The notes under the pieces are model-generated. The model had not been told where the DNA came from, did no database searches, and saw nothing but the letters and a program-made list of their open reading frames with translations. A DNA stretch of 64,000 bases. Origin: Methylocapsa aurea (GTDB lineage Bacteria > Pseudomonadota > Alphaproteobacteria > Rhizobiales > Beijerinckiaceae). The position numbers and the translations under genes were made by a program. The DNA lies in assembly GCF_000746085.1 (NCBI RefSeq), contig NZ_KN050805.1:62001-126000 (forward strand), in the 5' to 3' direction. This document shows, piece by piece, positions 1-64,000 of this stretch (its first letter is position 1; each line of letters opens with the position of its first letter).

Positions 1-352
1 GTCGTCAAACGGCCCGGCAGCACATGATAGGTCAGGACGGCAGAGAGCTGATCCTTGTTCTCTGGCTTCAGCAACCCTTCGACGGTTCCCGCGGGAAGCT
101 GATTAAACGCGGCGTTGGTCGGCGCGAAAACCGTGAACGGACCGGCGCCTTGCAACGTATCGACGAGGCCCGCCGCCTTGACCGCCGCGACGAGCGTTGT
201 GTTGTCCTTGGAGTTGACGGCGTTCTGGATGATGTTCTTGCTCGGATACATGGCCGCGCCGCCGACCATCTTGGTCATTTCGGCGAAGGCTGTTCCGGAG
301 AGTCCAGCAACGGAGATGAAAGCGGCGGCAAATGCGATGCGATTGAATTTCA
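1..352 (-). CDS. Fasciclin (FAS1) domain secreted protein, partial at left edge
   Basis: The minus strand reads from an ATG at 352 to the window edge without a stop, so the C-terminus is missing. The protein opens with a signal peptide ([18 protein letters not shown], cleavage near AFA-EM). A FAS1 domain start follows: a conserved stretch with [17 protein letters not shown], then [17 protein letters not shown] and the H2-like LTYHVLPG. These are the hallmark FAS1 blocks of secreted or surface adhesion-type proteins. In bacteria such small single-domain proteins are exported and mostly of unknown role. The gene stands alone here, reading away from purD. The family call is firm; the function is not. 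Confidence 0.85.
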
Positions 353-431
353 TGGATGCGCTCCTCTTTAAGACTTGCCGGCTGTGTCTTGCCGGCATGT
401 TGGTCTTTACGGAGGCCCGCGCGAAAAAGTT

Positions 432-1718
432 TCAGAGCCGTTGCAACGCCCGCCAGCCGATGTCGCGCCGGCAGAAACCTTGCGGCCAATCGATCGCATC
501 GATCGCCGCATAGGCGCGCGCCCGCGCCTCGACCACATCAGCGCCAAGACCCGTGACATTGAGGACGCGGCCGCCATTAGCGAGCAGCCTTGTCCCCTCA
601 ACCTTCGTCCCCGCATGGGTGATCGTGACGAAGGGCATCGCCTGCGCGCGCGCGAGGCCGAGGATTTCGCTCCCCTTTTGCGGCGCTTCGGGATAGCCCT
701 TGGCGGCGAGAACGACGCTGAGCGCGGTCAGCGGCGAGAGTCGCAGCGGTGGCTGTGGAAGATTGCCCTCGACGCAAGCGAGCATCAACGCGAGCAAATC
801 CTCTTCGAGGCGCGGCAGCATGACCTGGGTTTCCGGATCGCCGAAGCGCACATTGAACTCGATCAGCTTGGGACCCGCCTCGCCAATCATCAGACCGGCG
901 AAAAGCACGCCTTTGAACGGCATGCCCATCTCCGCCATGCCTTGCAGCGTCGGCTCAATGATTTCGCGCATGACGCGCAGGCTCATCGGCGCGTCCATCA
1001 CCGGCGCTGGCGAATAGGCGCCCATGCCGCCGGTGTTGGGACCGCGCTCGCCTTCGCCGAGGCGCTTGTGATCCTGCGCCGAAGCGAAGGCCACTGCGCG
1101 CGCGCCATCGCAAAGGGCGAAAAACGAGGCCTCCTCGCCTTCGAGAAACTCCTCGACGACAATCGTTCGTTGGCCCCCGGCCGGTCCTGCTTGACCGAAG
1201 CCGCCTGCAAACATCGCCTCGATCGCGGCCTCGGCCTCATCGAGGCTCATCGCCACGACGACCCCCTTGCCGCTCGCAAGTCCATCCGCCTTGATGACGA
1301 TCGGCGCGCCCTTTTCGCGCACATAGGCCGTGGCGGACGCGGCGTCGGAGAAGAGCGCATATGCGGCGGTCGGAATCTTGTAGCGGGCGCAAAACTCCTT
1401 GGTGAAGCCTTTCGATCCCTCAAGCTGCGCGGCGGCCTTGCTAGGCCCGAAGGCCTTGATCCCCGCCACCGCCAGATCGTCGACGATTCCGGCGACGAGC
1501 GGCGCCTCAGGGCCGACCACGACGAGATCTATCGCCATCAGCTTGCAAAAATTCGCCACCGCCGAGTGGTCGGTCACATCGAGCGCGACGGCGCGCCCCA
1601 AAGAGAGCATGCCGGGATTGCCTGGGGCGACAAAAAGCTCCCTCAGCCTTCGGCTTTTCGCAAGCGCAATAGCGATGGCGTGCTCGCGCCCGCCGGACCC
1701 GAGGAGAAGAACATTCAT
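432..1718 (-). CDS. purD: Phosphoribosylamine--glycine ligase
   Basis: PurD catalyses the second step of purine synthesis: phosphoribosylamine + glycine + ATP give GAR. The 428-residue length is typical of the family. The N-terminus MNVLLLGSGGREHAIA is the family signature for the PRA-binding domain. The ATP-grasp core follows with IVIKADGLASGKGV and EEFLEGEEASF, and the metal/ATP end block LIEFNVRFGDPETQ is intact. The start at 1718 is the only one that keeps the GSGGREHA motif at residue 7. The gene is monocistronic here. The long ORF on the opposite strand is a GC-rich shadow. Confidence 0.97.
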   Translation of the reverse strand: MNVLLLGSGGREHAIAIALAKSRRLRELFVAPGNPGMLSLGRAVALDVTDHSAVANFCKLMAIDLVVVGPEAPLVAGIVDDLAVAGIKAFGPSKAAAQLEGSKGFTKEFCARYKIPTAAYALFSDAASATAYVREKGAPIVIKADGLASGKGVVVAMSLDEAEAAIEAMFAGGFGQAGPAGGQRTIVVEEFLEGEEASFFALCDGARAVAFASAQDHKRLGEGERGPNTGGMGAYSPAPVMDAPMSLRVMREIIEPTLQGMAEMGMPFKGVLFAGLMIGEAGPKLIEFNVRFGDPETQVMLPRLEEDLLALMLACVEGNLPQPPLRLSPLTALSVVLAAKGYPEAPQKGSEILGLARAQAMPFVTITHAGTKVEGTRLLANGGRVLNVTGLGADVVEARARAYAAIDAIDWPQGFCRRDIGWRALQRL

Positions 1719-1916
1719 GGTCGAGCCATCGCCATTCGAAGGGGGATGTTTGACGCAAAGTCAGGCGTCGCCGCAATCCTTCCTTGCAATGCCATAGCTG
1801 CAGCCGAAAACATACCGGAAAGAGAGACTTGCCTACCCTGCGGCAAAGTGAAAAACTCCTCTTGCGACAGGTTGCCGCATGAACTCCTCGTAAAAGCTTT
1901 TATAGGGAGAAGAACG

Positions 1917-2264
1917 ATGGCAGAGACGCCAAGATTCATGCAAGGTGTTTATCAGTTTGAAGGCAAGGGGCTCGACAAGCCGCTCCCGCCTCAATCAAAG
2001 ATTGCGTATACGGTTCCTGGCGACAAGCGGGTGCGGCCAATTTATGTCCGCGCCGGAAATTCATCAGCCGAGATGGTCTGTCTGGTGTTGACAAGCAACG
2101 GCGACCCAATTCGCTATTGCCCTATAGGCGCCAAGAGCGGGATCGACGTCGGCCTTCACGTGATTGAAGAACGCGGTCCGGGCACGGCGCTGGAAGTGCT
2201 CGTCGCCGCCCCCGAAGGCGTCAAAGGCACGGTCGTCATCGATGTCGGCTTGATGGAAGCCTAG
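1917..2264 (+). CDS. Conserved-looking small protein of unknown function (115 aa)
   Basis: This 115-residue protein starts at ATG 1917, seven bases after a clear AGGGAGA ribosome-binding site. It lies at the end of a much longer open frame that is only the purD shadow, so the start is chosen from the RBS. The sequence is balanced and looks real, with blocks such as RPIYVRAGNSSAEMVCLVL, DPIRYCPIGAKSGIDVG and VVIDVGLMEA. It has no signal peptide or membrane segment and contains two cysteines. The C-terminal half looks beta-rich. I do not recognise the family. The stop codon TAG is the first part of a dispersed palindromic repeat (2263 onward). Confidence 0.7.
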   Translation: MAETPRFMQGVYQFEGKGLDKPLPPQSKIAYTVPGDKRVRPIYVRAGNSSAEMVCLVLTSNGDPIRYCPIGAKSGIDVGLHVIEERGPGTALEVLVAAPEGVKGTVVIDVGLMEA

Positions 2265-2378
2265 AGCATATTCCGAACGGATTGGTTCGATCTGTTCGAC
2301 AAGAATATGCTCAGACTTCTTAACGGTGGAGCGATGTCTGATCGACCGAATGACCCCATTCGATCGGAAGGCGCTTTA
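2263..2378. repeat. Dispersed two-hairpin palindromic element (B type, copy 1)
   Basis: The first hairpin spans 2264-2312, with end arms GAGCATATTC and GAATATGCTC and a long imperfect inner stem. The second spans about 2338-2370 and pairs CCGAATG with CATTCGATCGG. The same order (GAGCATATT hairpin, then CTCAG..TCTT..AAC, then the CGAATG/CATTCGATCGGAA hairpin and GCGCT) recurs at 4455-4543. The first hairpin alone recurs at 17770-17817 in reverse orientation. The rest of this gap, to 2584, holds no gene I can support. Confidence 0.8.
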
Positions 2379-2584
2379 GCCCGTCCGCCTCGACAAGACC
2401 CATGCCCGCGTCGCGCCGGCCGCTCGCAATGCGACGATCGCCCGGTGCGGCGCGATGCCCGCGCAGGCTGAGGTTGCTTATAATCCCCACGAACTCAGCG
2501 CCGCCGCCGAGGCGGATCATTGCCGCCTCAAACCCGCTCTCCGGCCTCCTTTGCGCAAGCGCGCATTCTCAACCTGGAAACACC

Positions 2585-4402
2585 CTATCTGCGGCCAAAC
2601 AGCTTTTCGACGTCGCTGAGTTTTAGTTCGACATAGGTCGGGCGGCCGTGATTGCATTGGCCAGAGCCCGGCGTGCGCTCCATCTCGCGCAACAGGCTGT
2701 TCATTTCCTCGGCGCTGAGATGGCGCCCGGCGCGCACCGAATGGTGGCAGGCCATGGTCGCGAGCACATGGTCCAAACGCCTTTCCAGGGAGGCGAGGCC
2801 GCGCTCGTCCTCGCTGAGCGCGGCCGCAAGATCGCGCAGGAGCTGCTGCGCGTCATCGGTCCTCAAGACCGCCGGCATTTCATGAATCGCGAGCGCGCCC
2901 GGTCCGAAGGGTTCGACGACGAGGCCGAGTTCCGCAAGCAGCGGCGCGGCGTCGGTGAGGCGCTCGACGTCGCCCCGCCCCATTTCGACAATGATTGGCG
3001 CAAGAAGCGCCTGACGTTCGACCGCCATCGCGGCCCGCGCGGCCTTCAGGCGCTCATAGACGAGACGCTCATGTGCGGCGTGCTGATCGACGATGACGAT
3101 CCCATCGCGGGTTTGCGCCACAATATAGGTCTGATGGATCTGCGCGCGGGCCGCGCCGAGCGGAGCGTCGATGTCCGCGGGCGAAGGCGGTTGCGCATGG
3201 GCCCGCGCATCGGCGGCGCGCGCATCGGCTGGTGAAGAGAACTCCCCAAACCCTTGCTGCGCCGGTTCCGAGAAGCCGGGATATGCCGGCGATTGCCGCC
3301 AATCCCAATTGGCCGATGGCGCGGGCCGGGCGGGAGTTCCGCGCTCGAAGCCGCGCCGCGCGATCAGGTCAAGCGCCGCCGCGCCATTGTTCGGGGTCGC
3401 GCGATGAAGCGCGGCTTGCAAGGTTTGCTTCAGCGCGCCGACGATGAGGCCGCGCACGAGCCCGCCATCGCGAAAGCGCACTTCGGCCTTGGCCGGATGG
3501 ACATTGACGTCGACCTCGCGCGGATCGCAGGAGAGGAACAGAACCAGCGCCGGATGGCGCCCTTGCGGCAGAAAATCCATATAGGCGGCGCGCACCGCGC
3601 CAACCAAAAGCTTGTCGCGCACCGGGCGCCCATTGACGAAGAGATATTGAGACGAAGCATTGGCGCGATGCCAGGTCGGCAGCCCGGCGAATCCATCAAG
3701 CCGAATGCCTTCCCGCGCCGCCTCGACGCGCAGCGCATTGGCGCGAAACTCTTCGCCCAGAATATCGGAAAGGCGGGTCAAAAGCGCGGCTTCGCCAAGG
3801 CCGGTCGCGGCAAGTTCGAAGCTGGCGGCCTCGCTCGCCGTAAAGGTAAAGCGCACCGTTTGATGCGCCATGGCGAGGCGCTGCACGACATCGGCGGCGG
3901 CGCGCGCCTCGGCGCGATCGCTCTTCAAGAATTTCAGCCGCGCTGGAGTGGCGGCAAACAGATCTCGGATTTCGACCCGCGTTCCCTGGGGGTGGGCGCA
4001 TGGCGCGACGGCGCGCTTGTCGCCCTGATCGACAAGAATATGCGCTCCATGCGGCGAATCCATTGCGCGGGAAAAAACTTCGAGCGTGGCGATCGAGCCG
4101 ATCGAGGGCAGCGCCTCGCCGCGAAAGCCAAGCGTCGCGATGGCGGAGAGATCGCCATCGGGGAGTTTCGAGGTCGCGTGGCGCTCGACGGCGAGGTCGA
4201 GATCTTGCCCCGACATGCCCGATCCATTGTCGATGACGCGGATAAGCTTTTTTCCACCCGCCTCGATCGCAATGTCGATGCGGCTCGCGCCGGCGTCGAG
4301 AGCATTCTCGATCAATTCCTTCAGCGCGGAAGCCGGCCGCTCGACAACCTCGCCCGCCGCGATGCGGTCGACGAGAACAGGATCGAGACGGCGGATGGGC
4401 AT
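2585..4402 (-). CDS. mutL: DNA mismatch repair protein MutL (endonuclease type)
   Basis: MutL links mismatch recognition by MutS to strand incision. The N-terminal GHKL ATPase domain shows MPIRRLDPVLVDRIAAGEV, the DNGSGM nucleotide motif and GFRGEALPSI. The C-terminal domain has the metal-binding endonuclease motif DQHAAHERLVYE, ACHHSVRAG and CNHGRPT, so this MutL should nick DNA itself, as in bacteria lacking MutH. The start is set at ATG 4402 (605 aa), five bases after AGGAGG. The open frame runs 63 codons further upstream, but that part is read through a dispersed repeat (4455-4591), so it is not coding. Confidence 0.97.
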   Translation of the reverse strand: MPIRRLDPVLVDRIAAGEVVERPASALKELIENALDAGASRIDIAIEAGGKKLIRVIDNGSGMSGQDLDLAVERHATSKLPDGDLSAIATLGFRGEALPSIGSIATLEVFSRAMDSPHGAHILVDQGDKRAVAPCAHPQGTRVEIRDLFAATPARLKFLKSDRAEARAAADVVQRLAMAHQTVRFTFTASEAASFELAATGLGEAALLTRLSDILGEEFRANALRVEAAREGIRLDGFAGLPTWHRANASSQYLFVNGRPVRDKLLVGAVRAAYMDFLPQGRHPALVLFLSCDPREVDVNVHPAKAEVRFRDGGLVRGLIVGALKQTLQAALHRATPNNGAAALDLIARRGFERGTPARPAPSANWDWRQSPAYPGFSEPAQQGFGEFSSPADARAADARAHAQPPSPADIDAPLGAARAQIHQTYIVAQTRDGIVIVDQHAAHERLVYERLKAARAAMAVERQALLAPIIVEMGRGDVERLTDAAPLLAELGLVVEPFGPGALAIHEMPAVLRTDDAQQLLRDLAAALSEDERGLASLERRLDHVLATMACHHSVRAGRHLSAEEMNSLLREMERTPGSGQCNHGRPTYVELKLSDVEKLFGRR

Positions 4403-4454
4403 GGGTCCTCCTTTTATGAGCAAAGTCCGACCATCCTCGGCGTCATTTGGCGCC

Positions 4455-4543
4455 AGAGCATATTTCGAGAATATGCTCAGCCTCTTTAACACTGGAACGA
4501 TTTCCAATCGATCGAATGACTCCATTCGATCGGAAAGCGCTCT
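4455..4543. repeat. Dispersed two-hairpin palindromic element (B type, copy 2)
   Basis: A perfect nine-base-arm hairpin lies at 4456-4478 (GAGCATATT, loop TCGAG, AATATGCTC). A second hairpin at about 4500-4537 is built from CGATCGAATG and CATTCGATCG. Copy 1 at 2263 has the same order and spacing but a much longer first loop. The element lies directly upstream of mutL and abuts the A-type element at 4544. Confidence 0.8.
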
Positions 4544-4668
4544 AGAGCCGGATTCAGACTTTGGACGGAATCGCGACGCGATCTCGTCCAAAGTCTGAAT
4601 CCGCCTCTCATCAAAGAGTTAGAGCATGATGCCGAAAACCGGTTTCCACTTTTCGGCATCATGCTCTA
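4544..4668. repeat. Dispersed two-hairpin palindromic element (A type, copy 1)
   Basis: The first hairpin (4551-4591) has 17-base arms, GATTCAGACTTTGGACG against CGTCCAAAGTCTGAATC. A linker CCGCCTCTCATCAAAGAGTT follows. The second hairpin has 18-base arms, 4621-4638 against 4650-4667 (AGAGCATGATGCCGAAAA and its complement). The second hairpin is identical over 47 bases to 38071-38117. It fills most of the gap between mutL and the hydrolase gene. Confidence 0.9.
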
Positions 4669-4717
4669 GGGAGCGGAAATCGGTTAGGGTGGCAACCCTG
4701 CGCCTGCCGACGACGAG

Positions 4718-5530
4718 ATGGCAATGGAAAAAGACCGCTTTGACGCCAGGCGCGGATTCGGCCTGATTCTGCGCCGCCTCGCAAGGCGCTTGTCCTTTTT
4801 CGAAAATCGGCTTTCGGCGTCACTTTGGCGAGAAAAGCTGTTGCGAAGCGTGCAGCGCTACGCGCCGAGCGAAGGCCAAGCTCCCCACCCGACAGCGCTC
4901 CTGCTGCATGGCTGCGCCGGCGATAAGGCGCATGCCGTCAATTGGGCGCGCCTCCTCGCGCGCCATGGGATCCTTGTCTATACCATCGACAGCCTGACTC
5001 CGCGCAACATCGATGTCTTGCAGGCGCGCTGCCTTGTCTGCACGGGGCTGCGCCTGCGAGGGCGCGAACGCAGCCGCGACATAACCGAGGCCCTTTCCTT
5101 TGTGCTGCAAGACCCCATGGTCGATCGTCGGCGGATCTCCCTCATCGGCTGGTCGCATGGAGCCTGGACCATCATGGAATGGATGCTCGACGAAAGGGCC
5201 GCGGCTTTCGCCGAGCAGGCGGATCTCGCCATCGCTTCCCTCGTCCTGATCTATCCCTATTGCGGCCTTGCCTCCAACATCCATGACAAAGACTGGAGCC
5301 GCCATTTGCCCATCATGGTAGCAACGGGAGGAAAGGATTCCATCGCGCCCAACAAGAAAGCTTTCACTTCTATCGAACGGCTTTCAGCAATCAACGCGCC
5401 GGTTGAGCATATGCATATCGAATGCGCGGGGCATGGTTTCGACGTCGAAGGAAATGCGCACTATAGCGCCGAGCAAACGCGGCGCCTCCAAGAGGCCGTT
5501 CTCGCGTTTCTGGGCCGCATCAATCGGTGA
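4718..5530 (+). CDS. Alpha/beta hydrolase (dienelactone-hydrolase-like)
   Basis: A 270-residue alpha/beta-hydrolase. The oxyanion-hole strand reads TALLLHGCAGDKAHAVNWA, the nucleophile elbow is ISLIGWSHGAW (G-W-S-H-G, serine nucleophile), and a late histidine lies in CAGHGFDVEG, giving a plausible Ser-Asp-His triad with the aspartate after VATGGKDSIAP. The overall pattern fits the dienelactone hydrolase group. There is no signal peptide, although the basic N-terminus RLARRLSFFENRLSASLW is unusual. The substrate is unknown. The gene stands alone, with repeats upstream and convergent M16 genes downstream. Confidence 0.8.
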   Translation: MAMEKDRFDARRGFGLILRRLARRLSFFENRLSASLWREKLLRSVQRYAPSEGQAPHPTALLLHGCAGDKAHAVNWARLLARHGILVYTIDSLTPRNIDVLQARCLVCTGLRLRGRERSRDITEALSFVLQDPMVDRRRISLIGWSHGAWTIMEWMLDERAAAFAEQADLAIASLVLIYPYCGLASNIHDKDWSRHLPIMVATGGKDSIAPNKKAFTSIERLSAINAPVEHMHIECAGHGFDVEGNAHYSAEQTRRLQEAVLAFLGRINR

Positions 5531-5574
5531 GCCGAAGATTCTCTTCCCCAGGCCGCAATCTCAAGAGGACGCCC

Positions 5575-6855
5575 TCACATCCCTTCCGGGCGCCCGGCGA
5601 CGGCGACGAGCAGCTTCGCATCGCCGAACAGGCGCTTGGCCGCGCGTTTGGCGTCTTCCATCGTCACCGCGGCGATGAGCTTGTTGCGCTCGTCGAGATA
5701 TTCGACGCCGAATCCTTCGGTCTGCAGATGGGCGAGCTGGCTGGCGATCTTGGTCGAGGTGTCGAAGCGCAGCGCATAGGAGCCGATCAGATATTTCTTC
5801 GCCTTGTCGAGCTCCTCCTCGGTCGGCCCGAGATCCGAGAGGCTCGCGATTTCGGTCTCGATCACGCCCATCGATTCGGCCGCGCGTTCGTTCTTGGTCG
5901 AGGTGCCGCCGGTGAGCATGGCGGCGTGATCATAGGTGACGAGCTGCGAATAGACCGAATAGGCGAGACCGCGCTTCTCGCGCACCTCGCGAAACAGCCG
6001 CGCCGAAAAAATGCCGCCGCCGAGAATATGATTGATGACAGTCGCCGCGATGAAATCCTGGTCCTTGCGGGCAATGCCCTGGCGCCCGAAACGGATGGTC
6101 GATTGCGGCACGTCGATGTCGACGACCCGGCGCCCGCCTTCGCCGGAAAACGCCACGGTTGCGATTGGCGCAAGCGCGCCTTTTTCGGGCAGAGCCCCGA
6201 AAACATCGTCGAGATGGCCGGCAAGCGTCGCCGCGTCGATGGCGCCGACCACGGCGATCTTCAGCTTGTCGCGCGCGAACGTGGCGGCGCGCATGTCGAT
6301 CAGATTGCCTTGGGTCAGCGTCGGCAAAGTCGCGAGGTCGCCGCGCACCGGCAGGCCATAGGGATGATCAGGATAGGACGCCGAGCGGAAAGTGCGGCTG
6401 GCGACATAGTCGGGATCATTGGCCTCGCGCTTCAAGCTCGCCGCCACCTGGCTCAGCACCCGCTCAAAGGGCTCGGCGTCGAGACGCGCCTTGGTCACCG
6501 CAAGCTGCAACAGCTCAAAGGCGCGCGCGCTATTGCGCGACAGAGTCTGCATCCGCCCGCTCAAAATGTCGCGATCGGCCGAGAAGGACATTTCGATCGC
6601 GTCCTCGTCGAGAGCGCGATGGAAGCCCTCCGCGTCATAGGGACCCGCCCCTTCATCGAGCAGGCCGGCGAGAAGGGTGGCGACGCCCGGCTTGCCAATC
6701 GGGTCTTGCGACGCGCCGCCTTTGAAAGCGAATTCGAGAGCGACGAGAGGAACCGCATAATCCTCGACAAGCCAAGCTTCGATGCCGCCTTTCGAGACGA
6801 CCTTCTGCACGGCGGCGGCGCGAGAGGGGCTTTGCGTGCTGGCGCGTGCGGTCAT
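5575..6855 (-). CDS. M16 family peptidase-like protein lacking the zinc motif
   Basis: This protein of about 426 residues has the M16 (insulinase/processing peptidase) fold. Recognisable blocks are LVEDYAVPLVALEFAFKGG, GVATLLAGLLDEGAG and EKRGLAYSVYSQLVTY, the last matching the family R/Y substrate-binding region. The HXXEH zinc site is absent: the position reads ATLLAGLLDEG. It is therefore probably the non-catalytic partner of the gene just upstream, as in two-subunit M16B enzymes. The frame opens with a GTG at 6891, but ATG 6855 (MTARASTQ) is preferred. Neither start has a strong RBS. The 24-61 bp gap to the upstream gene implies one operon. Confidence 0.85.
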   Translation of the reverse strand: MTARASTQSPSRAAAVQKVVSKGGIEAWLVEDYAVPLVALEFAFKGGASQDPIGKPGVATLLAGLLDEGAGPYDAEGFHRALDEDAIEMSFSADRDILSGRMQTLSRNSARAFELLQLAVTKARLDAEPFERVLSQVAASLKREANDPDYVASRTFRSASYPDHPYGLPVRGDLATLPTLTQGNLIDMRAATFARDKLKIAVVGAIDAATLAGHLDDVFGALPEKGALAPIATVAFSGEGGRRVVDIDVPQSTIRFGRQGIARKDQDFIAATVINHILGGGIFSARLFREVREKRGLAYSVYSQLVTYDHAAMLTGGTSTKNERAAESMGVIETEIASLSDLGPTEEELDKAKKYLIGSYALRFDTSTKIASQLAHLQTEGFGVEYLDERNKLIAAVTMEDAKRAAKRLFGDAKLLVAVAGRPEGM

Positions 6856-6915
6856 GAGCTTTGCATCCAAAAAATCCGCGTCCCGAAACACTCCGGGACG
6901 CGGCGAAAGAAGTAT

Positions 6916-8304
6916 TCAGCCGGCAATGGGCGCTGTCTCGGCGGCGGCTTGCGCGGGCGCGGAGGCCGGCAGCAGAAATCCGGTCACGCTCCGCTTTTTG
7001 TCGAGCCAGCGCGCCGCCTTCCTTACGTCCTCGGCGCTCACGGCCTCGATCCGTTCGGGCCAATGCGCGACATCCTCAAGCTTCATGCCGGTCGCCAGAG
7101 CCGCGCCATACCAGCGCGCGAGCGTCGCCTGATTGTCCTGCGCATAAATCGCCTCGGCGACGAGACGGGTCTTGGCGCGCAGGAAATCGGCCTCGTCGAC
7201 GCCGTTCGCGGCGACGCGGGCGATCACGGCGTCGATCGCAGCTTCAAGACGATCGAGCCCGACGCCGGGCGCCGGCACCGCGAAAACGTAGAAGCGCGTA
7301 TCGTCGACCGCCGTGCCCTGGTAATGCGCTCCCGCCGCAACGGCGAGCTTGTCATCCATGACCAAGGTCTTGAAGAGAAGGCTGGTCTGGCCGCCGCCAA
7401 GGAGATGGGCGAGAACCTCGAGCGCCTCCGCCTCCCCCGGCGCTGCGGTGCGGTAGGAGGGCGCCAGAAACACGCTCTGGAGCGAGGGCTGCTCCACTTT
7501 TTCGTCGGCGAGCGTGACGAGACGGTGCGCGCGCGGCTGCGGCTCGCGCGGGCGGGTCCGCTTCGGCGGAACGCCGCGCGCCGGGATAGGGCCATAAATC
7601 TTTTGCGCGAGGTCGATGACCTCTTGCGGCTCGACATCGCCGGCGACGACGAGAATGGCGTTTTCCGGCGTGTAGAAACGATCGTAATAGGCGAGAGCGT
7701 CGTCGCGGCCGAGGTCCTCGATCTCATGGCTCCATCCGATAATCGGCTTGCCATAGGGATGATGGGTGTAGAGCGCGGCCTGGACGGCTTCGTTGAGCTG
7801 ATCGGAGGGATCGGAATCGGTGCGCATCCGGCGCTCTTCGAGTACGACATCGCGCTCGGGCGCAACCACCTCGTCAGTCAGAACGAGGTTTTTCATGCGG
7901 TCGGCCTCGTATTCCATGCAGACGCCGAGGTGCTCCTTGGCGACCCGCTGGAAATAGGCGGTATAATCGTTGGATGTGAAGGCGTTCTCCTGGCCGCCGA
8001 AATCCGCGACGATTTCCGAGAACTTGCCCTGCGGATTGGCCTTGGTGCCTTTGAACATCAAATGTTCAAGGAAATGCGCGATGCCGGATTTGCCCAGCGG
8101 ATCGTCCGCCGAACCGTTCCGATACCAGACCATATGAGTCACGACCGGCGCGCGATGGTCGGGAATGACGACGATGTCGAGACCGTTGGCGAGCTTCGCC
8201 TGGGTAATGGCTGGCCCCGCGGGTCTGGCCGAGGATGGCGCGGCGGGCGTGAGAAAAACGGCGCCGGACGCCGCCGCGGTGTGACCAAAAGACATCCGAG
8301 CCAT
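6916..8304 (-). CDS. M16 family zinc metallopeptidase (catalytic subunit)
   Basis: The zinc-binding HXXEH motif is HFLEH in SGIAHFLEHLMFKGT, with the third ligand glutamate in the downstream EYEADRM region. The N-terminal blocks ANGLDIVVIPDHRAPVV and MVWYRNGSADDPLGKSG are typical of bacterial M16B peptidases. The frame begins with TTG at 8316. ATG 8304 (MARMSFGHTAAASG) is chosen because GAAGAAA precedes it and it gives a signal-like N-terminus; the protein is then about 462 residues and probably exported. It forms an operon with the zinc-less partner downstream. Confidence 0.9.
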   Translation of the reverse strand: MARMSFGHTAAASGAVFLTPAAPSSARPAGPAITQAKLANGLDIVVIPDHRAPVVTHMVWYRNGSADDPLGKSGIAHFLEHLMFKGTKANPQGKFSEIVADFGGQENAFTSNDYTAYFQRVAKEHLGVCMEYEADRMKNLVLTDEVVAPERDVVLEERRMRTDSDPSDQLNEAVQAALYTHHPYGKPIIGWSHEIEDLGRDDALAYYDRFYTPENAILVVAGDVEPQEVIDLAQKIYGPIPARGVPPKRTRPREPQPRAHRLVTLADEKVEQPSLQSVFLAPSYRTAAPGEAEALEVLAHLLGGGQTSLLFKTLVMDDKLAVAAGAHYQGTAVDDTRFYVFAVPAPGVGLDRLEAAIDAVIARVAANGVDEADFLRAKTRLVAEAIYAQDNQATLARWYGAALATGMKLEDVAHWPERIEAVSAEDVRKAARWLDKKRSVTGFLLPASAPAQAAAETAPIAG

Positions 8305-8639
8305 CGCTTTCTTCAATCCATCGTGCTCAGGGAGCCGCGCCCAAGGCGGCGCTCCCGCGACATTCGTCCGCCCGCCGTTCGTCCAGCAAGCCGATTGAAG
8401 CGAATATAGGATGAAAAAACGAAAGCGTCATAGTTTTATCGCGACGAATAATCGCGACCGCCGCCACGGAGCGCATTCCGATCGCAAGGATCGACAAGGG
8501 TTCGCTTGGATCTGACATATTGGAGCATTTGCTCATCCAAAAAGTCTGCAACTTCTTGGGATCATGCTCGAAAAAGCGACATCGTTAAGCGGGCTCGACC
8601 TTGCCCGCTCTATCTGAGCCCGCTCGTCAAGCTCACGCC
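8305..8639. other. Intergenic region, 335 bp, no supported gene
   Basis: This stretch lies between the start of the M16 gene and the end of the exported unknown gene. The short open frames here are compositionally poor and overlap a palindromic repeat at 8523-8569. It presumably carries the promoter of the M16 pair, but I see no clear sigma-70 boxes. Confidence 0.5.
8523..8569. repeat. Dispersed palindrome, C type (copy 1)
   Basis: The sequence runs from GAGCATTTGCTCATCCAAA through AGTCTGCAACTTCTTGGG to ATCATGCTC. The inner part AAAGTCTGCAACTTCTTGGGAT is shared with copies at 53491-53535 and 53555-53598, which makes this a family rather than a chance palindrome. Confidence 0.75.
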
Positions 8640-9317
8640 TTAGTTCGGGACCGATGTCTTGTGCCGCTGCGAACGAATATAGGCGGCCGCGTCGCCAACG
8701 TCGGGCTGATCCTTTGGCGCTTCGGCGGCGGTGGCTTTCACTGCGGCGGTCGCCTTCCGGTACCCCGGCGGCGGTTCAGTCAGATACTTGCGCGGCGGTT
8801 CGACGCCAGGCGTGAGGGTCTCAGGCTGTCCGCCTCCAACGACGGCTTGCAGGGCCTTCCAGGGCGCATAAAGACAAATTGGCGTGCCCGAACTCGCCTG
8901 ACATTCGCTGGCGGGCCCCTCGGTCGGCAAATCGCCGCGGCCGCGCTGCAATTCCGCCTGGGTGAGTTCCGCGCGGGCATTTTCCATAAGTTGCGGCGCG
9001 GGCCGCTGCGATTCGAGCGCCGCCCGGCGCCTTTCCGCAATATCGGGATCGGCTGGCCATGATGGGTCGCGCACGGCCTCTTTCGGCGGGGGCAGATCCA
9101 ATTTGGGCGGAAGAACAATTGGCGGCCGGGCGCGATAATCGATCGATTCCTTTTCCTTGTCGAACTGCAGTCCGACGAAGCCGAGAACCGAATTGAAGGG
9201 ATTGGTGTCCTCCTGGGCCCTGGCCGGCAAAGAGCCGATCAGCCCCGAGGCGACAAGCACGCCAGCCGCGGCCATCAGAACGGCCCGCCCGCCGGGTTGA
9301 ATTTTGTCGAAGACCAT
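8640..9317 (-). CDS. Exported protein of unknown function (225 aa)
   Basis: The start is ATG 9317 (MVFDKIQPGG), nine bases after GAGG. An upstream in-frame ATG at 9326 sits too close to that site. A hydrophobic signal segment (AVLMAAAGVLVASGLIGSL) ends at PARAQ, so export is likely. The mature part is proline-rich with polar segments, including the blocks NPFNSVLGFVGLQFDKE and PPIVLPPKLDLPPP, and ends in alanine-rich low complexity. One cysteine pair (ECQASSGTPIC) could form a disulfide. I do not recognise a domain. It lies downstream of lspA on the same strand with about 205 bp between. Confidence 0.75.
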   Translation of the reverse strand: MVFDKIQPGGRAVLMAAAGVLVASGLIGSLPARAQEDTNPFNSVLGFVGLQFDKEKESIDYRARPPIVLPPKLDLPPPKEAVRDPSWPADPDIAERRRAALESQRPAPQLMENARAELTQAELQRGRGDLPTEGPASECQASSGTPICLYAPWKALQAVVGGGQPETLTPGVEPPRKYLTEPPPGYRKATAAVKATAAEAPKDQPDVGDAAAYIRSQRHKTSVPN

Positions 9318-9522
9318 GACGTCCATCCTCTTCAAATCTCGCGGGCGAAAGCCGGCCTCCGCAAAGCCGCGAGTCTTTTTGCCGACCCCGCCCAAATCCT
9401 TGCCGCGCCCATAAACTTTGGCAAGCCCGCGCGTGACGCAAAGGTAGCGATAACGGCCATTTTAGGTAACTTCGCGGCAATTTGACGGCAGAGCGGGCGC
9501 CGAGACAGTTTTCCAAACATCT

Positions 9523-10029
9523 TTATTGGCCGGCGGCGCGCTCCGGCTCGCTGGCCTTGCCGGCCAAAAACACGGATTCATAAAGCAGAAGCGCGACGCC
9601 GACGACAATCGCGACATCGGCGAAATTAAAGACGTACCAGGAAAAGGAGCCAAGGTGAAAATGATAGAAATCGGCGACGAACCCATAGGCGAGCCGGTCA
9701 TAGGCATTGCCGAGCGCGCCGCCGACGATAAGGCCCAGCCCAAGGCCGACGGTCTTGGTTCTGGCCCTCCAGAGCCAGAGGCCGAGGAGCGCCGTCGCCG
9801 CAACTGTTAGCGCCAGCAGGCCGTAACGCTCCATATCGGTGCGCGCACTGAGGAGCGAATAGGAAATCCCAGGATTCTTGGCGAAAATCACGTCGAAAAA
9901 GGGCGTCAGCCGCACCGGCTGGCGCGCTTCGATTCCATAGATAAAAATAAGCCAAAGCTTGTTGGCCTGATCCACCGCGAGAGTCGCCAGGACGGCCAGC
10001 GCGCCCAAGATCCGCGGCGTCATAGCCAT
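9523..10029 (-). CDS. lspA: Lipoprotein signal peptidase (signal peptidase II)
   Basis: LspA is the inner-membrane aspartyl protease that cleaves prolipoproteins after lipidation. The 168-residue protein has four hydrophobic segments and the family blocks: VDQANKLW near the first segment, [26 protein letters not shown] (first catalytic Asp in N-x-x-D-R) and [11 protein letters not shown] (second catalytic Asp). The start at 10029 (MAMTPRIL) follows AGGGCG and overlaps the 3' end of ileS. An alternative ATG at 10023 forms ATGA with the ileS stop. Either way the two genes are translationally coupled, a common ileS-lspA arrangement. Confidence 0.96.
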
Positions 10030-13000
10030 CGGCCCATCGCCCTGAGTTCGCGCAGGGCCTGCGCATTGCGCGGCGTCACGTCGGGAAATTCGGGATCGCT
10101 CCCGACCAGCGTCGAGATTTTCCACGACCTCGCGCATTTTTTTCCATCCGCCCGGCGCGGCAGGACGGCGACGCCTGGAACCTCGTCAAGCCTAAAGGCC
10201 TCCGCCGGCCCCTCCCCCGCTTCGATCGCGATATCGGAGGTGATACAGATTTCGGAAAAATCCACCCCTTCGAGCAGCGCCCGCCAGGACTCCTCCGTGA
10301 TGAAGACCCTTGGAGCGGCCTCGAGCGAAGAGCCGATTCGCTTTTGCGCCCGCTCAATTTCCAGCGCGCCGGTGACGACCGAGCGGATGCGACGGATGAT
10401 TTCCCATTTGGCGGCGAGTTGGTCATCGCGCCAGGCGTCCGGAACCTTGGGAAAACCTTCGAGATGAACCGAGAGCGCGTCGGGGTAGCGCGACAGCCAG
10501 GCCTCCTCCGAAGTGAAAGCGAGAATCGGCGCGAGCCACAGCGTGACGCAGCGAAAAATCTGTTCGATGGCTTCGAGCGCCGCCCGCCGCTTTTCGCTCG
10601 AAGGCGGTTCGCAATAGAGCGCATCCTTGCGAATATCGAAATAGAAGGCCGAAAGATCCGAGTTCAAGAAAGCCGACAGGCGCGCGACGATGCGCTTATA
10701 ATCGAAACGCTGATAGGCGTCGGCGATCTCGCCATCCAATTCGGCGAGCCGATGCAGCATCAGTCTTTCGAGTTCGCCCATCGCGGCATAGGAGACCGCG
10801 TCTTTCGCATCGTAATGGGCGAGCGACCCCAGCATCCAGCGGATCGTGTTGCGGAGTTTCCGGTAGGTCTCCACAAAGGTCTTCAGGATTTCCGGACCGA
10901 TGCGGAGATCGTCCGAATAATCGGAGGCCGCCACCCAGAGCCGGAGAATATCGGCGCCGGCGTCCTTGATGATCGTTTGCGGCGCGGTGACGTTGCCGGC
11001 CGATTTCGACATTTTCTGGCCCTTCTCATCGAGAACGAAGCCATGGGTCAGAACGGCGTCATAAGGCGCCCGCCCGCGCGTGCCGCAGGATTCGAGCAGC
11101 GAGGAATGGAACCAGCCGCGATGCTGGTCCGAGCCTTCGAGATACATGATTTCATCGGCGCCGCCGTCGCGCAGCCGATGAATGCCGGCAAGGCCGGGAA
11201 AATGCGTCGGATCGTCCAGCGTGAAGGCGTGAGTCGAGCCGGAATCGAACCAGACGTCGAGAACGTCGTCGATTTTTTCGTAGTCGCGCGGGTCGTAGTC
11301 TGGCTCCAGAAAACGGTAGGAAGCCGATTCGCCAAACCACGCGTCGGCGCCGTCTTCCTCGAAGGCCTGTGCGATGCGTTGATTGACCTTCGGGTCCTTG
11401 AGGATTTCCTTGGTTTCCCGATGGACGAAGATCGCGATCGGCACGCCCCAGGCGCGCTGGCGCGAGACCACCCAATCGGGGCGATTGGCGATCATGCCAG
11501 TGATGCGGTTTTCGCCGGCGGCGGGATACCACTTGGTGAGGGCGATTTCGCGCAGCGCGATCTCACGCAGGGTAGGAGCATTCCTTAACGCACCCTCGCC
11601 CTTCGAGACGGCGCTTCGCGCCTCCTCAGGATGAGGGTTTTGAGAAGTTGTTCCCATAGACTTGTCGAGCGCGATGAACCATTGCGGCGTGTTGCGGAAA
11701 ATGAGAGGCTTTTTCGAGCGCCAGGAATGCGGATATTGGTGCTTCAGCTTTCCCCGCGCCACCAGATTGCCGGCGTCGATCAAGGCCTTGATCACCGCCT
11801 CGTTGGCGTCGCCCTTATTGCCTTTGTCGTCGATGACGCGGCGGCCTTCGAAGCCAGGAGCTTCGTTGGTAAGGAAACCGTCGGCGTCGACGGTGTAGGG
11901 GATGCGGGTTTCGATGTTGCGCTCAGCAAGTTCGCGGCCATGCGCCATCCAGATGTCGAAGTCGTCCCGGCCGTGGCTGGGCGCCGTATGGACAAAGCCG
12001 GTGCCCGTATCGGCGGTGACGTGATCGCCATCGAGGAGCGGAACAGCGAAGTCGTAGCCGGTGATCGCTGTCGCGAGCGGATGGCTACAAACAACATCGA
12101 GCAAAAGTCCGGGTGTTATCCGGGCTGGCAGGCGCTCGTAGCCCTCGACCTTTGCGGCGCTGAAGACGCTATCGGCAAGGGCATCGGCGACAACATAATG
12201 CGAGCCGACTCTTGCCCAATTGCTTTCGGGAGCGGCCGTAACGCGGTACAATCCATAAGCAATCTTCGACGAAAAACTGATCGCCCGATTGGCGGGAAGC
12301 GTCCAAGGCGTGGTCGTCCAGATGATGATGGCTGTCCCATCCGGCAACATTGGCTGCATCATCGGGATAGGCTTGCCAGGCTCCAGCGGGCGACCTTCAG
12401 GCGACCAAGACTCTTTAACCGGAAACGCCACATACACCGCATCGCTGACGTGGTCTTCGTATTCCACCTCCGCCTCGGCCAGCGCGGTCTTCTCAACAAC
12501 GCTCCACATCACCGGCTTCGAGCCGCGATACAATGTCCCGTTCTCGGCGAATTTCATGATCTCGCGGGCGATCTGAGCCTCGGCCGGATAGCTCATTGTC
12601 AGATAGGGATGATCCCAATCCCCGGTCACGCCAAGGCGCTTGAATTCTTCCCGCTGCACATCGACCCAATGCTCCGCGAAAGCGCGGCATTCGCGGCGGA
12701 ATTCGATGACTGGCACGGCGTCCTTGTTTTGGCCCTTGGCGCGATGCTGCTCCTCGATCTTCCATTCGATCGGCAGGCCATGGCAATCCCAGCCCGGCAC
12801 ATAGTTCGAGTCTTTGCCGAGCATCTGCTGCGAGCGCGTCACAAGATCCTTGAGAATCTTGTTCAGTGCATGGCCGATATGGATATTGCCATTGGCGTAG
12901 GGGGGGCCGTCATGGAGGACGAATTTCGGCCGTCCCCGCCCCGCCTCGCGCAGGCGGCGATAGAGCTCGATCTCCCGCCAGCGGGCGAGCAGCTCCGGCT

Positions 13001-13118
13001 CTTTTTTCGGCAATCCGGCGCGCATCGGAAAATCCGTCTGCGGCAGATAAAGGCTCTTGGAGTAATCCTGGCCATCGGGCTTCTTGTCAGCCGTTTTGAC
13101 CGTCGTCTGTTCATTCAT
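10020..13118 (-). CDS. ileS: Isoleucine--tRNA ligase
   Basis: Class I synthetase of 1032 residues. The HIGH motif is [14 protein letters not shown] and the KMSKS loop is [10 protein letters not shown]. The editing domain has [13 protein letters not shown] and the catalytic core has [17 protein letters not shown]. The start ATG 13118 (MNEQTTVKT) is chosen because the open frame upstream is low-complexity and lacks family sequence. The C-terminal KKCARSW has one cysteine where other IleS proteins have a Cys pair. The unusual point is a short in-frame insertion of about 27 residues (around [19 protein letters not shown]) after the [12 protein letters not shown] block, encoded by a palindromic repeat at 11593-11637. 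Confidence 0.97.
11593..11637. repeat. Palindromic repeat inserted in frame within ileS
   Basis: A 45-base palindrome runs from CCCTCGCCCTTCGAGAC to CCTCCTCAGGATGAGGG, with outer arms CCCTC and GAGGG and a GGCGCTTCGCGCC centre. On the minus strand it is translated as [14 protein letters not shown] inside ileS without breaking the frame. Its sequence matches a palindrome type I recall as widespread between genes in Hyphomicrobiales. That recollection was not checked. Confidence 0.8.
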
Positions 13119-13333
13119 GATTGTTTTGGCCTGCTCGAGCGTGGCGCGGCTCCCGCCGCTGAATGGGCGTGACGTCCCCGGCTGGGCGCGAGCGGCAAAG
13201 TGCGCGACTTTGGCGCTCAGGCGCGCGCCGGGCCCATAATTCGGAGCGGACGAGACGGGAGCATGAACATAATGCGTTCTAGCAACAGAACCCGAAGGAA
13301 TAAAGCTTTTCGGCGCCGCGTCGCCGGACCGCT
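13119..13333. other. Intergenic region upstream of ileS
   Basis: The 215 bp between ileS and the phytoene-synthase-like gene are open in the ileS frame, but the translation is unlike any IleS N-terminus. It should carry the ileS promoter. I see no convincing -35/-10 pair. Confidence 0.4.
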
Positions 13334-14200
13334 CTATGCCCACCGCTTTGACGCGCGCCAAAGCGTCCATTGACGCCGCCATTGCGGCAGCGCGACCGCC
13401 GTCTCGAATGGATCGTAGCCGCGCTTTTCCATCTGGCGGAGATAGGGTCCGCAAAGCGCGGCGGGCAGAAAGGCGGCGCGGCCCCGATCGGGAAGTCCCG
13501 GCAGCCGCGCCGCGAAAATGTCGAGATGGCGATGGGCATGGGCGCGAAGCTCCTCCAGCGCGGCCAGAACCTCCGGCGTCGCCCGCCCGGCAGCAAAATC
13601 CTCCCGCTGCGCCCCAGTTTTGCGCAAAATCTCAAGCGGAACATAGAGTTGTCCGCGCGCACCATGCCAAGGCAAGGCGCGCAGGATGCCTGTCAAGGCA
13701 TAGGCGATCCCGGCATGCTCGGCCGCGCCGAGCCCGTCGGCTGGCTCATCCGGATTGAGGATCAGCCGCGCCAAACGAAACAGGCTGGAGGAGGTCGCCC
13801 TGGCATAGGCCTCAAGCGCCTCGAGCGTTTCCATCGGATCGTCATAGAGGTCGAATATCCGCGCATCGATCAATTCGAGCAGCGCCGGTTTCGGCAGGCT
13901 GAAACGGGCGATCGCATCGAGCAGCGCCGCCGCGACGGGATTGGCCGAGGCCTCGGCCCCCTCTGGCGCATCAAGCGCATCGCGCCACCATTGATGCCGA
14001 ATTTCGCCGAGCAAAGGCTCGGAGACGATTTCCCGCACCCGCGCGATCTCCAGGTTGAAAGCGTAAAGCGCGTGAAGGTGCGGGCGCAGAGCCTCAGGGG
14101 CAAACAGGCTCGCCAGCCAGCGATCGGGATCGTCGCGACGCAGCAGCATCTCGCAATAGGCGTAATCGGCTTCGCTCGCCTCCGCCGGCCGCGCGCCCAT
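13334..14200 (-). CDS. Squalene/phytoene synthase family protein (NDUFAF6-like)
   Basis: This 288-residue protein has the isoprenoid-synthase fold sequence pattern: [51 protein letters not shown] and the second-half block [22 protein letters not shown]. The canonical DXXXD repeats of true squalene synthases are weak. That weakness, and the position next to a Mth938 gene and secDF, fit the group related to mitochondrial complex I assembly factor NDUFAF6 better than HpnC/HpnD. Its ATG overlaps the upstream stop by one base (TAATG), so it is coupled to the Mth938 gene. Confidence 0.8.
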
Positions 14201-14586
14201 TATGGCACGGCCAGAAGGGCCGCGGCGACCCGGCGCTTTTCGCCCAGAAGAATGGAATAGGTGCGCGCCGCGGCCCCGGTCGGCATGGGCTCGGCCCTGA
14301 TCCCGGCCTCACGCAGGCGCTGGCGTAGCGCAGCGCCTAGGGGGACAAGCTCCAGTCCGGTTCCGATCAGCAGATGTTCGATCGACCCCGGCGGCTCGGT
14401 GAAAAGCGGCGCGAGCGAGGCGACGCCGATGTCCGCCGCGTCAACCGCGCTCCAGGCATGGATGCCCGAAGGCAAAGCCAGAATCGAGCCGCGATGCGAC
14501 ATCCCGCCAAACCGGAAGCCGCCCGCTCCATATCCCTCGATCGGATGAGCGCCCGGCAAAAAGCCAGCATATTTTTGTTCCGCCAT
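14200..14586 (-). CDS. Mth938-like (DUF498, NDUFAF3-like) protein
   Basis: A 128-residue single-domain protein with the Mth938 fold pattern: GAHPIEGYGAGGFRFGG, SHRGSILALPSGIHAW, and IEHLLIGTGLELVPL followed by GIRAEPMPTGAAARTYSILL. This family includes mitochondrial NDUFAF3, a complex I assembly factor. ATG 14586 (MAEQKYAG) is preferred over an in-frame ATG at 14607, because family members start close to this point. It sits between secF and the phytoene-synthase-like gene, with 39 bp to secF and a one-base overlap downstream. Confidence 0.88.
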   Translation of the reverse strand: MAEQKYAGFLPGAHPIEGYGAGGFRFGGMSHRGSILALPSGIHAWSAVDAADIGVASLAPLFTEPPGSIEHLLIGTGLELVPLGAALRQRLREAGIRAEPMPTGAAARTYSILLGEKRRVAAALLAVP

Positions 14587-14625
14587 GATCGCATCGCCCG
14601 CGCGCATCCATCAGGATCGCGCCGC

Positions 14626-15573
14626 TTACGCCGAAGCCTTCCCGAGCTTGCCGGCGGCCGGCGGCGCCGTCCCGACGGTTTCACTGCGCAGGCCAAGATA
14701 GATCAGCATCGGCGAGCAAATGAAAACCGAGGAATAGGTCGCAACGAAAATGCCCCAGATCATCGCGATCGAGAAAGAGCGGATGACTTGCCCGCCGAAA
14801 ACCACGAGCGAGAGCAGCGCAAGAAACACGGTGGTCGCGGTCATGACCGTGCGGGGGAGCACCGCATTGACCGAGAGATCGATCAATTGGTCGGTCGGCA
14901 TTCTGCGATATTTCCGCATCATTTCGCGAATGCGGTCGAGCACCACGACGGTTTCGTTCAGCGAATAGCCGACGATGGTGAGAATGGCGGCGATCGACGT
15001 CGTGTTGAATTCAAGCCGCGTCAAAGCGAAAAAGCCGACGGTCAGGAGCAGATCGTGCATTGTCGCGATGATGGCGCCGACCGCGAATTGCCATTCGAAC
15101 CGGAACCAGAGATAGCAGAGAACCGCGACGATCGAAATGACGACGCCGAGCGTGCCCGATTGCACGAGTTCGCCGGAGACGCGCGGGCCGACGACCTCGG
15201 TGCGGCGGATCTCATAGCCATCACCGATCGCCGCCTTCACGCGGCTCACGGCGACCTCTTGCGCGGCGTCGCCGCCCTTTTGAAGGCCAAAACGCAAGGT
15301 CACATCGGAGGGCGCGCCAAAGCCCTGCACCTCGACATCGCCCACGTCCATATGTTCGGCGGTCGCGCGCAATTTAGCGATGTCGGCCGTCCCGGATTTG
15401 GCGCGCAATTCAATCAGCGTGCCGCCGGAGAAATCGATCCCGAAATTCATCCCGAGGCTGAGAAAGAGCACGACCGAGGCGATAGAGAGAACCGCCGAGA
15501 ACGGATAGCTCACGCGGCGGAACCGCATGAAGGGAAATTTGGTGTCCTCTGGCGCCAGGCGCAGCAGCTTCAT
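14626..15573 (-). CDS. secF: Protein translocase subunit SecF
   Basis: SecF is the smaller inner-membrane partner of SecD and uses the proton gradient to pull translocating proteins into the periplasm. The 315-residue protein shows the N-terminal segment and GMNFGIDFSGGTLIEL, the conserved D-F-x-G-G block, then the five-helix RND half with LTVGFFALTRLEFNTTSIA, TIVGYSLNETVVVLDRIRE (the Sec signature) and VNAVLPRTVMTATTVFLAL. ATG 15573 (MKLLRLAPEDTKFPF) is chosen because the longer frame upstream runs into the secD-secF gap. Confidence 0.97.
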   Translation of the reverse strand: MKLLRLAPEDTKFPFMRFRRVSYPFSAVLSIASVVLFLSLGMNFGIDFSGGTLIELRAKSGTADIAKLRATAEHMDVGDVEVQGFGAPSDVTLRFGLQKGGDAAQEVAVSRVKAAIGDGYEIRRTEVVGPRVSGELVQSGTLGVVISIVAVLCYLWFRFEWQFAVGAIIATMHDLLLTVGFFALTRLEFNTTSIAAILTIVGYSLNETVVVLDRIREMMRKYRRMPTDQLIDLSVNAVLPRTVMTATTVFLALLSLVVFGGQVIRSFSIAMIWGIFVATYSSVFICSPMLIYLGLRSETVGTAPPAAGKLGKASA

Positions 15574-15656
15574 TGGTAAGACCCTTTGCCGCGCCCGCGC
15601 GGCCGACCCTCGCACTAGACCATTTTCTAGGCAAAGTGGAAATAGATTGGCGAGAC

Positions 15657-17255
15657 CTAAATCGGCAGCCTGGCCGGCCGCTTGTAGCGATACCACAGCG
15701 TGATCATCATGCGCGTCATCGTCACCGCCGTTATGATGGTGGTGAGAATGCCGAGCGCCAGCGATACCGCGAAACCGCGCACCGGTCCCGAGCCGAGAAA
15801 GTAAAGGATGGCCGCGGCGACGAACATGGTGACATTCGAGTCGACGATGGTTGCGAAGGCGCGGTTGAAGCCAGCGTCGAGCGCGGAGAGGATCGAGCGG
15901 CCCTGATGCGCCTCCTCACGGATGCGCTCATAGATCAAGACGTTGGAATCGACCGCCATGCCGATGGTGAGGACGATCCCCGCGATGCCAGGCAAAGTGA
16001 GCGTCGCGCCAAGGAGGACAAGGCCCGCAAAAATGAAGGCGATATGGACGGCCAGCGCGATATTGGCGAAAACGCCGAAGACGCCATAGGTGATCAGCAT
16101 GTAGAAGGCGACGAGGCCGGCGCCGACATAGGCCGCGCGTTTGCCGGCGTCGATCGAATCCTGGCCGAGGCCAGGCCCAACGGTGCGCTCCTCGACGATG
16201 GTGAGCTTGGCTGGAAGCGCGCCCGCGCGCAAGAGAATCGCCAGCTTATTGGCGTCCTCGACGGTGAAACGCCCAGAAATTTGGCCCGATCCGCCGGTGA
16301 TCGGACCCAAGATGCGCGGCGCCGAGATTACCTTTCCATCAAGAACGATGGCGAAGGGCCGGCCGACATTTTCCGAGGTCACCTCGCCGAATCTTTGCCC
16401 GCCGCGAATATTGAAGCGGAAGTTGACGATCGGCTCCTGCGTGCGGCTATCGAACCCCGGCTGCGCGTCGGTCAAGTCCTCGCCCTGCACCATCACCCGT
16501 TTCTCGACCGGCAATTTTGCGCCGGGCCGCTCCGTATCGTCGAGGGATTCGGTTTCGGACGGATCGGCCCCGGGTTCGGCCACAAGGCGAAACTCGAGCT
16601 TGGCCGTGGTGCCAAGAATTTCCTTGAGCTTGCCGGTGTCTTGCAGGCCCGGCACCTCGACGAGGATGCGGTCTTCGCCCTGGCGCTGGATATTGGGCTC
16701 GGTTGTGCCGAGCGCATCGACGCGGCGGCGCAGAACTTCGATCGATTGCTCGACGGCGCGGCGAATCTTGGCGCTAACGCCAGCCTCCGTCACCGTGAAT
16801 TGGACGAGACCGCTTTCATTTTCGGTCACATCGAAGGCGGGAACGCGGGAGCCATCCGCCGAAGCGCTCGCCGCCGAAGCCGCCAATTGCTTGAGTTTGG
16901 GCATGACCCTGGCGCGCTCGGCCGCATCCGGGATGCGCACTTGCACCCCGCGCTGCAGCACGCCAATTCCGCCGGTGATAGCAATCTTTTCCTCGCGGAG
17001 CGTGCGGCGGACGCTGTCGCGCAGATTGTCGATCAGCGATTTCGTCACCGAGGCGCTGTCCACCTCGAGCAAGACATGCGAGCCGCCCTGCAAATCGAGA
17101 CCGAGCACGATCGCGCGCGCGGGAACCCACGACGGCAGATGCGCGATCAGCGCCTCGCGGTTTTCGGGGCTCAAAAGGCTCGGCACGATTACGAGGACGG
17201 CGAACGCCGTCATGGCCAGGATGGAGACGATCTTCCAGGTCGCGAAACGCAGCAT
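15657..17255 (-). CDS. secD: Protein translocase subunit SecD
   Basis: SecD (532 aa) carries an N-terminal membrane helix, a large periplasmic domain and six C-terminal helices. Visible blocks are GLDLQGGSHVLLEVD near residue 50, VDALGTTEPNIQRQGEDRI and VEVPGLQDTGKLKEILG. In the membrane half are GAGLVAFYMLITYGVFG, LTLPGIAGIVLTIGMAVDSN and VLIYERIREE, then FLGSGPVRGFAVSLALGI. The order yajC-secD-secF is the standard bacterial operon, here with 52 bp after yajC and 83 bp before secF. Confidence 0.98.
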   Translation of the reverse strand: MLRFATWKIVSILAMTAFAVLVIVPSLLSPENREALIAHLPSWVPARAIVLGLDLQGGSHVLLEVDSASVTKSLIDNLRDSVRRTLREEKIAITGGIGVLQRGVQVRIPDAAERARVMPKLKQLAASAASASADGSRVPAFDVTENESGLVQFTVTEAGVSAKIRRAVEQSIEVLRRRVDALGTTEPNIQRQGEDRILVEVPGLQDTGKLKEILGTTAKLEFRLVAEPGADPSETESLDDTERPGAKLPVEKRVMVQGEDLTDAQPGFDSRTQEPIVNFRFNIRGGQRFGEVTSENVGRPFAIVLDGKVISAPRILGPITGGSGQISGRFTVEDANKLAILLRAGALPAKLTIVEERTVGPGLGQDSIDAGKRAAYVGAGLVAFYMLITYGVFGVFANIALAVHIAFIFAGLVLLGATLTLPGIAGIVLTIGMAVDSNVLIYERIREEAHQGRSILSALDAGFNRAFATIVDSNVTMFVAAAILYFLGSGPVRGFAVSLALGILTTIITAVTMTRMMITLWYRYKRPARLPI

Positions 17256-17307
17256 GGCGTTGCAATTTATCCAGAATTTGGGGCCGGAAGCCCAGGGTCA
17301 GGCGGGT

Positions 17308-17649
17308 TCAGGCTTGGTCCTTGACGGGTTCGCCCTTGGACCGAACATCGGCGATCATGTTGCGGATCACGCGGACCCTGACATTGGGGGCGATTTCCAG
17401 TTCAAGTTCGGCGTCGTCGATGATTTTGGTGACCTTGCCGATCAGCCCGCCATTGGTGACGATGCTATCGCCCCTGCGCATGTTCTTGATGAGATCGGCA
17501 TGCTCCTTCGCCCGTCTTTGCTGCGGCCGCATGATCAAGAAATACATGATGATGAGGATCAGCACGAAAGGCGTCAGCGTGCCGATCATATCTGTCGCGC
17601 TGGGGGGCGCTGCCCCGGCGGCTTGGGCGAAAGCAGATGTGATCAACAC
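17308..17649 (-). CDS. yajC: Preprotein translocase subunit YajC
   Basis: A 113-residue single-span membrane protein associated with SecDF. It has a hydrophobic segment (PFVLILIIMYFLIMRPQQ) ending in the signature RPQQRRAKEHADLIKNMR, followed by the soluble domain GDSIVTNGGLIGKVTKI. It starts with GTG at 17649, five bases after GAAGGG. No other start keeps the N-terminal segment. First gene of the yajC-secD-secF run. Confidence 0.95.
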   Translation of the reverse strand: MLITSAFAQAAGAAPPSATDMIGTLTPFVLILIIMYFLIMRPQQRRAKEHADLIKNMRRGDSIVTNGGLIGKVTKIIDDAELELEIAPNVRVRVIRNMIADVRSKGEPVKDQA

Positions 17650-17970
17650 GTTCCCTTCTCCATGTTCATGTGCATCGTCCGGCGCTCCCGCCTGGACGGC
17701 GCGCGAATATAACCGGAGTCGTCATGAAAGCAATGGCGCGCGAGCGCCTGCGTCGGCATTGGGCGCTTTGAGCATATTCTCGTCGAACAGATTGAATCAA
17801 TTGTTCGGAATATGCTCTGGGCGTCGAGATGGAAAGCGCTCGAGCCCCGGGCGGCTTCGCGTTGAATTCATCACGCTCTATGCCTTATTGGCTTTGGGCA
17901 GGATTCTGGCCCAAGAAGCCTGGACTTTTGTCCCGCTCCAAGTGGAGCACTCTTCTGGAGCGTTGCGACA
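17650..17970. other. Intergenic region between divergent yajC and ATPase gene
   Basis: These 321 bp separate two divergent genes and so must hold both promoters. No clear boxes were found. A B-type palindrome lies at 17770-17817. Confidence 0.45.
17770..17817. repeat. Dispersed palindrome, B type first hairpin (reverse copy)
   Basis: The arms are GAGCATATTCTCGTCGAACA and TGTTCGGAATATGCTC around ATTGAATCAA. Reverse-complementing 2264-2312 gives nearly the same sequence, with several substitutions. The second hairpin of the B element is absent here. Confidence 0.8.
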
Positions 17971-18882
17971 ATGAACAAAGACTCCGGCGGCGGCCCTGCC
18001 GACTCCCTGTCCGGCAAGGCCCTGGAGCGGATCGCGGCGGCGCTCGAAAAACTTCTTCCGGCCGAGCCGCCGCCCTGCGACTTCGATTCCGCTGACGCCT
18101 TTGTCTTCGCGGCGGCGGCGGCGCGGCTGCAGCCCGTCGGGCGGGTCAACCGCGTCGACATGGCGCTGCTGCGCGGAATCGACCGGTTGCGCGATATTCT
18201 TTCGGACAATACCGAACGTTTCGCCAAGGGCTTTTCCGCCAATAACGCCCTGCTCTGGGGCGCGCGAGGCATGGGCAAGTCTTCTCTCGTCAAGGCGGCG
18301 CATGCGGAAATCAATGCCCGGCTCACCGCCTGCCCCGGCTTCAAACCTCTTAAGCTCGTGGAGATTCACCGCGAGGACATCGACAGCCTTCCAGGGCTCA
18401 TGGCGCTGCTGCGCGAGGCTCCCTATCGTTTTCTCGTCTTTTGCGACGATCTTTCCTTCGACGCCGCCGATACGAATTACAAATCCCTGAAAGCCGCGCT
18501 GGAAGGCGGAATCGAAGGGCGCCCGCGCAATGTCATATTTTATGCGACGTCGAACCGGCGCCACATCCTGTCGCGCGAGATGGTCGAGAATGAGCGCGGA
18601 ACGGCCATCAACCCCGGCGATTCGGTTGAGGAAAAGGTCTCGCTATCGGACCGTTTTGGGCTTTGGCTCGGCTTTTATTCCTGCTCGCAAGAGGATTATC
18701 TGGCGATGGTCCTGGGCTATGCTGAATATTTCGGCCTGCTGGCGGACCCTGCCGGGATTGAGCGCGAGGCGATCGAGCGCGAGGCTCTGGAATGGGCGGT
18801 GACGCGCGGCTCGAGATCCGGGCGCACCGCTTGGCAATATATCCAGGACCTCGCCGGAAGGCTCGAGAAGACGACCGAGTAA
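17971..18882 (+). CDS. P-loop ATPase (DUF815-type)
   Basis: A 303-residue ATPase with Walker A GARGMGKSSLVKAAHAE near residue 94 and Walker B RFLVFCDDLSFD. A sensor-like ATSNRRHI follows, then a C-terminal helical region with GSRSGRTAWQYIQDLAGR. This matches the DUF815 family, AAA-type ATPases related to DnaA/DnaC-like folds, with no settled function in bacteria. The ATG at 17971 follows TCTGGAGCG by ten bases. The gene is divergent from yajC and convergent with dusA, 16 bp apart, so it is monocistronic. Confidence 0.88.
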   Translation: MNKDSGGGPADSLSGKALERIAAALEKLLPAEPPPCDFDSADAFVFAAAAARLQPVGRVNRVDMALLRGIDRLRDILSDNTERFAKGFSANNALLWGARGMGKSSLVKAAHAEINARLTACPGFKPLKLVEIHREDIDSLPGLMALLREAPYRFLVFCDDLSFDAADTNYKSLKAALEGGIEGRPRNVIFYATSNRRHILSREMVENERGTAINPGDSVEEKVSLSDRFGLWLGFYSCSQEDYLAMVLGYAEYFGLLADPAGIEREAIEREALEWAVTRGSRSGRTAWQYIQDLAGRLEKTTE

Positions 18883-18898
18883 AGGAAGGGGCGGCCGC

Positions 18899-19897
18899 TC
18901 AAGCCGCGGCGTCGATCCCGCGCCGCGCCTGGACATAGGCGAGGGCCGCGCGCAAGACCCCGGCGTCGGCGCCTTGGCGCACCGCCTGCGTCGAAAGATG
19001 GCGGCGCCAGGCGCGCGCGCCTGATCTTCCATTGAAGAGGCCGAGAAGATGCCGCGTCATGGCGTGGAGAGGAATCCCCTCGGCCAGGCGCGCCTCGACA
19101 TAGGGAATGAAAGCTTCTACCGCCGCCGCCGGATCGGCGACCGGCGCCGGCTCGCCGAACAGCATTGGATCGACGCCAAGAAGCAAAGCCGGATCCTGGT
19201 AGGCGGCGCGCCCGACCATCACGCCATCGACATGGCTGAGTTCAGCGCGCATCTGATCCAGGCTCGCAAGCCCGCCATTAAGAGCGATCGGCACATTAGG
19301 AAAGCGGCGTTTCAGATCATGGACGAGACCATAGTCCAACGGGGGAACGCAGCGGTTCTCCTTGGCTGACAGGCCTTTCAGCCAGGCCTTGCGGGCATGC
19401 ACGAAAAGCCCATCGGCCCCGGCGGCGATCACCGCATCAGCAAGCTCTCCAAGCGCGACGACAGGGTCCTGTTCGTCGACGCCGATGCGGCATTTGATGG
19501 TCACCGGAAGGGCGACCCGCGCCTTCATGGCGCTGACGCAATCGCCGACGAGATCGGGTTCGAGCATGAGGCAAGCGCCAAAGGCTCCGCTCTGCACCCG
19601 CTCGGAGGGACATCCGACGTTGAGATTGATCTCGTCATAGCCGAAATCGGCGCAAATCCCCGCCGCCGCCGCCAATTCAGCGGGATCGCTGCCGCCAAGC
19701 TGCACGGCGAGGGGATGCTCGGCTTGATCAAATGCAAGCAGCCGATCCCGTTGGCCATGAATGACCGCCGCGCTCGTCAGCATCTCTGTGTAAAGGCGCG
19801 CCCGCCGCGACAAGATGCGATGGAAGTAGCGGCAATGCCGGTCCGTCCAATCCATCATAGGCGCGACGGAAAATCTTACATCTCGACTTGTCAGCAT
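18899..19897 (-). CDS. dusA: tRNA-dihydrouridine(20/20a) synthase
   Basis: This flavin enzyme reduces uridines in the tRNA D-loop. The 332-residue protein has the signature MMDWTDRHCRYFHRILS, the FMN-barrel block HPLAVQLGGSDPAELA, and INLNVGCPSERVQSGAFGA with the catalytic cysteine region. VTIKCRIGVDE and the phosphate-binding IALNGGL and VMVGRAAYQDP follow. The DusA subgroup is indicated by the MMDWTDRH start and the length. The start ATG 19897 follows AGGAA. Convergent with the DUF815 gene. Confidence 0.95.
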   Translation of the reverse strand: MLTSRDVRFSVAPMMDWTDRHCRYFHRILSRRARLYTEMLTSAAVIHGQRDRLLAFDQAEHPLAVQLGGSDPAELAAAAGICADFGYDEINLNVGCPSERVQSGAFGACLMLEPDLVGDCVSAMKARVALPVTIKCRIGVDEQDPVVALGELADAVIAAGADGLFVHARKAWLKGLSAKENRCVPPLDYGLVHDLKRRFPNVPIALNGGLASLDQMRAELSHVDGVMVGRAAYQDPALLLGVDPMLFGEPAPVADPAAAVEAFIPYVEARLAEGIPLHAMTRHLLGLFNGRSGARAWRRHLSTQAVRQGADAGVLRAALAYVQARRGIDAAA

Positions 19898-19989
19898 TTC
19901 CTGTCGGCTTCAAATTCGCCTATGTGGCCGGAGCGCCCAGCGCGACGCCCCGGAATGTTAAGCGGACCTGCGCGAAGACCGATCCATCG

Positions 19990-21882
19990 TTACGGGCGAG
20001 CATCCGCAAGGATTACATCGGCTGCTTTTTCCCCCACCATATAGACTGAGGTCACAATGAAAAATCCCGGAATTCTGGGAAACACCGATGCATCCACAAC
20101 CCTCAGGCCCTGCGTCCCCCTGACCTTGAAATTCCCATCGAGGACAGCCATCGGGTCGCCGTCCCTGCCGATCGCGCAGGTGCAGGAGGCGTGATGCCCC
20201 CAGGACTGATATCGCACGAAATCGCGCAGCTGTTCATCCGTTTGAACGGCCTCGCCGGGCTGCTCTTCTTCGACGATTACACCCCGCTCCCGCAAAGGCG
20301 CCGCCAGTTTCCGGACAAATTTGACGCCCTCGACGACGGAGTCCAAGTCCTTTTTCTGGCTGTCATTGCCTTCTTCGAAATAATGGAAGTTGATGTAGGG
20401 CCGCTCGCGCGGATCGGTCGATTTTAGCCTGACCTCCCCGGCGGTGTTATTCGTATGCGCCTTGAGAATGGCCCAGGTCAGATAGTTCAGCTTGGTCACG
20501 ACATCAACAGAATAGGTTGGGAAATAGCCCCTAAAATACCCCAGTATGGCGAAGCAGAAGAGGTCGGGCAGCGGTCTTTGCGGAACCGATCGCTTGATCA
20601 CGGCCAACACGGCGCCGTTGGTGGCGTAGACGCCCTCCCTCTTGCCTTCCCATTCGGCGTATTGCGGATCGCCTTTCGCATATTTAGCGTCTTTCAGGAC
20701 GCCCCAGTCCTCCTTGACCCTATTGACCACGCCGACTTCGTAGCGATCCTGAAGGTTCGAGCCAACTCCCGGTAGATCGACGCGAACCGGAATGGCGTGC
20801 TTTTCAAGCTCCTCCCTCGGGCCGATTCCTGACAGCATCAGCAATTGAGGGGTATTGAAGGCGCCGCCCGCCAGGATCACCTCCCGGGACGCATGAACTT
20901 CGCGCTTTTCGCCAAGCTCGCCGCTTGGTCCTTTATGGGCTTGATAAAGACGGGCGCCCTTCAGATATTCCACGCCAACCGCGCGGTTGCCTTCATCGAA
21001 TAGAATGCGCGTAGCGAGGGCGTCCAATTCAATCGTCAGATTGTCCGGATATTTGGCCTGCGCCTCGAGCAGGCGCTCGCGCGTGCTCGTCCGGGAGTGG
21101 CCGCGGGTCGCGAGCGGCGGATAGTGGATGCCAATTGCGTTCTTGACGACGAGACGCCAATCGTTGGGATCGCCTTGGCCAAGGACAAACCATAGGAGCC
21201 GCTTGAGCGGCGAGGCCAGCGCCTTGATCTCGCCTTGCACCGATTTCTTGAGAAAATTTACCAGCTGTCCGTCTTTGAGCGCTTCTTTCGGAATAGACTT
21301 TTCGGTGTGCAGCCAGCCCTTCCAGCCGTGCCGCGTGGGGTTGAATCCAAGCGCGGCCAACCACCGGTAGAGAAAAACCCGGTGCTGGCAATTCTCCAGC
21401 CTTTCGAAATATTTGCGCATGTTGCTTGCGCTCCACGAGGCGTCATCGGTAAGCCGCGCCAACGAGTCCCAGTCTTCGTTGTGCGGATACACGGTGATCA
21501 TGGCGTTATGCGCGGTGCATCCGCCAAGACAGCCTGCGCGCGGATATAAAACGCCGTCGACTCGCTCCCCGTCCCAATCCTCGCGATATTTCGTGTCTTT
21601 TTTCTGTAATTCGTCCTTGGTGAAATGACGGACCCAAAAATCCCACGCCATCGCCTTGTTTTCAGTCGAAATGGGGTGAAACACCGGGACTTGATAATCA
21701 TCCGGAAGCCGATTTTCGTCCGGATAGGGGGCGTCTCCGCCGGCCAGCTTCATCGGGTCTCCGCCGGCCTCCAGCACGAGAACTTTTCGGCCTTGTTCCG
21801 CCAAACGCGCCGCTACCGTGCCTCCGCCAGCGCCCGAGCCGACAACGATATATTCGAAGCTGGCATTGTTGCTGATGCTCAT
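19990..21882 (-). CDS. GMC family FAD-dependent oxidoreductase
   Basis: A 630-residue glucose-methanol-choline oxidoreductase. The FAD-binding loop is YIVVGSGAGGGTVAARLAEQ, followed by VLVLEAGGDP. GCLGGCTAHNAMITVYP and REVILAGGAFNTPQLLMLSG are the two classic GMC signatures. The C-terminal active-site region is SWGHHASCTCAIG, then GLRVVDASVFPRIPGFF. ATG 21882 follows GAGGAAAA; the in-frame extension upstream is not family-like. No signal peptide is present. It lies 163 bp downstream of a large cytochrome c on the same strand. The substrate is unknown and may be an alcohol. Confidence 0.9.
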   Translation of the reverse strand: MSISNNASFEYIVVGSGAGGGTVAARLAEQGRKVLVLEAGGDPMKLAGGDAPYPDENRLPDDYQVPVFHPISTENKAMAWDFWVRHFTKDELQKKDTKYREDWDGERVDGVLYPRAGCLGGCTAHNAMITVYPHNEDWDSLARLTDDASWSASNMRKYFERLENCQHRVFLYRWLAALGFNPTRHGWKGWLHTEKSIPKEALKDGQLVNFLKKSVQGEIKALASPLKRLLWFVLGQGDPNDWRLVVKNAIGIHYPPLATRGHSRTSTRERLLEAQAKYPDNLTIELDALATRILFDEGNRAVGVEYLKGARLYQAHKGPSGELGEKREVHASREVILAGGAFNTPQLLMLSGIGPREELEKHAIPVRVDLPGVGSNLQDRYEVGVVNRVKEDWGVLKDAKYAKGDPQYAEWEGKREGVYATNGAVLAVIKRSVPQRPLPDLFCFAILGYFRGYFPTYSVDVVTKLNYLTWAILKAHTNNTAGEVRLKSTDPRERPYINFHYFEEGNDSQKKDLDSVVEGVKFVRKLAAPLRERGVIVEEEQPGEAVQTDEQLRDFVRYQSWGHHASCTCAIGRDGDPMAVLDGNFKVRGTQGLRVVDASVFPRIPGFFIVTSVYMVGEKAADVILADARP

Positions 21883-22045
21883 GACTTTTCCTCGCCTCGT
21901 TTTTATGCCGGAGCAGGGGCGACATTTGGCGCGCCCCAACGACTTGTCCGCGACAAGCGGGGATCGCGCCAGGCTGCGCCAATCCGCGATCCCGACAGGT
22001 CGCGGGGACCAGGCGTCATGAACGATAACGCCGGCTCCCGCGCGC

Positions 22046-24592
22046 TCACATTGTCTTCAAAAAGGCGATCAAGGCCCGTTTGTCATCGTCGCTCAGGCCA
22101 GGCTCTTCCTTGAAAAAGTCGGTGCCGAAATAATGCCCGCGGTTGACAATGAAGTCCGGGCACTTGCTGTTTTCCAGCAATGGATTAACGACATTGGCAA
22201 AGACCGCGCGCGCCTCTTCGTCGGTCGCCGATTGGGGCAGCGACTTGAGATCCCGCTTGATCTTCAGCAATAGGTCCAGAATCTGGACCTTATGTTTTAC
22301 ATTGGCGATGATCCCTTCTCTCTTATCGAGGTCGAGGTTGGAGAGCAGGGCGATTGGCGTGCCTTTCGGAATTGGGCCAATCTCAACCCCTTCGTCGCTG
22401 AAGAATTTCACGAAGTTCAAGGGCCCGACCAAAGGCTGAAGAAAATCAGGCAAAAATCCCTTCGGCGCCCGCAGGTAGCTTGTTGCGTTGGTCAGGTCGA
22501 TCTGACCGCGAAGCATCTTCCCGGAAGCGGTCTTATAGTCGATATTGCCGGTCCGCTTTTCGGGCCAAAGCATCTGTTCGATCGAGCCTTCGAAGGATTT
22601 CATCCGGCTCGCCACCGACGGGCTTGGGTCGAACGGGCCGACAGTATTGTTGAGCAGGAATGGCGCGGTGGACCATAGGCTGATCAACGAGGCCGGACGC
22701 GTGTAGCCGCGCCCGCCAGCCGGCATCTCAAAGGACCTCGGCTCCCCGGTGAAGGGATGATGCACCGTGATCGTCCCGACCGATGGGAGATCCTTGTAGG
22801 ATTGAGACGAGAAATCGTTCCAAATGTTCCCTTCGATTGCATTCGTAGCGAGTGGGCTGCACGCATTGGTTTCCAGCAAAGTCACCGGAATTCGCAGCTC
22901 CGTCGACAGGAAATTATCGGCCAGGAAATCATCCGCGGCGACGATTGGCTTGATCTCCTTCTTGTACTCGTCCGACTTGGTCCAATCCCAATAGGCGTTC
23001 CAACACTTGAGATAATCCTTGCCGACGCAGCCATTGTTGGGGAAGAACGAATAGGCCTTCTCCGGCAATTTGCTGGAATGGCAACGGGCGCATCTTTCGC
23101 CGAACATCTCTTTACCGCGATTCAAGACCGCCGCGTCGGCGGTCAGAAACGCGTCGCCGCCGGGAGCGTTTTTCAAATAATCGGGCTTGGCGGTCGCCAG
23201 GAAGAACAGAGCCAAGTCCGGCGTCTGGTTTTCGGTCGCCTGCCAATAAGAGGAATGGTCGCGGCCGACCGCGATCTGGATCGGGGTTATCGGCTTGCCG
23301 CCGATGACGGGATTGAAGTGCTCCAACCACTCTTCGCTAAACATTCCAATGTTGATGAAGACGCGGTTGAGAGAGCCCAAGGCGCCAACCGAATCGGATC
23401 CATCCTTGAGCACCCGCGGGGTCCAGACCGAGTCCGGCTTGCGGAAGAATTTGCTAAGGGGCGAGTCCGCCGGCACGAAGTCGTTAAGCTGCTTGTTGTT
23501 GAGTCCGCCGCCGGCCAATTTCTCGCCGCCGAACTTCAAGGCGTTTTGCAATCGCGCGCCGAGATTGTAGACGGCGTTCATCGTGCGCGGATTGCCGATA
23601 TAATCGCTGGAGACCAAAGACGTGTCCAGCGCTCCAGGGCGGGAGGTGTGGAACAGCTGATAGGGGAAGCTCGACTGATCGACGGTCCATGTAAAGATGC
23701 GGTCCCACCAGAAATACTGGGCGCCGGGATTCGAATTGAGATTTTCCCATTTGGGGTTTTCAGGATCTTGCGGAGGGTTCGCCGGGTTTGGCCCGACGTG
23801 GCAAAACCCGCAGGACATGCCAACCCGATAGGGCCGGACCAGTTTCCGATCGTTGTAATAGTCTGGATCGGTGTAGAATTTTTCTGGGTCCCAGTTTTTC
23901 GCCGCTTCCTCGTCAAAATCCGGGTTGGGAAACAGGCGCAGGCCGACAATGCCCGTCGCATAGCCATAGTAAGAGCCGACCGGAATATTGCTTCCCCGCG
24001 CGCCAATCTTGACGCCCGGATATTTCGCCTCGTTTTCGAACGGGTCCGGTGCGCAGCCAGGATCGCGGACGTCGAGCCACAAGCCGTATCGGTCCTTCCG
24101 AGGTCCGGTTGGCTTGGCGAAACAGGGCTCATTCACCAGCCCAAGATAATTCCAGCGATTGGCGCGGCTGAACTTTAGACTTGGATGGTTCGACAATGTT
24201 TTCAAAAAGTCGATATTGCCGAAGGTTCTGTAGCCCAATTCATTCCAGAACCGGTCGTTGCCGGCTGTCCAGACAATCCAGTTGTTCCGGCCCGCCGCCG
24301 CGGCTTTGACGGCCTGCTCCGGCGTTATTCCCGGAACATAGGAGGCGAGAGCCTTGGCCAGGGCCTCGGGAGATTTTGTCGCTCCATAATCCATGTCGCG
24401 AAAATAATCTTCGTCCGAACCCGCCAAGGTTTCGGCTGTTCGCCCGACACATTTGGCTTCATCCAGAACCTCTCCGGCGCCTGAGCCGCAGAAAATCGCC
24501 GGTCCCGCCAATCCGGCGCGAGGAAAGCCCGCAAGCGCCGAAATCGTCAGGATCGCCAAAAAGACTGCGATTTTCGATAATTTAATCTCCAT
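22046..24592 (-). CDS. Large exported cytochrome c with two haem sites (RoxA-like?)
   Basis: An 848-residue protein beginning with a signal segment (KIAVFLAILTISALAGF, cleavage near GLAGPA). It has two CXXCH haem c motifs: CGFCH near residue 260 and CARCH near residue 500. Aromatic, asparagine-rich blocks such as SSDYIGNPRTMNAVYNLGA resemble diheme cytochromes of the rubber-oxygenase (RoxA)/peroxidase-related group as I recall them; this is tentative. ATG 24592 follows GGGGAGG by six bases; the upstream extension is low-complexity. The flanking same-strand GMC oxidoreductase suggests electron transfer from a periplasmic or membrane oxidation. Confidence 0.8.
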   Translation of the reverse strand: MEIKLSKIAVFLAILTISALAGFPRAGLAGPAIFCGSGAGEVLDEAKCVGRTAETLAGSDEDYFRDMDYGATKSPEALAKALASYVPGITPEQAVKAAAAGRNNWIVWTAGNDRFWNELGYRTFGNIDFLKTLSNHPSLKFSRANRWNYLGLVNEPCFAKPTGPRKDRYGLWLDVRDPGCAPDPFENEAKYPGVKIGARGSNIPVGSYYGYATGIVGLRLFPNPDFDEEAAKNWDPEKFYTDPDYYNDRKLVRPYRVGMSCGFCHVGPNPANPPQDPENPKWENLNSNPGAQYFWWDRIFTWTVDQSSFPYQLFHTSRPGALDTSLVSSDYIGNPRTMNAVYNLGARLQNALKFGGEKLAGGGLNNKQLNDFVPADSPLSKFFRKPDSVWTPRVLKDGSDSVGALGSLNRVFINIGMFSEEWLEHFNPVIGGKPITPIQIAVGRDHSSYWQATENQTPDLALFFLATAKPDYLKNAPGGDAFLTADAAVLNRGKEMFGERCARCHSSKLPEKAYSFFPNNGCVGKDYLKCWNAYWDWTKSDEYKKEIKPIVAADDFLADNFLSTELRIPVTLLETNACSPLATNAIEGNIWNDFSSQSYKDLPSVGTITVHHPFTGEPRSFEMPAGGRGYTRPASLISLWSTAPFLLNNTVGPFDPSPSVASRMKSFEGSIEQMLWPEKRTGNIDYKTASGKMLRGQIDLTNATSYLRAPKGFLPDFLQPLVGPLNFVKFFSDEGVEIGPIPKGTPIALLSNLDLDKREGIIANVKHKVQILDLLLKIKRDLKSLPQSATDEEARAVFANVVNPLLENSKCPDFIVNRGHYFGTDFFKEEPGLSDDDKRALIAFLKTM

Positions 24593-24762
24593 GCCATCCT
24601 CCCCTTCATTTCGTTCCGTGCGCACAGCCGTGGCCGGCGACGGTTCTCCGACGTCGGCTCCACCGCGCGTCGTCGGCGCCTGCTCCCCTTCTCTTGCTCT
24701 CCTGCTTTCGCTCAATTGGAGAGCTTCCGGACGAACTTAACCATTCGTCCCGGCCGTCAGGA

Positions 24763-25887
24763 TCAAACCGCTCGTCTACGCCGCCGCAAGACGACGATGC
24801 CGACGATCAGCGCCAGCAAGGCGACAATCAAACCCGCGATCACTGCGGGATGCGACAAATATCGAACCACATAGGGCCCCCATGGTCCGGGCGCCTGCGG
24901 CTTATAAGGCCATGGCTCCGCCAGATAGGGGAACTCCGCCAGCAACGGCTTGTCATTGACCGTCGCGCGCGGCCATTGGTCCGAATCGATGAAGGAGTTT
25001 TCCTGCAGGGGGCAATCGCCCTGCTGACAGGTCAGCAACGCGACGTCATCCTGAAGCCGGCGTCCGTTGGGAAATCCCGCCGGCCTTTGATTAGTGTAGA
25101 CCATGACATCGGGGACATAATCGTAATGCCGGATCAAAAAGCCGCTGAGTTGATTGAGATTGGCGAGCGGCGGCGCTGCGTCTTTCAAGAAATCCTGAAT
25201 CTTGGCTCTCGTCTCCGCTCTTTCCTTGATCGCGGCCACATGTTGGCTCGGCGGGATCGTGTTTAGGAATTCGAACCGTCCCAACTGCGTCCGGTTGGAG
25301 CGCCCGACATGATCGATCTGTTCTCCGTTGGCCACGCGGTGGCTGGTCGCCCAAAGCAGCCAGTTCTGTTGATTGTCGGGAAATGATGACTTTGGAATGC
25401 TGATCGCCATCGTGACCACATTCACTTTGAAAAACTTCGGAAAGATAAATGGGTCATCGCGGATGCCGACATAGACCCTGATGTTTTCCGGATCCTTCAG
25501 CCCCTTGAACGACTGCTCCTTGACCGTCACGTCATTGTTCAAGCGGAATTTCAGCGTGACATCGGGACTTATGGTCTCCGGCGCGGCAATCGTGCCGCCG
25601 TAGCGCGCGAGATCCTCGAGATCGCCGAAGGTTACAGGACTGTGAAGGTCCATTTGGATATTAAATTCGAAGGGCTCGAAATTATAGGGCGGCGGCCCGA
25701 TCAGAGACCTCCTTACGTCCAGAATAGCGATCATCCGGTCGCCTTCCGGGAAAAAGAAAAGCCCGGTGAGATTTGCTTCCTGCTCGTCCTCGGGCAGCAA
25801 CATCGGGTCGGCATGATCTGAGGCGCGACTCGAACAGGAAGCGAAGGCGGCAGCAAGAAGAACAAATAATGCCAATAGCTGTTTCAT
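24763..25887 (-). CDS. Exported protein with C-terminal membrane anchor, unknown function
   Basis: A 374-residue protein with an N-terminal signal (MKQLLALFVLLAAAFASC, possibly a poor lipobox) and a C-terminal helix (HPAVIAGLIVALLALIVGI) followed by a run of arginines, so it is probably anchored and facing the periplasm. The middle has beta-rich blocks DRMIAILDVRRSLIGPPP, LHSPVTFGDLEDLARYGG and NRTQLGRFEFLNTIPPS. These are weakly like DUF4331-type proteins that begin with a His-Ala-Asp-Pro motif (SDHADPM here). ATG 25887 follows GGAGGG. It is the first gene of a same-strand trio with the cytochrome and the GMC oxidoreductase. Confidence 0.7.
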   Translation of the reverse strand: MKQLLALFVLLAAAFASCSSRASDHADPMLLPEDEQEANLTGLFFFPEGDRMIAILDVRRSLIGPPPYNFEPFEFNIQMDLHSPVTFGDLEDLARYGGTIAAPETISPDVTLKFRLNNDVTVKEQSFKGLKDPENIRVYVGIRDDPFIFPKFFKVNVVTMAISIPKSSFPDNQQNWLLWATSHRVANGEQIDHVGRSNRTQLGRFEFLNTIPPSQHVAAIKERAETRAKIQDFLKDAAPPLANLNQLSGFLIRHYDYVPDVMVYTNQRPAGFPNGRRLQDDVALLTCQQGDCPLQENSFIDSDQWPRATVNDKPLLAEFPYLAEPWPYKPQAPGPWGPYVVRYLSHPAVIAGLIVALLALIVGIVVLRRRRRAV

Positions 25888-26321
25888 ATATTGCTTCCCT
25901 CCGATTGACGAATCCCCTTCGCCGTCCGAGATCCAAACAAATTTGGCGCTTCCTCAATACGCCAGAAGCGAATAACTTAGCCCTTTGAACGCGCGTCCTG
26001 TCTCCAGCGGCTCACATTCCCATTCAAACCTGGCGCGCAGCGATCCAATCGAAGTCTCGACTTGCGCTGGAGCTGATGAGGCGGCATTCTCGACGTTAGA
26101 TATGCAATGAACTATACAACCGAGCGATCGCCATCCGGGTTAGAAGCAAAAATCCATAAACAATAATTGCCTATCGGTAGGCCGCTAAAATAACAGTAGA
26201 GCACGATCACATCAACGTAAAACAGCTGCGTCTCCACGGTAATTATTTCAACGCCGAATTTGTTCCGACGAACGCGCAAGGGCCCGGAGAAAATCGGGCG
26301 CTTCCTGGCGACGCCGCGCGA
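25888..26321. other. Divergent intergenic region, 434 bp
   Basis: The region is noticeably richer in A/T than the surroundings, especially 26150-26260. It lies between the divergent exported-protein gene and the TPR gene, so it should hold the promoters of both. No RNA gene, repeat or clear operator was recognised. A minus-strand open frame (26112-26861) crosses it but overlaps the TPR gene and is not supported. Confidence 0.5.
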
Positions 26322-27581
26322 ATGCAATTCGGGACGCCCGATCAGGCGTCCAGAGCATGGGCAAAGGGCGAGACGTTGTATTTCGATTCGCGCCGCCTGC
26401 TCCAATGGATCGCCGCCATCGCTCTTGTCGTGGCGCTTGCCTCGCCTCTGGCGGCGTTCGCCGAGCCATTCATTCCGCGCGACGATGACGAGGTGCTGGC
26501 GCGGCTGCCGCTGTCCGCCGAGCCGGTCAACAAGGAGATGCGCGAATTGCGCGCCGCCCTTCGCAAGACGCCTCGGACGGTCGAACGGGCGGTCAAGCTC
26601 GCCCAGCTCTACATCAAACTTGGAAAGGCGGAGTCCGATCCGCGCTATTATGGCAATGCTCAAGCGGTGCTGTCGCCTTGGTGGCGAGCGCCCGAGCCGC
26701 CGTCGAATGTGCTTTTGCTCCGCGCCTTCATCAAGCAGAATCGACACGACTTCGATGGCGCATTGCAGGATCTGGAACAGGTTCTGGCGCGGGACCCGAG
26801 CAGCATGCAGGCTTGGCTCACGCGCGCAGCGATCCTGCGCGTGCGCGCAAGCTATGATCAAGCGCGGCTAAGCTGCCTGCCTCTTGCCAATTCCAACGAT
26901 CCATTGCTCGCCATGACTTGCCTTTGTGACGTGAATAGTTTGACCGGGCGCGCGCAGGAAAGCTACGATCTTTTGCAAGCGTTTCTACGAAGCCACGACG
27001 CAGCATCCAATGAGCAACGGCTCTGGACTTTCACTGTCTTGGCGGAAATGGCGGCGCGAATGGGCAAGAACGCGGAAGCTGAGTCCTTTTTCAAGGACGC
27101 GCTCGCGCTGGAGCGTCCAAGCGCCTATCTGCTTGCCGCCTACGCCGATTTTCTTCTGGACCAAGGGCGGCCCGCGGAAACAGTTGCGTTGCTGGCCGAT
27201 AAGACGGCCGTTGACAGTCTGTTGCTGCGCTTCGCCTTGGCCAAGCAGAAACTTGAAGCCGACGATCTACCGGAGGTCATTGCCAAGATACGGGACCGGT
27301 TCAGGGTGAACCAGTCACGCGCTGAAAATCCTCCCCAGGGCGATGAAGCGCGCTTTGCCCTGTATCTCCTGGGACAATCAGAAGAGGCATTGCGCCTCGC
27401 CAAGGCCAATTGGTTGACCCAGCGCGAACCGCAGGATGCGCGCATATTGCTCGAAGCCGCCCTTGCCTCCCATGATCGCGCGGCGGCGCAGCCGGTTATC
27501 GATCTGCTGGCTCAGACAGGAATGGAGCATGTGCGCCTCAAGCATTTGGCGGACCAGCTCGAAAAACTGCCGGGACGCTAA
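26322..27581 (+). CDS. Exported or membrane-anchored TPR-repeat protein
   Basis: A 419-residue protein with a hydrophobic segment near residues 28-47 (WIAAIALVVALASPLAAF, then AEP), so it is either secreted after cleavage or anchored. Helical TPR-like repeats follow: RAVKLAQLYIKLGKAESDPR, DFDGALQDLEQVLARDPSS and AESFFKDALALERPSAYLLA. Such proteins scaffold complexes, and the partner cannot be told from sequence. ATG 26322 has no strong RBS; a later TTG in frame is possible. Convergent with the patatin gene, 100 bp apart. Confidence 0.75.
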   Translation: MQFGTPDQASRAWAKGETLYFDSRRLLQWIAAIALVVALASPLAAFAEPFIPRDDDEVLARLPLSAEPVNKEMRELRAALRKTPRTVERAVKLAQLYIKLGKAESDPRYYGNAQAVLSPWWRAPEPPSNVLLLRAFIKQNRHDFDGALQDLEQVLARDPSSMQAWLTRAAILRVRASYDQARLSCLPLANSNDPLLAMTCLCDVNSLTGRAQESYDLLQAFLRSHDAASNEQRLWTFTVLAEMAARMGKNAEAESFFKDALALERPSAYLLAAYADFLLDQGRPAETVALLADKTAVDSLLLRFALAKQKLEADDLPEVIAKIRDRFRVNQSRAENPPQGDEARFALYLLGQSEEALRLAKANWLTQREPQDARILLEAALASHDRAAAQPVIDLLAQTGMEHVRLKHLADQLEKLPGR

Positions 27582-27681
27582 CGAGGCCGCTCGTCGCGCC
27601 TGTCGCCTGCCCCCTATGGCGGGCGGATCGCCAAGGTCATTTCGTTGATAATGGCGCGCCAACACACGCGCCGCTCTAAAC

Positions 27682-30198
27682 TCAGATCGGGCGCGGTTCA
27701 GGCTTGAGACCCGCGATGACGCTATCTTGTATGCGCTTGCGGGCCTGATCCTCGCTCTCGCCCGGCCGCGGCGTCACCGCAAACGGCGCATCCCCCGTCA
27801 AGAGCCCCTTCATGATGTGGAAGCCAAGGGCGCGATAGGCTTCCAATTGCTCCTCGCTGAAAAACTGATCGCCGGTCGTCTCATGCGGAAACGCCCGGTT
27901 ACGCCGCTTGTAGTCGAGCAGGTAATCGTCCTCGTCGCCACTCAACGACGCCTTGACGTAAAGAAGGATTCCTTTTTCGTTTGGCCCATATTGGATCTCG
28001 CCGGCGGCGCAATGGGGCCCCCGCAAGCAGGGGATGGCGGAGCCGTCCGCATCGGCCTTGTCAAAGGCCTTGTTGATATTCAAACTCCCATCGCGGATGG
28101 CTTGCCAGGGCAATTCGATGATCGCGCCAAGGTCGATGCGCGCATAGCGTTCAAGGATTAGAAGCGAGCCGAAGCCCATCGTCGGGTCGGCCTCGGCGTC
28201 GATCACTATAATCAACTGGCAGCGCCGCTTCATCAGCGAATAGAGACCGAGATTCTCGAGATTGCCGCCGTCGGTGAGATAGACTGTCGGGCTGACCTCG
28301 GTGATCCAACTGAACATTTCCTTGATCAGGAGGAAGCTCGGGCTCTTCTCGGTGATCCACCCCAATATTTTTGTGAACCGGAGAAAGCTCCCCGATTGCG
28401 GCATTCGCTTTAGCAAAGCGCGGGCGCCGCCGACTGCTTTCGGATTGCGCAGCCAATAGCCAAGCCGGATATTCAGGAGCGCAAGCGTCAAGGTGAGCGG
28501 CCTGATGGTCGCCGAGCCCATGTTGGCCGAGATCGCGGCCCCCGAAATCGCCATCGCCGTTCCAAGGTCGAGCGCCGTCTCCTCCGCCTCGATCCGCTTC
28601 GTCCCAACGTAGCCCGTCGCATCGCTGCCGGTGTATTCCGGGCTGAAAATGAAAAAGTCGGCATTGCGGCCGCGCTTGTTGGCGTATTGCGACCCTTCGA
28701 TGTTCAGAGACGCGTTGATGATCGGATAGGGAGATAATTTGACGTCGATCTGGTGAAGCTCCGGCTCCGCCGCTTCGAGATCGCCATGCGGGTCGCGCTT
28801 TTCCGCATCAAACAGAAACGCCTTGCTGAGGCGGTCGCGATACAGGCGGTGAAGGGAGGTCGCATTGGGATTGATAAACAGCGCGACGATCAGACTGACG
28901 CCAAACGCCACAAAATAGAGTCGCGCCGCGACCGTCTCGCCGGCCCAATGCGCGAGGTCCTGAACCTGATTGATGGCCTGCGGCGCGAGCCCCGCGAGCG
29001 CCTGCAGCCAGTCCGGAGCATCGGCTGGCCGAAGCCCGATAAAGGTCAGCCGGATGTACAACAGCCAGAGGAAAAATGGGACGACGATCGCGGCAAACCA
29101 TAAGGCGGCTTTGGCTGCGATTTTCTTGAACCAGGCCCGCCAGCCCGTCGCGCGCTTCGCAGCGGCGATGATCTCGGTCAGGTTTTTGGAGAAATAGGCG
29201 AAAATGGCCCCGATCGACGCGAGATAGGGGGTGACGCGCACGACCAAGGTCTCCAAGAACGCGCCAAAGCAAGCGCTCGACAAAGCCCAATCAGAACAGG
29301 CGCCGCCTTCCGTTGACAAGCGCTCTGTCAGCGCAAGAAGAATGAAAGGCTGCGTCTCGAACCACACGGCGAGAAGCGTCGCGAAAAACAGCGCTTTCGA
29401 AACGGCGACAAGCCCGCCGTTCAGTTCGGCGCTGTCTCCAGGCTTGCGCATCCATGCGAACCATGTCCGCCAAAAATGCGAGGTTGAGATCGATTTGGCG
29501 AAAGCCCAAAAAATAAGGAAAACGACGTTCAGCACGCCAAGGCAGAGGGTGAACCAATAGCCATGCAGCCCCCATAGCGGCTTTGAGGCTGGCAGGCCTA
29601 GCGCGGCGACGCCATCGGCGAGATTCCATATGAGAAACTTCGGCTCGTCCAGCGAATCCACGGTTGGATGGAAAACAAGCGTGATCCAGACGAAGAACAA
29701 CAAGATCGGCAGGATAATGAGCGCGTTGGCGACGAGGCCGCGCGCGATGATTCCTATCGCTGTGGCGACGTCCAAAAGGCCATGGGGAATAAGGTAATTG
29801 GAGAAGTCCCGGATGTGGCGGACCGAGGCGGTGTCGTCGAAAGATTTTGGGTTGGTAAAGGGAAAATCGCCCTTGGTCGACTGCATCGCGGCGGTCATCG
29901 CGCAACCGATATAGCCGCCCCCAGACACCGTCGAGAGATAGTCGATCCCCTCGATGCCGGAGTGGGCGTGCAGCGCCTGCAAGGTCCCAAGCCCGAAAGA
30001 CGCCGACCGGATGCCGCCGCCAGAAAGCGCAAGGCCGGTGAACGGAGCATGGGTGCGATCCCTGCCCTTATTGTCCCTGATATATTGGCGGCGCTCGTTG
30101 ATCGCGACGTTCTCCGCCGCCGTGACGGAATTTGGCGGAAGCCTCGGCCGAAGCTCGTCGGGCTGACAAGCGTCCACATAATCGTGATCGCCGCGCAT
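27682..30198 (-). CDS. Membrane patatin-like phospholipase
   Basis: An 838-residue protein with a split patatin domain. Near residue 57 lies the oxyanion-hole motif GLALSGGGIRSASFGLGTLQ, then the serine elbow YLSTVSGGGYIG (G-x-S-x-G variant S-G-G). Near residue 660 lies DGGNLENLGLYSL, holding the catalytic Asp. In between are several hydrophobic segments (for example LIILPILLFFVWITLVF, AALWFAAIVVPFFLWLLYI, LYFVAFGVSLIVALFI), so the enzyme is membrane-embedded. ATG 30198 follows a GGGGGGAG site by three bases. The likely activity is lipid acyl hydrolysis; the substrate is unknown. Confidence 0.85.
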   Translation of the reverse strand: MRGDHDYVDACQPDELRPRLPPNSVTAAENVAINERRQYIRDNKGRDRTHAPFTGLALSGGGIRSASFGLGTLQALHAHSGIEGIDYLSTVSGGGYIGCAMTAAMQSTKGDFPFTNPKSFDDTASVRHIRDFSNYLIPHGLLDVATAIGIIARGLVANALIILPILLFFVWITLVFHPTVDSLDEPKFLIWNLADGVAALGLPASKPLWGLHGYWFTLCLGVLNVVFLIFWAFAKSISTSHFWRTWFAWMRKPGDSAELNGGLVAVSKALFFATLLAVWFETQPFILLALTERLSTEGGACSDWALSSACFGAFLETLVVRVTPYLASIGAIFAYFSKNLTEIIAAAKRATGWRAWFKKIAAKAALWFAAIVVPFFLWLLYIRLTFIGLRPADAPDWLQALAGLAPQAINQVQDLAHWAGETVAARLYFVAFGVSLIVALFINPNATSLHRLYRDRLSKAFLFDAEKRDPHGDLEAAEPELHQIDVKLSPYPIINASLNIEGSQYANKRGRNADFFIFSPEYTGSDATGYVGTKRIEAEETALDLGTAMAISGAAISANMGSATIRPLTLTLALLNIRLGYWLRNPKAVGGARALLKRMPQSGSFLRFTKILGWITEKSPSFLLIKEMFSWITEVSPTVYLTDGGNLENLGLYSLMKRRCQLIIVIDAEADPTMGFGSLLILERYARIDLGAIIELPWQAIRDGSLNINKAFDKADADGSAIPCLRGPHCAAGEIQYGPNEKGILLYVKASLSGDEDDYLLDYKRRNRAFPHETTGDQFFSEEQLEAYRALGFHIMKGLLTGDAPFAVTPRPGESEDQARKRIQDSVIAGLKPEPRPI

Positions 30199-30626
30199 AA
30201 GCTCCCCCCTTCGAACTCGCCGCTATCTTTGTCGCGTGCGCCGAATGCGGACCCTGGCTCCGCCCGCGCTCGAACGATCGGCGACGGCTAGGCTGGACTC
30301 GAGCTAGCATTGACGCTTAACAACAGCACACAGTCCAAATGCGGTCCAGCGGAATGTAGGACCCGAGCGCGCGCTAGCTTGACGTAAGTTCATGATACGT
30401 TCGCAAGCGCGCCTCAATTTTAGCCAAGAATGGTCTGAGTCAGGCTGCAATGAATCAATTAGCGGTATTCAAATCGTCTCTCAAAAAATATAAGTCCGCT
30501 AATCCGCCCGGTTCGGTCCAGTCATTCCGGCTGGCGCTTTCGTCTGAGGCGCGAGCGACGGCGCCTGAGGCCTCGGAATACGTCTTGGAATAACGTCTCG
30601 GAATGAAGCATTTTGGAAAGAGGGGC
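30199..30626. promoter_or_regulatory. Upstream region of the beta-RFAP synthase/mtdB/mch run
   Basis: This 428 bp region lies between the divergent patatin gene and the first gene of the plus-strand C1 run, so the promoter of that run probably lies here. AT-rich sequence is found at 30410-30495. A roughly 12-base unit (GGAATA.CGTCT) repeats in tandem at 30572-30605, just before the first gene. I cannot define -35 and -10 boxes with confidence. Confidence 0.4.
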
Positions 30627-31598
30627 ATGTTCGATAGCGTCACCGTAACAGCCCCTGCCCGTCTTCATCTCGGCTTTCTCGATTTGAATGGTGGGCTGGG
30701 CCGGCGCTTCGGCAGTCTGGGGCTGGCGATCGATGCGCCAGCGACCCGGCTGTCGATTCGCCGCGCGGCGACGCTGGAGGTCGAGGGCGTTGAGCGGGAC
30801 CGGGCCATGCGCCATCTCGAGCTGCTCGCCCGGCGCTTCGGACTTCAATCTGCGTATAAGCTGATCGTGCGCGACGCGATCCCGGCGCATGCCGGCCTGG
30901 GCTCGGGGACGCAGCTCGCGCTCGCCATCGCCGCCGCCTTGCGGCGCCTCGAAGGCCTCGCCCCCGATGCGCCGGACGACGCCGCGCTGCTGCAGCGGGG
31001 CGAGCGCTCCGGCATTGGCGCTGGACTGTTCGACCGCGGCGGGTTGATCGTCGATGGCGGGCGCGGCGAGCTAACCCGGACGCCGCCGGTCATCGCCCGC
31101 ATGGAATTCCCGCAAGAATGGCGCGTCATCCTGGTGCTCGACAAGCGAATCGAGGGCGTGCATGGGCCGCGCGAACGCGAAGCCTTTGCTCAGCTTGCGC
31201 CGTTCAAAGCCGCCGCCGCCGCCGAAATCTGCCGGCTCGTTCTGGTCAAGGCGCTGCCCGGCTTGGCCGAACGCGATCTCTCGTCCTTCGGCGATGCGAT
31301 CGCCCGCATTCAAGACGTCGTCGGCGAATATTTCGCGCCAGCCCAAGGCGGCGCGCCGTTTGCGAGCCCGGCCGTGGCCGAAGTCATGCGCGAGCTTCGC
31401 AGACATGGCGCGAAAGGAACTGGCCAATCATCCTGGGGACCGACCGGCTTCGCTTTTGCCGTCAACCTGCATGAAGCGCAGCATCTTTGCGATCTCGTGC
31501 ATGAAAAAGTCGTAACCTTGGGTGTAGACATAGCGATCTGCAACGGACTTAATCACGGCGCCCTCGTGAAGGGAGAGTCCTTCGCAGCCGTCAACTAG
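30627..31598 (+). CDS. Beta-ribofuranosylaminobenzene 5'-phosphate synthase (H4MPT biosynthesis)
   Basis: This enzyme condenses p-aminobenzoate with phosphoribosyl pyrophosphate, releasing CO2 and PPi. It is the first committed step of methanopterin synthesis (MptG in archaea, Orf4 in Methylobacterium). The 323-residue protein has the GHMP-kinase-like pattern: VTAPARLHLGFLDLNGG at the start, PAHAGLGSGTQLALAIAAAL as the glycine-rich loop, and GRGELTRTPP and GQSSWGPTGFAFA at the end. ATG 30627 follows GAGGGG; an in-frame ATG at 30603 lacks an RBS. It is followed by mtdB after ten bases. The pabABC genes 12 kb away supply its substrate. Confidence 0.9.
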   Translation: MFDSVTVTAPARLHLGFLDLNGGLGRRFGSLGLAIDAPATRLSIRRAATLEVEGVERDRAMRHLELLARRFGLQSAYKLIVRDAIPAHAGLGSGTQLALAIAAALRRLEGLAPDAPDDAALLQRGERSGIGAGLFDRGGLIVDGGRGELTRTPPVIARMEFPQEWRVILVLDKRIEGVHGPREREAFAQLAPFKAAAAAEICRLVLVKALPGLAERDLSSFGDAIARIQDVVGEYFAPAQGGAPFASPAVAEVMRELRRHGAKGTGQSSWGPTGFAFAVNLHEAQHLCDLVHEKVVTLGVDIAICNGLNHGALVKGESFAAVN

Positions 31599-31608
31599 GG
31601 GAAAATGC

Positions 31609-32499
31609 GTGGCCACGAAAAATATTTTGCACATGCTCAGTCCGTTGAAGCACATGAGCCCTTTCGACGTGAATATGGCCCTCGACGCCGGATTTGATTC
31701 CGTCACGCCATACACGGGCGTCACGCTCGACGAAGTCACGCCATTGGTTCAGGACGCCATGTTTTCGCGTTCGCCGCGAGACGCCGTTCGCACAACCGTT
31801 TTCTTCGCCGGAAAGGACGCCGGCCTCGCCCTCGACATGATGGAGCGGCTTAAGGCGACCTTGCTCAAACCGTTCGAGATTTCCGCCTTCGCCGATCCCG
31901 CCGGCTCCTTCACGACGGCCGCCGCCATGGTCGCTTGCGTCGAAAAAATCCTGAAGGAAAAGAAAGGCCGGAGCCTCGCCAAGTCGAAAATCCTGATTTT
32001 CGGCGCGACCGGCGTCGTCGGCTACGCCTCCGCCGTCATCGCGGCGCTGGAAGGGGCCGATGTCACGCTCGCCGGCTATGACGGCGCCGCGCGCGTCCAA
32101 GGCAAGGCGGACGACATCAAGAAACGGTTTGGCGCCGAGTCGCGCGGCATCGATGGAAGCACCCCTGAGAAAGTGCTGGAGGCGCTGGTCGGGGCCGAGA
32201 TCGTGTTTTGCGCCGCGGCCGCCGGAAAACAGGTCTTGTCGAAAGAGGCGCTCGCCTCGGCGAAGTCGCTCATTATAGCCGCCGACGTCAATGCGGTGCC
32301 GCCTGCGGGCGTCGAAGGTCTTCAGCTCATGGACTATGGCGCGGAACTGCCCGGCGGCATTCTCGGCATTGGGCCGCTCGCGATCGGCGACGTGAAATAT
32401 AAGACGGAGGCCGGGTTGTTCCAGCGCTTGGCGACGTCCTCCACCCATCTCGCCCTCGATTTCCGTGACGCCTTCGCTCTCGCGCGTGAAATCGCCTGA
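31609..32499 (+). CDS. mtdB: Methylene-H4MPT dehydrogenase (NAD(P)-dependent)
   Basis: MtdB oxidises methylene-H4MPT to methenyl-H4MPT in the cytoplasm, the step after formaldehyde activation by Fae. The 296-residue protein has the family start NILHMLSPLKHMSPFDVNMA, an H4MPT-binding stretch AGFDSVTPYTGVTL, and the NAD(P)-binding motif KILIFGATGVVGYASAV, then EIVFCAAAAGKQVL. It begins with GTG 31609, eight bases after AGGGGA, ten bases after the beta-RFAP synthase stop. It overlaps the next gene by 14-35 bp depending on the start chosen there. Confidence 0.95.
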   Translation: MATKNILHMLSPLKHMSPFDVNMALDAGFDSVTPYTGVTLDEVTPLVQDAMFSRSPRDAVRTTVFFAGKDAGLALDMMERLKATLLKPFEISAFADPAGSFTTAAAMVACVEKILKEKKGRSLAKSKILIFGATGVVGYASAVIAALEGADVTLAGYDGAARVQGKADDIKKRFGAESRGIDGSTPEKVLEALVGAEIVFCAAAAGKQVLSKEALASAKSLIIAADVNAVPPAGVEGLQLMDYGAELPGGILGIGPLAIGDVKYKTEAGLFQRLATSSTHLALDFRDAFALAREIA

Positions 32500-33628
32500 A
32501 TCCGGCGCCGCGATCCTGATCGCGGCGTCTTCCGGACGCGCCCTGGCGGCCGCCGCGCGGCGCGCCGGCTACCGGCCCCTCGTCGCCGACTTGTTCGACG
32601 ACGCGGACACGCGCGTCCTGGCCGAAGCGAATTGCCTCGTCGCCGGGGACCTCGAAACCGGTTTTGAAAGCGCGGCTTTGATCGCCGCGCTTGAAGCGCT
32701 TGCCGAGGAAGCGGACCCGGCCGGCCTCGTCTATGGCGCCGGCTTTGAGGATCGCGTCGACCTCCTTGATGAACTCGCGCGGCGCTGGACCCTGTTCGGG
32801 AACCGGCCGGAAGCCGTGCGGAGCGTGAAGGACCCGCTGGCCCTTGCGGCTCTCTGCGCGGCCTTGGACATTCCGCACCCGGAAATCAGCCTCAAAATGC
32901 CGTCCGCCAGCTCCGACTGGCTCGTCAAGAGCATTGGCGGCTCAGGCGGCGGCCATGTCGCGCAAGCGGGGGCATGGCGGGCGGACGGCGAGAAAATCTA
33001 TTTTCAGCGCATCGCTCCAGGCGATCCGGTCTCGATCCTGTTTCTCGCCGATGGAGCAAAGGCGCAGTTCCTGGGAGCCAGCCGGCAATGGCCGACGCCA
33101 ACGCCCGACGAGCCGTTTCGTTTCGGCGGCGCTCTGCGCCCAGCCGATCTCGCGGCGAAACTCGAAACCCGCCTGGCGGCGCTCGCTGGGACCATCGCCA
33201 GCGCCTGCGGCCTTCGCGGCCTGAACAGCATCGATCTTCTGGTCGATGGCGATGACTTTACATTAATCGAAATCAATCCCCGGCCGGGCGCGACGCTCGA
33301 TATTTTCGAGGACCGCGACGGAATGCTGTTTCGGGCGCATCTCGATGCCTGCCTCGGCGCCTTGCCGGAACGCCCGCTGGAATTCGAGGGCGCCGCGGCC
33401 GCGGCGATCGCCTACGCGCGCGGCCCCATCGCCTCGATGCCGGCGCTGGACTGGCCGGATTGGGCGTGCGATCGACAAAAGGCGCAAAGCGCCTTGCATT
33501 TGAACGATCCTCTTTGCACGATAAGGGCGCGCGCCGATCAGCCAGCGCGGGCGCGTAGGCTCATGGATGAGCGGACCGCCTTTATCCTCGACAAAATAGA
33601 ACACCTTGGGAAGGAAGCGGCATCTTGA
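32465..33628 (+). CDS. ATP-grasp protein of the H4MPT/methylofuran island (probable OrfY)
   Basis: A protein of up to 387 residues with ATP-grasp features: [18 protein letters not shown] (ATP-binding loop), [19 protein letters not shown] and the metal-binding [22 protein letters not shown]-grasp ligases join a carboxylate to an amine. By its place between mtdB and mch it is probably the OrfY protein of alphaproteobacterial methylotrophs, required for H4MPT or methylofuran synthesis; the name is from memory. The start is uncertain: GTG at 32465 or GTG at 32486, neither with an RBS, both overlapping mtdB. The stop overlaps the mch TTG start (TTGA), indicating coupling. Confidence 0.8.
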
Positions 33629-34593
33629 GCACTACCGAACTCAGCATCAACACTCTGACCGGCCACGCGGTCGACCGCCTGATCGCGCAGGCCGCTCAAT
33701 TGCGCGTCGCTGTCTCCAAAGGCGAGAAGGGCGAGACGCTTATCGACGCCGGCAAGAATGCCCGCGGCGGGATCGAAGCCGGCTTGCGCCTCGCTGAAAT
33801 TTGCCTTGGCGGCCTTGGAACGGTCGAACTCGCTCCGACAGGCTCGAATCCAAAATGGCCGTTTCAGATTTCGGTTCGCAGCACCGATCCGGTGATCGCT
33901 TGCCTCGCCAGCCAATATGCCGGCTGGGCGCTCTCGCATGGCGAGGGCAAGAGCGCGTTTTTCGCGCTGGGCTCCGGTCCCGGCCGGGTCCTCGCGCGCA
34001 AGGAGCCACTGTTCGCAGAGCTGGAATATCACGATCGCGCAGAGCGCGCGACGCTGGTCCTCGAAGGCGACCGCGCCCCTCCCCCCGAAATCGTCGAAAA
34101 GGTCGCGCATGATTGCGGCGTCAAACCTGAAAACCTCACTTTCATCTTTGCGCCGACGCAGAGTCTCGCCGGCGGCGTTCAGGTCGTGGCGCGCGTGCTT
34201 GAAGTCGCCTTGCACAAGACGCACGAATTGAAATTCCCGCTCTCGCGCATCGTCGATGGCCTCGCCTGCGCGCCGCTTTGCCCGCCGCATCCCGATTTCA
34301 TTCAGGCCATGGGACGGACCAATGACGCCATCATCTATGGCGGCCAGGCGCATCTTTTCGTGACCGGCCCCTCCGACGACGCAAAGGCTTTAGCCGCGGC
34401 GCTGCCAAGCACCACCTCGCGCGATTACGGCCGGCCTTTCGCCGAGGTGTTCAAGGCCTATAAGGGTGACTTTTACTCGATCGATCCGATGCTGTTCAGC
34501 CCGGCGCGGGCCATTGTCACCGCCGTCGAGACCGGCGAAACCTTCCACGCAGGCCAGGTCGATCAAACTTTGCTCGATGCCTCTTTCTCATAA
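33625..34593 (+). CDS. mch: Methenyl-H4MPT cyclohydrolase
   Basis: Mch hydrolyses methenyl-H4MPT to 5-formyl-H4MPT, the substrate of the Fhc complex. The 322-residue length is typical. Family blocks include [20 protein letters not shown] at the start, [48 protein letters not shown] and [19 protein letters not shown]. It starts with TTG 33625 overlapping the upstream TGA and preceded by GGAAGGAAG. It overlaps orf5 by 17 bases. The island genes here are so tightly packed that they surely form one transcript. Confidence 0.97.
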
Positions 34594-35524
34594 GGTCAGC
34601 GCGCCGGCGAGGGCCGCTGGCGCGCCTAAAATCGCCATCGCCGTCGATCTCTATGATTGGCACGCGCGGGATTTGACCGCGGCTTTCGCGCGGGCCGGCG
34701 CGCTTGCCGCGCCGATCCGCCTGGGCAATTGCGGCTTCGACACCGGACGCCCGAGCGGCCTCGTCATTCCCGGCTTCGGCGCGGATCTGCCGGACGCGGT
34801 CTTCGTGCGCGCGATCGGCTCCGGCAGTTTTGAGAGCGTCACGCTGCGTCTTGGCGTCCTGCACAGCCTTGGCGCGGTCGGCGTGCCCGTGGTGAACAGC
34901 GCGCGGACGGTAGAGCTCTGCGTCGACAAGGCGGCGACGAGTTTCGCCCTCGCGCAACGAGGCATTCCTACGCCGCCCACTTGGACCGTCCAGTCAGAAC
35001 AGGCGGCGCGTCAGATCGTGCGGCGCGAGGCCGGACGCGGCCCGCTCGTCCTCAAGCCTTTGTTCGGCGCACAGGGATTTGGCTTGAAGCTGATCCGGCG
35101 CGCGGAGGATCTTCCCCCGTTCGAAGCGGTGGAAGGCGTTTATTATCTACAGCGCTTCGTGGCCGTCGAGCGCAACGGCTTTCGCGACATGCGGCTTTTC
35201 GTGTCGCATGGCGAGGTCATCGCCGCGATGACGCGCCATGCCGCCCATTGGATCACCAATGTCAAACTCGGCGCTCGGCCGGAATGGTTCGAGCCGGACG
35301 CCGAAATGATCGATCTCGCCTTGCGCTCGGCGGCGGCTGTCGGCGCGGATTTCGCCGGCGTCGACATTATCCGCGACGCCAGCGATGCTCCCCATGTGCT
35401 CGAAGTGAACAGCATGCCGGGGTGGCGCGGCCTGCAGAAGGTCGCGCCTTTCTCGATCGCCGACAGGCTTGCGCGCCATCTCCTTTCGCACATTGGCGCG
35501 GGCAAGGCGGAGGCGGCGGGGTGA
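34577..35524 (+). CDS. orf5: RimK-like ATP-grasp protein Orf5 (H4MPT biosynthesis)
   Basis: A 315-residue ATP-grasp protein of the RimK/glutathione-synthase-like group. Blocks: [18 protein letters not shown] near the start, [38 protein letters not shown] (ATP loop), [20 protein letters not shown] and the metal-ligand end [16 protein letters not shown]. The Methylobacterium homologue Orf5 is known to be needed for the H4MPT-linked pathway; the exact ligation is not settled. ATG 34577 overlaps mch and has only a weak RBS. The stop overlaps orf7 (GTGA). Confidence 0.85.
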
Positions 35525-36369
35525 ACGAAATCGCGGAAGCGTTCATCGCTTCATGCCGCGACGAGATCGAAGCGCCCAAACCCGGCAATGTGCATATATT
35601 TGCCGATGGGCACGGCATGACGGCGAAGGATTTTCTTCGCAGCGCCGAGGCCGCCGCGCCTTCATTGTGCGACGCATCGGCCTCGGTCGGCGCGCGGATT
35701 TTCGGCGCCGTCGAGGCGACCTGGGCGGAGGTCGCAATGAACACCAATCTCGGCATCATTCTCCTTTGCGCCCCGCTCGCCGCAGCAGCAAGCAAAGGCG
35801 ATGATTTGCGCTCCGCCGTGACGAAGACGCTCGCGCAATTGACGCAGGCGGACGCCGAATTCGCCTTCCGCGCCATTCGTCGCGCCTCGCCCGCCGGCCT
35901 TGGCGAGGCGCCCCGCCACGACGTCCATGCGGCGGCGGACGCAACCCTGCTCGAAACGATGCGAGCGGCTGCCGGGAGAGATCGGATCGCCTACCAATAT
36001 GTTTCTGATTTCGCGGACATATTCGGGCTCGGAGTGGCGGCGCTCGGCGACGCGCGGCTGAAGCGCTGGCCCGCGCCCTGGCCCGTCGTTTGCCTCTATC
36101 TTGCTTTTCTGGCGGGTTTCCCGGACAGTCACATCATCCGCAAGAAGGGTCTTGGCGCCGCAACCGAGGTTCAACATGAAGCGCGGCAAATACGCGACCG
36201 ATTTATAAAGACATTAAACCCAGCGGAAGCGCTCCCCGATCTCCTGGCCTTCGACCGACGTCTGAAGGCTTCCGGCCTCAATCCGGGAACCAGCGCGGAT
36301 CTCACCGTCGCCACCGTCTTCGCGGATCGAATAAGTCGCATCTTGATCAAGCGGCGCAATGATGATTGA
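35521..36369 (+). CDS. orf7: CitG/MdcB-like protein Orf7 (H4MPT biosynthesis)
   Basis: A 282-residue member of the triphosphoribosyl-dephospho-CoA synthase family. The key block APKPGNVHIFADGHGMTAKDF matches the CitG/MdcB P-G-N-V motif, and EVAMNTNLGIILLCAPLAAA is the conserved T-N-x-G-x-x-L motif. True CitG attaches a ribosyl group from ATP to dephospho-CoA. Here the context (mch-orf5-orf7-fae) marks it as Orf7, implicated in H4MPT synthesis. The GTG start 35521 follows GGAGG by seven bases and overlaps the orf5 stop. Confidence 0.87.
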   Translation: MNEIAEAFIASCRDEIEAPKPGNVHIFADGHGMTAKDFLRSAEAAAPSLCDASASVGARIFGAVEATWAEVAMNTNLGIILLCAPLAAAASKGDDLRSAVTKTLAQLTQADAEFAFRAIRRASPAGLGEAPRHDVHAAADATLLETMRAAAGRDRIAYQYVSDFADIFGLGVAALGDARLKRWPAPWPVVCLYLAFLAGFPDSHIIRKKGLGAATEVQHEARQIRDRFIKTLNPAEALPDLLAFDRRLKASGLNPGTSADLTVATVFADRISRILIKRRNDD

Positions 36370-36410
36370 CTGCGGCCGCGGAAATTTGCCGCTGCTATCT
36401 GGCCAACCGG

Positions 36411-36457
36411 CCCGGCGAGCGCCGGGTGTTGACAACAAGGATAATCATCTGCATTTG
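36411..36457 (+). promoter_or_regulatory. Hairpin and possible promoter upstream of fae
   Basis: A perfect hairpin (CCCGGCG, loop AG, CGCCGGG, 36411-36426) lies two bases before a consensus -35 hexamer TTGACA (36429-36434). Seventeen bases later is CATTTG (36452-36457), a poor -10. The hairpin has no T-run, so a terminator for orf7 is not indicated. It could be an attenuating or operator-like structure for a separate fae promoter. Confidence 0.4.
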
Positions 36458-36507
36458 TCGAGCCCGTTCGGCAGCAGTTTGGAACAAACCCAAGGGGGAT
36501 TTAAAGC

Positions 36508-37017
36508 ATGGCCAAGATAAACAGGCTCCTCGTCGGCGAATCGCTCGTCGGAGACGGCAACGAAGTCGCTCACATCGACCTGCTCATCGGACCGCGCGGC
36601 AGCGCTGCGGAGACCGCATTCGCCAATGCGCTCACCAATAACAAGGATGGCTTCACCACGCTGCTCGCGGTGGTGGCTCCGAACCTCCTCGTCAAGCCCG
36701 CAACCGTCCTGTTCAACAAAGTGACCATCAAGAACGCGAAGCAGGCCGTTCAGATGTTCGGACCGGCTCAGCGCGGCGTCGCCAAGGCTGTCGCGGATAG
36801 CGTCGCCGACGGCGTCATCCCGCTCAAGGAAGCCGACAACGTGTTCATTTCGGTCGGCGTTTTCATCCATTGGGACGCCAACGACGACCAGAAGATTCAG
36901 GATTTCAACTATCAGGCCACGAAGGAAGCGATTTCGCGCGCCATCAACGGCGAGCCGACCCCGGCCTATGTCGTTGCGCAGCGCAATGTCGCGAAACATC
37001 CTTTCGCGCCGAATTGA
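36508..37017 (+). CDS. fae: Formaldehyde-activating enzyme
   Basis: Fae condenses formaldehyde with H4MPT to methylene-H4MPT and is usually one of the most abundant proteins of methylotrophs. The 169-residue length equals the characterised enzyme. Blocks: [19 protein letters not shown] (with the catalytic histidine), [64 protein letters not shown] and the end KHPFAPN. ATG 36508 follows a strong AAGGGGG site. The 138 bp gap from orf7, with a possible own promoter, and the downstream terminator would let it be expressed separately and highly. Confidence 0.98.
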
Positions 37018-37041
37018 GCGCAGTCGAAAATAGAAAATTGC

Positions 37042-37070
37042 AAGGGGGGCTTTGGCTCCCCTTTCTTTTT
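37042..37070 (+). terminator. Rho-independent terminator of fae
   Basis: A nine-base-pair stem (AAGGGGGGC, loop TTTG, GCTCCCCTT) with one G-T pair is followed by TTCTTTTT. It lies 25 bases after the fae stop and closes the plus-strand C1 run. Confidence 0.88.
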
Positions 37071-37167
37071 GTCCCTGCGCAAGCTCTGAAAAAGCTACCC
37101 TCGGGGATCTTGTATTTTGCTTTGTGGCATCGGTTGGCTTGTCCAGGACGTCCGCGACCTCTCAGCG

Positions 37168-37866
37168 TCATGCGCGCGTAGCGAGATCCGCGCCGGTCAA
37201 TCGGCCATCGTGCAGCGCAGAAGCAACGAGAACGCCGTGGATGCCTGCTTGCGTCAGACGGCTGAGATCCGAAGGACCGCGAAGGCCGCCCGCCGCATAG
37301 ACCATGGAATCCGGCGCGCGGCGCTTGAGGGCGCCGAGGCGATCGAGATCCGGGCCGGCGTCGCCGCCGACGCGCGCAAGATCCATGACAATGACGCGCC
37401 GTGGCCACAAATGCTTTGCATCGCAGAGCGCCTCGGGACCAAGAAACCTCTGCCCGCAAAAGTCGAGCGAGAGAATGATCCGCTCATCGCCGCCAAGGTC
37501 CTCAAGCGGCGCAAGGCTATGCAGGGTTTCGCTTCCAAGAACAAGATGGGCGCGCGGATGGCGCGCGAGCCATGCACGCGCTTCCTCCGTATGACTGACG
37601 CCTGCGTCGACCCAAAATGTCACGGCGGGAAAGGCCTCGCTCAGCGCCGCGAGGCTTCGTTCCTGCCCGCCGCGCGATTCGATCGCATCGAGGTCAGCCA
37701 CATAGAGCGTGTGAAAAGGATGAACGCTCAAAAGCCCGGAGACGACGTCGAGGGGCGCGCTTGTTTGCGCCAGCGGCGTAACGATTGGCGCATAGGAGTC
37801 GCGGCGGCCAAGACGGGCGCGGACCACGGCGCCCTGTTTCAGATCGATCACTGGTATGACATCCAT
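37168..37866 (-). CDS. HisA-like TIM-barrel protein of the H4MPT island
   Basis: A 232-residue protein of the HisA/HisF barrel group. It starts MDVIPVIDLKQGAVVRARLG, matching the ProFAR isomerase N-terminus with the catalytic Asp at residue 8. A second Asp falls in IILSLDF at residue 135, near the other HisA catalytic Asp. The C-terminal phosphate site reads YAAGGLRGPSDL and GVLVASALHDG. It is not the histidine-pathway gene by context: no his genes are near, and it sits between fae and the MfnF-like gene, where methylotroph islands carry a HisA-related unknown (COG1411-type). Its reaction is unknown. Confidence 0.82.
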   Translation of the reverse strand: MDVIPVIDLKQGAVVRARLGRRDSYAPIVTPLAQTSAPLDVVSGLLSVHPFHTLYVADLDAIESRGGQERSLAALSEAFPAVTFWVDAGVSHTEEARAWLARHPRAHLVLGSETLHSLAPLEDLGGDERIILSLDFCGQRFLGPEALCDAKHLWPRRVIVMDLARVGGDAGPDLDRLGALKRRAPDSMVYAAGGLRGPSDLSRLTQAGIHGVLVASALHDGRLTGADLATRA

Positions 37867-37889
37867 CGCGTTTCTGCTTCATGGCGCTA

Positions 37890-37937
37890 GAGCATTTTCG
37901 AGCGAAGTGGATACCGGTTCGCGTTAAGAAAATGCTC
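37890..37937. repeat. Dispersed palindrome, GAGCATTTTC type
   Basis: The arms GAGCATTTTC and GAAAATGCTC enclose GAGCGAAGTGGATACCGGTTCGCGTTAA, which contains an inner CGAAGTGG/ CCGGTTCG pairing. It lies in the divergent gap between the HisA-like and MfnF-like genes, and its sequence type is one I recall as common in Hyphomicrobiales. Confidence 0.75.
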
Positions 37938-37995
37938 TAGCGGTTCGAATGCCTGATCCTGTCCCAAAAGCGGCGCCTGTTCACATGCTATGCTT

Positions 37996-38119
37996 AGAGC
38001 CGGATGACTTCGGATGGAATCGCAGCGCGATTCCATCCGAAGCCTTAAATCCGCCTCTCATCAATGAGTTAGAGCATGATGCCGAAAACCGGTTTCCACT
38101 TTTCGGCATCATGCTCTAG
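37996..38119. repeat. Dispersed two-hairpin palindromic element (A type, copy 2)
   Basis: The first hairpin (38006-38044) has left arm GACTTCGGATGGAATCGC and right arm GCGATTCCATCCGAAGCC. The linker CCGCCTCTCATCAATGAGTT differs by one base from copy 1. The second hairpin, 38071-38117, is identical to 4621-4667. It ends just before the MfnF-like gene and may act on its transcript. Confidence 0.9.
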
Positions 38120-38144
38120 CAAAAGGGTCTGCTGGATTCTCCAC

Positions 38145-39182
38145 ATGCAAATAATCATCGGATGGGACATCGGCGGCGCGCATCTCAAAGCCGCCCGCGC
38201 GGAAGACGGAATCATCACCCATGCCGCGCAAGTCCCCTCCCCGCTTTGGCTCGGCCTGGAGGAACTTGATTGCGCTTTTGCGCAGGCGCAAGCGATCGTC
38301 GGTCGAGCTCCCCTCAACGCGATCACGATGACAGGTGAATTATGCGACGCCTTCGCAACCCGCGAAGAGGGCGTCGTTGGGCTCGCCGGCGCAGCGGAGC
38401 GTTTGCTGGCGCCCGGCGCCGTGTGGTTTTACGCCGGGCGTTCGGGCTTTGTCGGCGCGCCCGAAATCGCGGCTCATGCATCCGACATCGCATCCGCCAA
38501 TTGGCATGCAAGCGCGGCGCTGAGCGGCCATCGCGCGCCCCAGGCCCTCTTCATCGACATGGGCTCGAGCACGACAGACATCATTCCCATTGCCGGAAGC
38601 CGGCCCGCCGCGCTGGGCTATGCCGACGCGGCTCGGCTCGGCCATGGCGAACTGGTCTATACCGGCCTCGTGCGAACATTCCTGATGGCTGGTCCGAAGC
38701 TCGTTCCGTTCGCTGGGCAATGGACGCCGTTGATGAATGAATGGTTCGCCGATATGGCGGACGTCCATCGCATTCTTGGGCAATTGCCTGCGGGCGCCGA
38801 TTTGACCGACACGGCCGACGGCCGCGAGAAAACGGCGGCGGCTTCCCGCGCGCGGCTGGCCCGGATGATCGGACGCGACAGTTGCGAGGCTGACGCCGCC
38901 GCATGGGACAGGCTGGCGCGTTTTTTCGCCGAAGCGCAATTGCGCGAGATCATGGACGCCGCCGCTCTTGTTCTGTCGCGCAGCATTCTTGACGCCGGCG
39001 CCCCCATTGTCGGCGCCGGCGTCGGACGCGGCGTCATCCGCCAAATCGCGCATCGATTTGAGCGGCCCTTCGTTGCTTTCGACGAATTGATCGAGGCCCT
39101 CCCGGAGGCGCGGAGCAAAGCCTGCGATTGCGCGCCGGCCTGCGCCGCAGCGCTTGTGGCGGCGGCTCAATTCTCCGCATAA
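38145..39182 (+). CDS. MfnF-like ASKHA-family protein (methylofuran biosynthesis)
   Basis: A 345-residue member of COG1548. The phosphate-binding motifs of the acetate-kinase/Hsp70/hydantoinase fold are visible as IIGWDIGGAHLKAARAEDG and LFIDMGSSTTDIIPIAGS. In archaea MfnF condenses the aminomethylfuran with gamma-glutamyltyramine; in methylotrophs this protein is annotated as an H4MPT-linked C1 transfer protein and probably acts in methylofuran synthesis. A C-terminal cysteine cluster (CDCAPAC) could bind metal. ATG 38145 is chosen because the longer frame reads through the A-type repeat. It overlaps the DUF447 gene tail-to-tail by 16 bases. Confidence 0.82.
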   Translation: MQIIIGWDIGGAHLKAARAEDGIITHAAQVPSPLWLGLEELDCAFAQAQAIVGRAPLNAITMTGELCDAFATREEGVVGLAGAAERLLAPGAVWFYAGRSGFVGAPEIAAHASDIASANWHASAALSGHRAPQALFIDMGSSTTDIIPIAGSRPAALGYADAARLGHGELVYTGLVRTFLMAGPKLVPFAGQWTPLMNEWFADMADVHRILGQLPAGADLTDTADGREKTAAASRARLARMIGRDSCEADAAAWDRLARFFAEAQLREIMDAAALVLSRSILDAGAPIVGAGVGRGVIRQIAHRFERPFVAFDELIEALPEARSKACDCAPACAAALVAAAQFSA

Positions 39183-39724
39183 AAGGACTGGCGTTTCTGC
39201 ATGAGCCAGGACCAGGCCTCGCGCTCTGCCGGCCCCGCCGTCTTCTCGATCGCGATGGCCAGATAGGCGATTTCATGATCGACCTTCTCGCGCGGCAGCA
39301 TATGCAAACGCGTAATCAGGATGGCGCATTCGAGGACCGCATTGCGGGCGCGATTGAACCCTTCGAAAGGCGCATGGCTTTCCATATGCAGAACCTTGCA
39401 ATGGAAGCGCGGACGCTCCGGATGCTCATCAACGCGGACCACGGCGAGTTCGGCATGGGCGAGAGCCGCGGCCAGACGCGGCGGAGGCGCCTTGACCGCC
39501 GGGATAAGCGGCCAGTCGCGCCGACCGGTGACGAGGCCCGCGAAAATACGCGGATCATCGCTGTAATTGGCGGTCGCAAATGGAACGCTCAAGAGATTGT
39601 CCAGCGTCGTCGAGGGACGAAACGGCGCGAGGACCCATCCCTCCGCCTCCTCGATGAGGCCGAGGGGGGCGAGATGCGCTCTACCCGACGCATCGATGGT
39701 GGTGACGATGGTTTCGCGGATCAT
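39167..39724 (-). CDS. DUF447 family protein (H4MPT island)
   Basis: A 185-residue protein of the flavin-reductase-like DUF447 group. Blocks: MIRETIVTTIDASGRAHLAP, then GWVLAPFRPSTTLDNLL, FATANYSDDPRIFAGLVTG and FNRARNAVLECAILITRLH. The family is found in methanogens and in methylotrophs with H4MPT. Its split-barrel fold suggests flavin binding, but no reaction is known. It is the last gene of the minus-strand run, 90 bases after the dihydropteroate-synthase-like gene. Confidence 0.82.
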   Translation of the reverse strand: MIRETIVTTIDASGRAHLAPLGLIEEAEGWVLAPFRPSTTLDNLLSVPFATANYSDDPRIFAGLVTGRRDWPLIPAVKAPPPRLAAALAHAELAVVRVDEHPERPRFHCKVLHMESHAPFEGFNRARNAVLECAILITRLHMLPREKVDHEIAYLAIAIEKTAGPAEREAWSWLMQKRQSFYAEN

Positions 39725-39814
39725 CGCCGCTTCGCCCTATCCAGAGCCAATCTCCGTATGCTTCCTTTGCAATGAAGCTCCCGGCCTTGCTCCAACGGAG
39801 CGTTGCGTCGCCGA

Positions 39815-41209
39815 TCACTCACGGACCTTGCCGCGCAGCGTGTGGCCCGCTTCGCGCAGACGGTTCTTATCTTCTTCAGGCCGATCGGCTCCACAGCCCC
39901 AGTCGAGCGGCTCGTCCTGCGCGTAGCGCTTGCCGAGCGCAAAGGCGATCTCGGCCTTGGCGAGCTCGGCGCCGAGATAGAAGGCATGGGCGCCATCCGC
40001 CTCGACGCCAAGTTTGGGAAATAATGAAAAGGCGTCGCGCGCCACATGGTGACCCTCGCGATTGAAAATATGCAGCCCATCCTCGGCGGTCGCAATCCGA
40101 AAACTTGCGTCCCGCACTTCCTCCGCCATCTCCTCGATCTCCCGCCGCGATGACGGATAGGGCGCGCGATCGTGAAGCTGCAGGAGCCCCGCGTCATAGC
40201 CCTTGGGCGTGGCGCCGTCTGCGGCGGCCGCCAGCATGAGGCGGCGCGCGGCGTCATGCTCCTGGAGCGTGCGGCGCGTATGCGGACTGACCTGGACGGT
40301 GAGCACATTGCGGATCGCCAGCTCCGAACAAAGTCCGATCAGCACGGCGGTGACGCCGCCCGAATCCGCTTCGGTCAATTCGGTGAGATTGCCGGTGCCC
40401 ATCATCATCTCAGCTTGAGGAAGGCGGCGCCGGGTTTCGACATAACGCGCCAGCGAAGCGGCGAAGCCGAAATGAATCGGGTCGAGAATGGGATCGACGA
40501 TGTAGGAAAGCCCGCGTTGCTCGGCGAGATGCGCGGCGCGCACCAGGGAGTCGATGTCGCCATGCGGCGAGGGTACAAGAATTGGAGTTGCTCCAGAGCC
40601 GGCGGCGATGTCGAGGCTGCTCTCATCAAGGCTCAGGAGAAAATCGGCGCCAGCCCCTGCCCCCCGCGCAAGTTCGCCCGGATCGGCGGAATCGACGCTG
40701 ACTCTGTGGCCCGCCGACTTCAAGGCCCGGATGGAGTCTTCAAGGCCGGGAAAGGGCGTATCGGGCAGACAACCGACATCGATTACATCGGCGCCGGCCT
40801 TGCGCATGCCATCCGCGCGGGCGAGCAAAGCCTCGATCGACAGCGCGGGAGCATCGATGATCTCGGCGAAAATCCGAATGTCGTAACGCGATAAATCCCT
40901 GGCCTGCCCACCCCGCCCGAGATAGGCGGGGAGATCGCTCAATTCATCCGGCCCGCGCATGACCGGCGCATTGAGCGCGCTCGAGAGCCGGGCGAGATCG
41001 GCGCGGCAGCGGCCCGGCAGAATGATGCGGTCCGCTCCAACGGGCCGCGGCAAGCGGCGCAGGATGATCGCTTCCGTCATCAAGGCGGCGACTTTGACGC
41101 CGATATCGCAAACCTCCCAGCTGAAAGGGGTCTCGCCCAAGGACCGCAACAGCCTGTCGAGGCGCGGATAGGCGAGATGACCGGTGAGGAACAGAAAGCG
41201 CTCGCTCAT
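39815..41209 (-). CDS. Dihydropteroate-synthase-like protein (DUF6513/pterin-binding)
   Basis: A 464-residue protein. An N-terminal domain of about 110 residues (MSERFLFLTGHLAYPRLDRL) precedes a pterin-binding TIM barrel: RIFAEIIDAPALSIEALLAR, GADVIDVGCLPDTPFPG, HRVSVDSADPGELARGAG, SYIVDPILDPIHFGF and EMMMGTGNLTELTEADS. The blocks DVGC and TGNLTELTEADS replace those of ordinary FolP. Archaeal relatives (MJ0107-like) are thought to join the pterin to beta-RFA-phosphate, which FolP cannot do. It overlaps the flavoprotein gene upstream (ATGA) and is the likely H4MPT counterpart of folP at 52 kb. Confidence 0.85.
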   Translation of the reverse strand: MSERFLFLTGHLAYPRLDRLLRSLGETPFSWEVCDIGVKVAALMTEAIILRRLPRPVGADRIILPGRCRADLARLSSALNAPVMRGPDELSDLPAYLGRGGQARDLSRYDIRIFAEIIDAPALSIEALLARADGMRKAGADVIDVGCLPDTPFPGLEDSIRALKSAGHRVSVDSADPGELARGAGAGADFLLSLDESSLDIAAGSGATPILVPSPHGDIDSLVRAAHLAEQRGLSYIVDPILDPIHFGFAASLARYVETRRRLPQAEMMMGTGNLTELTEADSGGVTAVLIGLCSELAIRNVLTVQVSPHTRRTLQEHDAARRLMLAAAADGATPKGYDAGLLQLHDRAPYPSSRREIEEMAEEVRDASFRIATAEDGLHIFNREGHHVARDAFSLFPKLGVEADGAHAFYLGAELAKAEIAFALGKRYAQDEPLDWGCGADRPEEDKNRLREAGHTLRGKVRE

Positions 41210-41754
41210 GGCGCCGGCAATTCGCTCCGGCGGCGGGCGATAAACTCTTTCAGGTCGCTCAGGCTCTCGGCCACGCTTGTCTCATCAAAGCTTTTGAGCT
41301 TCTCGAAATTCTCGAGGTCGATCTTGCGCGGAAACACCTTCACCATTCCCTTGGGGGAACGCGTTTCGAGCTCCGGCGCGGTGTCGCACGCGAAAACAAT
41401 GGTTGGGACGCGGCACTTGCCAGCCTGGGCGAAAACATTACTGGCGAGATTGTCGGAAATTCCATAGACGAATTTGGCGACGCTGTTCGACGTCGCGGGC
41501 GCGACGACGAGCGTATGGTAGACGCCATGATAGAAATAGCCGACCTGCGGCGAACTCGCGGCGGTGTCGCTGAAAACGCGGGCTGATTTCGGCAGGTCGA
41601 GTTTCTGCTTATACATGCGCAGCACTTCCGCCGCCGCCTTGCTGACGAAGACGTCGACATTCTCCAACTCGCGCACGAGATCCAGGCATTCGTTAAAGAA
41701 ATGACCGGACCCGGTCAGCGCCCAGCCCCAGCGCGGGGTGACGACATTGCTCAT
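41206..41754 (-). CDS. DmrB/AfpA-like flavoprotein (dihydromethanopterin reductase family)
   Basis: A 182-residue flavodoxin-like flavoprotein. The FMN-binding loop lies at WGWALTGSGHFFNECLDLV. The blocks VVAPATSNSVAKFVYGISDN and VPTIVFACDT match the archaeal flavoprotein family whose member DmrB reduces dihydromethanopterin. In Methylobacterium the reductase step is done by DmrA and an AfpA homologue is also present, so the exact role here is inferred. ATG 41754; overlaps the next gene by four bases (ATGA) and follows mfnE by 33 bp. Confidence 0.85.
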   Translation of the reverse strand: MSNVVTPRWGWALTGSGHFFNECLDLVRELENVDVFVSKAAAEVLRMYKQKLDLPKSARVFSDTAASSPQVGYFYHGVYHTLVVAPATSNSVAKFVYGISDNLASNVFAQAGKCRVPTIVFACDTAPELETRSPKGMVKVFPRKIDLENFEKLKSFDETSVAESLSDLKEFIARRRSELPAP

Positions 41755-41787
41755 GCTCGCACCAATCTTAAAAGGCTCCGATAGACT

Positions 41788-42402
41788 CTAAGGAAGCGCA
41801 ACGCCCGCGCCCGGCATGCCGCCACGCTGCAAGATCTCCGCGGCGCCGGCAAGCGACGCCGGACCGGCGAGCCAGACCTCGGCTTTGCTCTGCGCGGCGA
41901 AATGCGGGAACAGCGGATCGACAATTTGCTCGGCGGCGAGTTCCCGGGCGGACGCTCCGCCGATCGCATCGCGCGATTTGATGAGGAGAAGGCGGCGCGC
42001 CCCATAGACTCCGGCGAGCCAGGCCGCGAGCGAATCCGAGGTCGCCTCCCAGGAGGCGGGCACTTCCAAAGCGCCAAGCACCATCTCGGATGGCAACCAG
42101 ATCGGAATTTTTCCAGCGTTCAATGCGTCGTCCATTTCGCAGCGGGAGGCCGCCAAAGCGAATGCATCCGAATGCGCGCCGAGCGCGATGGCGAATTGCT
42201 CCATCGCCAGAAGCGCCATGCGATGGGCCGCGACGTCGTCAAATCCGATCGCCTCTTGGGCGCAACGCACGCCAATCGCGAAAGGGCCGCCGCCTGGAAC
42301 GAGGATAAAGGGCCCCCCCCAGGAGAGCAGCGCTTTGAGCCAGGCTTCGCGTTGCGGCGAATGCGCGAGGCTGCCGCCGAATTTGACGATGGCGGCGCTC
42401 AA
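41788..42402 (-). CDS. MfnE-like amino acid kinase family protein (methylofuran biosynthesis)
   Basis: A 204-residue small amino-acid-kinase-fold protein. Blocks: AIVKFGGSLAHSPQREAW (the K-x-G-G-S start), FILVPGGGPFA (nucleotide or substrate loop), then GARRLLLIKSRDAIGG. MfnE of methanogens phosphorylates aminomethylfuran phosphate to the pyrophosphate used for coupling by MfnF. This homologue lies beside mfnB and near the MfnF-like gene, which fits the same route. It starts with TTG 42402, overlapping the mfnB-folB stop (TTGA); the RBS is weak. Confidence 0.82.
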   Translation of the reverse strand: MSAAIVKFGGSLAHSPQREAWLKALLSWGGPFILVPGGGPFAIGVRCAQEAIGFDDVAAHRMALLAMEQFAIALGAHSDAFALAASRCEMDDALNAGKIPIWLPSEMVLGALEVPASWEATSDSLAAWLAGVYGARRLLLIKSRDAIGGASARELAAEQIVDPLFPHFAAQSKAEVWLAGPASLAGAAEILQRGGMPGAGVALP

Positions 42403-43595
42403 TGATTTCTCGGACCTCTCGGATTTCTCACGCCGCCAGCCGCTTCCGACAGGCTCGGAAAAAGCTGATCGACAGCGCCCGCTTCAATCGCCCGCTCGCG
42501 TTTGATCTCGACGCCAACCTTGCCGCAAATCACGTCGAGCTTTTCGATGCGCACGCAAATCCGCAAGACGCTCGGGTGCCGCAGAACCGAATCCGCGAGT
42601 TCCCTCGCCAGGGTTTCGATCAATTCGACATGGCCCCGGCCTAGGATGATCTTGATCGCGTCGACGATGAGGTCATAGGAAAAAATATCGCGCATATCGT
42701 CGGAGTGATGCTGATTGCGCCGGACATCGACGTCGACGTTGAACCGCACATTCTGTTGCAGGCCGCGTTCGAAATCATAGGCGCCGATGGAGCATGGCAT
42801 GACGAGATCATGCACGAAGACTCTATCGGTCTCGGTCGAACGCTCTTGCGTTGCGGTATAGCCGCGTCCCAAAAAGCGCCAATCGACCCGCGGCTCGCCG
42901 GGGGCCGCCTGGCTGTCGGCTTCCTGCGGAATAAGATCCCGGATCATCCGCACCGAGGCCGCGTCGATCCCGGCCTCACGCGAGCGGCCGAGGCACAAGG
43001 ACCCGCGAAATCCGAGATAATTCGGCTGCAGCGGAAGCAGCCGCGGCACGTCGGGCGCCTCCAGCGACCCAGCGAGGCCCGAGATCAGTCCAGCCTCCCG
43101 GCAGCGATCGAGAAAGCCGGCCAGCGCGGCGACATCCATATGATCGAGAAGACGCCTCTCGCCTTTTGTCGCCGTATCGAGCATGGCGCCCATGAAGCCA
43201 TGCTTGGCCATCAGCCGCACGAGATCGAGGTCAGGCGCGCGATCTGCGAAAAGAACGCCGACGAGCTTCACTTCGCCCGCAAGGAGGTCCAACGCGCGAA
43301 TGCACTCGGCTCCGCCTTTGTCCGATGGAAAGCCGACCTTGACATAGTCGACCCCAGTCGCGGCGATTGTCGCGACCGCCTCGACCGCCGCCTCCGGCGA
43401 TGCGAACCGGTCGCCGGCCGTCGCGCTGACCCGCCGGCGTTTGCCGACCGCGCGGACAATATCGGCGACGAGGCGGGGGTCGAGCGCGCCAAGCGCTCCC
43501 TTCGCCGGATCTTTCAGATCGATGATGTCGGCGCCGCCGGCCCAAACCGCTTCCGCCTCGGCAGGGTTGGTTACACTCGCGAGCATCAAAGCCAT
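42399..43595 (-). CDS. Fusion: (5-formylfuran-3-yl)methyl phosphate synthase + dihydroneopterin aldolase
   Basis: A 398-residue two-domain protein. Residues 1-222 match MfnB (DUF556), which makes the furan of methanofuran from two glyceraldehyde 3-phosphates. Lysines and aspartates fall where the archaeal enzyme uses them: D26/K28 in DIIDLKDPAKGALGALD, K86 in DYVKVGFP, and D140/K144 in MLDTATKG. Residues 255-370 match FolB: GAYDFERGLQQNVRFNVDV with E276, VELIETLARELAD with E327, and GKVGVEIKR with K359. ATG 43595 follows AAGGA. A roughly 30-residue linker joins the domains. The gene overlaps mfnE by four bases. Confidence 0.88.
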   Translation of the reverse strand: MALMLASVTNPAEAEAVWAGGADIIDLKDPAKGALGALDPRLVADIVRAVGKRRRVSATAGDRFASPEAAVEAVATIAATGVDYVKVGFPSDKGGAECIRALDLLAGEVKLVGVLFADRAPDLDLVRLMAKHGFMGAMLDTATKGERRLLDHMDVAALAGFLDRCREAGLISGLAGSLEAPDVPRLLPLQPNYLGFRGSLCLGRSREAGIDAASVRMIRDLIPQEADSQAAPGEPRVDWRFLGRGYTATQERSTETDRVFVHDLVMPCSIGAYDFERGLQQNVRFNVDVDVRRNQHHSDDMRDIFSYDLIVDAIKIILGRGHVELIETLARELADSVLRHPSVLRICVRIEKLDVICGKVGVEIKRERAIEAGAVDQLFPSLSEAAGGVRNPRGPRNH

Positions 43596-43874
43596 TATGG
43601 CGCATCCTTGGGTGGCGTTGGCGAAAGGGTCAGGCGCCCGATCAGCCGAACTCAGGCGTTGCGGACGCAAGCATCCGGGCGAAGGCGGCGCAAGCGCAAC
43701 GACCGCCGCGCCGCGAATGTGGGGCGGCGCGAAAGAGGCTTTTGATGACTTGCCTTTGGAATCGCCGCGCTCCGGCGCATAAACCCGCGCCGATGCTCAA
43801 AGCCGCTGATATATTTTGGCGATAAATATAGGCTTGGGGCCGCAATTGCAATTGCGCCAAAGCGGCGGGCGCGT

Positions 43875-44717
43875 TCATGTTTCCTCGATCCGGGCGGCGA
43901 TCAGCCCGCGCAGCCGCTCCAGCGCGCCGCCGGCCCGCCGGCGCAGCGGCGCGCCATTGCAGGACCCCGCCGCAGCGGCGCCGCGGACGCTGTTGGTGAG
44001 AAAAACCTCATCCGCCGCGGCTATATCTGCTTCCTCGAGCGAAGCCTCCACCGGCGTCAACCCAACCTGGTTCGCCAAGGAGAGCGCGAGCGCTCGCATG
44101 GCGCCAGGCAATGCGCCATCGGAAACCGGCGGCGTTTCCAAACGTCCCTCGCGAATAAGGAAAAGGTTGGCGATGGTCGCGCAGGCGACCGCGCCGCGCG
44201 TATTGAGCATCAAGGCCTCATCGGCGCCATGCGCCCGCGCTTCCTCAAGGGCGATCAGATTGTCGAGATAGGGCAGCGCCTTGATGCGCGAGACCGGCGA
44301 GAACTCGTTGCGCCGGGTCCTCCTCGCGATATGGAGCGAAAGCGGAGAGTCGCGCGGCGCCGGCATCGGCGCCAGCGTCATTAGAAGGGTTGGATGCGGA
44401 GCGCCGGGCGGGGCGAGGCCGCGCGGACCCGCGCCGCGGGTCACCGTGACCCGGAGAATGGCGCTGTCTGCCGCCTCGGCCGAAAGATAGGAGGCGACAT
44501 CCGCCCGAAGCCTGCCGAGATCGACCGCCTGCGCGAAATCCAGAACCTTCAAGCCGGATGCTAGCCGCTCCAGATGCGCGTCAAGATCGAAGGCCCGGCC
44601 GTTCCGCACCCGCATCGTCTCGAACACGCCGTCGCCGAGCAGGAAGCCGCGATCGGCGATCGCAACATGCGCTTCCTCCGGCGCGCAAAGCTTTCCGCCC
44701 AGCCACGCCCGCATCAT
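43875..44717 (-). CDS. pabC: Aminodeoxychorismate lyase (class IV aminotransferase fold)
   Basis: PabC removes pyruvate from 4-amino-4-deoxychorismate to give p-aminobenzoate. The 280-residue protein has PLP-enzyme class IV motifs: VAIADRGFLLGDGVFETMR, the PLP lysine in VSRIKALPYLDNLIALEEA, and ACATIANLFLIREGRL and TNSVRG at the end. PabC is preferred over D-amino-acid or branched-chain aminotransferase because pabA and pabB overlap it directly. ATG 44717 overlaps the pabA stop (ATGA). 279 bp separate it from the mfnB fusion gene, so that run could have its own promoter. Confidence 0.85.
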   Translation of the reverse strand: MMRAWLGGKLCAPEEAHVAIADRGFLLGDGVFETMRVRNGRAFDLDAHLERLASGLKVLDFAQAVDLGRLRADVASYLSAEAADSAILRVTVTRGAGPRGLAPPGAPHPTLLMTLAPMPAPRDSPLSLHIARRTRRNEFSPVSRIKALPYLDNLIALEEARAHGADEALMLNTRGAVACATIANLFLIREGRLETPPVSDGALPGAMRALALSLANQVGLTPVEASLEEADIAAADEVFLTNSVRGAAAAGSCNGAPLRRRAGGALERLRGLIAARIEET

Positions 44718-45277
44718 TGCCGCCCAATGAACCCCAGGAAATTTTGCAGCAAGCGATGCCCTTGCTCGGTGAGGATCGATTCAGGATGAAACTGAACGCC
44801 GAAAGTTGGATGTTCGCGATGTTGCAAAGCCATGATCTCGCCCTCCGGAGACCATGCCGTCGCGGCGAGTTGGCGTTGATCCTCGTCAAGCTCGACGATC
44901 AACGAATGATACCGGCCGACGCTCAACGGATTTGGCAGGCCTTGGAGAATGCCGGAAGCCTCGTGCCGCACCAGGCTCGCCTCGCCATGCATCGGGCGCG
45001 CGGCGCGCACGACGCGCCCGCCGAAAACCTGGCCGATGCATTGATGGCCAAGGCAAATGCCGAGGATCGGCGCGCGGCCGGAATATTCGCGCACAAGCTG
45101 ATTGGATGCTCCCGCCTCGTTGGGCGTGCAGGGTCCGGGCGAAATCACGATGGCTTGCGGGCTCTCGCGCGGCAGGGCCGCGTCATTGCGCACCACCACG
45201 GGCGTCGCGCCGAGTTCGCGCAAATAATTGGCGATCGTGTGAACAAACGAATCGTAATTGTCGATGACGAGGATCAT
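44714..45277 (-). CDS. pabA: Aminodeoxychorismate synthase glutaminase subunit
   Basis: A 187-residue class I glutamine amidotransferase. It starts MILVIDNYDSFVHTIANYL (typical PabA/TrpG). The nucleophile Cys is in PILGICLGHQCIGQVFGG, and the partner His lies in FGVQFHPESILTEQG. It supplies ammonia to PabB. The length and the surrounding pabB and pabC make it PabA, although such subunits can also serve TrpE. Overlaps pabB and pabC by four bases on each side. Confidence 0.93.
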   Translation of the reverse strand: MILVIDNYDSFVHTIANYLRELGATPVVVRNDAALPRESPQAIVISPGPCTPNEAGASNQLVREYSGRAPILGICLGHQCIGQVFGGRVVRAARPMHGEASLVRHEASGILQGLPNPLSVGRYHSLIVELDEDQRQLAATAWSPEGEIMALQHREHPTFGVQFHPESILTEQGHRLLQNFLGFIGRQ

Positions 45278-46638
45278 CGGGCCAACTCGGTGGCGCCGAA
45301 GGCCTCGAAGATCCGCCGCGCCTTGTCGAGCGTTTCTTCATATTCGGCCGCGGGATCGGATGCCGTGACGATTCCCCCGCCGGCCTGCACGACGCAAGCG
45401 CCGCCGCGAAAGCTCGCGGTGCGGATGACGATGTTCAAATCCATCGTTCCATTGAATCCGAGATAGCCGATGGCGCCGCAATAAGGGCCGCGCGCATGGC
45501 CCTCCAGCTCCGAGATGATCTCCATCGCGCGAACCTTCGGCGCGCCGGTAATGGAGCCGCCGGGAAAGGCCGCGGCCAGGACATCGACGGCCCTCTCCCC
45601 CTCGCGCAGACGCCCGACGACAGAGGAGACAAGATGATGGACGGTGGCGAAGGACTCGAGGCCGCAAAGCTGCGGAACCTGCACCGAGCCGGGCAGGCAC
45701 ACTTTCGAAAGATCGTTGCGCAGCAGATCGACGATCATGACATTCTCGGCGCGATCCTTGCGGCTTTCTTTCAGCGCCTGCCCTTGCAGGCTGTCGAGAA
45801 CCCCATCGGCGAAGCGGGGCCGCGTGCCCTTGATCGGCCGCGTCTCGACGCGATCGCCAACGACCTTCAAGAACCGCTCGGGCGAGGCCGAGGCGATGAC
45901 GAAATCGGCGTGGTCGAGATAGGCGGCGAAAGGAGCGGGATTGACCTTGCGCAACCGCCGGTAAAATCCGAAATGATCGAAATCCGGCGGCGCCGCGGCT
46001 TCGAATCGCTGCGACAGATTTGCCTGGAAGATGTCGCCCGCGAGGATGCGCTCGATGACTTCGCTGACCGCGCGCTCATAGCCCTCCCGGGTGAAATTGC
46101 TGGTCCAGCCTTCAAGGGAAAGCTGTCCCATTCCTCGCGAAGCGGCGGGACGCTTGAGCTCCGCTTCGAACCACTGCCCGCGCTCGATCGCGCGGCGCTC
46201 GCGCGCCGCCGGCTCCTTTTCAGGAAGCCCGGTCGAAAGAATCCAAGCGCGGCGCTCGACGCGGTCGAACGCGACGACCACGTCAAAGAGCCCAAGAGAA
46301 AGATCGGGAAAGGCGAGATCGTCCAAAGCGGGCTTTGGCAGCCGCTCCAGACTGCGGCCAAGTTCATAGGAAAACAGCCCCGCCGCTCCGCCCTGAAACG
46401 GCGGCAGGCCAGGCGCGGAAGGCAATTGATGCTCCGCCAGGACGGATTTCAACCGCGAGATCCAGTCGCGATCGGTTTCGCGTCCCTTGACCCGCGCGAA
46501 TGGATCGGCTGCGATAAAACTGTAGCGGCCGAGATTTGGATCGGCCATCGCGCTGTCGAGAAAGGTCAGGAACGGGAGATGGCTGAGCGCATGCGCCGCG
46601 TCGGCTGGATCGCAAGAATTGATTTCGATGACATGCAT
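45274..46638 (-). CDS. pabB: Aminodeoxychorismate synthase component I
   Basis: PabB aminates chorismate to 4-amino-4-deoxychorismate. The 454-residue protein has FSYELGRSLERLPKPA, the chorismate site IIDLLRND-type block (VMIVDLLRNDLSKV), and TRPIKGTRPRF. The lysine of PIKGT is the PabB-specific residue; TrpE has Ala there. FPGGSITGAPKVRAMEII and YCGAIGYLGFNG follow. ATG 46638 (MHVIEINSC) is chosen over an upstream frame with no family sequence; AGGCAGG precedes it. First gene of the minus-strand run, feeding pABA to both H4MPT and folate. Confidence 0.94.
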   Translation of the reverse strand: MHVIEINSCDPADAAHALSHLPFLTFLDSAMADPNLGRYSFIAADPFARVKGRETDRDWISRLKSVLAEHQLPSAPGLPPFQGGAAGLFSYELGRSLERLPKPALDDLAFPDLSLGLFDVVVAFDRVERRAWILSTGLPEKEPAARERRAIERGQWFEAELKRPAASRGMGQLSLEGWTSNFTREGYERAVSEVIERILAGDIFQANLSQRFEAAAPPDFDHFGFYRRLRKVNPAPFAAYLDHADFVIASASPERFLKVVGDRVETRPIKGTRPRFADGVLDSLQGQALKESRKDRAENVMIVDLLRNDLSKVCLPGSVQVPQLCGLESFATVHHLVSSVVGRLREGERAVDVLAAAFPGGSITGAPKVRAMEIISELEGHARGPYCGAIGYLGFNGTMDLNIVIRTASFRGGACVVQAGGGIVTASDPAAEYEETLDKARRIFEAFGATELAR

Positions 46639-46805
46639 TGACCTGCCTCTGAAACGTGATCCAACCTTGTCGAGAACCTCCACGTTCTTTATCGCGTTGC
46701 TTGCGGGACACGGCCTTTGGACCACCGTGACGGACCATTGAATCCCCGCGGGCTGAGCCGGAGCCCCTGCATGTCCAGGATCCGAGGCTTGCTCCCAGCC
46801 CCCGG

Positions 46806-47078
46806 CTAATCTGCGCCCGCTTGCTTGGTTGGCTCGGGCGGTTTGGGAGCGTCCGGCGCCGGCGAGTCCTTCGGCGCTGGCGCGGGAGTCTTTGGCTCCG
46901 CAGGCTTAGGCGGCGCGGCCGGACGAGCCGCCGGCCGTCCCTTGTAGGCGAACCAGCCGCGGGCGCGCCCTTCCAGCGCCAAGGAGCCCGGAGCCGCATT
47001 CAAACGGCGCCTCCCAATAGGAGGCGAGCCGACAGCCGAATCGCTGGCCATGGGCCTATTTACGCACTGATTTTGCAT
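46806..47078 (-). CDS. Small proline/alanine-rich protein, unknown (90 aa)
   Basis: The start ATG 47078 (MQNQCVNRPMASDSAVG) lies seven bases after a strong GGAGGAGA site, which is the main reason for calling the gene. An earlier in-frame start at 47141 has no RBS. A basic middle (SPPIGRRRLNAAPGSLALEG) is followed by a Pro/Ala/Lys-rich tail of about 35 residues (KPAEPKTPAPAPKDSPAPD). No signal peptide or domain is seen. It could be a flexible small protein or a spurious frame in a GC-rich gap. Confidence 0.45.
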   Translation of the reverse strand: MQNQCVNRPMASDSAVGSPPIGRRRLNAAPGSLALEGRARGWFAYKGRPAARPAAPPKPAEPKTPAPAPKDSPAPDAPKPPEPTKQAGAD

Positions 47079-47463
47079 GGACTTCTCCTCCGGTAGTCCT
47101 ATTCGCCGGTAGTCCCATCGAATGAGAACCCAGCTTAACAACGACCGAGCTTCCCGAAAGAACGTCCAAAGCCGTCCGTATGCATATCATTGCCGGTAGC
47201 GTCAACACTCAATATGGCGAGCAAACGCGCGCCGCATAAGGGCGCCCCCGCGAAAAAGTTCACGCATCGCCTTGCACCGATTGGGCCCATACCGTAGCAT
47301 TAGCCTCGATACGGCTTCAAGTCCGCGCGCGGACCGCAAAGCGGGTGAGGCAGGGGATGCCCCAATCCCTGCATCCCCAATTTCAGCCCCAATTTTTTCA
47401 CCCTAATTGCAGCCTCAAGACGCATTCCAAAACCCCAAGAATCGCTGAAAAAACGCCCGGGCG

Positions 47464-47481
47464 TCCCGCAAGAGCTTGCGG
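47464..47481. other. Perfect hairpin upstream of fhcB
   Basis: The inverted repeat CCCGCAAG, loop AG, CTTGCGGG is perfect. It lies 149 bases before the fhcB start and has no T-run. Possible leader structure or operator for the fhc operon; no protein partner can be named. Confidence 0.35.
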
Positions 47482-47629
47482 GCGCAAGCGTTGGAGCCTA
47501 TCAGCACGCAGCTGGAAGTTTGAGTGGCGCGGTTGTCGCGCTTGTCTATGAATGCCCCCGGGACGGTGGGAGCGCCCGCACGAAAAAGCGCGGATGCATG
47601 CCGCGCGAGAAGCTCTGGAGGAATGAGTC

Positions 47630-48721
47630 ATGGTTGAGGCCCGGATAGACGGGAAGTCCGCTTCGATCGAAGCGGCCGCCGAGCGCTCGGCGGAAATTCT
47701 GTCGCGCGCGCGCCTGCCCGTCATTGCCGGCCTTGGGACCGATATTGCCGGCGCCCGCGGCGCAATCTTGCTCGCCGAACGCCTTCGCGGCGCCTATGAT
47801 CACATGCAGTCGGACAAGATTTTCACCAATCTCGACGTCAATCGTCAGGCCGGCCTGATGTGCACGACGCCGAATGAAGCGCGGCATCGCGCCGATGTTC
47901 TGGTTTTCATCGGCAAGGACCTCACCCGGATCTGGCCGCAGCTCGTCGAACGTTTGGCGCCAGGCGAGATCCCAATGTTCGATCTCCCCCACGAACCGAG
48001 GAAGATCGTGTGGATCGCGCCCGGACGCAGCGCGGCGGAGCTCAAGGGAATCGCGGTCGAGACTCTCGACTCGTCTGATCTGCACGCGACGCTCGGAGCC
48101 CTGCGCGCCAGGGTCGCCGACAAGCCCATTACCGCCGCCAAGGGCGCAAAACGCAAAATCGACGAGGTCGCGGAGATCCTCAAGAAAGCGCGCTTTGGCG
48201 TCGCCATCTGGGGCGAGGAGCTTCTCGACCGGCTGGCGATTGAAATGCTCCACGGCCTGATCCTCGATCTCAACAAGTCGACGCGGTTCTCCGGCCTGCC
48301 TCTTGGCGCCGACGCCAACTCGACCGGCGTGACCCAGGCTTCGGGCTGGATGACCGGCGTCCCAATGCGAACCTCCTTCGGCCGCGGCTACCCGGAACAT
48401 GACACATGGCGTTTCGACGCCAATCGGATGATCGAGAGCGGCGAAGCCGACGCCGCTCTGTGGATCTCCGCCTATGGCCAGAAGGCGCCGGATTGGAAAA
48501 AGCAGGTCCCGCTCGTCGCGCTGGTTCCGCCGCAAACGCGTTTTTTCCAGGAGCCGCAGGTTCTGGTGGAAGTCGGCTGTCCCGGAATCGATCATGATGG
48601 GGCGGAGTTTTCGCGGGAGCTGGGAACGATCGTCGCCCGCAAGGCCTCGCATCCGAGCGACGCGCCTTCGGTCGCCGCCATCATCAACCGCATCGCGCAA
48701 CAGATCGGTGGAGACGCCTAA
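47630..48721 (+). CDS. fhcB: Formyltransferase/hydrolase complex subunit B
   Basis: FhcB is related to the catalytic subunit of archaeal formylmethanofuran dehydrogenase but in bacteria plays a structural or carrier-binding role in the Fhc complex. This 363-residue protein has the family blocks RLPVIAGLGTDIAGARGAI, KIFTNLDVNRQAGLMCTTP, RADVLVFIGKDLTRIWPQL, RFSGLPLGADANSTGVTQ and EPQVLVEVGCPGIDHDGA. I see no CXXC iron-sulfur cluster site. ATG 47630 follows GGAGGAA. Its stop codon is immediately followed by the fhcA ATG (TAAATG). Confidence 0.94.
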   Translation: MVEARIDGKSASIEAAAERSAEILSRARLPVIAGLGTDIAGARGAILLAERLRGAYDHMQSDKIFTNLDVNRQAGLMCTTPNEARHRADVLVFIGKDLTRIWPQLVERLAPGEIPMFDLPHEPRKIVWIAPGRSAAELKGIAVETLDSSDLHATLGALRARVADKPITAAKGAKRKIDEVAEILKKARFGVAIWGEELLDRLAIEMLHGLILDLNKSTRFSGLPLGADANSTGVTQASGWMTGVPMRTSFGRGYPEHDTWRFDANRMIESGEADAALWISAYGQKAPDWKKQVPLVALVPPQTRFFQEPQVLVEVGCPGIDHDGAEFSRELGTIVARKASHPSDAPSVAAIINRIAQQIGGDA

Positions 48722-50350
48722 ATGCTGATTCTACTCAAGGGCGGCCGGCTGATCGATCCGCTCAACGCCCGCGACGAAATTGCCGATCTTTGGATCGAGG
48801 ACGGACGCATCGTCGCGCCGCCGCAGGGCCGCCAGCCGGATCAAACGCACGATGTCGCCGGCAAGATCGTCATGGCCGGCGCCATCGACATTCATTCCCA
48901 CATCGCCGGCGGCAATGTGAATACCGCCCGTCTGCTGCTTCCTGAACTGCACCGCACCGCGAGGCCGGGCGAATTGTCGCTCGCCACCGCCAAATGGTCG
49001 ACCTTCGAAACCGGCAATATCTACGCCGCAATGGGCTTCACCACCGTGGTCGAGCCGGCCGTCGCGCCGCATCAGGCGCTCCAGGCGCATCTCGAACTCT
49101 CCGACATTCCGATCATCGACAAGGCGACGCTCACCGTCCTCGGCAATGATGATTTCCTTCTATCCTTGCTGCGCGATGGCGAAGGGCCGGCGGCGATCGC
49201 CGACTATGTCGCGGCGACATTGGCGGCGAGCAATGGCCTCGGCCTCAAATGCATCAACGCCGGCGGCGCGACTGCGTTCAAATATAACGCCCGGACCTTT
49301 GGTCTCGACGATGTCGTGCCCTTCTATGATGTCGCCTCGCGCAAAATCCTCGAAGCCCTGCAGCGGGCGATCCAGGATCTCAAAGTCCCTCATCCGCTGC
49401 ATGTGCATTGCAACAATCTCGGCGTTCCGGGCAATGTCTCGACCGCGATCGCGACGATCGAAGCGGCGCGCGGCCTGCCCTTGCATCTCGCGCATCTGCA
49501 ATTCTACGGTTATGGGGATGAAGGCGACCACGGATTTTCCTCCGCCGCCGCCGCGCTCGCCGCGGCGGTCAACGCCGCGCCCAATGTCAGCGTCGATGTC
49601 GGTCAGGTGATGTTCCAGCAGACGGTCACCATTTCATCCGACGTGCTGCGGCAGTTCAACGGCGTCTCCTCGGCCAAGCCGAGGAAATCCGTGATCTACG
49701 ATGGCGATGCGAACGGCGGCGGCATCGTTCCCTACCTCTATCGCGAGAGCGATTTCGTCAACGCCGTGCAATGGGCTTGCGGGCTGGAATTGTTCCTGCT
49801 GATCAACGACCCTTGGCGGGTTTTCTTCACCACCGATCATCCGAATGGCGCCCCCTTCACCGCCTATCCGGACGTATTCGCGCTGCTTATGAGCCGCGAG
49901 GCGCGGGCGGAGGCGGCGGCGCGGGTGCCGCAGGACGCCCTCGCCCATTCGACGCTGCCCTCCATCGCGCGCGAATATAATCTCAACGAAATTGCGATCA
50001 TGACCCGCGCCGCGCCAGCCAAGCTCTTCGGATTCAAGGATCGCGGCCATCTTGGCGAAGGCGGAATCGCCGATGTCGCGGTCTATTCGCCCGACAAGGA
50101 CATAGCGAAAATGTTCCGCGCCGCGCATCTTGTCTTCAAGGATGGCGATCTCGTCGTGCGCGATGGGCGCGTTGCGCATTATCGCTGGGGCAAGGCGCTC
50201 AAGGTCAATCCCGGCTATGACAAGGCGATCGACCGCCGTCTCGCCGGCTATTACGAACGCCATTTCGGCGTCTCGCACAACATGTTCGCGGTGCCGGAGC
50301 ATATTCTTCCGCATTCTGATCCGTTCCAGGAGGTCGCATGCGCCCAATGA
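48722..50350 (+). CDS. fhcA: Formyltransferase/hydrolase complex subunit A (formyl-methylofuran hydrolase)
   Basis: FhcA is the amidohydrolase-fold subunit that hydrolyses formyl-methylofuran to formate. The 542-residue protein starts MLILLKGGRLIDPLNARDEI. Metal-site blocks are IDIHSHIAGGNVNTARLLL, LHVHCNNLGVPGN, LHLAHLQFYGYGDEGDHGF and TTDHPNGAPFTAYPD. ATG 48722 directly follows the fhcB stop. The 3' end overlaps fhcD by 13 bases, so the four fhc genes are coupled. Confidence 0.97.
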   Translation: MLILLKGGRLIDPLNARDEIADLWIEDGRIVAPPQGRQPDQTHDVAGKIVMAGAIDIHSHIAGGNVNTARLLLPELHRTARPGELSLATAKWSTFETGNIYAAMGFTTVVEPAVAPHQALQAHLELSDIPIIDKATLTVLGNDDFLLSLLRDGEGPAAIADYVAATLAASNGLGLKCINAGGATAFKYNARTFGLDDVVPFYDVASRKILEALQRAIQDLKVPHPLHVHCNNLGVPGNVSTAIATIEAARGLPLHLAHLQFYGYGDEGDHGFSSAAAALAAAVNAAPNVSVDVGQVMFQQTVTISSDVLRQFNGVSSAKPRKSVIYDGDANGGGIVPYLYRESDFVNAVQWACGLELFLLINDPWRVFFTTDHPNGAPFTAYPDVFALLMSREARAEAAARVPQDALAHSTLPSIAREYNLNEIAIMTRAAPAKLFGFKDRGHLGEGGIADVAVYSPDKDIAKMFRAAHLVFKDGDLVVRDGRVAHYRWGKALKVNPGYDKAIDRRLAGYYERHFGVSHNMFAVPEHILPHSDPFQEVACAQ

Positions 50351-51246
50351 TCAGGAACGGCGTCCGGATCGACGATTCGTTCGCCGAAGCTTTCCCCATG
50401 CGCGGCACGGCGATTATCATCACCGGCCCCAATCAACGCTGGGCGAAGCAAGCCGCAACCACCATGACCGGATTCGCCACCTCCGTCATCGGCTGCGGCG
50501 CCGAGGCCGGGATCGATCGCGAATTGCCCAAGAAGAAGACGCCGGACGGGCGCCCCGGGGTTCGGGTTCTGCTCTTTTCCATGTCCAGCGACACATTGCA
50601 GACGCAACTGGTCACCCGCATCGGCCAATGCGTCCTGACCTCTCCGGGCTCGGCCTGCTTCGCCGATCTCGACGGCCCCGACAGATTGTCGATCGGCGAC
50701 AGCATCCGCTATTTCGGCGACGGCTGGCAGGTGTCGAAGAAGTTCGGCGGCCGGCACTTCTGGCGCGTCCCGGTCATGGATGGCGAGTTCCTCTGCGAAG
50801 CGACGGTGGGGCTGACCAAAAATGCGGTTGGCGGCGGCAATCTCCTCCTCATGGGCGCCGATTGGAAGTCGACGATGCGCGCCGCTGAACTCGCCGTGGA
50901 GGCGATGAACGAGGTCGAGGGCGTGATCCTGCCTTTCCCTGGCGGCATCGTGCGTTCGGGCTCCAAGGTCGGCTCCAAATACAAGACCATGATGGCCTCC
51001 ACCAATGACGCCTATTGCCCGACCCTGCGTGGGGCGGTGGCGACGAGCCTCGACGAGGATGTCGGCTGCGTCCTCGAAATCGTCATTGACGGCTTGACCG
51101 AAAAGGCGGTCGCCGACGCCATGCGCGTCGGCATCGCGGCAATCGTCAAGCTTGGGCCAGAGAATGGCGCGTCGCGCATCGGCGCCGGCAATTATGGCGG
51201 CAAGCTCGGCCCCTTCCACTTCCATTTGAAGGATCTCTTGCCGTGA
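50338..51246 (+). CDS. fhcD: Formylmethanofuran--H4MPT formyltransferase (FhcD)
   Basis: FhcD moves the formyl group from formyl-H4MPT to methylofuran. The 302-residue protein shows RIDDSFAEAFPMRGTAIIIT, CGAEAGIDRELPKKKTPDG, TRIGQCVLTSPGSACF and ELAVEAMNEVEGVILPFPG. The start ATG 50338 follows AGGAGG by four to five bases inside the fhcA 3' end. Its stop overlaps the GTG start of fhcC. Confidence 0.96.
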   Translation: MRPMIRNGVRIDDSFAEAFPMRGTAIIITGPNQRWAKQAATTMTGFATSVIGCGAEAGIDRELPKKKTPDGRPGVRVLLFSMSSDTLQTQLVTRIGQCVLTSPGSACFADLDGPDRLSIGDSIRYFGDGWQVSKKFGGRHFWRVPVMDGEFLCEATVGLTKNAVGGGNLLLMGADWKSTMRAAELAVEAMNEVEGVILPFPGGIVRSGSKVGSKYKTMMASTNDAYCPTLRGAVATSLDEDVGCVLEIVIDGLTEKAVADAMRVGIAAIVKLGPENGASRIGAGNYGGKLGPFHFHLKDLLP

Positions 51247-52049
51247 AGCCACTTGTCCTCGCCCTCGAACAAGAGCCCGATCAAAGGCTCGATCTCAGCC
51301 CGCTCTGCCCGCATCTGCTCGAAGGCAAATCGGCCAAGGAAATCGCCGAAATCGAACTGCAGACGACGCGCGAGAAAGTCACGGTCGGCGACCTGTTTCA
51401 TATCCGCGCCGGCAGCGCCCAAACGATCCGGTTCGAGGGCGGCTCGACTCGGCTCGACAATATCGGCTTTGAGATGAAGAGCGGCGAAATTGTCGTCGAA
51501 GGCGATTGCGGCAAATCAGTCGGCCGCAATCTCAGCGGCGGCAATCTGATCGTCGCCGGAGACGCCGGCCCTTTCGCGGGCTCCTGCATGTCCGGCGGTC
51601 GGCTTGAAATCTGGGGCGATGCCGGCGACTTCCTCGGCGCCCCGCTCGAAGGCGAGATGGAGGGAATGAGCGGCGGCTTGCTGATCCTGCGTGGTTCGGC
51701 CGGCGCGCGCGCCGGCGATCGGCTGCGCCGCGGCACGATCCTCATCGAGGGCTCCGCCGGAGATTATCCGGGCAGCCGCATGATCGCCGGAACCCTGATC
51801 CTGCTTGGGGAATGCGGCGTCCTGCCCGGCTACCTGATGCGGCGCGGCACCATTGTCCTGGCCAATCCACCCGCGTTGGCGCCGACTTTCGTCGATTGCG
51901 GCGTCCACTCATTGGCCTTCGCCAGCGTCTTCTCCCGCTTGCTGGAGCCGGAGAGCCGCGCCGCGGCCAAACTCCTGGCCGGTCCGCTCAATCGTTTCGC
52001 CGGAGACATGGCCGCTCTCGGCAAGGGAGAGATTCTCTATCCCGCATGA
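51243..52049 (+). CDS. fhcC: Formyltransferase/hydrolase complex subunit C
   Basis: FhcC (268 aa) belongs to the family of formylmethanofuran dehydrogenase subunit C, with the glycine-rich beta-helix repeats also seen at the C-terminus of glutamate synthase. Repeated units include GDCGKSVGRNLSGGNLIVAG, AGPFAGSCMSGGRLEIWG, GMSGGLLILRGSAGARAGD and GTILIEGSAGDYPGSRMIAG. It starts with GTG 51243 overlapping the fhcD stop (GTGA). folP begins 28 bases after its end. Confidence 0.95.
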   Translation: MKPLVLALEQEPDQRLDLSPLCPHLLEGKSAKEIAEIELQTTREKVTVGDLFHIRAGSAQTIRFEGGSTRLDNIGFEMKSGEIVVEGDCGKSVGRNLSGGNLIVAGDAGPFAGSCMSGGRLEIWGDAGDFLGAPLEGEMEGMSGGLLILRGSAGARAGDRLRRGTILIEGSAGDYPGSRMIAGTLILLGECGVLPGYLMRRGTIVLANPPALAPTFVDCGVHSLAFASVFSRLLEPESRAAAKLLAGPLNRFAGDMAALGKGEILYPA

Positions 52050-52077
52050 CGAACAATTCCCTGGACGCCGCTCCCCT

Positions 52078-52893
52078 ATGATCGAACGCCGCGACCGGTT
52101 CCTCGGACTCCTTGGCGCGCGCTCCGTCATCATGGGCATCTTGAATGTCACGCCGGATTCCTTCTCCGACGGCGGCAAGTTCCAAAGCCTTGACGCCGCC
52201 ATAAGCCAAGCGAAGAAGCTCGCCGCCGACGGGGCCGACATCATCGACGTCGGCGCGGAATCGACGCGCCCGGGACATACGCCAATATCCGAAGACGAGG
52301 AGCTTGCCCGGCTCGAACCCGTTCTTGGCCAATTGACGGCCGGCGTCGACGCGCCCTTTTCGATCGACACCTCCAAGGCCCGCGTCGCGCGCCGCGCCGC
52401 CGAACTTGGCGTCAGCGTCGTCAACGACGTCTGGGGCCTGCAGAAGGACCCCGCCATGGCCGATGTCGTCGCCGAAACCGGCGCCGCCGTGGTGGTCATG
52501 CATAATCGCGACGACGTCGATCCCGATCTCGACATCATCGCGGATATGCGCCGGTTTTTCGATGAGTCGCTGCGTCTTGCCGACAAGGCGGGGATTCCGC
52601 GTCATCGCGTCATGCTCGATCCGGGCATTGGGTTCGGCAAGACCCGGGCCCAGAATCTCGACGCCTTGAGGCGTCTTGCCGGCCTGAAGGACTTCGGCTT
52701 GCCGATCCTCGTCGGCGTCTCGCGCAAATCGCTGTTCGGCGAGCTTCTCTCAGCCTCGGTCGAGACCCGCCTCATCGGCACGCTCGCCGCCAATCTTACC
52801 GCCGCCGCCAAAGGCGCCTCGATATTCCGCGTTCACGATGCGGCGGAACATCTTGCCGCTTTCAAGGTTTTCGATGCCATCGAACGCGCCTGA
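52078..52893 (+). CDS. folP: Dihydropteroate synthase
   Basis: FolP joins pABA to hydroxymethyl-dihydropterin pyrophosphate for folate. The 271-residue protein has the two classic signatures: MGILNVTPDSFSDGGKFQS near residue 19 and GADIIDVGAESTRPGHTPIS. VVNDVWGLQKDPAMADVVAE and LDPGIGFGKT also match. It lies 28 bp after fhcC on the same strand, so a common transcript is likely. The start ATG 52078 has no strong RBS. It overlaps folK by 20 bases. Confidence 0.96.
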   Translation: MIERRDRFLGLLGARSVIMGILNVTPDSFSDGGKFQSLDAAISQAKKLAADGADIIDVGAESTRPGHTPISEDEELARLEPVLGQLTAGVDAPFSIDTSKARVARRAAELGVSVVNDVWGLQKDPAMADVVAETGAAVVVMHNRDDVDPDLDIIADMRRFFDESLRLADKAGIPRHRVMLDPGIGFGKTRAQNLDALRRLAGLKDFGLPILVGVSRKSLFGELLSASVETRLIGTLAANLTAAAKGASIFRVHDAAEHLAAFKVFDAIERA

Positions 52894-53422
52894 CCTCCAG
52901 GGCGCCGGCCCGTTGACGGAAACCGGTCTGGGCCTCGGCAGCAATATCGGCGACAAGCCAGGCAATATTTTGCGGGCGCTCGCCCTGCTTCAGGAACGCG
53001 GCGTCATTCGCGTGACCGCAATTTCATCCATGTACCGCACGCCGCCTTGGGGTTATGTCGATCAGGATTTCTTCGCCAATGCCTGCGCCTTGGGAGAGAC
53101 TCGCCTCGGCCCGCTCGAGCTTCTGGCCGCGACCAATGCCGTCGAACGCGATATGGGCCGCCAGACTTCGGTGCGCTGGGGGCCACGTCTGATCGACATC
53201 GATATTCTCTTCCATGGCGACGCGCCATTCGAAACGGCGCAGTTGAAATTGCCGCACAAAGATCTTTTCGAACGCGCTTTCGTGCTGACTCCCCTGGCCG
53301 AGATCGCGCCTGACCTGCACCTCCTCGGCCGCTCCGTCAAGGAGGCCGCCGCTCGTTTCGCCGAAGAGCCGCTGGAGAAATGGACGCCGGAGGACAACAA
53401 GACGGCGCCATCCGATCCCTGA
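52874..53422 (+). CDS. folK: 2-amino-4-hydroxy-6-hydroxymethyldihydropteridine pyrophosphokinase
   Basis: HPPK activates the pterin for FolP. The 182-residue protein has the conserved LGLGSNIGDKPGNI start, SSMYRTPPWGYVDQDFFANA, and the signature RWGPRLIDIDILFHGD followed by LPHKDLFERAFVLTPLAEI. ATG 52874 gives the family-length N-terminus and overlaps folP. Last gene of the fhc-fol run; FolB, the remaining enzyme of this branch, is supplied by the mfnB-folB fusion on the other strand. Confidence 0.94.
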   Translation: MPSNAPDLQGAGPLTETGLGLGSNIGDKPGNILRALALLQERGVIRVTAISSMYRTPPWGYVDQDFFANACALGETRLGPLELLAATNAVERDMGRQTSVRWGPRLIDIDILFHGDAPFETAQLKLPHKDLFERAFVLTPLAEIAPDLHLLGRSVKEAAARFAEEPLEKWTPEDNKTAPSDP

Positions 53423-53490
53423 TCGGAACAGGCTTCTACTCGCACCCTGCCGTTCGACGGGGATCTTGCTCTTTATCCTTTTAATTTAGC

Positions 53491-53535
53491 ACATAATCTG
53501 ATCCAGAAAGTCCGCAACTTCTTGGGATTATGCTC
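53491..53535. repeat. Dispersed palindrome, C type (copy 2)
   Basis: Starts ACATAATCTGATCCAGAAAG, ends CTTGGGATTATGCTC. About 40 of 45 bases match copy 3, which begins 20 bases downstream. Lies in the gap after folK. Confidence 0.8.
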
Positions 53536-53554
53536 GCTACTCTATCCTGCTGAC

Positions 53555-53598
53555 GCATAATCTGATCCAAAAAGTCTGCAACTTTTTGGGATTATGCT
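53555..53598. repeat. Dispersed palindrome, C type (copy 3)
   Basis: Arms GCATAATCTGATCCAAAAAG and CTTTTTGGGATTATGC. The element abuts the hemH stop codon and may act as a 3' mRNA structure between the convergent folK and hemH genes. Confidence 0.8.
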
Positions 53599-54663
53599 TT
53601 AGACCCAGCCGTTGATTTCGCGCTCGACGAGATCGTAAAGAACCATCATCCCTAATTCGCTATCGTTGAGACAAGGGATCACGGCGAAATTCTTGCCGCC
53701 ATTCTCCTTGAAGATAGCGCGGTTTTCGACGCCGATTTCGAAAAGCGTCTCGAGGCAATCGGCGGAGAATCCCGGCGTGATGACGACGAGGCTCTTGACC
53801 CCTTCGCGGGCCAGTTTCTTCACTGTTGCATCCGTATAAGGCTGCAGCCACTCCGTCTGGCCGAAGCGGGACTGGAAGGTGATCGGACACCGGTCGGCGC
53901 TGAGGCCAAGCTCTTCGCGCAGAAGCCGCCAGGTCTCGGTGCATTGTTCAAGATAGGGATCGCCCTTGGCGACATAGGATTTCGGAATCCCGTGAAAGGA
54001 GACAAGGATCATTTCGGGGACGAAATCGAGACGCGACAGCGTCGCCCGCAGGGACGTCGCCAGAACATCGATATAGGCGGGATCGTTGAAATAAGGCGGC
54101 GCGATCCGGACCGCCGGTTGCCATCGCATGCTTTCCAAAGTCACGAAGACTTCGTCGCAGACCGAGGCCGTCGTCGCCGCCGAATATTGTGGATAGAGCG
54201 GGAGGACGAGGATTCGTCCGCACCCATGCTCTTTCAATTGCGCCACGCCGAGACTGATCGAGGGGTTGCCGTAACGCATTGCCCAGGCGATGAAGATTTC
54301 GTCGCTTTGCGGGCCTGGCGCGTGCGTCTCAAGGCCGCCAGCGCGGATCCAGGCGGCGAGTTTCTCGGCCTGCGTACGCGTCGTGGCCTTCAATGGACCT
54401 TCATTGCGCTCTTTGTTCCAGATCGCAGCGTAATTCTTGGCCACCCGTCCTGGCCGAAACCAAAGGATGATGAAATGTAAGATCGGCCACCAAATGATTC
54501 GCGGCAAATCGACGACGCGGCGATCCGACAGAAACTCCTTCAAAAAACGGCGCACCGACCAAAAGCGGGGAGCGTCGGGCGTGCCGAGATTGACGACAAG
54601 GATGCCGACTTTGCCGGGTAGGACGGGTTCATGCTTGTTCGAATGGGCGCCGGACGGTGACAT
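53599..54663 (-). CDS. hemH: Ferrochelatase
   Basis: HemH inserts iron into protoporphyrin IX, the last step of protohaem synthesis. The 354-residue protein has VGILVVNLGTPDAPRFWSVR, FHGIPKSYVAKGDPY (with the metal-binding His) and the late signature SLVVITPGFSADCLETLFEI. A TTG lies just upstream of ATG 54663; the ATG is preferred. No clear RBS. It lies downstream of irr on the same strand, 325 bp away, which fits control of haem synthesis by Irr. Confidence 0.95.
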   Translation of the reverse strand: MSPSGAHSNKHEPVLPGKVGILVVNLGTPDAPRFWSVRRFLKEFLSDRRVVDLPRIIWWPILHFIILWFRPGRVAKNYAAIWNKERNEGPLKATTRTQAEKLAAWIRAGGLETHAPGPQSDEIFIAWAMRYGNPSISLGVAQLKEHGCGRILVLPLYPQYSAATTASVCDEVFVTLESMRWQPAVRIAPPYFNDPAYIDVLATSLRATLSRLDFVPEMILVSFHGIPKSYVAKGDPYLEQCTETWRLLREELGLSADRCPITFQSRFGQTEWLQPYTDATVKKLAREGVKSLVVITPGFSADCLETLFEIGVENRAIFKENGGKNFAVIPCLNDSELGMMVLYDLVEREINGWV

Positions 54664-54988
54664 CAATCTGAAAGCCTAATAGCTGGGGCATGAACTTCGA
54701 AAAAGCGCAGACTTCTCGGATCAGGCCATGCGTTGAGACAAATCGGATAAAGCGCGATCCAATCTGACTGGATCGCGCTCCAAGATGATCCATATTTGAG
54801 TCATTTCTTAGGGCGGTTGCGCGGCGAACGGAAACGGGAAAGCGCGCTATCCTCAGGAATTATCGTTCTGCGGCTTGAAGGTTGTCCCGTCTCGCGACCG
54901 ATTGTGACGCCGCGCAGGCCGCCTGCCGGCAATCAGGTCCCCGGAATCCGCGCCGGCGCGATTTGTTGAGGAGCAAACCCAGGCGCCA
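54664..54988. other. Intergenic region between irr and hemH
   Basis: A perfect palindrome lies at 54751-54779 (AGCGCGATCCA, seven-base loop, TGGATCGCGCT) with no T-run after it. Otherwise nothing was recognised. This region should contain the hemH promoter and any Irr-binding (ICE) site; I could not identify one by eye. Confidence 0.45.
54751..54779. repeat. Perfect inverted repeat upstream of hemH
   Basis: Eleven-base arms AGCGCGATCCA and TGGATCGCGCT around ATCTGAC. Only one copy of this exact sequence was seen in the window. It could be a dispersed element or an operator. Confidence 0.6.
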
Positions 54989-55495
54989 TCACGCGAGGGG
55001 CGTATCGCGCAGCCGGACGATGACCTCCACCTGTGCGATTCGCTTGCCCGTCGGCGCCGGCGGCAAGCGCAATAGATCGACGGCGACCTGCGGAATATCG
55101 ATCAGGGTATTTGCGCCCTCGATCAGAAAGTGGTGGTGGTCGGTGACATTGGTGTCGAAATAGGTTCTGGACCCATCGACGGCGATTTCCCGCAACAACC
55201 CGGTCTGAGTGAATTGATGCAGGCTGTTGTAGATCGTCGCGAGCGAGATCGAAACGCGCGAGGCTTGCGCCTCCTCCTGCAGGTTTTCGGCCGTGAGATG
55301 GCGGTCGCCCTTGGCGAACAGCAGCCAGCCGAGCGCGAGTCTCTGACGCGTCGGCCGTAGCCCAGCGGCGCAAAGCTTCACGCGCAAATCGTGAAAGGGA
55401 CAGCCGGCCAACATGCCTAGCCGAGGCCTAACGCGCAAATTCGCAACGCGGCGGGACTTCGTTTGGCGTTTGGGCGGCGGCTGGCGGGAGACCAT
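54989..55495 (-). CDS. irr: Fur-family iron response regulator Irr
   Basis: Irr is the alphaproteobacterial Fur relative that senses haem rather than iron and controls haem synthesis. Signature regions: LRPTRQRLALGWLLFAKG with HLTAENLQEEA, SISLATIYNSLHQFTQTGLL (DNA recognition) and RTYFDTNVTDHHHFLIEG, with the three-histidine haem site of Irr. The N-terminal GCPFHD resembles the GCPWHD haem regulatory motif of Bradyrhizobium with Phe for Trp. The start is uncertain: ATGs at 55528, 55495 and 55414. 55495 is chosen because it places GCPFHD near residue 31. Confidence 0.9.
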   Translation of the reverse strand: MVSRQPPPKRQTKSRRVANLRVRPRLGMLAGCPFHDLRVKLCAAGLRPTRQRLALGWLLFAKGDRHLTAENLQEEAQASRVSISLATIYNSLHQFTQTGLLREIAVDGSRTYFDTNVTDHHHFLIEGANTLIDIPQVAVDLLRLPPAPTGKRIAQVEVIVRLRDTPLA

Positions 55496-55663
55496 GCTCT
55501 TGGCGACCTTTGCAGCTTCTCCCGCCATGAGGCGACGGGAGACTCATTCAAAATATAGAAGAAACCAGTCTCAATCGCAACCTCGCAGAGCCTGGGTGGC
55601 ACAGGCGCTGCTTGTGACAAAGAGCCGATTGCCCATATAACAGACAGTGAAAGGGAAAGCTCA

Positions 55664-55930
55664 ATGCCTGAGATCACGATCTATACAACGGCCACCTGTC
55701 CCTATTGCCGCCGGGCCAAGGAGCTGTTGCGCAAAAAGAACCTCGATTTCACCGAGATTCCCGTCGATGGCGATGGAGAGGCCCGGATGAGGATGATGGA
55801 AAGGGCCAATGGCCGGATGACGGTCCCGCAAATTTTCTTCGACGATCTGCACGTCGGCGGCTGCGACGACCTCCACGAGCTCCATTATGACGGCAAGCTC
55901 GATCTATTGCTCGCAGATTTGGCGCGATGA
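55664..55930 (+). CDS. grxC: Glutaredoxin 3
   Basis: An 88-residue glutaredoxin with the redox motif CPYC (TATCPYCRRAKELL) at residue 12, the GSH-binding TVPQIFFDD and HVGGCDDLHEL. It reduces protein or small-molecule disulfides with glutathione. The start is 55664, and GAAAGGGAAA precedes it. It overlaps the DUF1178 gene by four bases, a common pairing in Alphaproteobacteria. Confidence 0.95.
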   Translation: MPEITIYTTATCPYCRRAKELLRKKNLDFTEIPVDGDGEARMRMMERANGRMTVPQIFFDDLHVGGCDDLHELHYDGKLDLLLADLAR

Positions 55931-56385
55931 TCAAATTCGCCCTGCTCTGTGCGAGCGGACATGAATTCGAGAGCTGGTTCCAAAACGGCGCCGCATTCGA
56001 CATGCAGGCCGCCGGCGGACTCATCCGTTGCCCGGTCTGCCAAACCGCGAGGGTGACGAAAGCCATCATGGCGCCAGCGATCGCCAGCAGCGGCCGAGAG
56101 AAACCCTCTCCCCTCCTCTCGCCGCCGGAGCCTTCCGCCAATGTCGCGCTGCTTGACGCCGGCGACAAGGAACTGCGGAGCATGATCGAAGGCATCCGCA
56201 AGCGCATCTTGGAACAGACCGACGATGTTGGGATGCATTTTCCGGAAGAGGCGCGCAAGATCCACCACGGTCTTGTCCCGGAGCGTCCAATCCACGGCCA
56301 AGCGAGCTTCGAAGAGGCCCGCGCCCTGATCGAGGAAGGCGTGGGAATCTTGCCGATCCCCTTGCTTCCAAGCGAGCAAAACTAA
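55927..56385 (+). CDS. DUF1178 family protein
   Basis: A 152-residue protein with the family start MIKFALLCASGHEFESWFQN and a CPVC pair (LIRCPVCQTARVTKAIMAP) typical of DUF1178. The ligands suggest metal binding (Cys in CASGHEF and CPVC). The second half has GMHFPEEARKIHHG. The function is unknown. Translationally coupled to grxC (ATGA). Confidence 0.9.
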   Translation: MIKFALLCASGHEFESWFQNGAAFDMQAAGGLIRCPVCQTARVTKAIMAPAIASSGREKPSPLLSPPEPSANVALLDAGDKELRSMIEGIRKRILEQTDDVGMHFPEEARKIHHGLVPERPIHGQASFEEARALIEEGVGILPIPLLPSEQN

Positions 56386-56401
56386 CGCCGCGCCGCCTGA
56401 C

Positions 56402-58495
56402 TCAAGCCTCAGCGCCCACCGTCTCCGTGGTTGTCGCCTCGGAAAGGCCGCGCTTGCGCAAAAGCGCTTCCGGCGAAGGCGCGCGGCCGCGAAACCCCTT
56501 ATAGGCCGCCTCCGGGTCTCGGCTATAGCCAGCGGAATACACATAGTCATAAAGTCTCTTGGCAATCGCCGGATCGAATATATCGCCACTCTCTTCGAAA
56601 GCCTCGAAACCATCGGCGTCGAGGATTTCCGACCAAAGATAGCTGTAATAGCCGGACGAATAACCGTCGCCGGAGAAGATATGCTGGAAATGCGGCGTGC
56701 GGTGACGCATGACGATCGAAGCCGGCATGCCAAGCTTTTCGAGCTCCTTCTTCTCAAAAGCGAGAACGTCGATCGATTGAGGGTCGGGCTCGAGGTGCAA
56801 CCCGAGGTCGATCAGGGCGGAGGAGGCGAATTCGACCGTCGCGAAGCCCTGGTTGAATTGGCGCGCCGAAAGCAGCCGTTGCAGCAGCGCCTCGGGCATC
56901 GGCTCGCCTGTCTCATAATGCACGGCGAAGCGCCGCAGGATCTCCGGCTGCTCCAGCCAATGTTCATAAAGCTGCGACGGGAATTCGACGAAATCCTGAG
57001 CGACGCTGGTCCCCGAGATCATCGGATAGGTCACGTTCGAGAGCATGCCGTGCAGCGCATGGCCGAATTCGTGAAACAAGGTCCGGGCATCGTCGAAACT
57101 CAAGAGACAAGGCGCATTCTCGCTCGCCCTCGCGAAGTTCAAGACATTGACGATGATCGGCAGAACGTCGCCGTCGAGCTTCTGCTGGTCGCGGAAGGCG
57201 CTCATCCAGGCGCCGCTCCGTTTCGAGGGCCGCGCGAAGTAATCGCCGATGAACAGCGCGAGCGCTTCGCCATCCGGCCCCGTTACAATCCAGGCGCGTG
57301 CGTCGGGATGATAAAGCGGGATGTCCTTGCGTTCCGTGAAGGTGAGGCCGAACAGCCGGCTTGCGGCATGGAACGCCGCCTCGATCATCTTGCCAAGTTG
57401 GAGATAGGGCTTGGTCTCGCCTTCATCGAGATCGAACAGAGCCTTGCGGCGCTTTTCGGCATAATAGCGCCAATCCCAGGGCGCGATCTGGAAATTGCCG
57501 CCTTCGCTGGCGGCGATCGCCTGTAAGTCCGCCTCTTCGCGCTGAGCGCGAGCCAGCGCCGGCGTCCAGACCGAATGCAAGAGCTCCAGCGCGGCTTCGG
57601 GCGTTTTCGCCATCCGGTCGGCGAGGCGGAAATGCGCGAAAGTCTCGAAGCCGAGGAGTTTCGCCCGCTCCGCGCGAAGCCGCACCATTTCGGCGGCGAT
57701 GGCGCGATTGTCGGTTAAGCCGCCGTTCTCGCCGCGCGAGGCCCAGGCGCGGAAGGCCTTTTCGCGGAGATCGCGCCGCGCCGAGAATTGCAGGAAGGGC
57801 TCGATGCTGGACCGCGATAGGGTAACGCCATGTTTGCCCGGCAGGCCGCGGTCGGCCGCGGTCCGCGCGGCGGCAGCGATAAGCGGCAGGGGCAAGCCAG
57901 CCAAATCGTCCGGCGCATGGAGAACCAGCATATAGGCCTTTTCATCAGCCAGGACATTTTGGCCAAAGGCGGCGCCAAGCGTCGCGAGACGTTCGCCGAT
58001 ATCCGCCAGCCGCGCCTTGGTTTCCGGCGGCAGGCCGCCGCCATTGCGGACAAAGGCGATATGATAGCGCTCGAGGACGCGGGCCTGCTCCGCGTCAAGG
58101 CCGAGACTGTCCCGCTGGGCCTGCAACGCCGCGACGCGCGAAAAAAGCGCCTCGTTCAAGTAGGTTTTGCTGCGATGGCGCGAAAGGATCGGGGCAATTT
58201 CGCGCTCGATCGCCTCAAGCGCGTCATTGGCGTCGGCGCCGGCCAGGTTGAAAAAGACCGAGGCGACCTTGTCGAGGCTGGCGCCGCTGCGCTCCAGCGC
58301 ATCGATCGTATTGGCGAAGGAGGGCGGCTCGGGATTGGCGGCGATGGCTTCTACTTCGGCGCTGTGTTCGGCCAATGCGATCTCAAAGGCCGGCCTGAAC
58401 TGGTCCGGCTTCAAGCGATCGAAGGGCGGCGCCTCGAACGGCCCGGTCCAGGGCTCGAGAAGCGGGTTTGTTTCGCTTGAGCTGGCTTGGTCCAT
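56402..58495 (-). CDS. M3 family oligopeptidase (oligopeptidase A/Dcp-like)
   Basis: A zinc metallopeptidase of about 697 residues. The zinc motif HEXXH appears as LFHEFGHALHGMLS, with the third ligand E in FVEFPSQLYEHWL. Other M3 blocks: PLLEPWTGPFEAPPFDRLKP, VLNFARASENAPCLLSF and HIFSGDGYSSGYYSYLWSE. It cleaves peptides in the cytoplasm; no signal is present. ATG 58495 (MDQASSSETNPL) is chosen with AGAGGA eleven bases upstream. Earlier in-frame starts at 58519 and 58558 exist. Convergent with DUF1178. Confidence 0.93.
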   Translation of the reverse strand: MDQASSSETNPLLEPWTGPFEAPPFDRLKPDQFRPAFEIALAEHSAEVEAIAANPEPPSFANTIDALERSGASLDKVASVFFNLAGADANDALEAIEREIAPILSRHRSKTYLNEALFSRVAALQAQRDSLGLDAEQARVLERYHIAFVRNGGGLPPETKARLADIGERLATLGAAFGQNVLADEKAYMLVLHAPDDLAGLPLPLIAAAARTAADRGLPGKHGVTLSRSSIEPFLQFSARRDLREKAFRAWASRGENGGLTDNRAIAAEMVRLRAERAKLLGFETFAHFRLADRMAKTPEAALELLHSVWTPALARAQREEADLQAIAASEGGNFQIAPWDWRYYAEKRRKALFDLDEGETKPYLQLGKMIEAAFHAASRLFGLTFTERKDIPLYHPDARAWIVTGPDGEALALFIGDYFARPSKRSGAWMSAFRDQQKLDGDVLPIIVNVLNFARASENAPCLLSFDDARTLFHEFGHALHGMLSNVTYPMISGTSVAQDFVEFPSQLYEHWLEQPEILRRFAVHYETGEPMPEALLQRLLSARQFNQGFATVEFASSALIDLGLHLEPDPQSIDVLAFEKKELEKLGMPASIVMRHRTPHFQHIFSGDGYSSGYYSYLWSEILDADGFEAFEESGDIFDPAIAKRLYDYVYSAGYSRDPEAAYKGFRGRAPSPEALLRKRGLSEATTTETVGAEA

Positions 58496-58595
58496 GTCCC
58501 GGACATTCCTCTTTTCCATTCGTTCAATCCTATAGCGGATTGCGGCGATCCGATCCAATGGGCCAGCGACTCTGAGTCGCCTTTGGGATCACGAT

Positions 58596-59255
58596 CTAAC
58601 GCCGCAAGAGCCGATCATTTTCATCGAGATGCGCCTGCCAATGCTGACGCTCGAGCTCGGGATCCTGATGCTCTTCCTGCGGAAACCCGACGCAGAGATA
58701 GCCGATGAGCTTCCAGTCCGGCGGCGTTTCGAGCGATGCCGCAAGCTCCAGCGGATCTATGATCGAGACCCAGCCGACGCCGAGGCCCCGCGCCCGAGCC
58801 GCGAGCCAAAATGCGTGGATCGCGGCGACGACGGAATAATCCAAAACTTCCGGCATGGTCTTCCGGCCAAGTCCGGAGCCGGCCTGCGTCGCCCGATCGC
58901 AAAACACAGCCAGATGCACCGGCGCCTCCCGCAGCCCGGACAATTTGAGGCGGGCGTAAAGCGCCGCGCGTTCGCCTTCGTAATCATTGAGCGCGGCGGC
59001 GTTGCAGGCGTTGAAATTGGCGATGACGGCCTGGCGCCGGTCCGGCGTCTCGACGCTGACGAAACGCCAGGGCTGGCTATTGCCGACGGAGGGCGCGAGC
59101 GCCGCGATCGCCACGAGGTCCTCAATCAGCCGGTCCGGCACAGGATCGGGGGTGAACCGGCGGACGTCCCGCCGCCAACGGAAAAGATCGACCAAGCGGA
59201 GGTTGAAGGTCTCGTCGAAGACCGGAGCCGGCTGGATGGGCGCATCGCGGCTCAC
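58596..59255 (-). CDS. bluB: 5,6-dimethylbenzimidazole synthase
   Basis: BluB converts reduced FMN to the lower ligand of vitamin B12. The 219-residue nitroreductase-fold protein has LFRWRRDVRRFTPDPVPD, LAPSVGNSQPWRFVSV (FMN site), SGLGRKTMPEVLDYSVV and ARARGLGVGWVSIIDP, as in BluB rather than ordinary nitroreductases. No cobalamin riboswitch was recognised upstream. The gene is alone, which fits B12 synthesis genes elsewhere. Confidence 0.92.
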   Translation of the reverse strand: MSRDAPIQPAPVFDETFNLRLVDLFRWRRDVRRFTPDPVPDRLIEDLVAIAALAPSVGNSQPWRFVSVETPDRRQAVIANFNACNAAALNDYEGERAALYARLKLSGLREAPVHLAVFCDRATQAGSGLGRKTMPEVLDYSVVAAIHAFWLAARARGLGVGWVSIIDPLELAASLETPPDWKLIGYLCVGFPQEEHQDPELERQHWQAHLDENDRLLRR

Positions 59256-59385
59256 CGGAGCCTGCCTCCACTACTCGAAGCGTCCCTCCGTCCCAAAGCG
59301 GCGGGAAGCGAGATCAAGGCGACTTTAGAAGCGGCCCTCTTCCCGAAATCCGTCATGGCCCGCTCCCGCGCGGCTGAAGCAATCG

Positions 59386-60483
59386 TCAGGTTGCGAACCT
59401 GAAATGCAGGACATCGCCATCGGCAACGACATAATCCTTGCCTTCGAGCCGGAACTTTCCCGCCTCGCGCGCGCCGGATTCGCCGTTGCAGGCGACATAA
59501 TCAGCATAGGCGATGGTTTCGGCGCGAATAAAGCCTTTTTCGAAGTCGGTGTGGATCACCCCCGCCGCCTGCGGACCCTTGGTTCCTTGCGGGATCGTCC
59601 AGGCGCGGGCCTCCTTGGGCCCAACCGTGAAATAGGTGATCAGCCGCAACAGGCCATAGCCGGCGCGAATGACGCGGTTGAGCCCCGGCTCCTCGAGGCC
59701 CACGGCTTCGAGATAGTCCTTCTGATCCTCGGGCGCCAAGACCGCAATCTCGCTCTCGATTTTCGCCGAAACCGTCACCGCCACGGCGCCCTCCTCGGCG
59801 GCTCGCGCCTCGACCGCCTTTGAAAAGGCGTTGCCCCGGTCGGCGGACGCCTCCTCGACATTGCAGACGTAAAGCACCGGCTTTGATGACAGAAGGCCAA
59901 GCCCCTCGAAAAGCTTTTGCTCTTCGGGCTTGATTTCGACCAGCCGCGCCGGCTTGCCCTCGCGCAGCAGCACAAGGCAGCGCTGCACGAGATCGAAAGT
60001 TTCCTTGGCCTCCTTATCGGCGCCCTTGGCTTTCTTTTCCAGCGCCGTCACCCGCTTTTCGAGACTTTCAAGATCGGCCAGCATCAATTCGGTCTCGATC
60101 GTCTCGATATCGTCGACCGGCGCGATCTTGCCCTCGACATGGGTGATGTCGGAATCCTCAAAGCAGCGCACGACATGGGCGATGGCGTCGCATTCGCGGA
60201 TATTGGCCAGGAACTGATTGCCGAGCCCCTCCCCTTTCGAGGCGCCGCGCACCAGGCCGGCGATATCGACGAAGGTCAGCCGGGTCGGGATGATCTCCTT
60301 CGAGCCGGCGATTTTTACCAGCATCTCCAGCCGCTCGTCGGGCACCGCGACGTCGCCGACATTGGGCTCGATGGTGCAAAAGGGATAATTGGCCGCCTGC
60401 GCCGCCGCCGTCTGCGTAAGCGCGTTGAAAAGGGTCGACTTGCCGACATTTGGCAAGCCAACGATACCGCATTTGAAACCCAT
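59386..60483 (-). CDS. ychF: Redox-regulated ATPase/GTPase YchF
   Basis: A 365-residue Obg-family P-loop protein. Walker A is in KCGIVGLPNVGKSTLFNAL, followed by switch blocks AANYPFCTIEPNVG and the G3 motif LTFVDIAGLVRGASKGEGLG. The C-terminal TGS domain is ITYFTVGPKEARAWTIPQGT with GVIHTDFEKGFIRAE. It is a ribosome-associated nucleotide hydrolase that prefers ATP. Start 60483; the 72-aa unknown gene ends 13 bp upstream. Confidence 0.97.
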   Translation of the reverse strand: MGFKCGIVGLPNVGKSTLFNALTQTAAAQAANYPFCTIEPNVGDVAVPDERLEMLVKIAGSKEIIPTRLTFVDIAGLVRGASKGEGLGNQFLANIRECDAIAHVVRCFEDSDITHVEGKIAPVDDIETIETELMLADLESLEKRVTALEKKAKGADKEAKETFDLVQRCLVLLREGKPARLVEIKPEEQKLFEGLGLLSSKPVLYVCNVEEASADRGNAFSKAVEARAAEEGAVAVTVSAKIESEIAVLAPEDQKDYLEAVGLEEPGLNRVIRAGYGLLRLITYFTVGPKEARAWTIPQGTKGPQAAGVIHTDFEKGFIRAETIAYADYVACNGESGAREAGKFRLEGKDYVVADGDVLHFRFAT

Positions 60484-60495
60484 GGTGAAACTCTT

Positions 60496-60714
60496 TCAGG
60501 CGGCGGCTGTCCGATCAGCGAGGATTTGCGCTTCGCCACGATAGACAAACGCGCGCCGCCACATGGCGCGGCCATCTCGCGCTTGATCGCGCAATCCGCT
60601 TTCCAAGCCAATCAAAAGCTCGATGTAGGCTTCGAGCGACAAATTCTCGGCATCCGCGCGTTCGCGCGCGAACGCGACAAGATCATCGGCCATTTCAATG
60701 TCGATGCGAGACAT
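60496..60714 (-). CDS. Small protein of unknown function (72 aa), ribbon-helix-helix-like
   Basis: A 72-residue protein starting at ATG 60714 (MSRIDIEMADDLVAFARERA). The N-terminal strand-helix-helix shape, with LSLEAYIELLIGLESGLRD, is like antitoxin-type ribbon-helix-helix proteins, but no toxin gene adjoins. It ends 13 bp before ychF on the same strand, so the two may be co-transcribed. The open frame upstream, into the 60805-60882 repeat, is not coding. Confidence 0.5.
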   Translation of the reverse strand: MSRIDIEMADDLVAFARERADAENLSLEAYIELLIGLESGLRDQARDGRAMWRRAFVYRGEAQILADRTAAA

Positions 60715-60804
60715 GACAAACTCTTTGGATTGTGTTGCTGCCCCTATGCGGGCAGGAGACGGAAAAAGCAAGCTTGCCGCAGAACTTTGTAGGGCAGCGG
60801 GGTG

Positions 60805-60882
60805 CGTCATGCCCGGCCTTGAGCCGGGCATCCAAGCACTGACGATCAGCGTTGGATGGCAGGGTCAAGCCCGGCCATGACG
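60805..60882. repeat. Dispersed palindromic element between pth and the small unknown gene
   Basis: Imperfect inverted arms CGTCATGCCCGGCCTTGAGC and GTCAAGCCCGGCCATGACG; the left arm has its own nested CCCGGC/GCCGGG hairpin. It has the appearance of a repeat I recall as frequent in Hyphomicrobiales intergenic regions. Confidence 0.7.
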
Positions 60883-60903
60883 TTGCCGCCAATAGCGCGC
60901 CCC

Positions 60904-61500
60904 CTAAAACAGCCCGTCCTTGCCGAGGCCGGCGGTTTCCATGGCGTGGTGGATCTTGTTCTGGAAAGCTTCGTCCTCGCCTTTGGCCAAAAGCTCGGCA
61001 TTGGCGGCGATCGAGAGGCACAGAGCCTCGACCCAGGGCGCTTCGCTCTTGGCGAAATCGCCGAGGACGTAATTGTGAACCAATGCCTTGTCGCCCGGAT
61101 GGCCGATGCCGATCCGCACCCGGCGATAATCATTGCCGAGATGTTCGGTCACCGACCTGAGCCCGTTATGGCCGGCGTTGCCGCCGCCTTTCTTGACCCG
61201 CACCTTGCCGGGCGCGAGATCGAGGTCGTCATGAAGCACGACGATGTCGGACAGGGCGATCTTGTAATAGCGCGCCGCCTCGCCGACGGAGCGGCCGGAT
61301 TGGTTCATATAGGTTTCCGGCTTGAGCAGGGCGACGCGCTCGCCGGCCAGCGTTATCTCGCTGACAAGGCCCTGAAACCGCGAGCGGAAAGCCGGCGCGC
61401 GATATTGCCGGGCAATCGCGTCGACCGCCATGAAGCCGATATTGTGACGGTTTCCGGCATAGGCTCGGCCAATATTGCCGAGGCCGACGAAAAGAAGCAT
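60904..61500 (-). CDS. pth: Peptidyl-tRNA hydrolase
   Basis: Pth recycles peptidyl-tRNA. The 198-residue protein has the family start [20 protein letters not shown], with the catalytic His, then [20 protein letters not shown] and [20 protein letters not shown], with [12 protein letters not shown]. The first loop has Ile where Pro is usual (GLGNPG). It lies downstream of rplY, a very common pair. Confidence 0.96.
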
Positions 61501-61560
61501 GACGCCAGCTCACGACAAGCGCAACACTATGCGCGAAAGGAAGGCCCGCCTTCTTCCAAG

Positions 61561-61604
61561 GCATAATCCCAGTTGGACGCATTCGCGTCTTTTTTGGATT
61601 ATGC
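61561..61604. repeat. Palindrome between pth and rplY
   Basis: Arms GCATAATCCCAGTTGGACGC and GCGTCTTTTTTGGATTATGC, with a short TTCGC-type loop. It shares the GCATAATC outer arm with the C-type copies at 53491 and 53555 but differs inside. Confidence 0.75.
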
Positions 61605-61667
61605 CTCAGGCAATGAGCGGGAAGCAAAGAGCGGGCCTCCGCATTTTTTCCTTGAGACTCGCTCTGG

Positions 61668-62351
61668 CTATTTCTTGGCCTTTGGCGGAGCCTTGGCGGC
61701 GGGCGCAGCCGCTTTTGGAGCGCCTTTTCCACCCTTTCCAGCAGCGGCTGCGGCGGCGGCTGCAGCGGCCGGATCCTCGGGAACGACCAGCGGCGGCGTG
61801 ATCGTCGCCACGGTGAAATCGCGATCGCGCAGCGTCGGCTTGCAGCCTTCCGGCAGGGGAATCGCCGAAATATGCAGCGATTCGTTGATCTCGAGCGCGC
61901 CAAGATCGGCGATGATCGCGTCGGGAATGGCGTCCGCCGGAACCCGCATCTCGACCGAGTGAAGCACCACGTTCAGCGCGCCGCCCTTCTTGATGCCGGG
62001 GCAGGTTTCCTGGTTGATGAAATGCACCGGGACCTGGACGCGCAGGCTGGCGCCTGGCTTCAGCCGCAGGAAATCGACATGCAGCGGGTGATCCTTGACC
62101 GGATCGAGCTGGTAATCGCGCGGAATGACGCGCTGCTTGCCGCCGTCGAGCTCGATCTCGAAGATGGTCGTCAAAAAATGCCCGGCGTAGATGAGCTTGT
62201 TCAATTCGCGATAATCCAGCGCAATCGGTTCGGCGGCGTCGCCGCCCCCATAGATGACGCCTGGAATACGGCCTTCACGGCGAACGCTGCGGGCGGCCCC
62301 CTTGCCTGTCCCTCCGCGCACCGTGGCCGTGAGAGTCTTGATCTCGGCCAT
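61668..62351 (-). CDS. rplY: Large ribosomal subunit protein bL25 (long, CTC/TL5 type)
   Basis: bL25 binds 5S rRNA. The 227-residue protein combines the L25 domain (ETIK-like start [41 protein letters not shown]) with the C-terminal TL5 domain ([32 protein letters not shown]). It ends in an Ala/Lys/Pro low-complexity tail containing ten Ala in a row. ATG 62351 matches the family N-terminus; an open frame extends upstream without RBS. Confidence 0.95.
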
Positions 62352-62551
62352 GTTGGTGATGTCCTTGGTAAAAAGAAGTTTGGAAAAAACGCGTTGCGCC
62401 CTCGCCTCCAGGGGTGTCGGAAGGTGCGCAACCGGGCTTATAACGGCGACGGCGCGCGCGCGCAACGGGCTCCCACTTGTGCGCGCACGGAGAACGCCCG
62501 GCCCGCGGCATGAAGTGGGCTTGCATTCAAGCGTTTGGGATTTCAGTCAGA

Positions 62552-64000
62552 ATGGTCGACCCCGAACGCGCCAACGCCAGGATTCATTTCATCTTCCAAA
62601 TTCCCTCGCAGCTCTTTGCCCATCTCCGCGCCCAAGTCCGCGCCCTCGTGCGGCGCGACGAGATCGGACTCATCGGCTTGGGGCTTCTCGCCGGCGCGAC
62701 CTCGGGTCTCTTCGTCAGCGGCATCCTCGCCGGCTCAAGCTTCCTGCATGAATGGCTTTTCGGACAAGCGCGCGTAAGCAGCCTCGCGGCGCTGGGCAGC
62801 CCGGCGCAAGCGCTGGCTCCGCTCGCCGGCGGCCTGCTGCTCGGCTTCTGCGGGATATTCATCCGTAGATGGCGCCCGCGCCGGCCGGTCGATCCGATCG
62901 AGGCCAATGCGCTGCATGGCGGTCGGATGTCGCTTCGAGACAGCGCCATCATTACCGCGCAAACCGTGATTTCGAACGGTTTTGGCGCTTCCGTCGGATT
63001 GGAGGCGGCCTATACGCAGATGGGGTCGGGCTTCGCCTCATGGCTCGGGCGCGTCTTTGCGCTGCGGCGCAACGACATGCGGACGCTGGTGGCATGCGGT
63101 TCGGCGGGCGCGATCGGCGCCGCGTTCGGAGCGCCCGTGACCGGGGCCTTTTACGCATTCGAGCTTATTCTTGGAACCTATACGCCCTTTGGCCTCGCGC
63201 CGGTCGGCGCCGCGGCCATCGGCGGCGTCCTGGTCGCGCGCCTGCTTGGCTCCAGCGGCGCATTCATGGGAGAGGTCGTCGCGCCATCGGCCCTTTCCGA
63301 AACCGAAATGGCGCTGCTGCTCCTGCTTGGGGTTTTTTGCGCCGCGTTTGGCATCGCGATTATGGGGGCCGTGCGATATGTCGAGGCGTTTTTCCGCTGG
63401 ACTCGACTGCCGCAGGCGATTCAGCCGGCGCTTGGCGGACTTGCCGTCGGCGCGATGGCCCTGGTGACGCCTCAGGTGCTGGGCTCAGGCCATGGCGCCT
63501 TGTTCGAATTGTTCTTTGGGGCCGGTCGTCCGGCGATCGACCTCATCGTCCTGGCGCTGGCCCTAAAAGCGATCGCCTCCGTGATCTCGATCGGTTCGGG
63601 CTTTCGCGGCGGCCTCTTTTTCGCCTCGCTTTTCCTTGGCGCGATGATGGGCGAGGCCTACGCCGCCGCGATTGGGGCTCTCTATCCGGTCATCGCGCCC
63701 AATGCCTGGGTCTGCGCTATTGTCGGAATGACGGCGCTCGGCGTCGCGATCGTCGGCGGCCCCTTGACGATGAGTTTTCTGGCGCTGGAGACCACCGGAG
63801 ATTTCCCCTTGAGCCTCGCGATGCTTTCCGTCTCAACGGTCGTCTCCGTCATCGTCCGACGCCTGTTCGGCTATTCATTCGCGACCTGGCGCTTGCATCT
63901 GCGGGGAGAATCGATTCGCAGCGCCCATGACATCGGCTGGATGCGCGATCTGACGGTCGGGCGGATGATGCGAACCGATGTCGCGACGGCGCCATCTTGG
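62552..64000 (+). CDS. ClC-family chloride channel/transporter, partial at right edge
   Basis: The plus-strand frame from ATG 62552 stays open to the end of the window (483 codons), so the C-terminus is missing. ClC blocks: VISNGFGASVGLEAAYTQ (the family G-x-x-x-G-x-E block), GSAGAIGAAFGAPVTGAFYA, LGSGHGALFELFFGAG, AIASVISIGSGFRGGLF and GVAIVGGPLTMSFLALETTG. About ten hydrophobic segments are seen. The last residues MRDLTVGRMMRTDVATAP look like the start of a CBS domain, so this is probably the CBS-containing type. It carries Cl-/H+ or other anions; channel versus exchanger cannot be decided here. Confidence 0.9.
   Translation, partial: MVDPERANARIHFIFQIPSQLFAHLRAQVRALVRRDEIGLIGLGLLAGATSGLFVSGILAGSSFLHEWLFGQARVSSLAALGSPAQALAPLAGGLLLGFCGIFIRRWRPRRPVDPIEANALHGGRMSLRDSAIITAQTVISNGFGASVGLEAAYTQMGSGFASWLGRVFALRRNDMRTLVACGSAGAIGAAFGAPVTGAFYAFELILGTYTPFGLAPVGAAAIGGVLVARLLGSSGAFMGEVVAPSALSETEMALLLLLGVFCAAFGIAIMGAVRYVEAFFRWTRLPQAIQPALGGLAVGAMALVTPQVLGSGHGALFELFFGAGRPAIDLIVLALALKAIASVISIGSGFRGGLFFASLFLGAMMGEAYAAAIGALYPVIAPNAWVCAIVGMTALGVAIVGGPLTMSFLALETTGDFPLSLAMLSVSTVVSVIVRRLFGYSFATWRLHLRGESIRSAHDIGWMRDLTVGRMMRTDVATAPSW

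Follow-up and report, generated by a model that had tools for sequence, protein, structure and literature searches.

The window, a 64,000-nucleotide stretch of Methylocapsa aurea DNA, carries a gene in which MfnB and FolB are fused in one frame. We estimate at about 80% the probability that its product is a bifunctional protein, the FolB half of which has replaced the folB of the folate operon and supplies the pterin shared by dephospho-H4MPT and folate. At the sensitivity of the search, no FolB other than the fused domain turned up in this genome; this point, like the folate role, was absent from an earlier sequence-only reading of the locus. The fusion is real, conserved, widespread and present in public records, and in most of the owners examined (30/40 named genomes, 7/7 in the order survey and 4/5 further genomes) it seems, as far as sequences can tell, to be the only dihydroneopterin aldolase (DHNA).

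The fused gene, its domains and its surroundings

The sequence-only reading had described a single frame with an MfnB-like and then a FolB-like domain, and had proposed a domain search. The translation, Pfam and AlphaFold2/Foldseek bear this out: both PF04476 (E 2e-66, 224.5 bits vs. a cut-off of 22.4) and PF02152 (E 5.3e-21, 75.7 bits vs. 31.8) are above the Pfam cut-offs. The coordinates of the gene, its domains and its neighbours are given in Table 1.

Table 1. Features of the fusion gene and of the surrounding genes, in positions of the window
Feature	Positions	Strand	Basis or remark
HisA/HisF-family gene	37168-37866		same family as Orf17
mfnF-like gene	38076..39182	+	TIGR03123 above cut-off, MfnF equivalog below
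DUF447 protein	39167..39724	-	family scan
dihydropteroate-synthase (DHPS)-like protein	39815..41209	-	TIGR00284 below its cut-off; DUF6513
flavoprotein, AfpA/DmrB-like, candidate dihydromethanopterin reductase	41206..41754	-	below AfpA/DmrB model cut-offs
mfnE-like kinase	41788..42402	-	below MfnE equivalog cut-off; start overlaps fusion stop by 4 bases
mfnB-folB fusion gene	42399..43595	-	398 aa/codons, ATG start, uninterrupted translation
FolB domain PF02152, residues 259-365	42501..42821	-	G271, E276, Q281, Y307, E327, K352, Leu353
linker, residues 227-252	42840..42917	-	pLDDT <50
MfnB domain PF04476, residues 4-218	42942..43586	-	D26, K28, K86, D140, K144; Pfam, Foldseek, alignment
class IV aminotransferase, PabC-like (aminodeoxychorismate lyase) or candidate MfnC	43875..44717	-	family scan
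pabA-like glutamine amidotransferase	44714..45277	-	family scan
pabB-like gene	45274..46725	-	by eye: translation and position
folP	52078..52893	+	start picked by eye
folK	52874..53422	+	start picked by eye; overlaps folP

A longer frame is possible from the TTG at 43670 in the list of open reading frames; the Met chosen as start is the first residue in four of five aligned relatives, the range of the fifth having been cut by the analyst. Sequencing error does not explain the join, as 43 further aligned sequences, 41-76% identical to that of the window, also have the frame unbroken. Among the best 80 of 387 loci, the closest named relatives come from Methylocapsa acidiphila (76% identity) and Methylocapsa palsarum (72%).

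The AlphaFold2 model, computed from a 44-row alignment, has a mean pLDDT of 84.3 and a pTM of 0.81. Its two domains, a barrel and a T-fold, are both predicted with confidence, unlike the linker between them and the tail from residue 371 on. With Foldseek, the best solved match of the first half is MJ1099/MfnB (4rc1, E 7.9e-19), while the second half matches dihydroneopterin aldolases, e.g. 3v9o (E 3.8e-10, TM 0.84 by target), and thus has the T-fold of the solved DHNAs. The sequence alone led phmmer to the same two structures (4rc1, E 1.1e-22 for the MfnB half; 3v9o, E 7.3e-12 for the FolB half).

The rows of this alignment are the window's own sequence, 38 sequences taken from the 80 loci L072-L151 and five fusions of the order survey. 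Throughout these 44 fused sequences, the MfnB positions D26, K28, K86, D140 and K144 and the FolB positions G271, E276, Q281, Y307, E327 and K352 are invariant. The family lysines and aspartates of MfnB and the Glu and Lys of FolB pointed out in the sequence-only reading are thus unvarying at all positions tested, and the loss of the key FolB residues in all relatives, which that reading had considered, is contradicted (44/44). D26, K28, K86, D140 and K144 stand at the catalytic Lys and Asp positions of MfnB, the MfnB half having been aligned to 4rc1. Of the MJ1099 residues, K155 has been termed catalytic (PMC11365854, excerpt). G271, E276 and Q281 form the GxxxxExxxxQ motif of known DHNAs (PMC2229834, excerpt), which, together with the active-site Tyr, Glu and Lys, is also kept in 10/10 FolBs encoded adjacent to mfnB. 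The titles of Foldseek matches name the solved variants Tyr53Phe and Lys98Ala, which suggests that one Tyr and one Lys have been studied as active-site residues; in our reading of the alignment, these would correspond to Y307 and K352 of the fusion.

As for the family models, the MfnB half passed NF002576 (314.4 vs. 297 bits), which NCBIfam names "hypothetical protein", and scored below the NCBIfam (5-formylfuran-3-yl)methyl phosphate synthase equivalogs NF002575 (118 vs. 304 bits) and NF002573 (108.8 vs. 341 bits). The FolB half passed the domain model TIGR00526 (57 vs. 45.05 bits) and scored below TIGR00525, the NCBIfam dihydroneopterin aldolase equivalog (55.1 vs. 72.15 bits). Both domains look catalytically intact.

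In order of transcription come pabB, pabA and the PabC-like aminotransferase, then, about 280 bases on, the fusion, the mfnE-like kinase, the AfpA/DmrB-like flavoprotein and the DHPS-like protein and, after about 90 bases more, the DUF447 gene. The placing of the fusion gene in a methylofuran/H4MPT operon, beside mfnE-like, AfpA/DmrB-like and DHPS-like genes, is supported. Among the 80 fused loci, some of which end at contig edges, neighbours matched mfnE in 72, the DHPS-like protein in 76, DUF447 in 73, the flavoprotein in 67 and mfnF in 57. In Methylorubrum extorquens, Orf22, Orf21 and Orf9 have been matched to MfnB, MfnE and MfnF, and Orf17 is required for methylofuran (PMC8141765, excerpt).

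The pab genes are not a general part of the fusion unit, pabA, pabB and pabC being matched in 7/80, 6/80 and 5/80 loci, all within L072-L079, the nearest relatives. pABA is a precursor common to folate and H4MPT, and the pabB, pabA and PabC-like genes (43875-46725, minus strand) lie just upstream of the fusion; the PabC-like aminotransferase could instead be a candidate bacterial MfnC.

Distribution of FolB and of the folate genes

The FolB product is a precursor common to the folate and H4MPT routes, and the aldolase step is needed by both. The genome of the window (3.97 Mb, 34 contigs, 99.99% complete) was searched for another folB, as the sequence-only reading had advised. None was found besides the fusion, the sole PF02152 place: there were two first candidates, of which one passes at E 0.001, and no second appears at E 0.01. 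The folP-folK pair lies 8.5 kb from the fusion, and its two genes overlap, with no folB between them. Profile searches of the genome gave one folK, one folP-type match adjoining it and two folE, copies which could feed the pterin route; a second PF00809 match is a 1247-residue frame on another contig.

Concerning the PTPS-III bypass, the PTPS-III motif is ExxHGH, distinct from that of QueD (PMC5041015, excerpt). The single PTPS of the genome carries CRRLHGH, a QueD-type motif, and no ExxHGH. Because PF02152 has only one place, the folP-folK pair is without folB and the PTPS is QueD-type, the fused domain appears, on present knowledge, to be the sole candidate found for the aldolase step of folate and H4MPT synthesis; as no second folB was found, folate synthesis should depend on the FolB half as well.

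MfnB is present in 41 of the 199 genomes drawn from the order, and FolB is linked to mfnB in 17 of these, fused in seven (G000, G042, G147, G004, G055, G092 and G074) and directly downstream in ten (G001, G053, G090, G124, G152, G177, G031, G109, G140 and G191). The gene of G042 is split across two contigs, its fusion call coming from the C-terminal piece. No second FolB above the PF02152 cut-off was found in any of the 17 linked genomes, the one additional match in G001 being weak (21.8 bits). All 24 remaining MfnB genomes have an unlinked FolB, as a single match in 23, and as three matches, two of them above cut-off, in G076. In kin of the window from genus g4 of its family, no folB is linked to mfnB, and a canonical one lies in folP-folB-folK instead.

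Six of the 24 unlinked genomes (G010, G058, G095, G155, G180 and G045, the last with a gap of about 320 bases before mfnB) have mfnB right behind a canonical folP-folB-folK and in the same orientation. This arrangement reaches a similar coupling in another way; mfnB and a folB are together in 23/41 genomes by two different routes, with folK between them in six. Of nine order genomes examined that are devoid of MfnB, seven have FolB and two have none: G012 and G015 gave no PF02152 match whatsoever, so other solutions for the DHNA step may exist. A transaldolase-type protein has been proposed as a DHNA replacement (PMC1971073, excerpt).

In the phylum sample, MfnB was found in 23/397 genomes. 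The fusion occurs in five (G344, G385, G387, G492 and G552) of 14 additional MfnB genomes from this sample; G344 also has a canonical folB, while the other four are without a second folB. In two genomes of another class, G420 (L233, L241) and G422 (L234, L242, L244), the distance between mfnB and a FolB is about 5 kb or 15 kb, and there are one or two further FolB copies, which hints at a FolB dedicated to H4MPT there.

The survey of other genomes proposed in the sequence-only reading gave 387 loci related to the fusion in named genomes; in the best 80, MfnB and FolB always share a single frame (80/80), and such fusions are common in related bacteria. The owners among these best 80 include Methylocapsa, Methylocella, Methylocystis, Mesorhizobium, Phyllobacterium and Rhodopila, among others, and the fusion also occurs in rhizobia and in metagenome-derived acetobacteria. 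FolBs were counted in the genomes of 40 of the best 80 loci: the fusion is the sole FolB in 30 and is accompanied by a canonical FolB in eight, whereas Jiella endophytica has two fusions on two contigs (L145, L146) and no canonical folB, and Mesorhizobium denitrificans has the fusion and a second, lone and divergent FolB. As the named-genome set and the order survey may share genomes, their counts were not summed.

The folK loci were analysed in 30 genomes of the analyst's choice, including seven of the eight dual ones. In the latter, the canonical copy lies in folP-folB-folK (7/7). As for the linked-only genomes, folB stands beside folK in 0/23, although folK is kept in all 23; folP and folK are direct neighbours in 12/23, and there is no folP within the stretch in 11/23. 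The location of canonical copies in the folate operon follows in part from how they were defined, and the folP-folK pairs without folB are the telling part. Both states, folB kept or absent beside folK, are found in Mesorhizobium. Mesorhizobium ciceri carries both kinds of FolB.

Seven of the 30 fusion-only genomes gave no PTPS match, and the other 23 have 26 PTPS loci. The Glu at the PTPS-III position is absent from all 24 HGH-bearing loci, the two others (L266 and L267) being without the HGH motif; in L260-L265, the Cys of QueD and the Glu of PTPS-III are both missing. No PTPS-III bypass was thus found in the genome of the window or among these 24 loci.

Thirteen plasmid records from Phyllobacterium, Rhizobium and Sinorhizobium, e.g. 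NZ_CP104968.1, contain matches to at least 80% of the fusion length. On a plasmid record of Phyllobacterium sp. A18/5-2 (L273), the gene in the mfnE place after the fusion (9194-9832) is labelled "dihydroneopterin aldolase", probably a misplaced name.

Phylogeny of the linked FolB domains

The FolB tree was built by a quick method from 120 columns of 92 domains, one per locus, chosen by the analyst from 139 distinct ones, and was midpoint-rooted for drawing only, so its deep branching order is unsure. The 48 MfnB-linked FolBs (38 fused, 10 adjacent) lie on one side of a branch with an SH-aLRT of 98, apart from the 29 folK-adjacent FolBs. The residue following the catalytic Lys is Leu in all 48, vs. 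Pro in 26/29 FolBs with folK alongside and in 14/15 others. Compared with canonical FolBs of the folP-folB-folK type, the fused domain shares PF02152, the T-fold, the G-E-Q motif and the active-site Tyr, Glu and Lys, but differs in its separate clade, in Leu for Pro after the Lys, and in its linkage to mfnB, away from folP and folK.

The fused FolBs cluster together (37/38, support 97) except that of G074, which falls among the split genes of its own genus. In G074 (L010/L071), the linker is longer, and the other sampled members of the genus have split genes. Its fusion is apparently independent of the main one; as the lone f32 fusion with split nearest kin, it could be recent or an error. In the split pairs, the folB start codon overlaps the mfnB stop by 4 bases in 6/10 cases.

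On the best FolK tree, seven changes are needed in the trait of folB beside folK, FolK being short and the program giving a long-branch warning. A sign test for repeated replacement on this tree gave p 0.5 and, with two independent pairs only, is without power. The simplest history that we infer is coupling, fusion once and again once, and later losses of canonical folB.

A shared pterin supply and its alternatives

That the fusion is a frameshift or an assembly artefact, a concern already raised in the sequence-only reading, has a negligible probability. Relatives in families f2 and f32 do have two separate genes, overlapping or near, but the same frame recurs in all of the best 80 of 387 loci and in relatives at 41-76% identity, which rules this reading out for the window. 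It is also very unlikely that the FolB domain no longer catalyses the aldolase reaction or is an epimerase (FolX/monapterin-like), the fusion being then mainly an MfnB with a structural tail: the divergent score and the Pro-to-Leu change after the catalytic Lys would fit, but Glu, Tyr, Glu and Lys are unvarying in 48/48 linked FolBs, the FolX epimerase model NF008418 is not reached (24 vs. 152 bits), and the genome of the window would be left with no recognised DHNA.

A domain dedicated to dephospho-H4MPT, with the folate pterin coming from another, unrecognised DHNA or from uptake, is a less unlikely, though still improbable, alternative. The domain sits in the H4MPT operon, scores below the folB equivalog cut-off and belongs to a clade with its own signature beside the catalytic Lys, and 8/40 fusion genomes keep a canonical folB. 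Against this, no other FolB above cut-off was found in 30/40 fusion genomes and 17/17 linked order genomes, folK is kept in all 23 linked-only genomes tested (with folP adjoining in 12), the PTPS of the window's genome is QueD-type, and its single FolK makes a shared pterin pool likely. As canonical folB is kept in 8/40 fusion genomes and in G344 (1/5), the role of the fused domain may there be confined to H4MPT. The earlier proposal that FolB is adapted to the pterin of H4MPT is unsupported as stated, since the precursor is common to both routes and 24/24 unlinked MfnB genomes have an unlinked FolB; some specialisation is possible, given the Leu-after-Lys signature. The other suggestion of that reading, a balance of the two C1 carriers as the reason for the linkage, is plausible.

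According to the favoured reading, that of a bifunctional protein, the N-terminal TIM barrel would act as MfnB, converting two glyceraldehyde-3-phosphates into 4-HFC-P, the furan precursor of methylofuran, and the C-terminal T-fold domain as dihydroneopterin aldolase, converting 7,8-dihydroneopterin into 6-hydroxymethyl-7,8-dihydropterin and glycolaldehyde. The sole FolK found would activate this pterin, which two synthases would then share: FolP would use it in making folate, and the DHPS-like protein encoded in the mfn operon in making dephospho-H4MPT. Historically, a divergent folB would first have been placed beside mfnB, in many cases with a stop/start overlap; the two adjoining frames would then have fused, and the folP-folB-folK operon would have lost its original folB. 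Methylofuran, H4MPT and folate synthesis would thus meet in one polypeptide, and the gene would be needed even without methylotrophic growth. A more far-reaching picture, which we consider unlikely, is that the Leu-after-Lys FolBs make up a subfamily of their own, which on repeated occasions has taken the place of the folate-operon folB in Alphaproteobacteria, and that the fused protein acts as a physical control point, with a mixed FolB/MfnB oligomer, cross-domain sensing of furan or pterin supply, and production of methylofuran, dephospho-H4MPT and folate in set proportion.

With respect to known systems, the MfnB half resembles MJ1099 and Orf22 of Methylorubrum extorquens in PF04476, fold, catalytic residues and kind of gene neighbourhood, whereas the archaeal MfnB of 4rc1 (242 residues) is a lone domain. 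FolB is likewise joined to another enzyme in the eukaryotic folB-folK-folP and the FolK-FolB of Bifidobacterium longum, where the partner is a neighbouring folate enzyme (PMC4224340 and PMC1971073, excerpts); in contrast, the partner in the window comes from methylofuran synthesis and has no common intermediate with FolB. As with the PTPS-III bypass, the genome does without a folate-operon folB, but PTPS-III is non-homologous, and the genome of the window would rely on a FolB domain of another lineage, with a QueD-type PTPS. Among the matches listed, in open-access titles and the beginnings of abstracts, there was no description of an MfnB-FolB fusion.

Folate synthesis, an essential core vitamin route, appears in these bacteria to depend on a gene of the methylotrophy island. 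Where the fusion is named for MfnB only, as in the annotation of one record (L273), folB would look missing. If the favoured reading is true, the removal of "mfnB" in fusion bacteria would starve folate too and mislead methylofuran knock-out work, and the fusion offers a clean test case of whether one fused FolB serves two pterin coenzymes.
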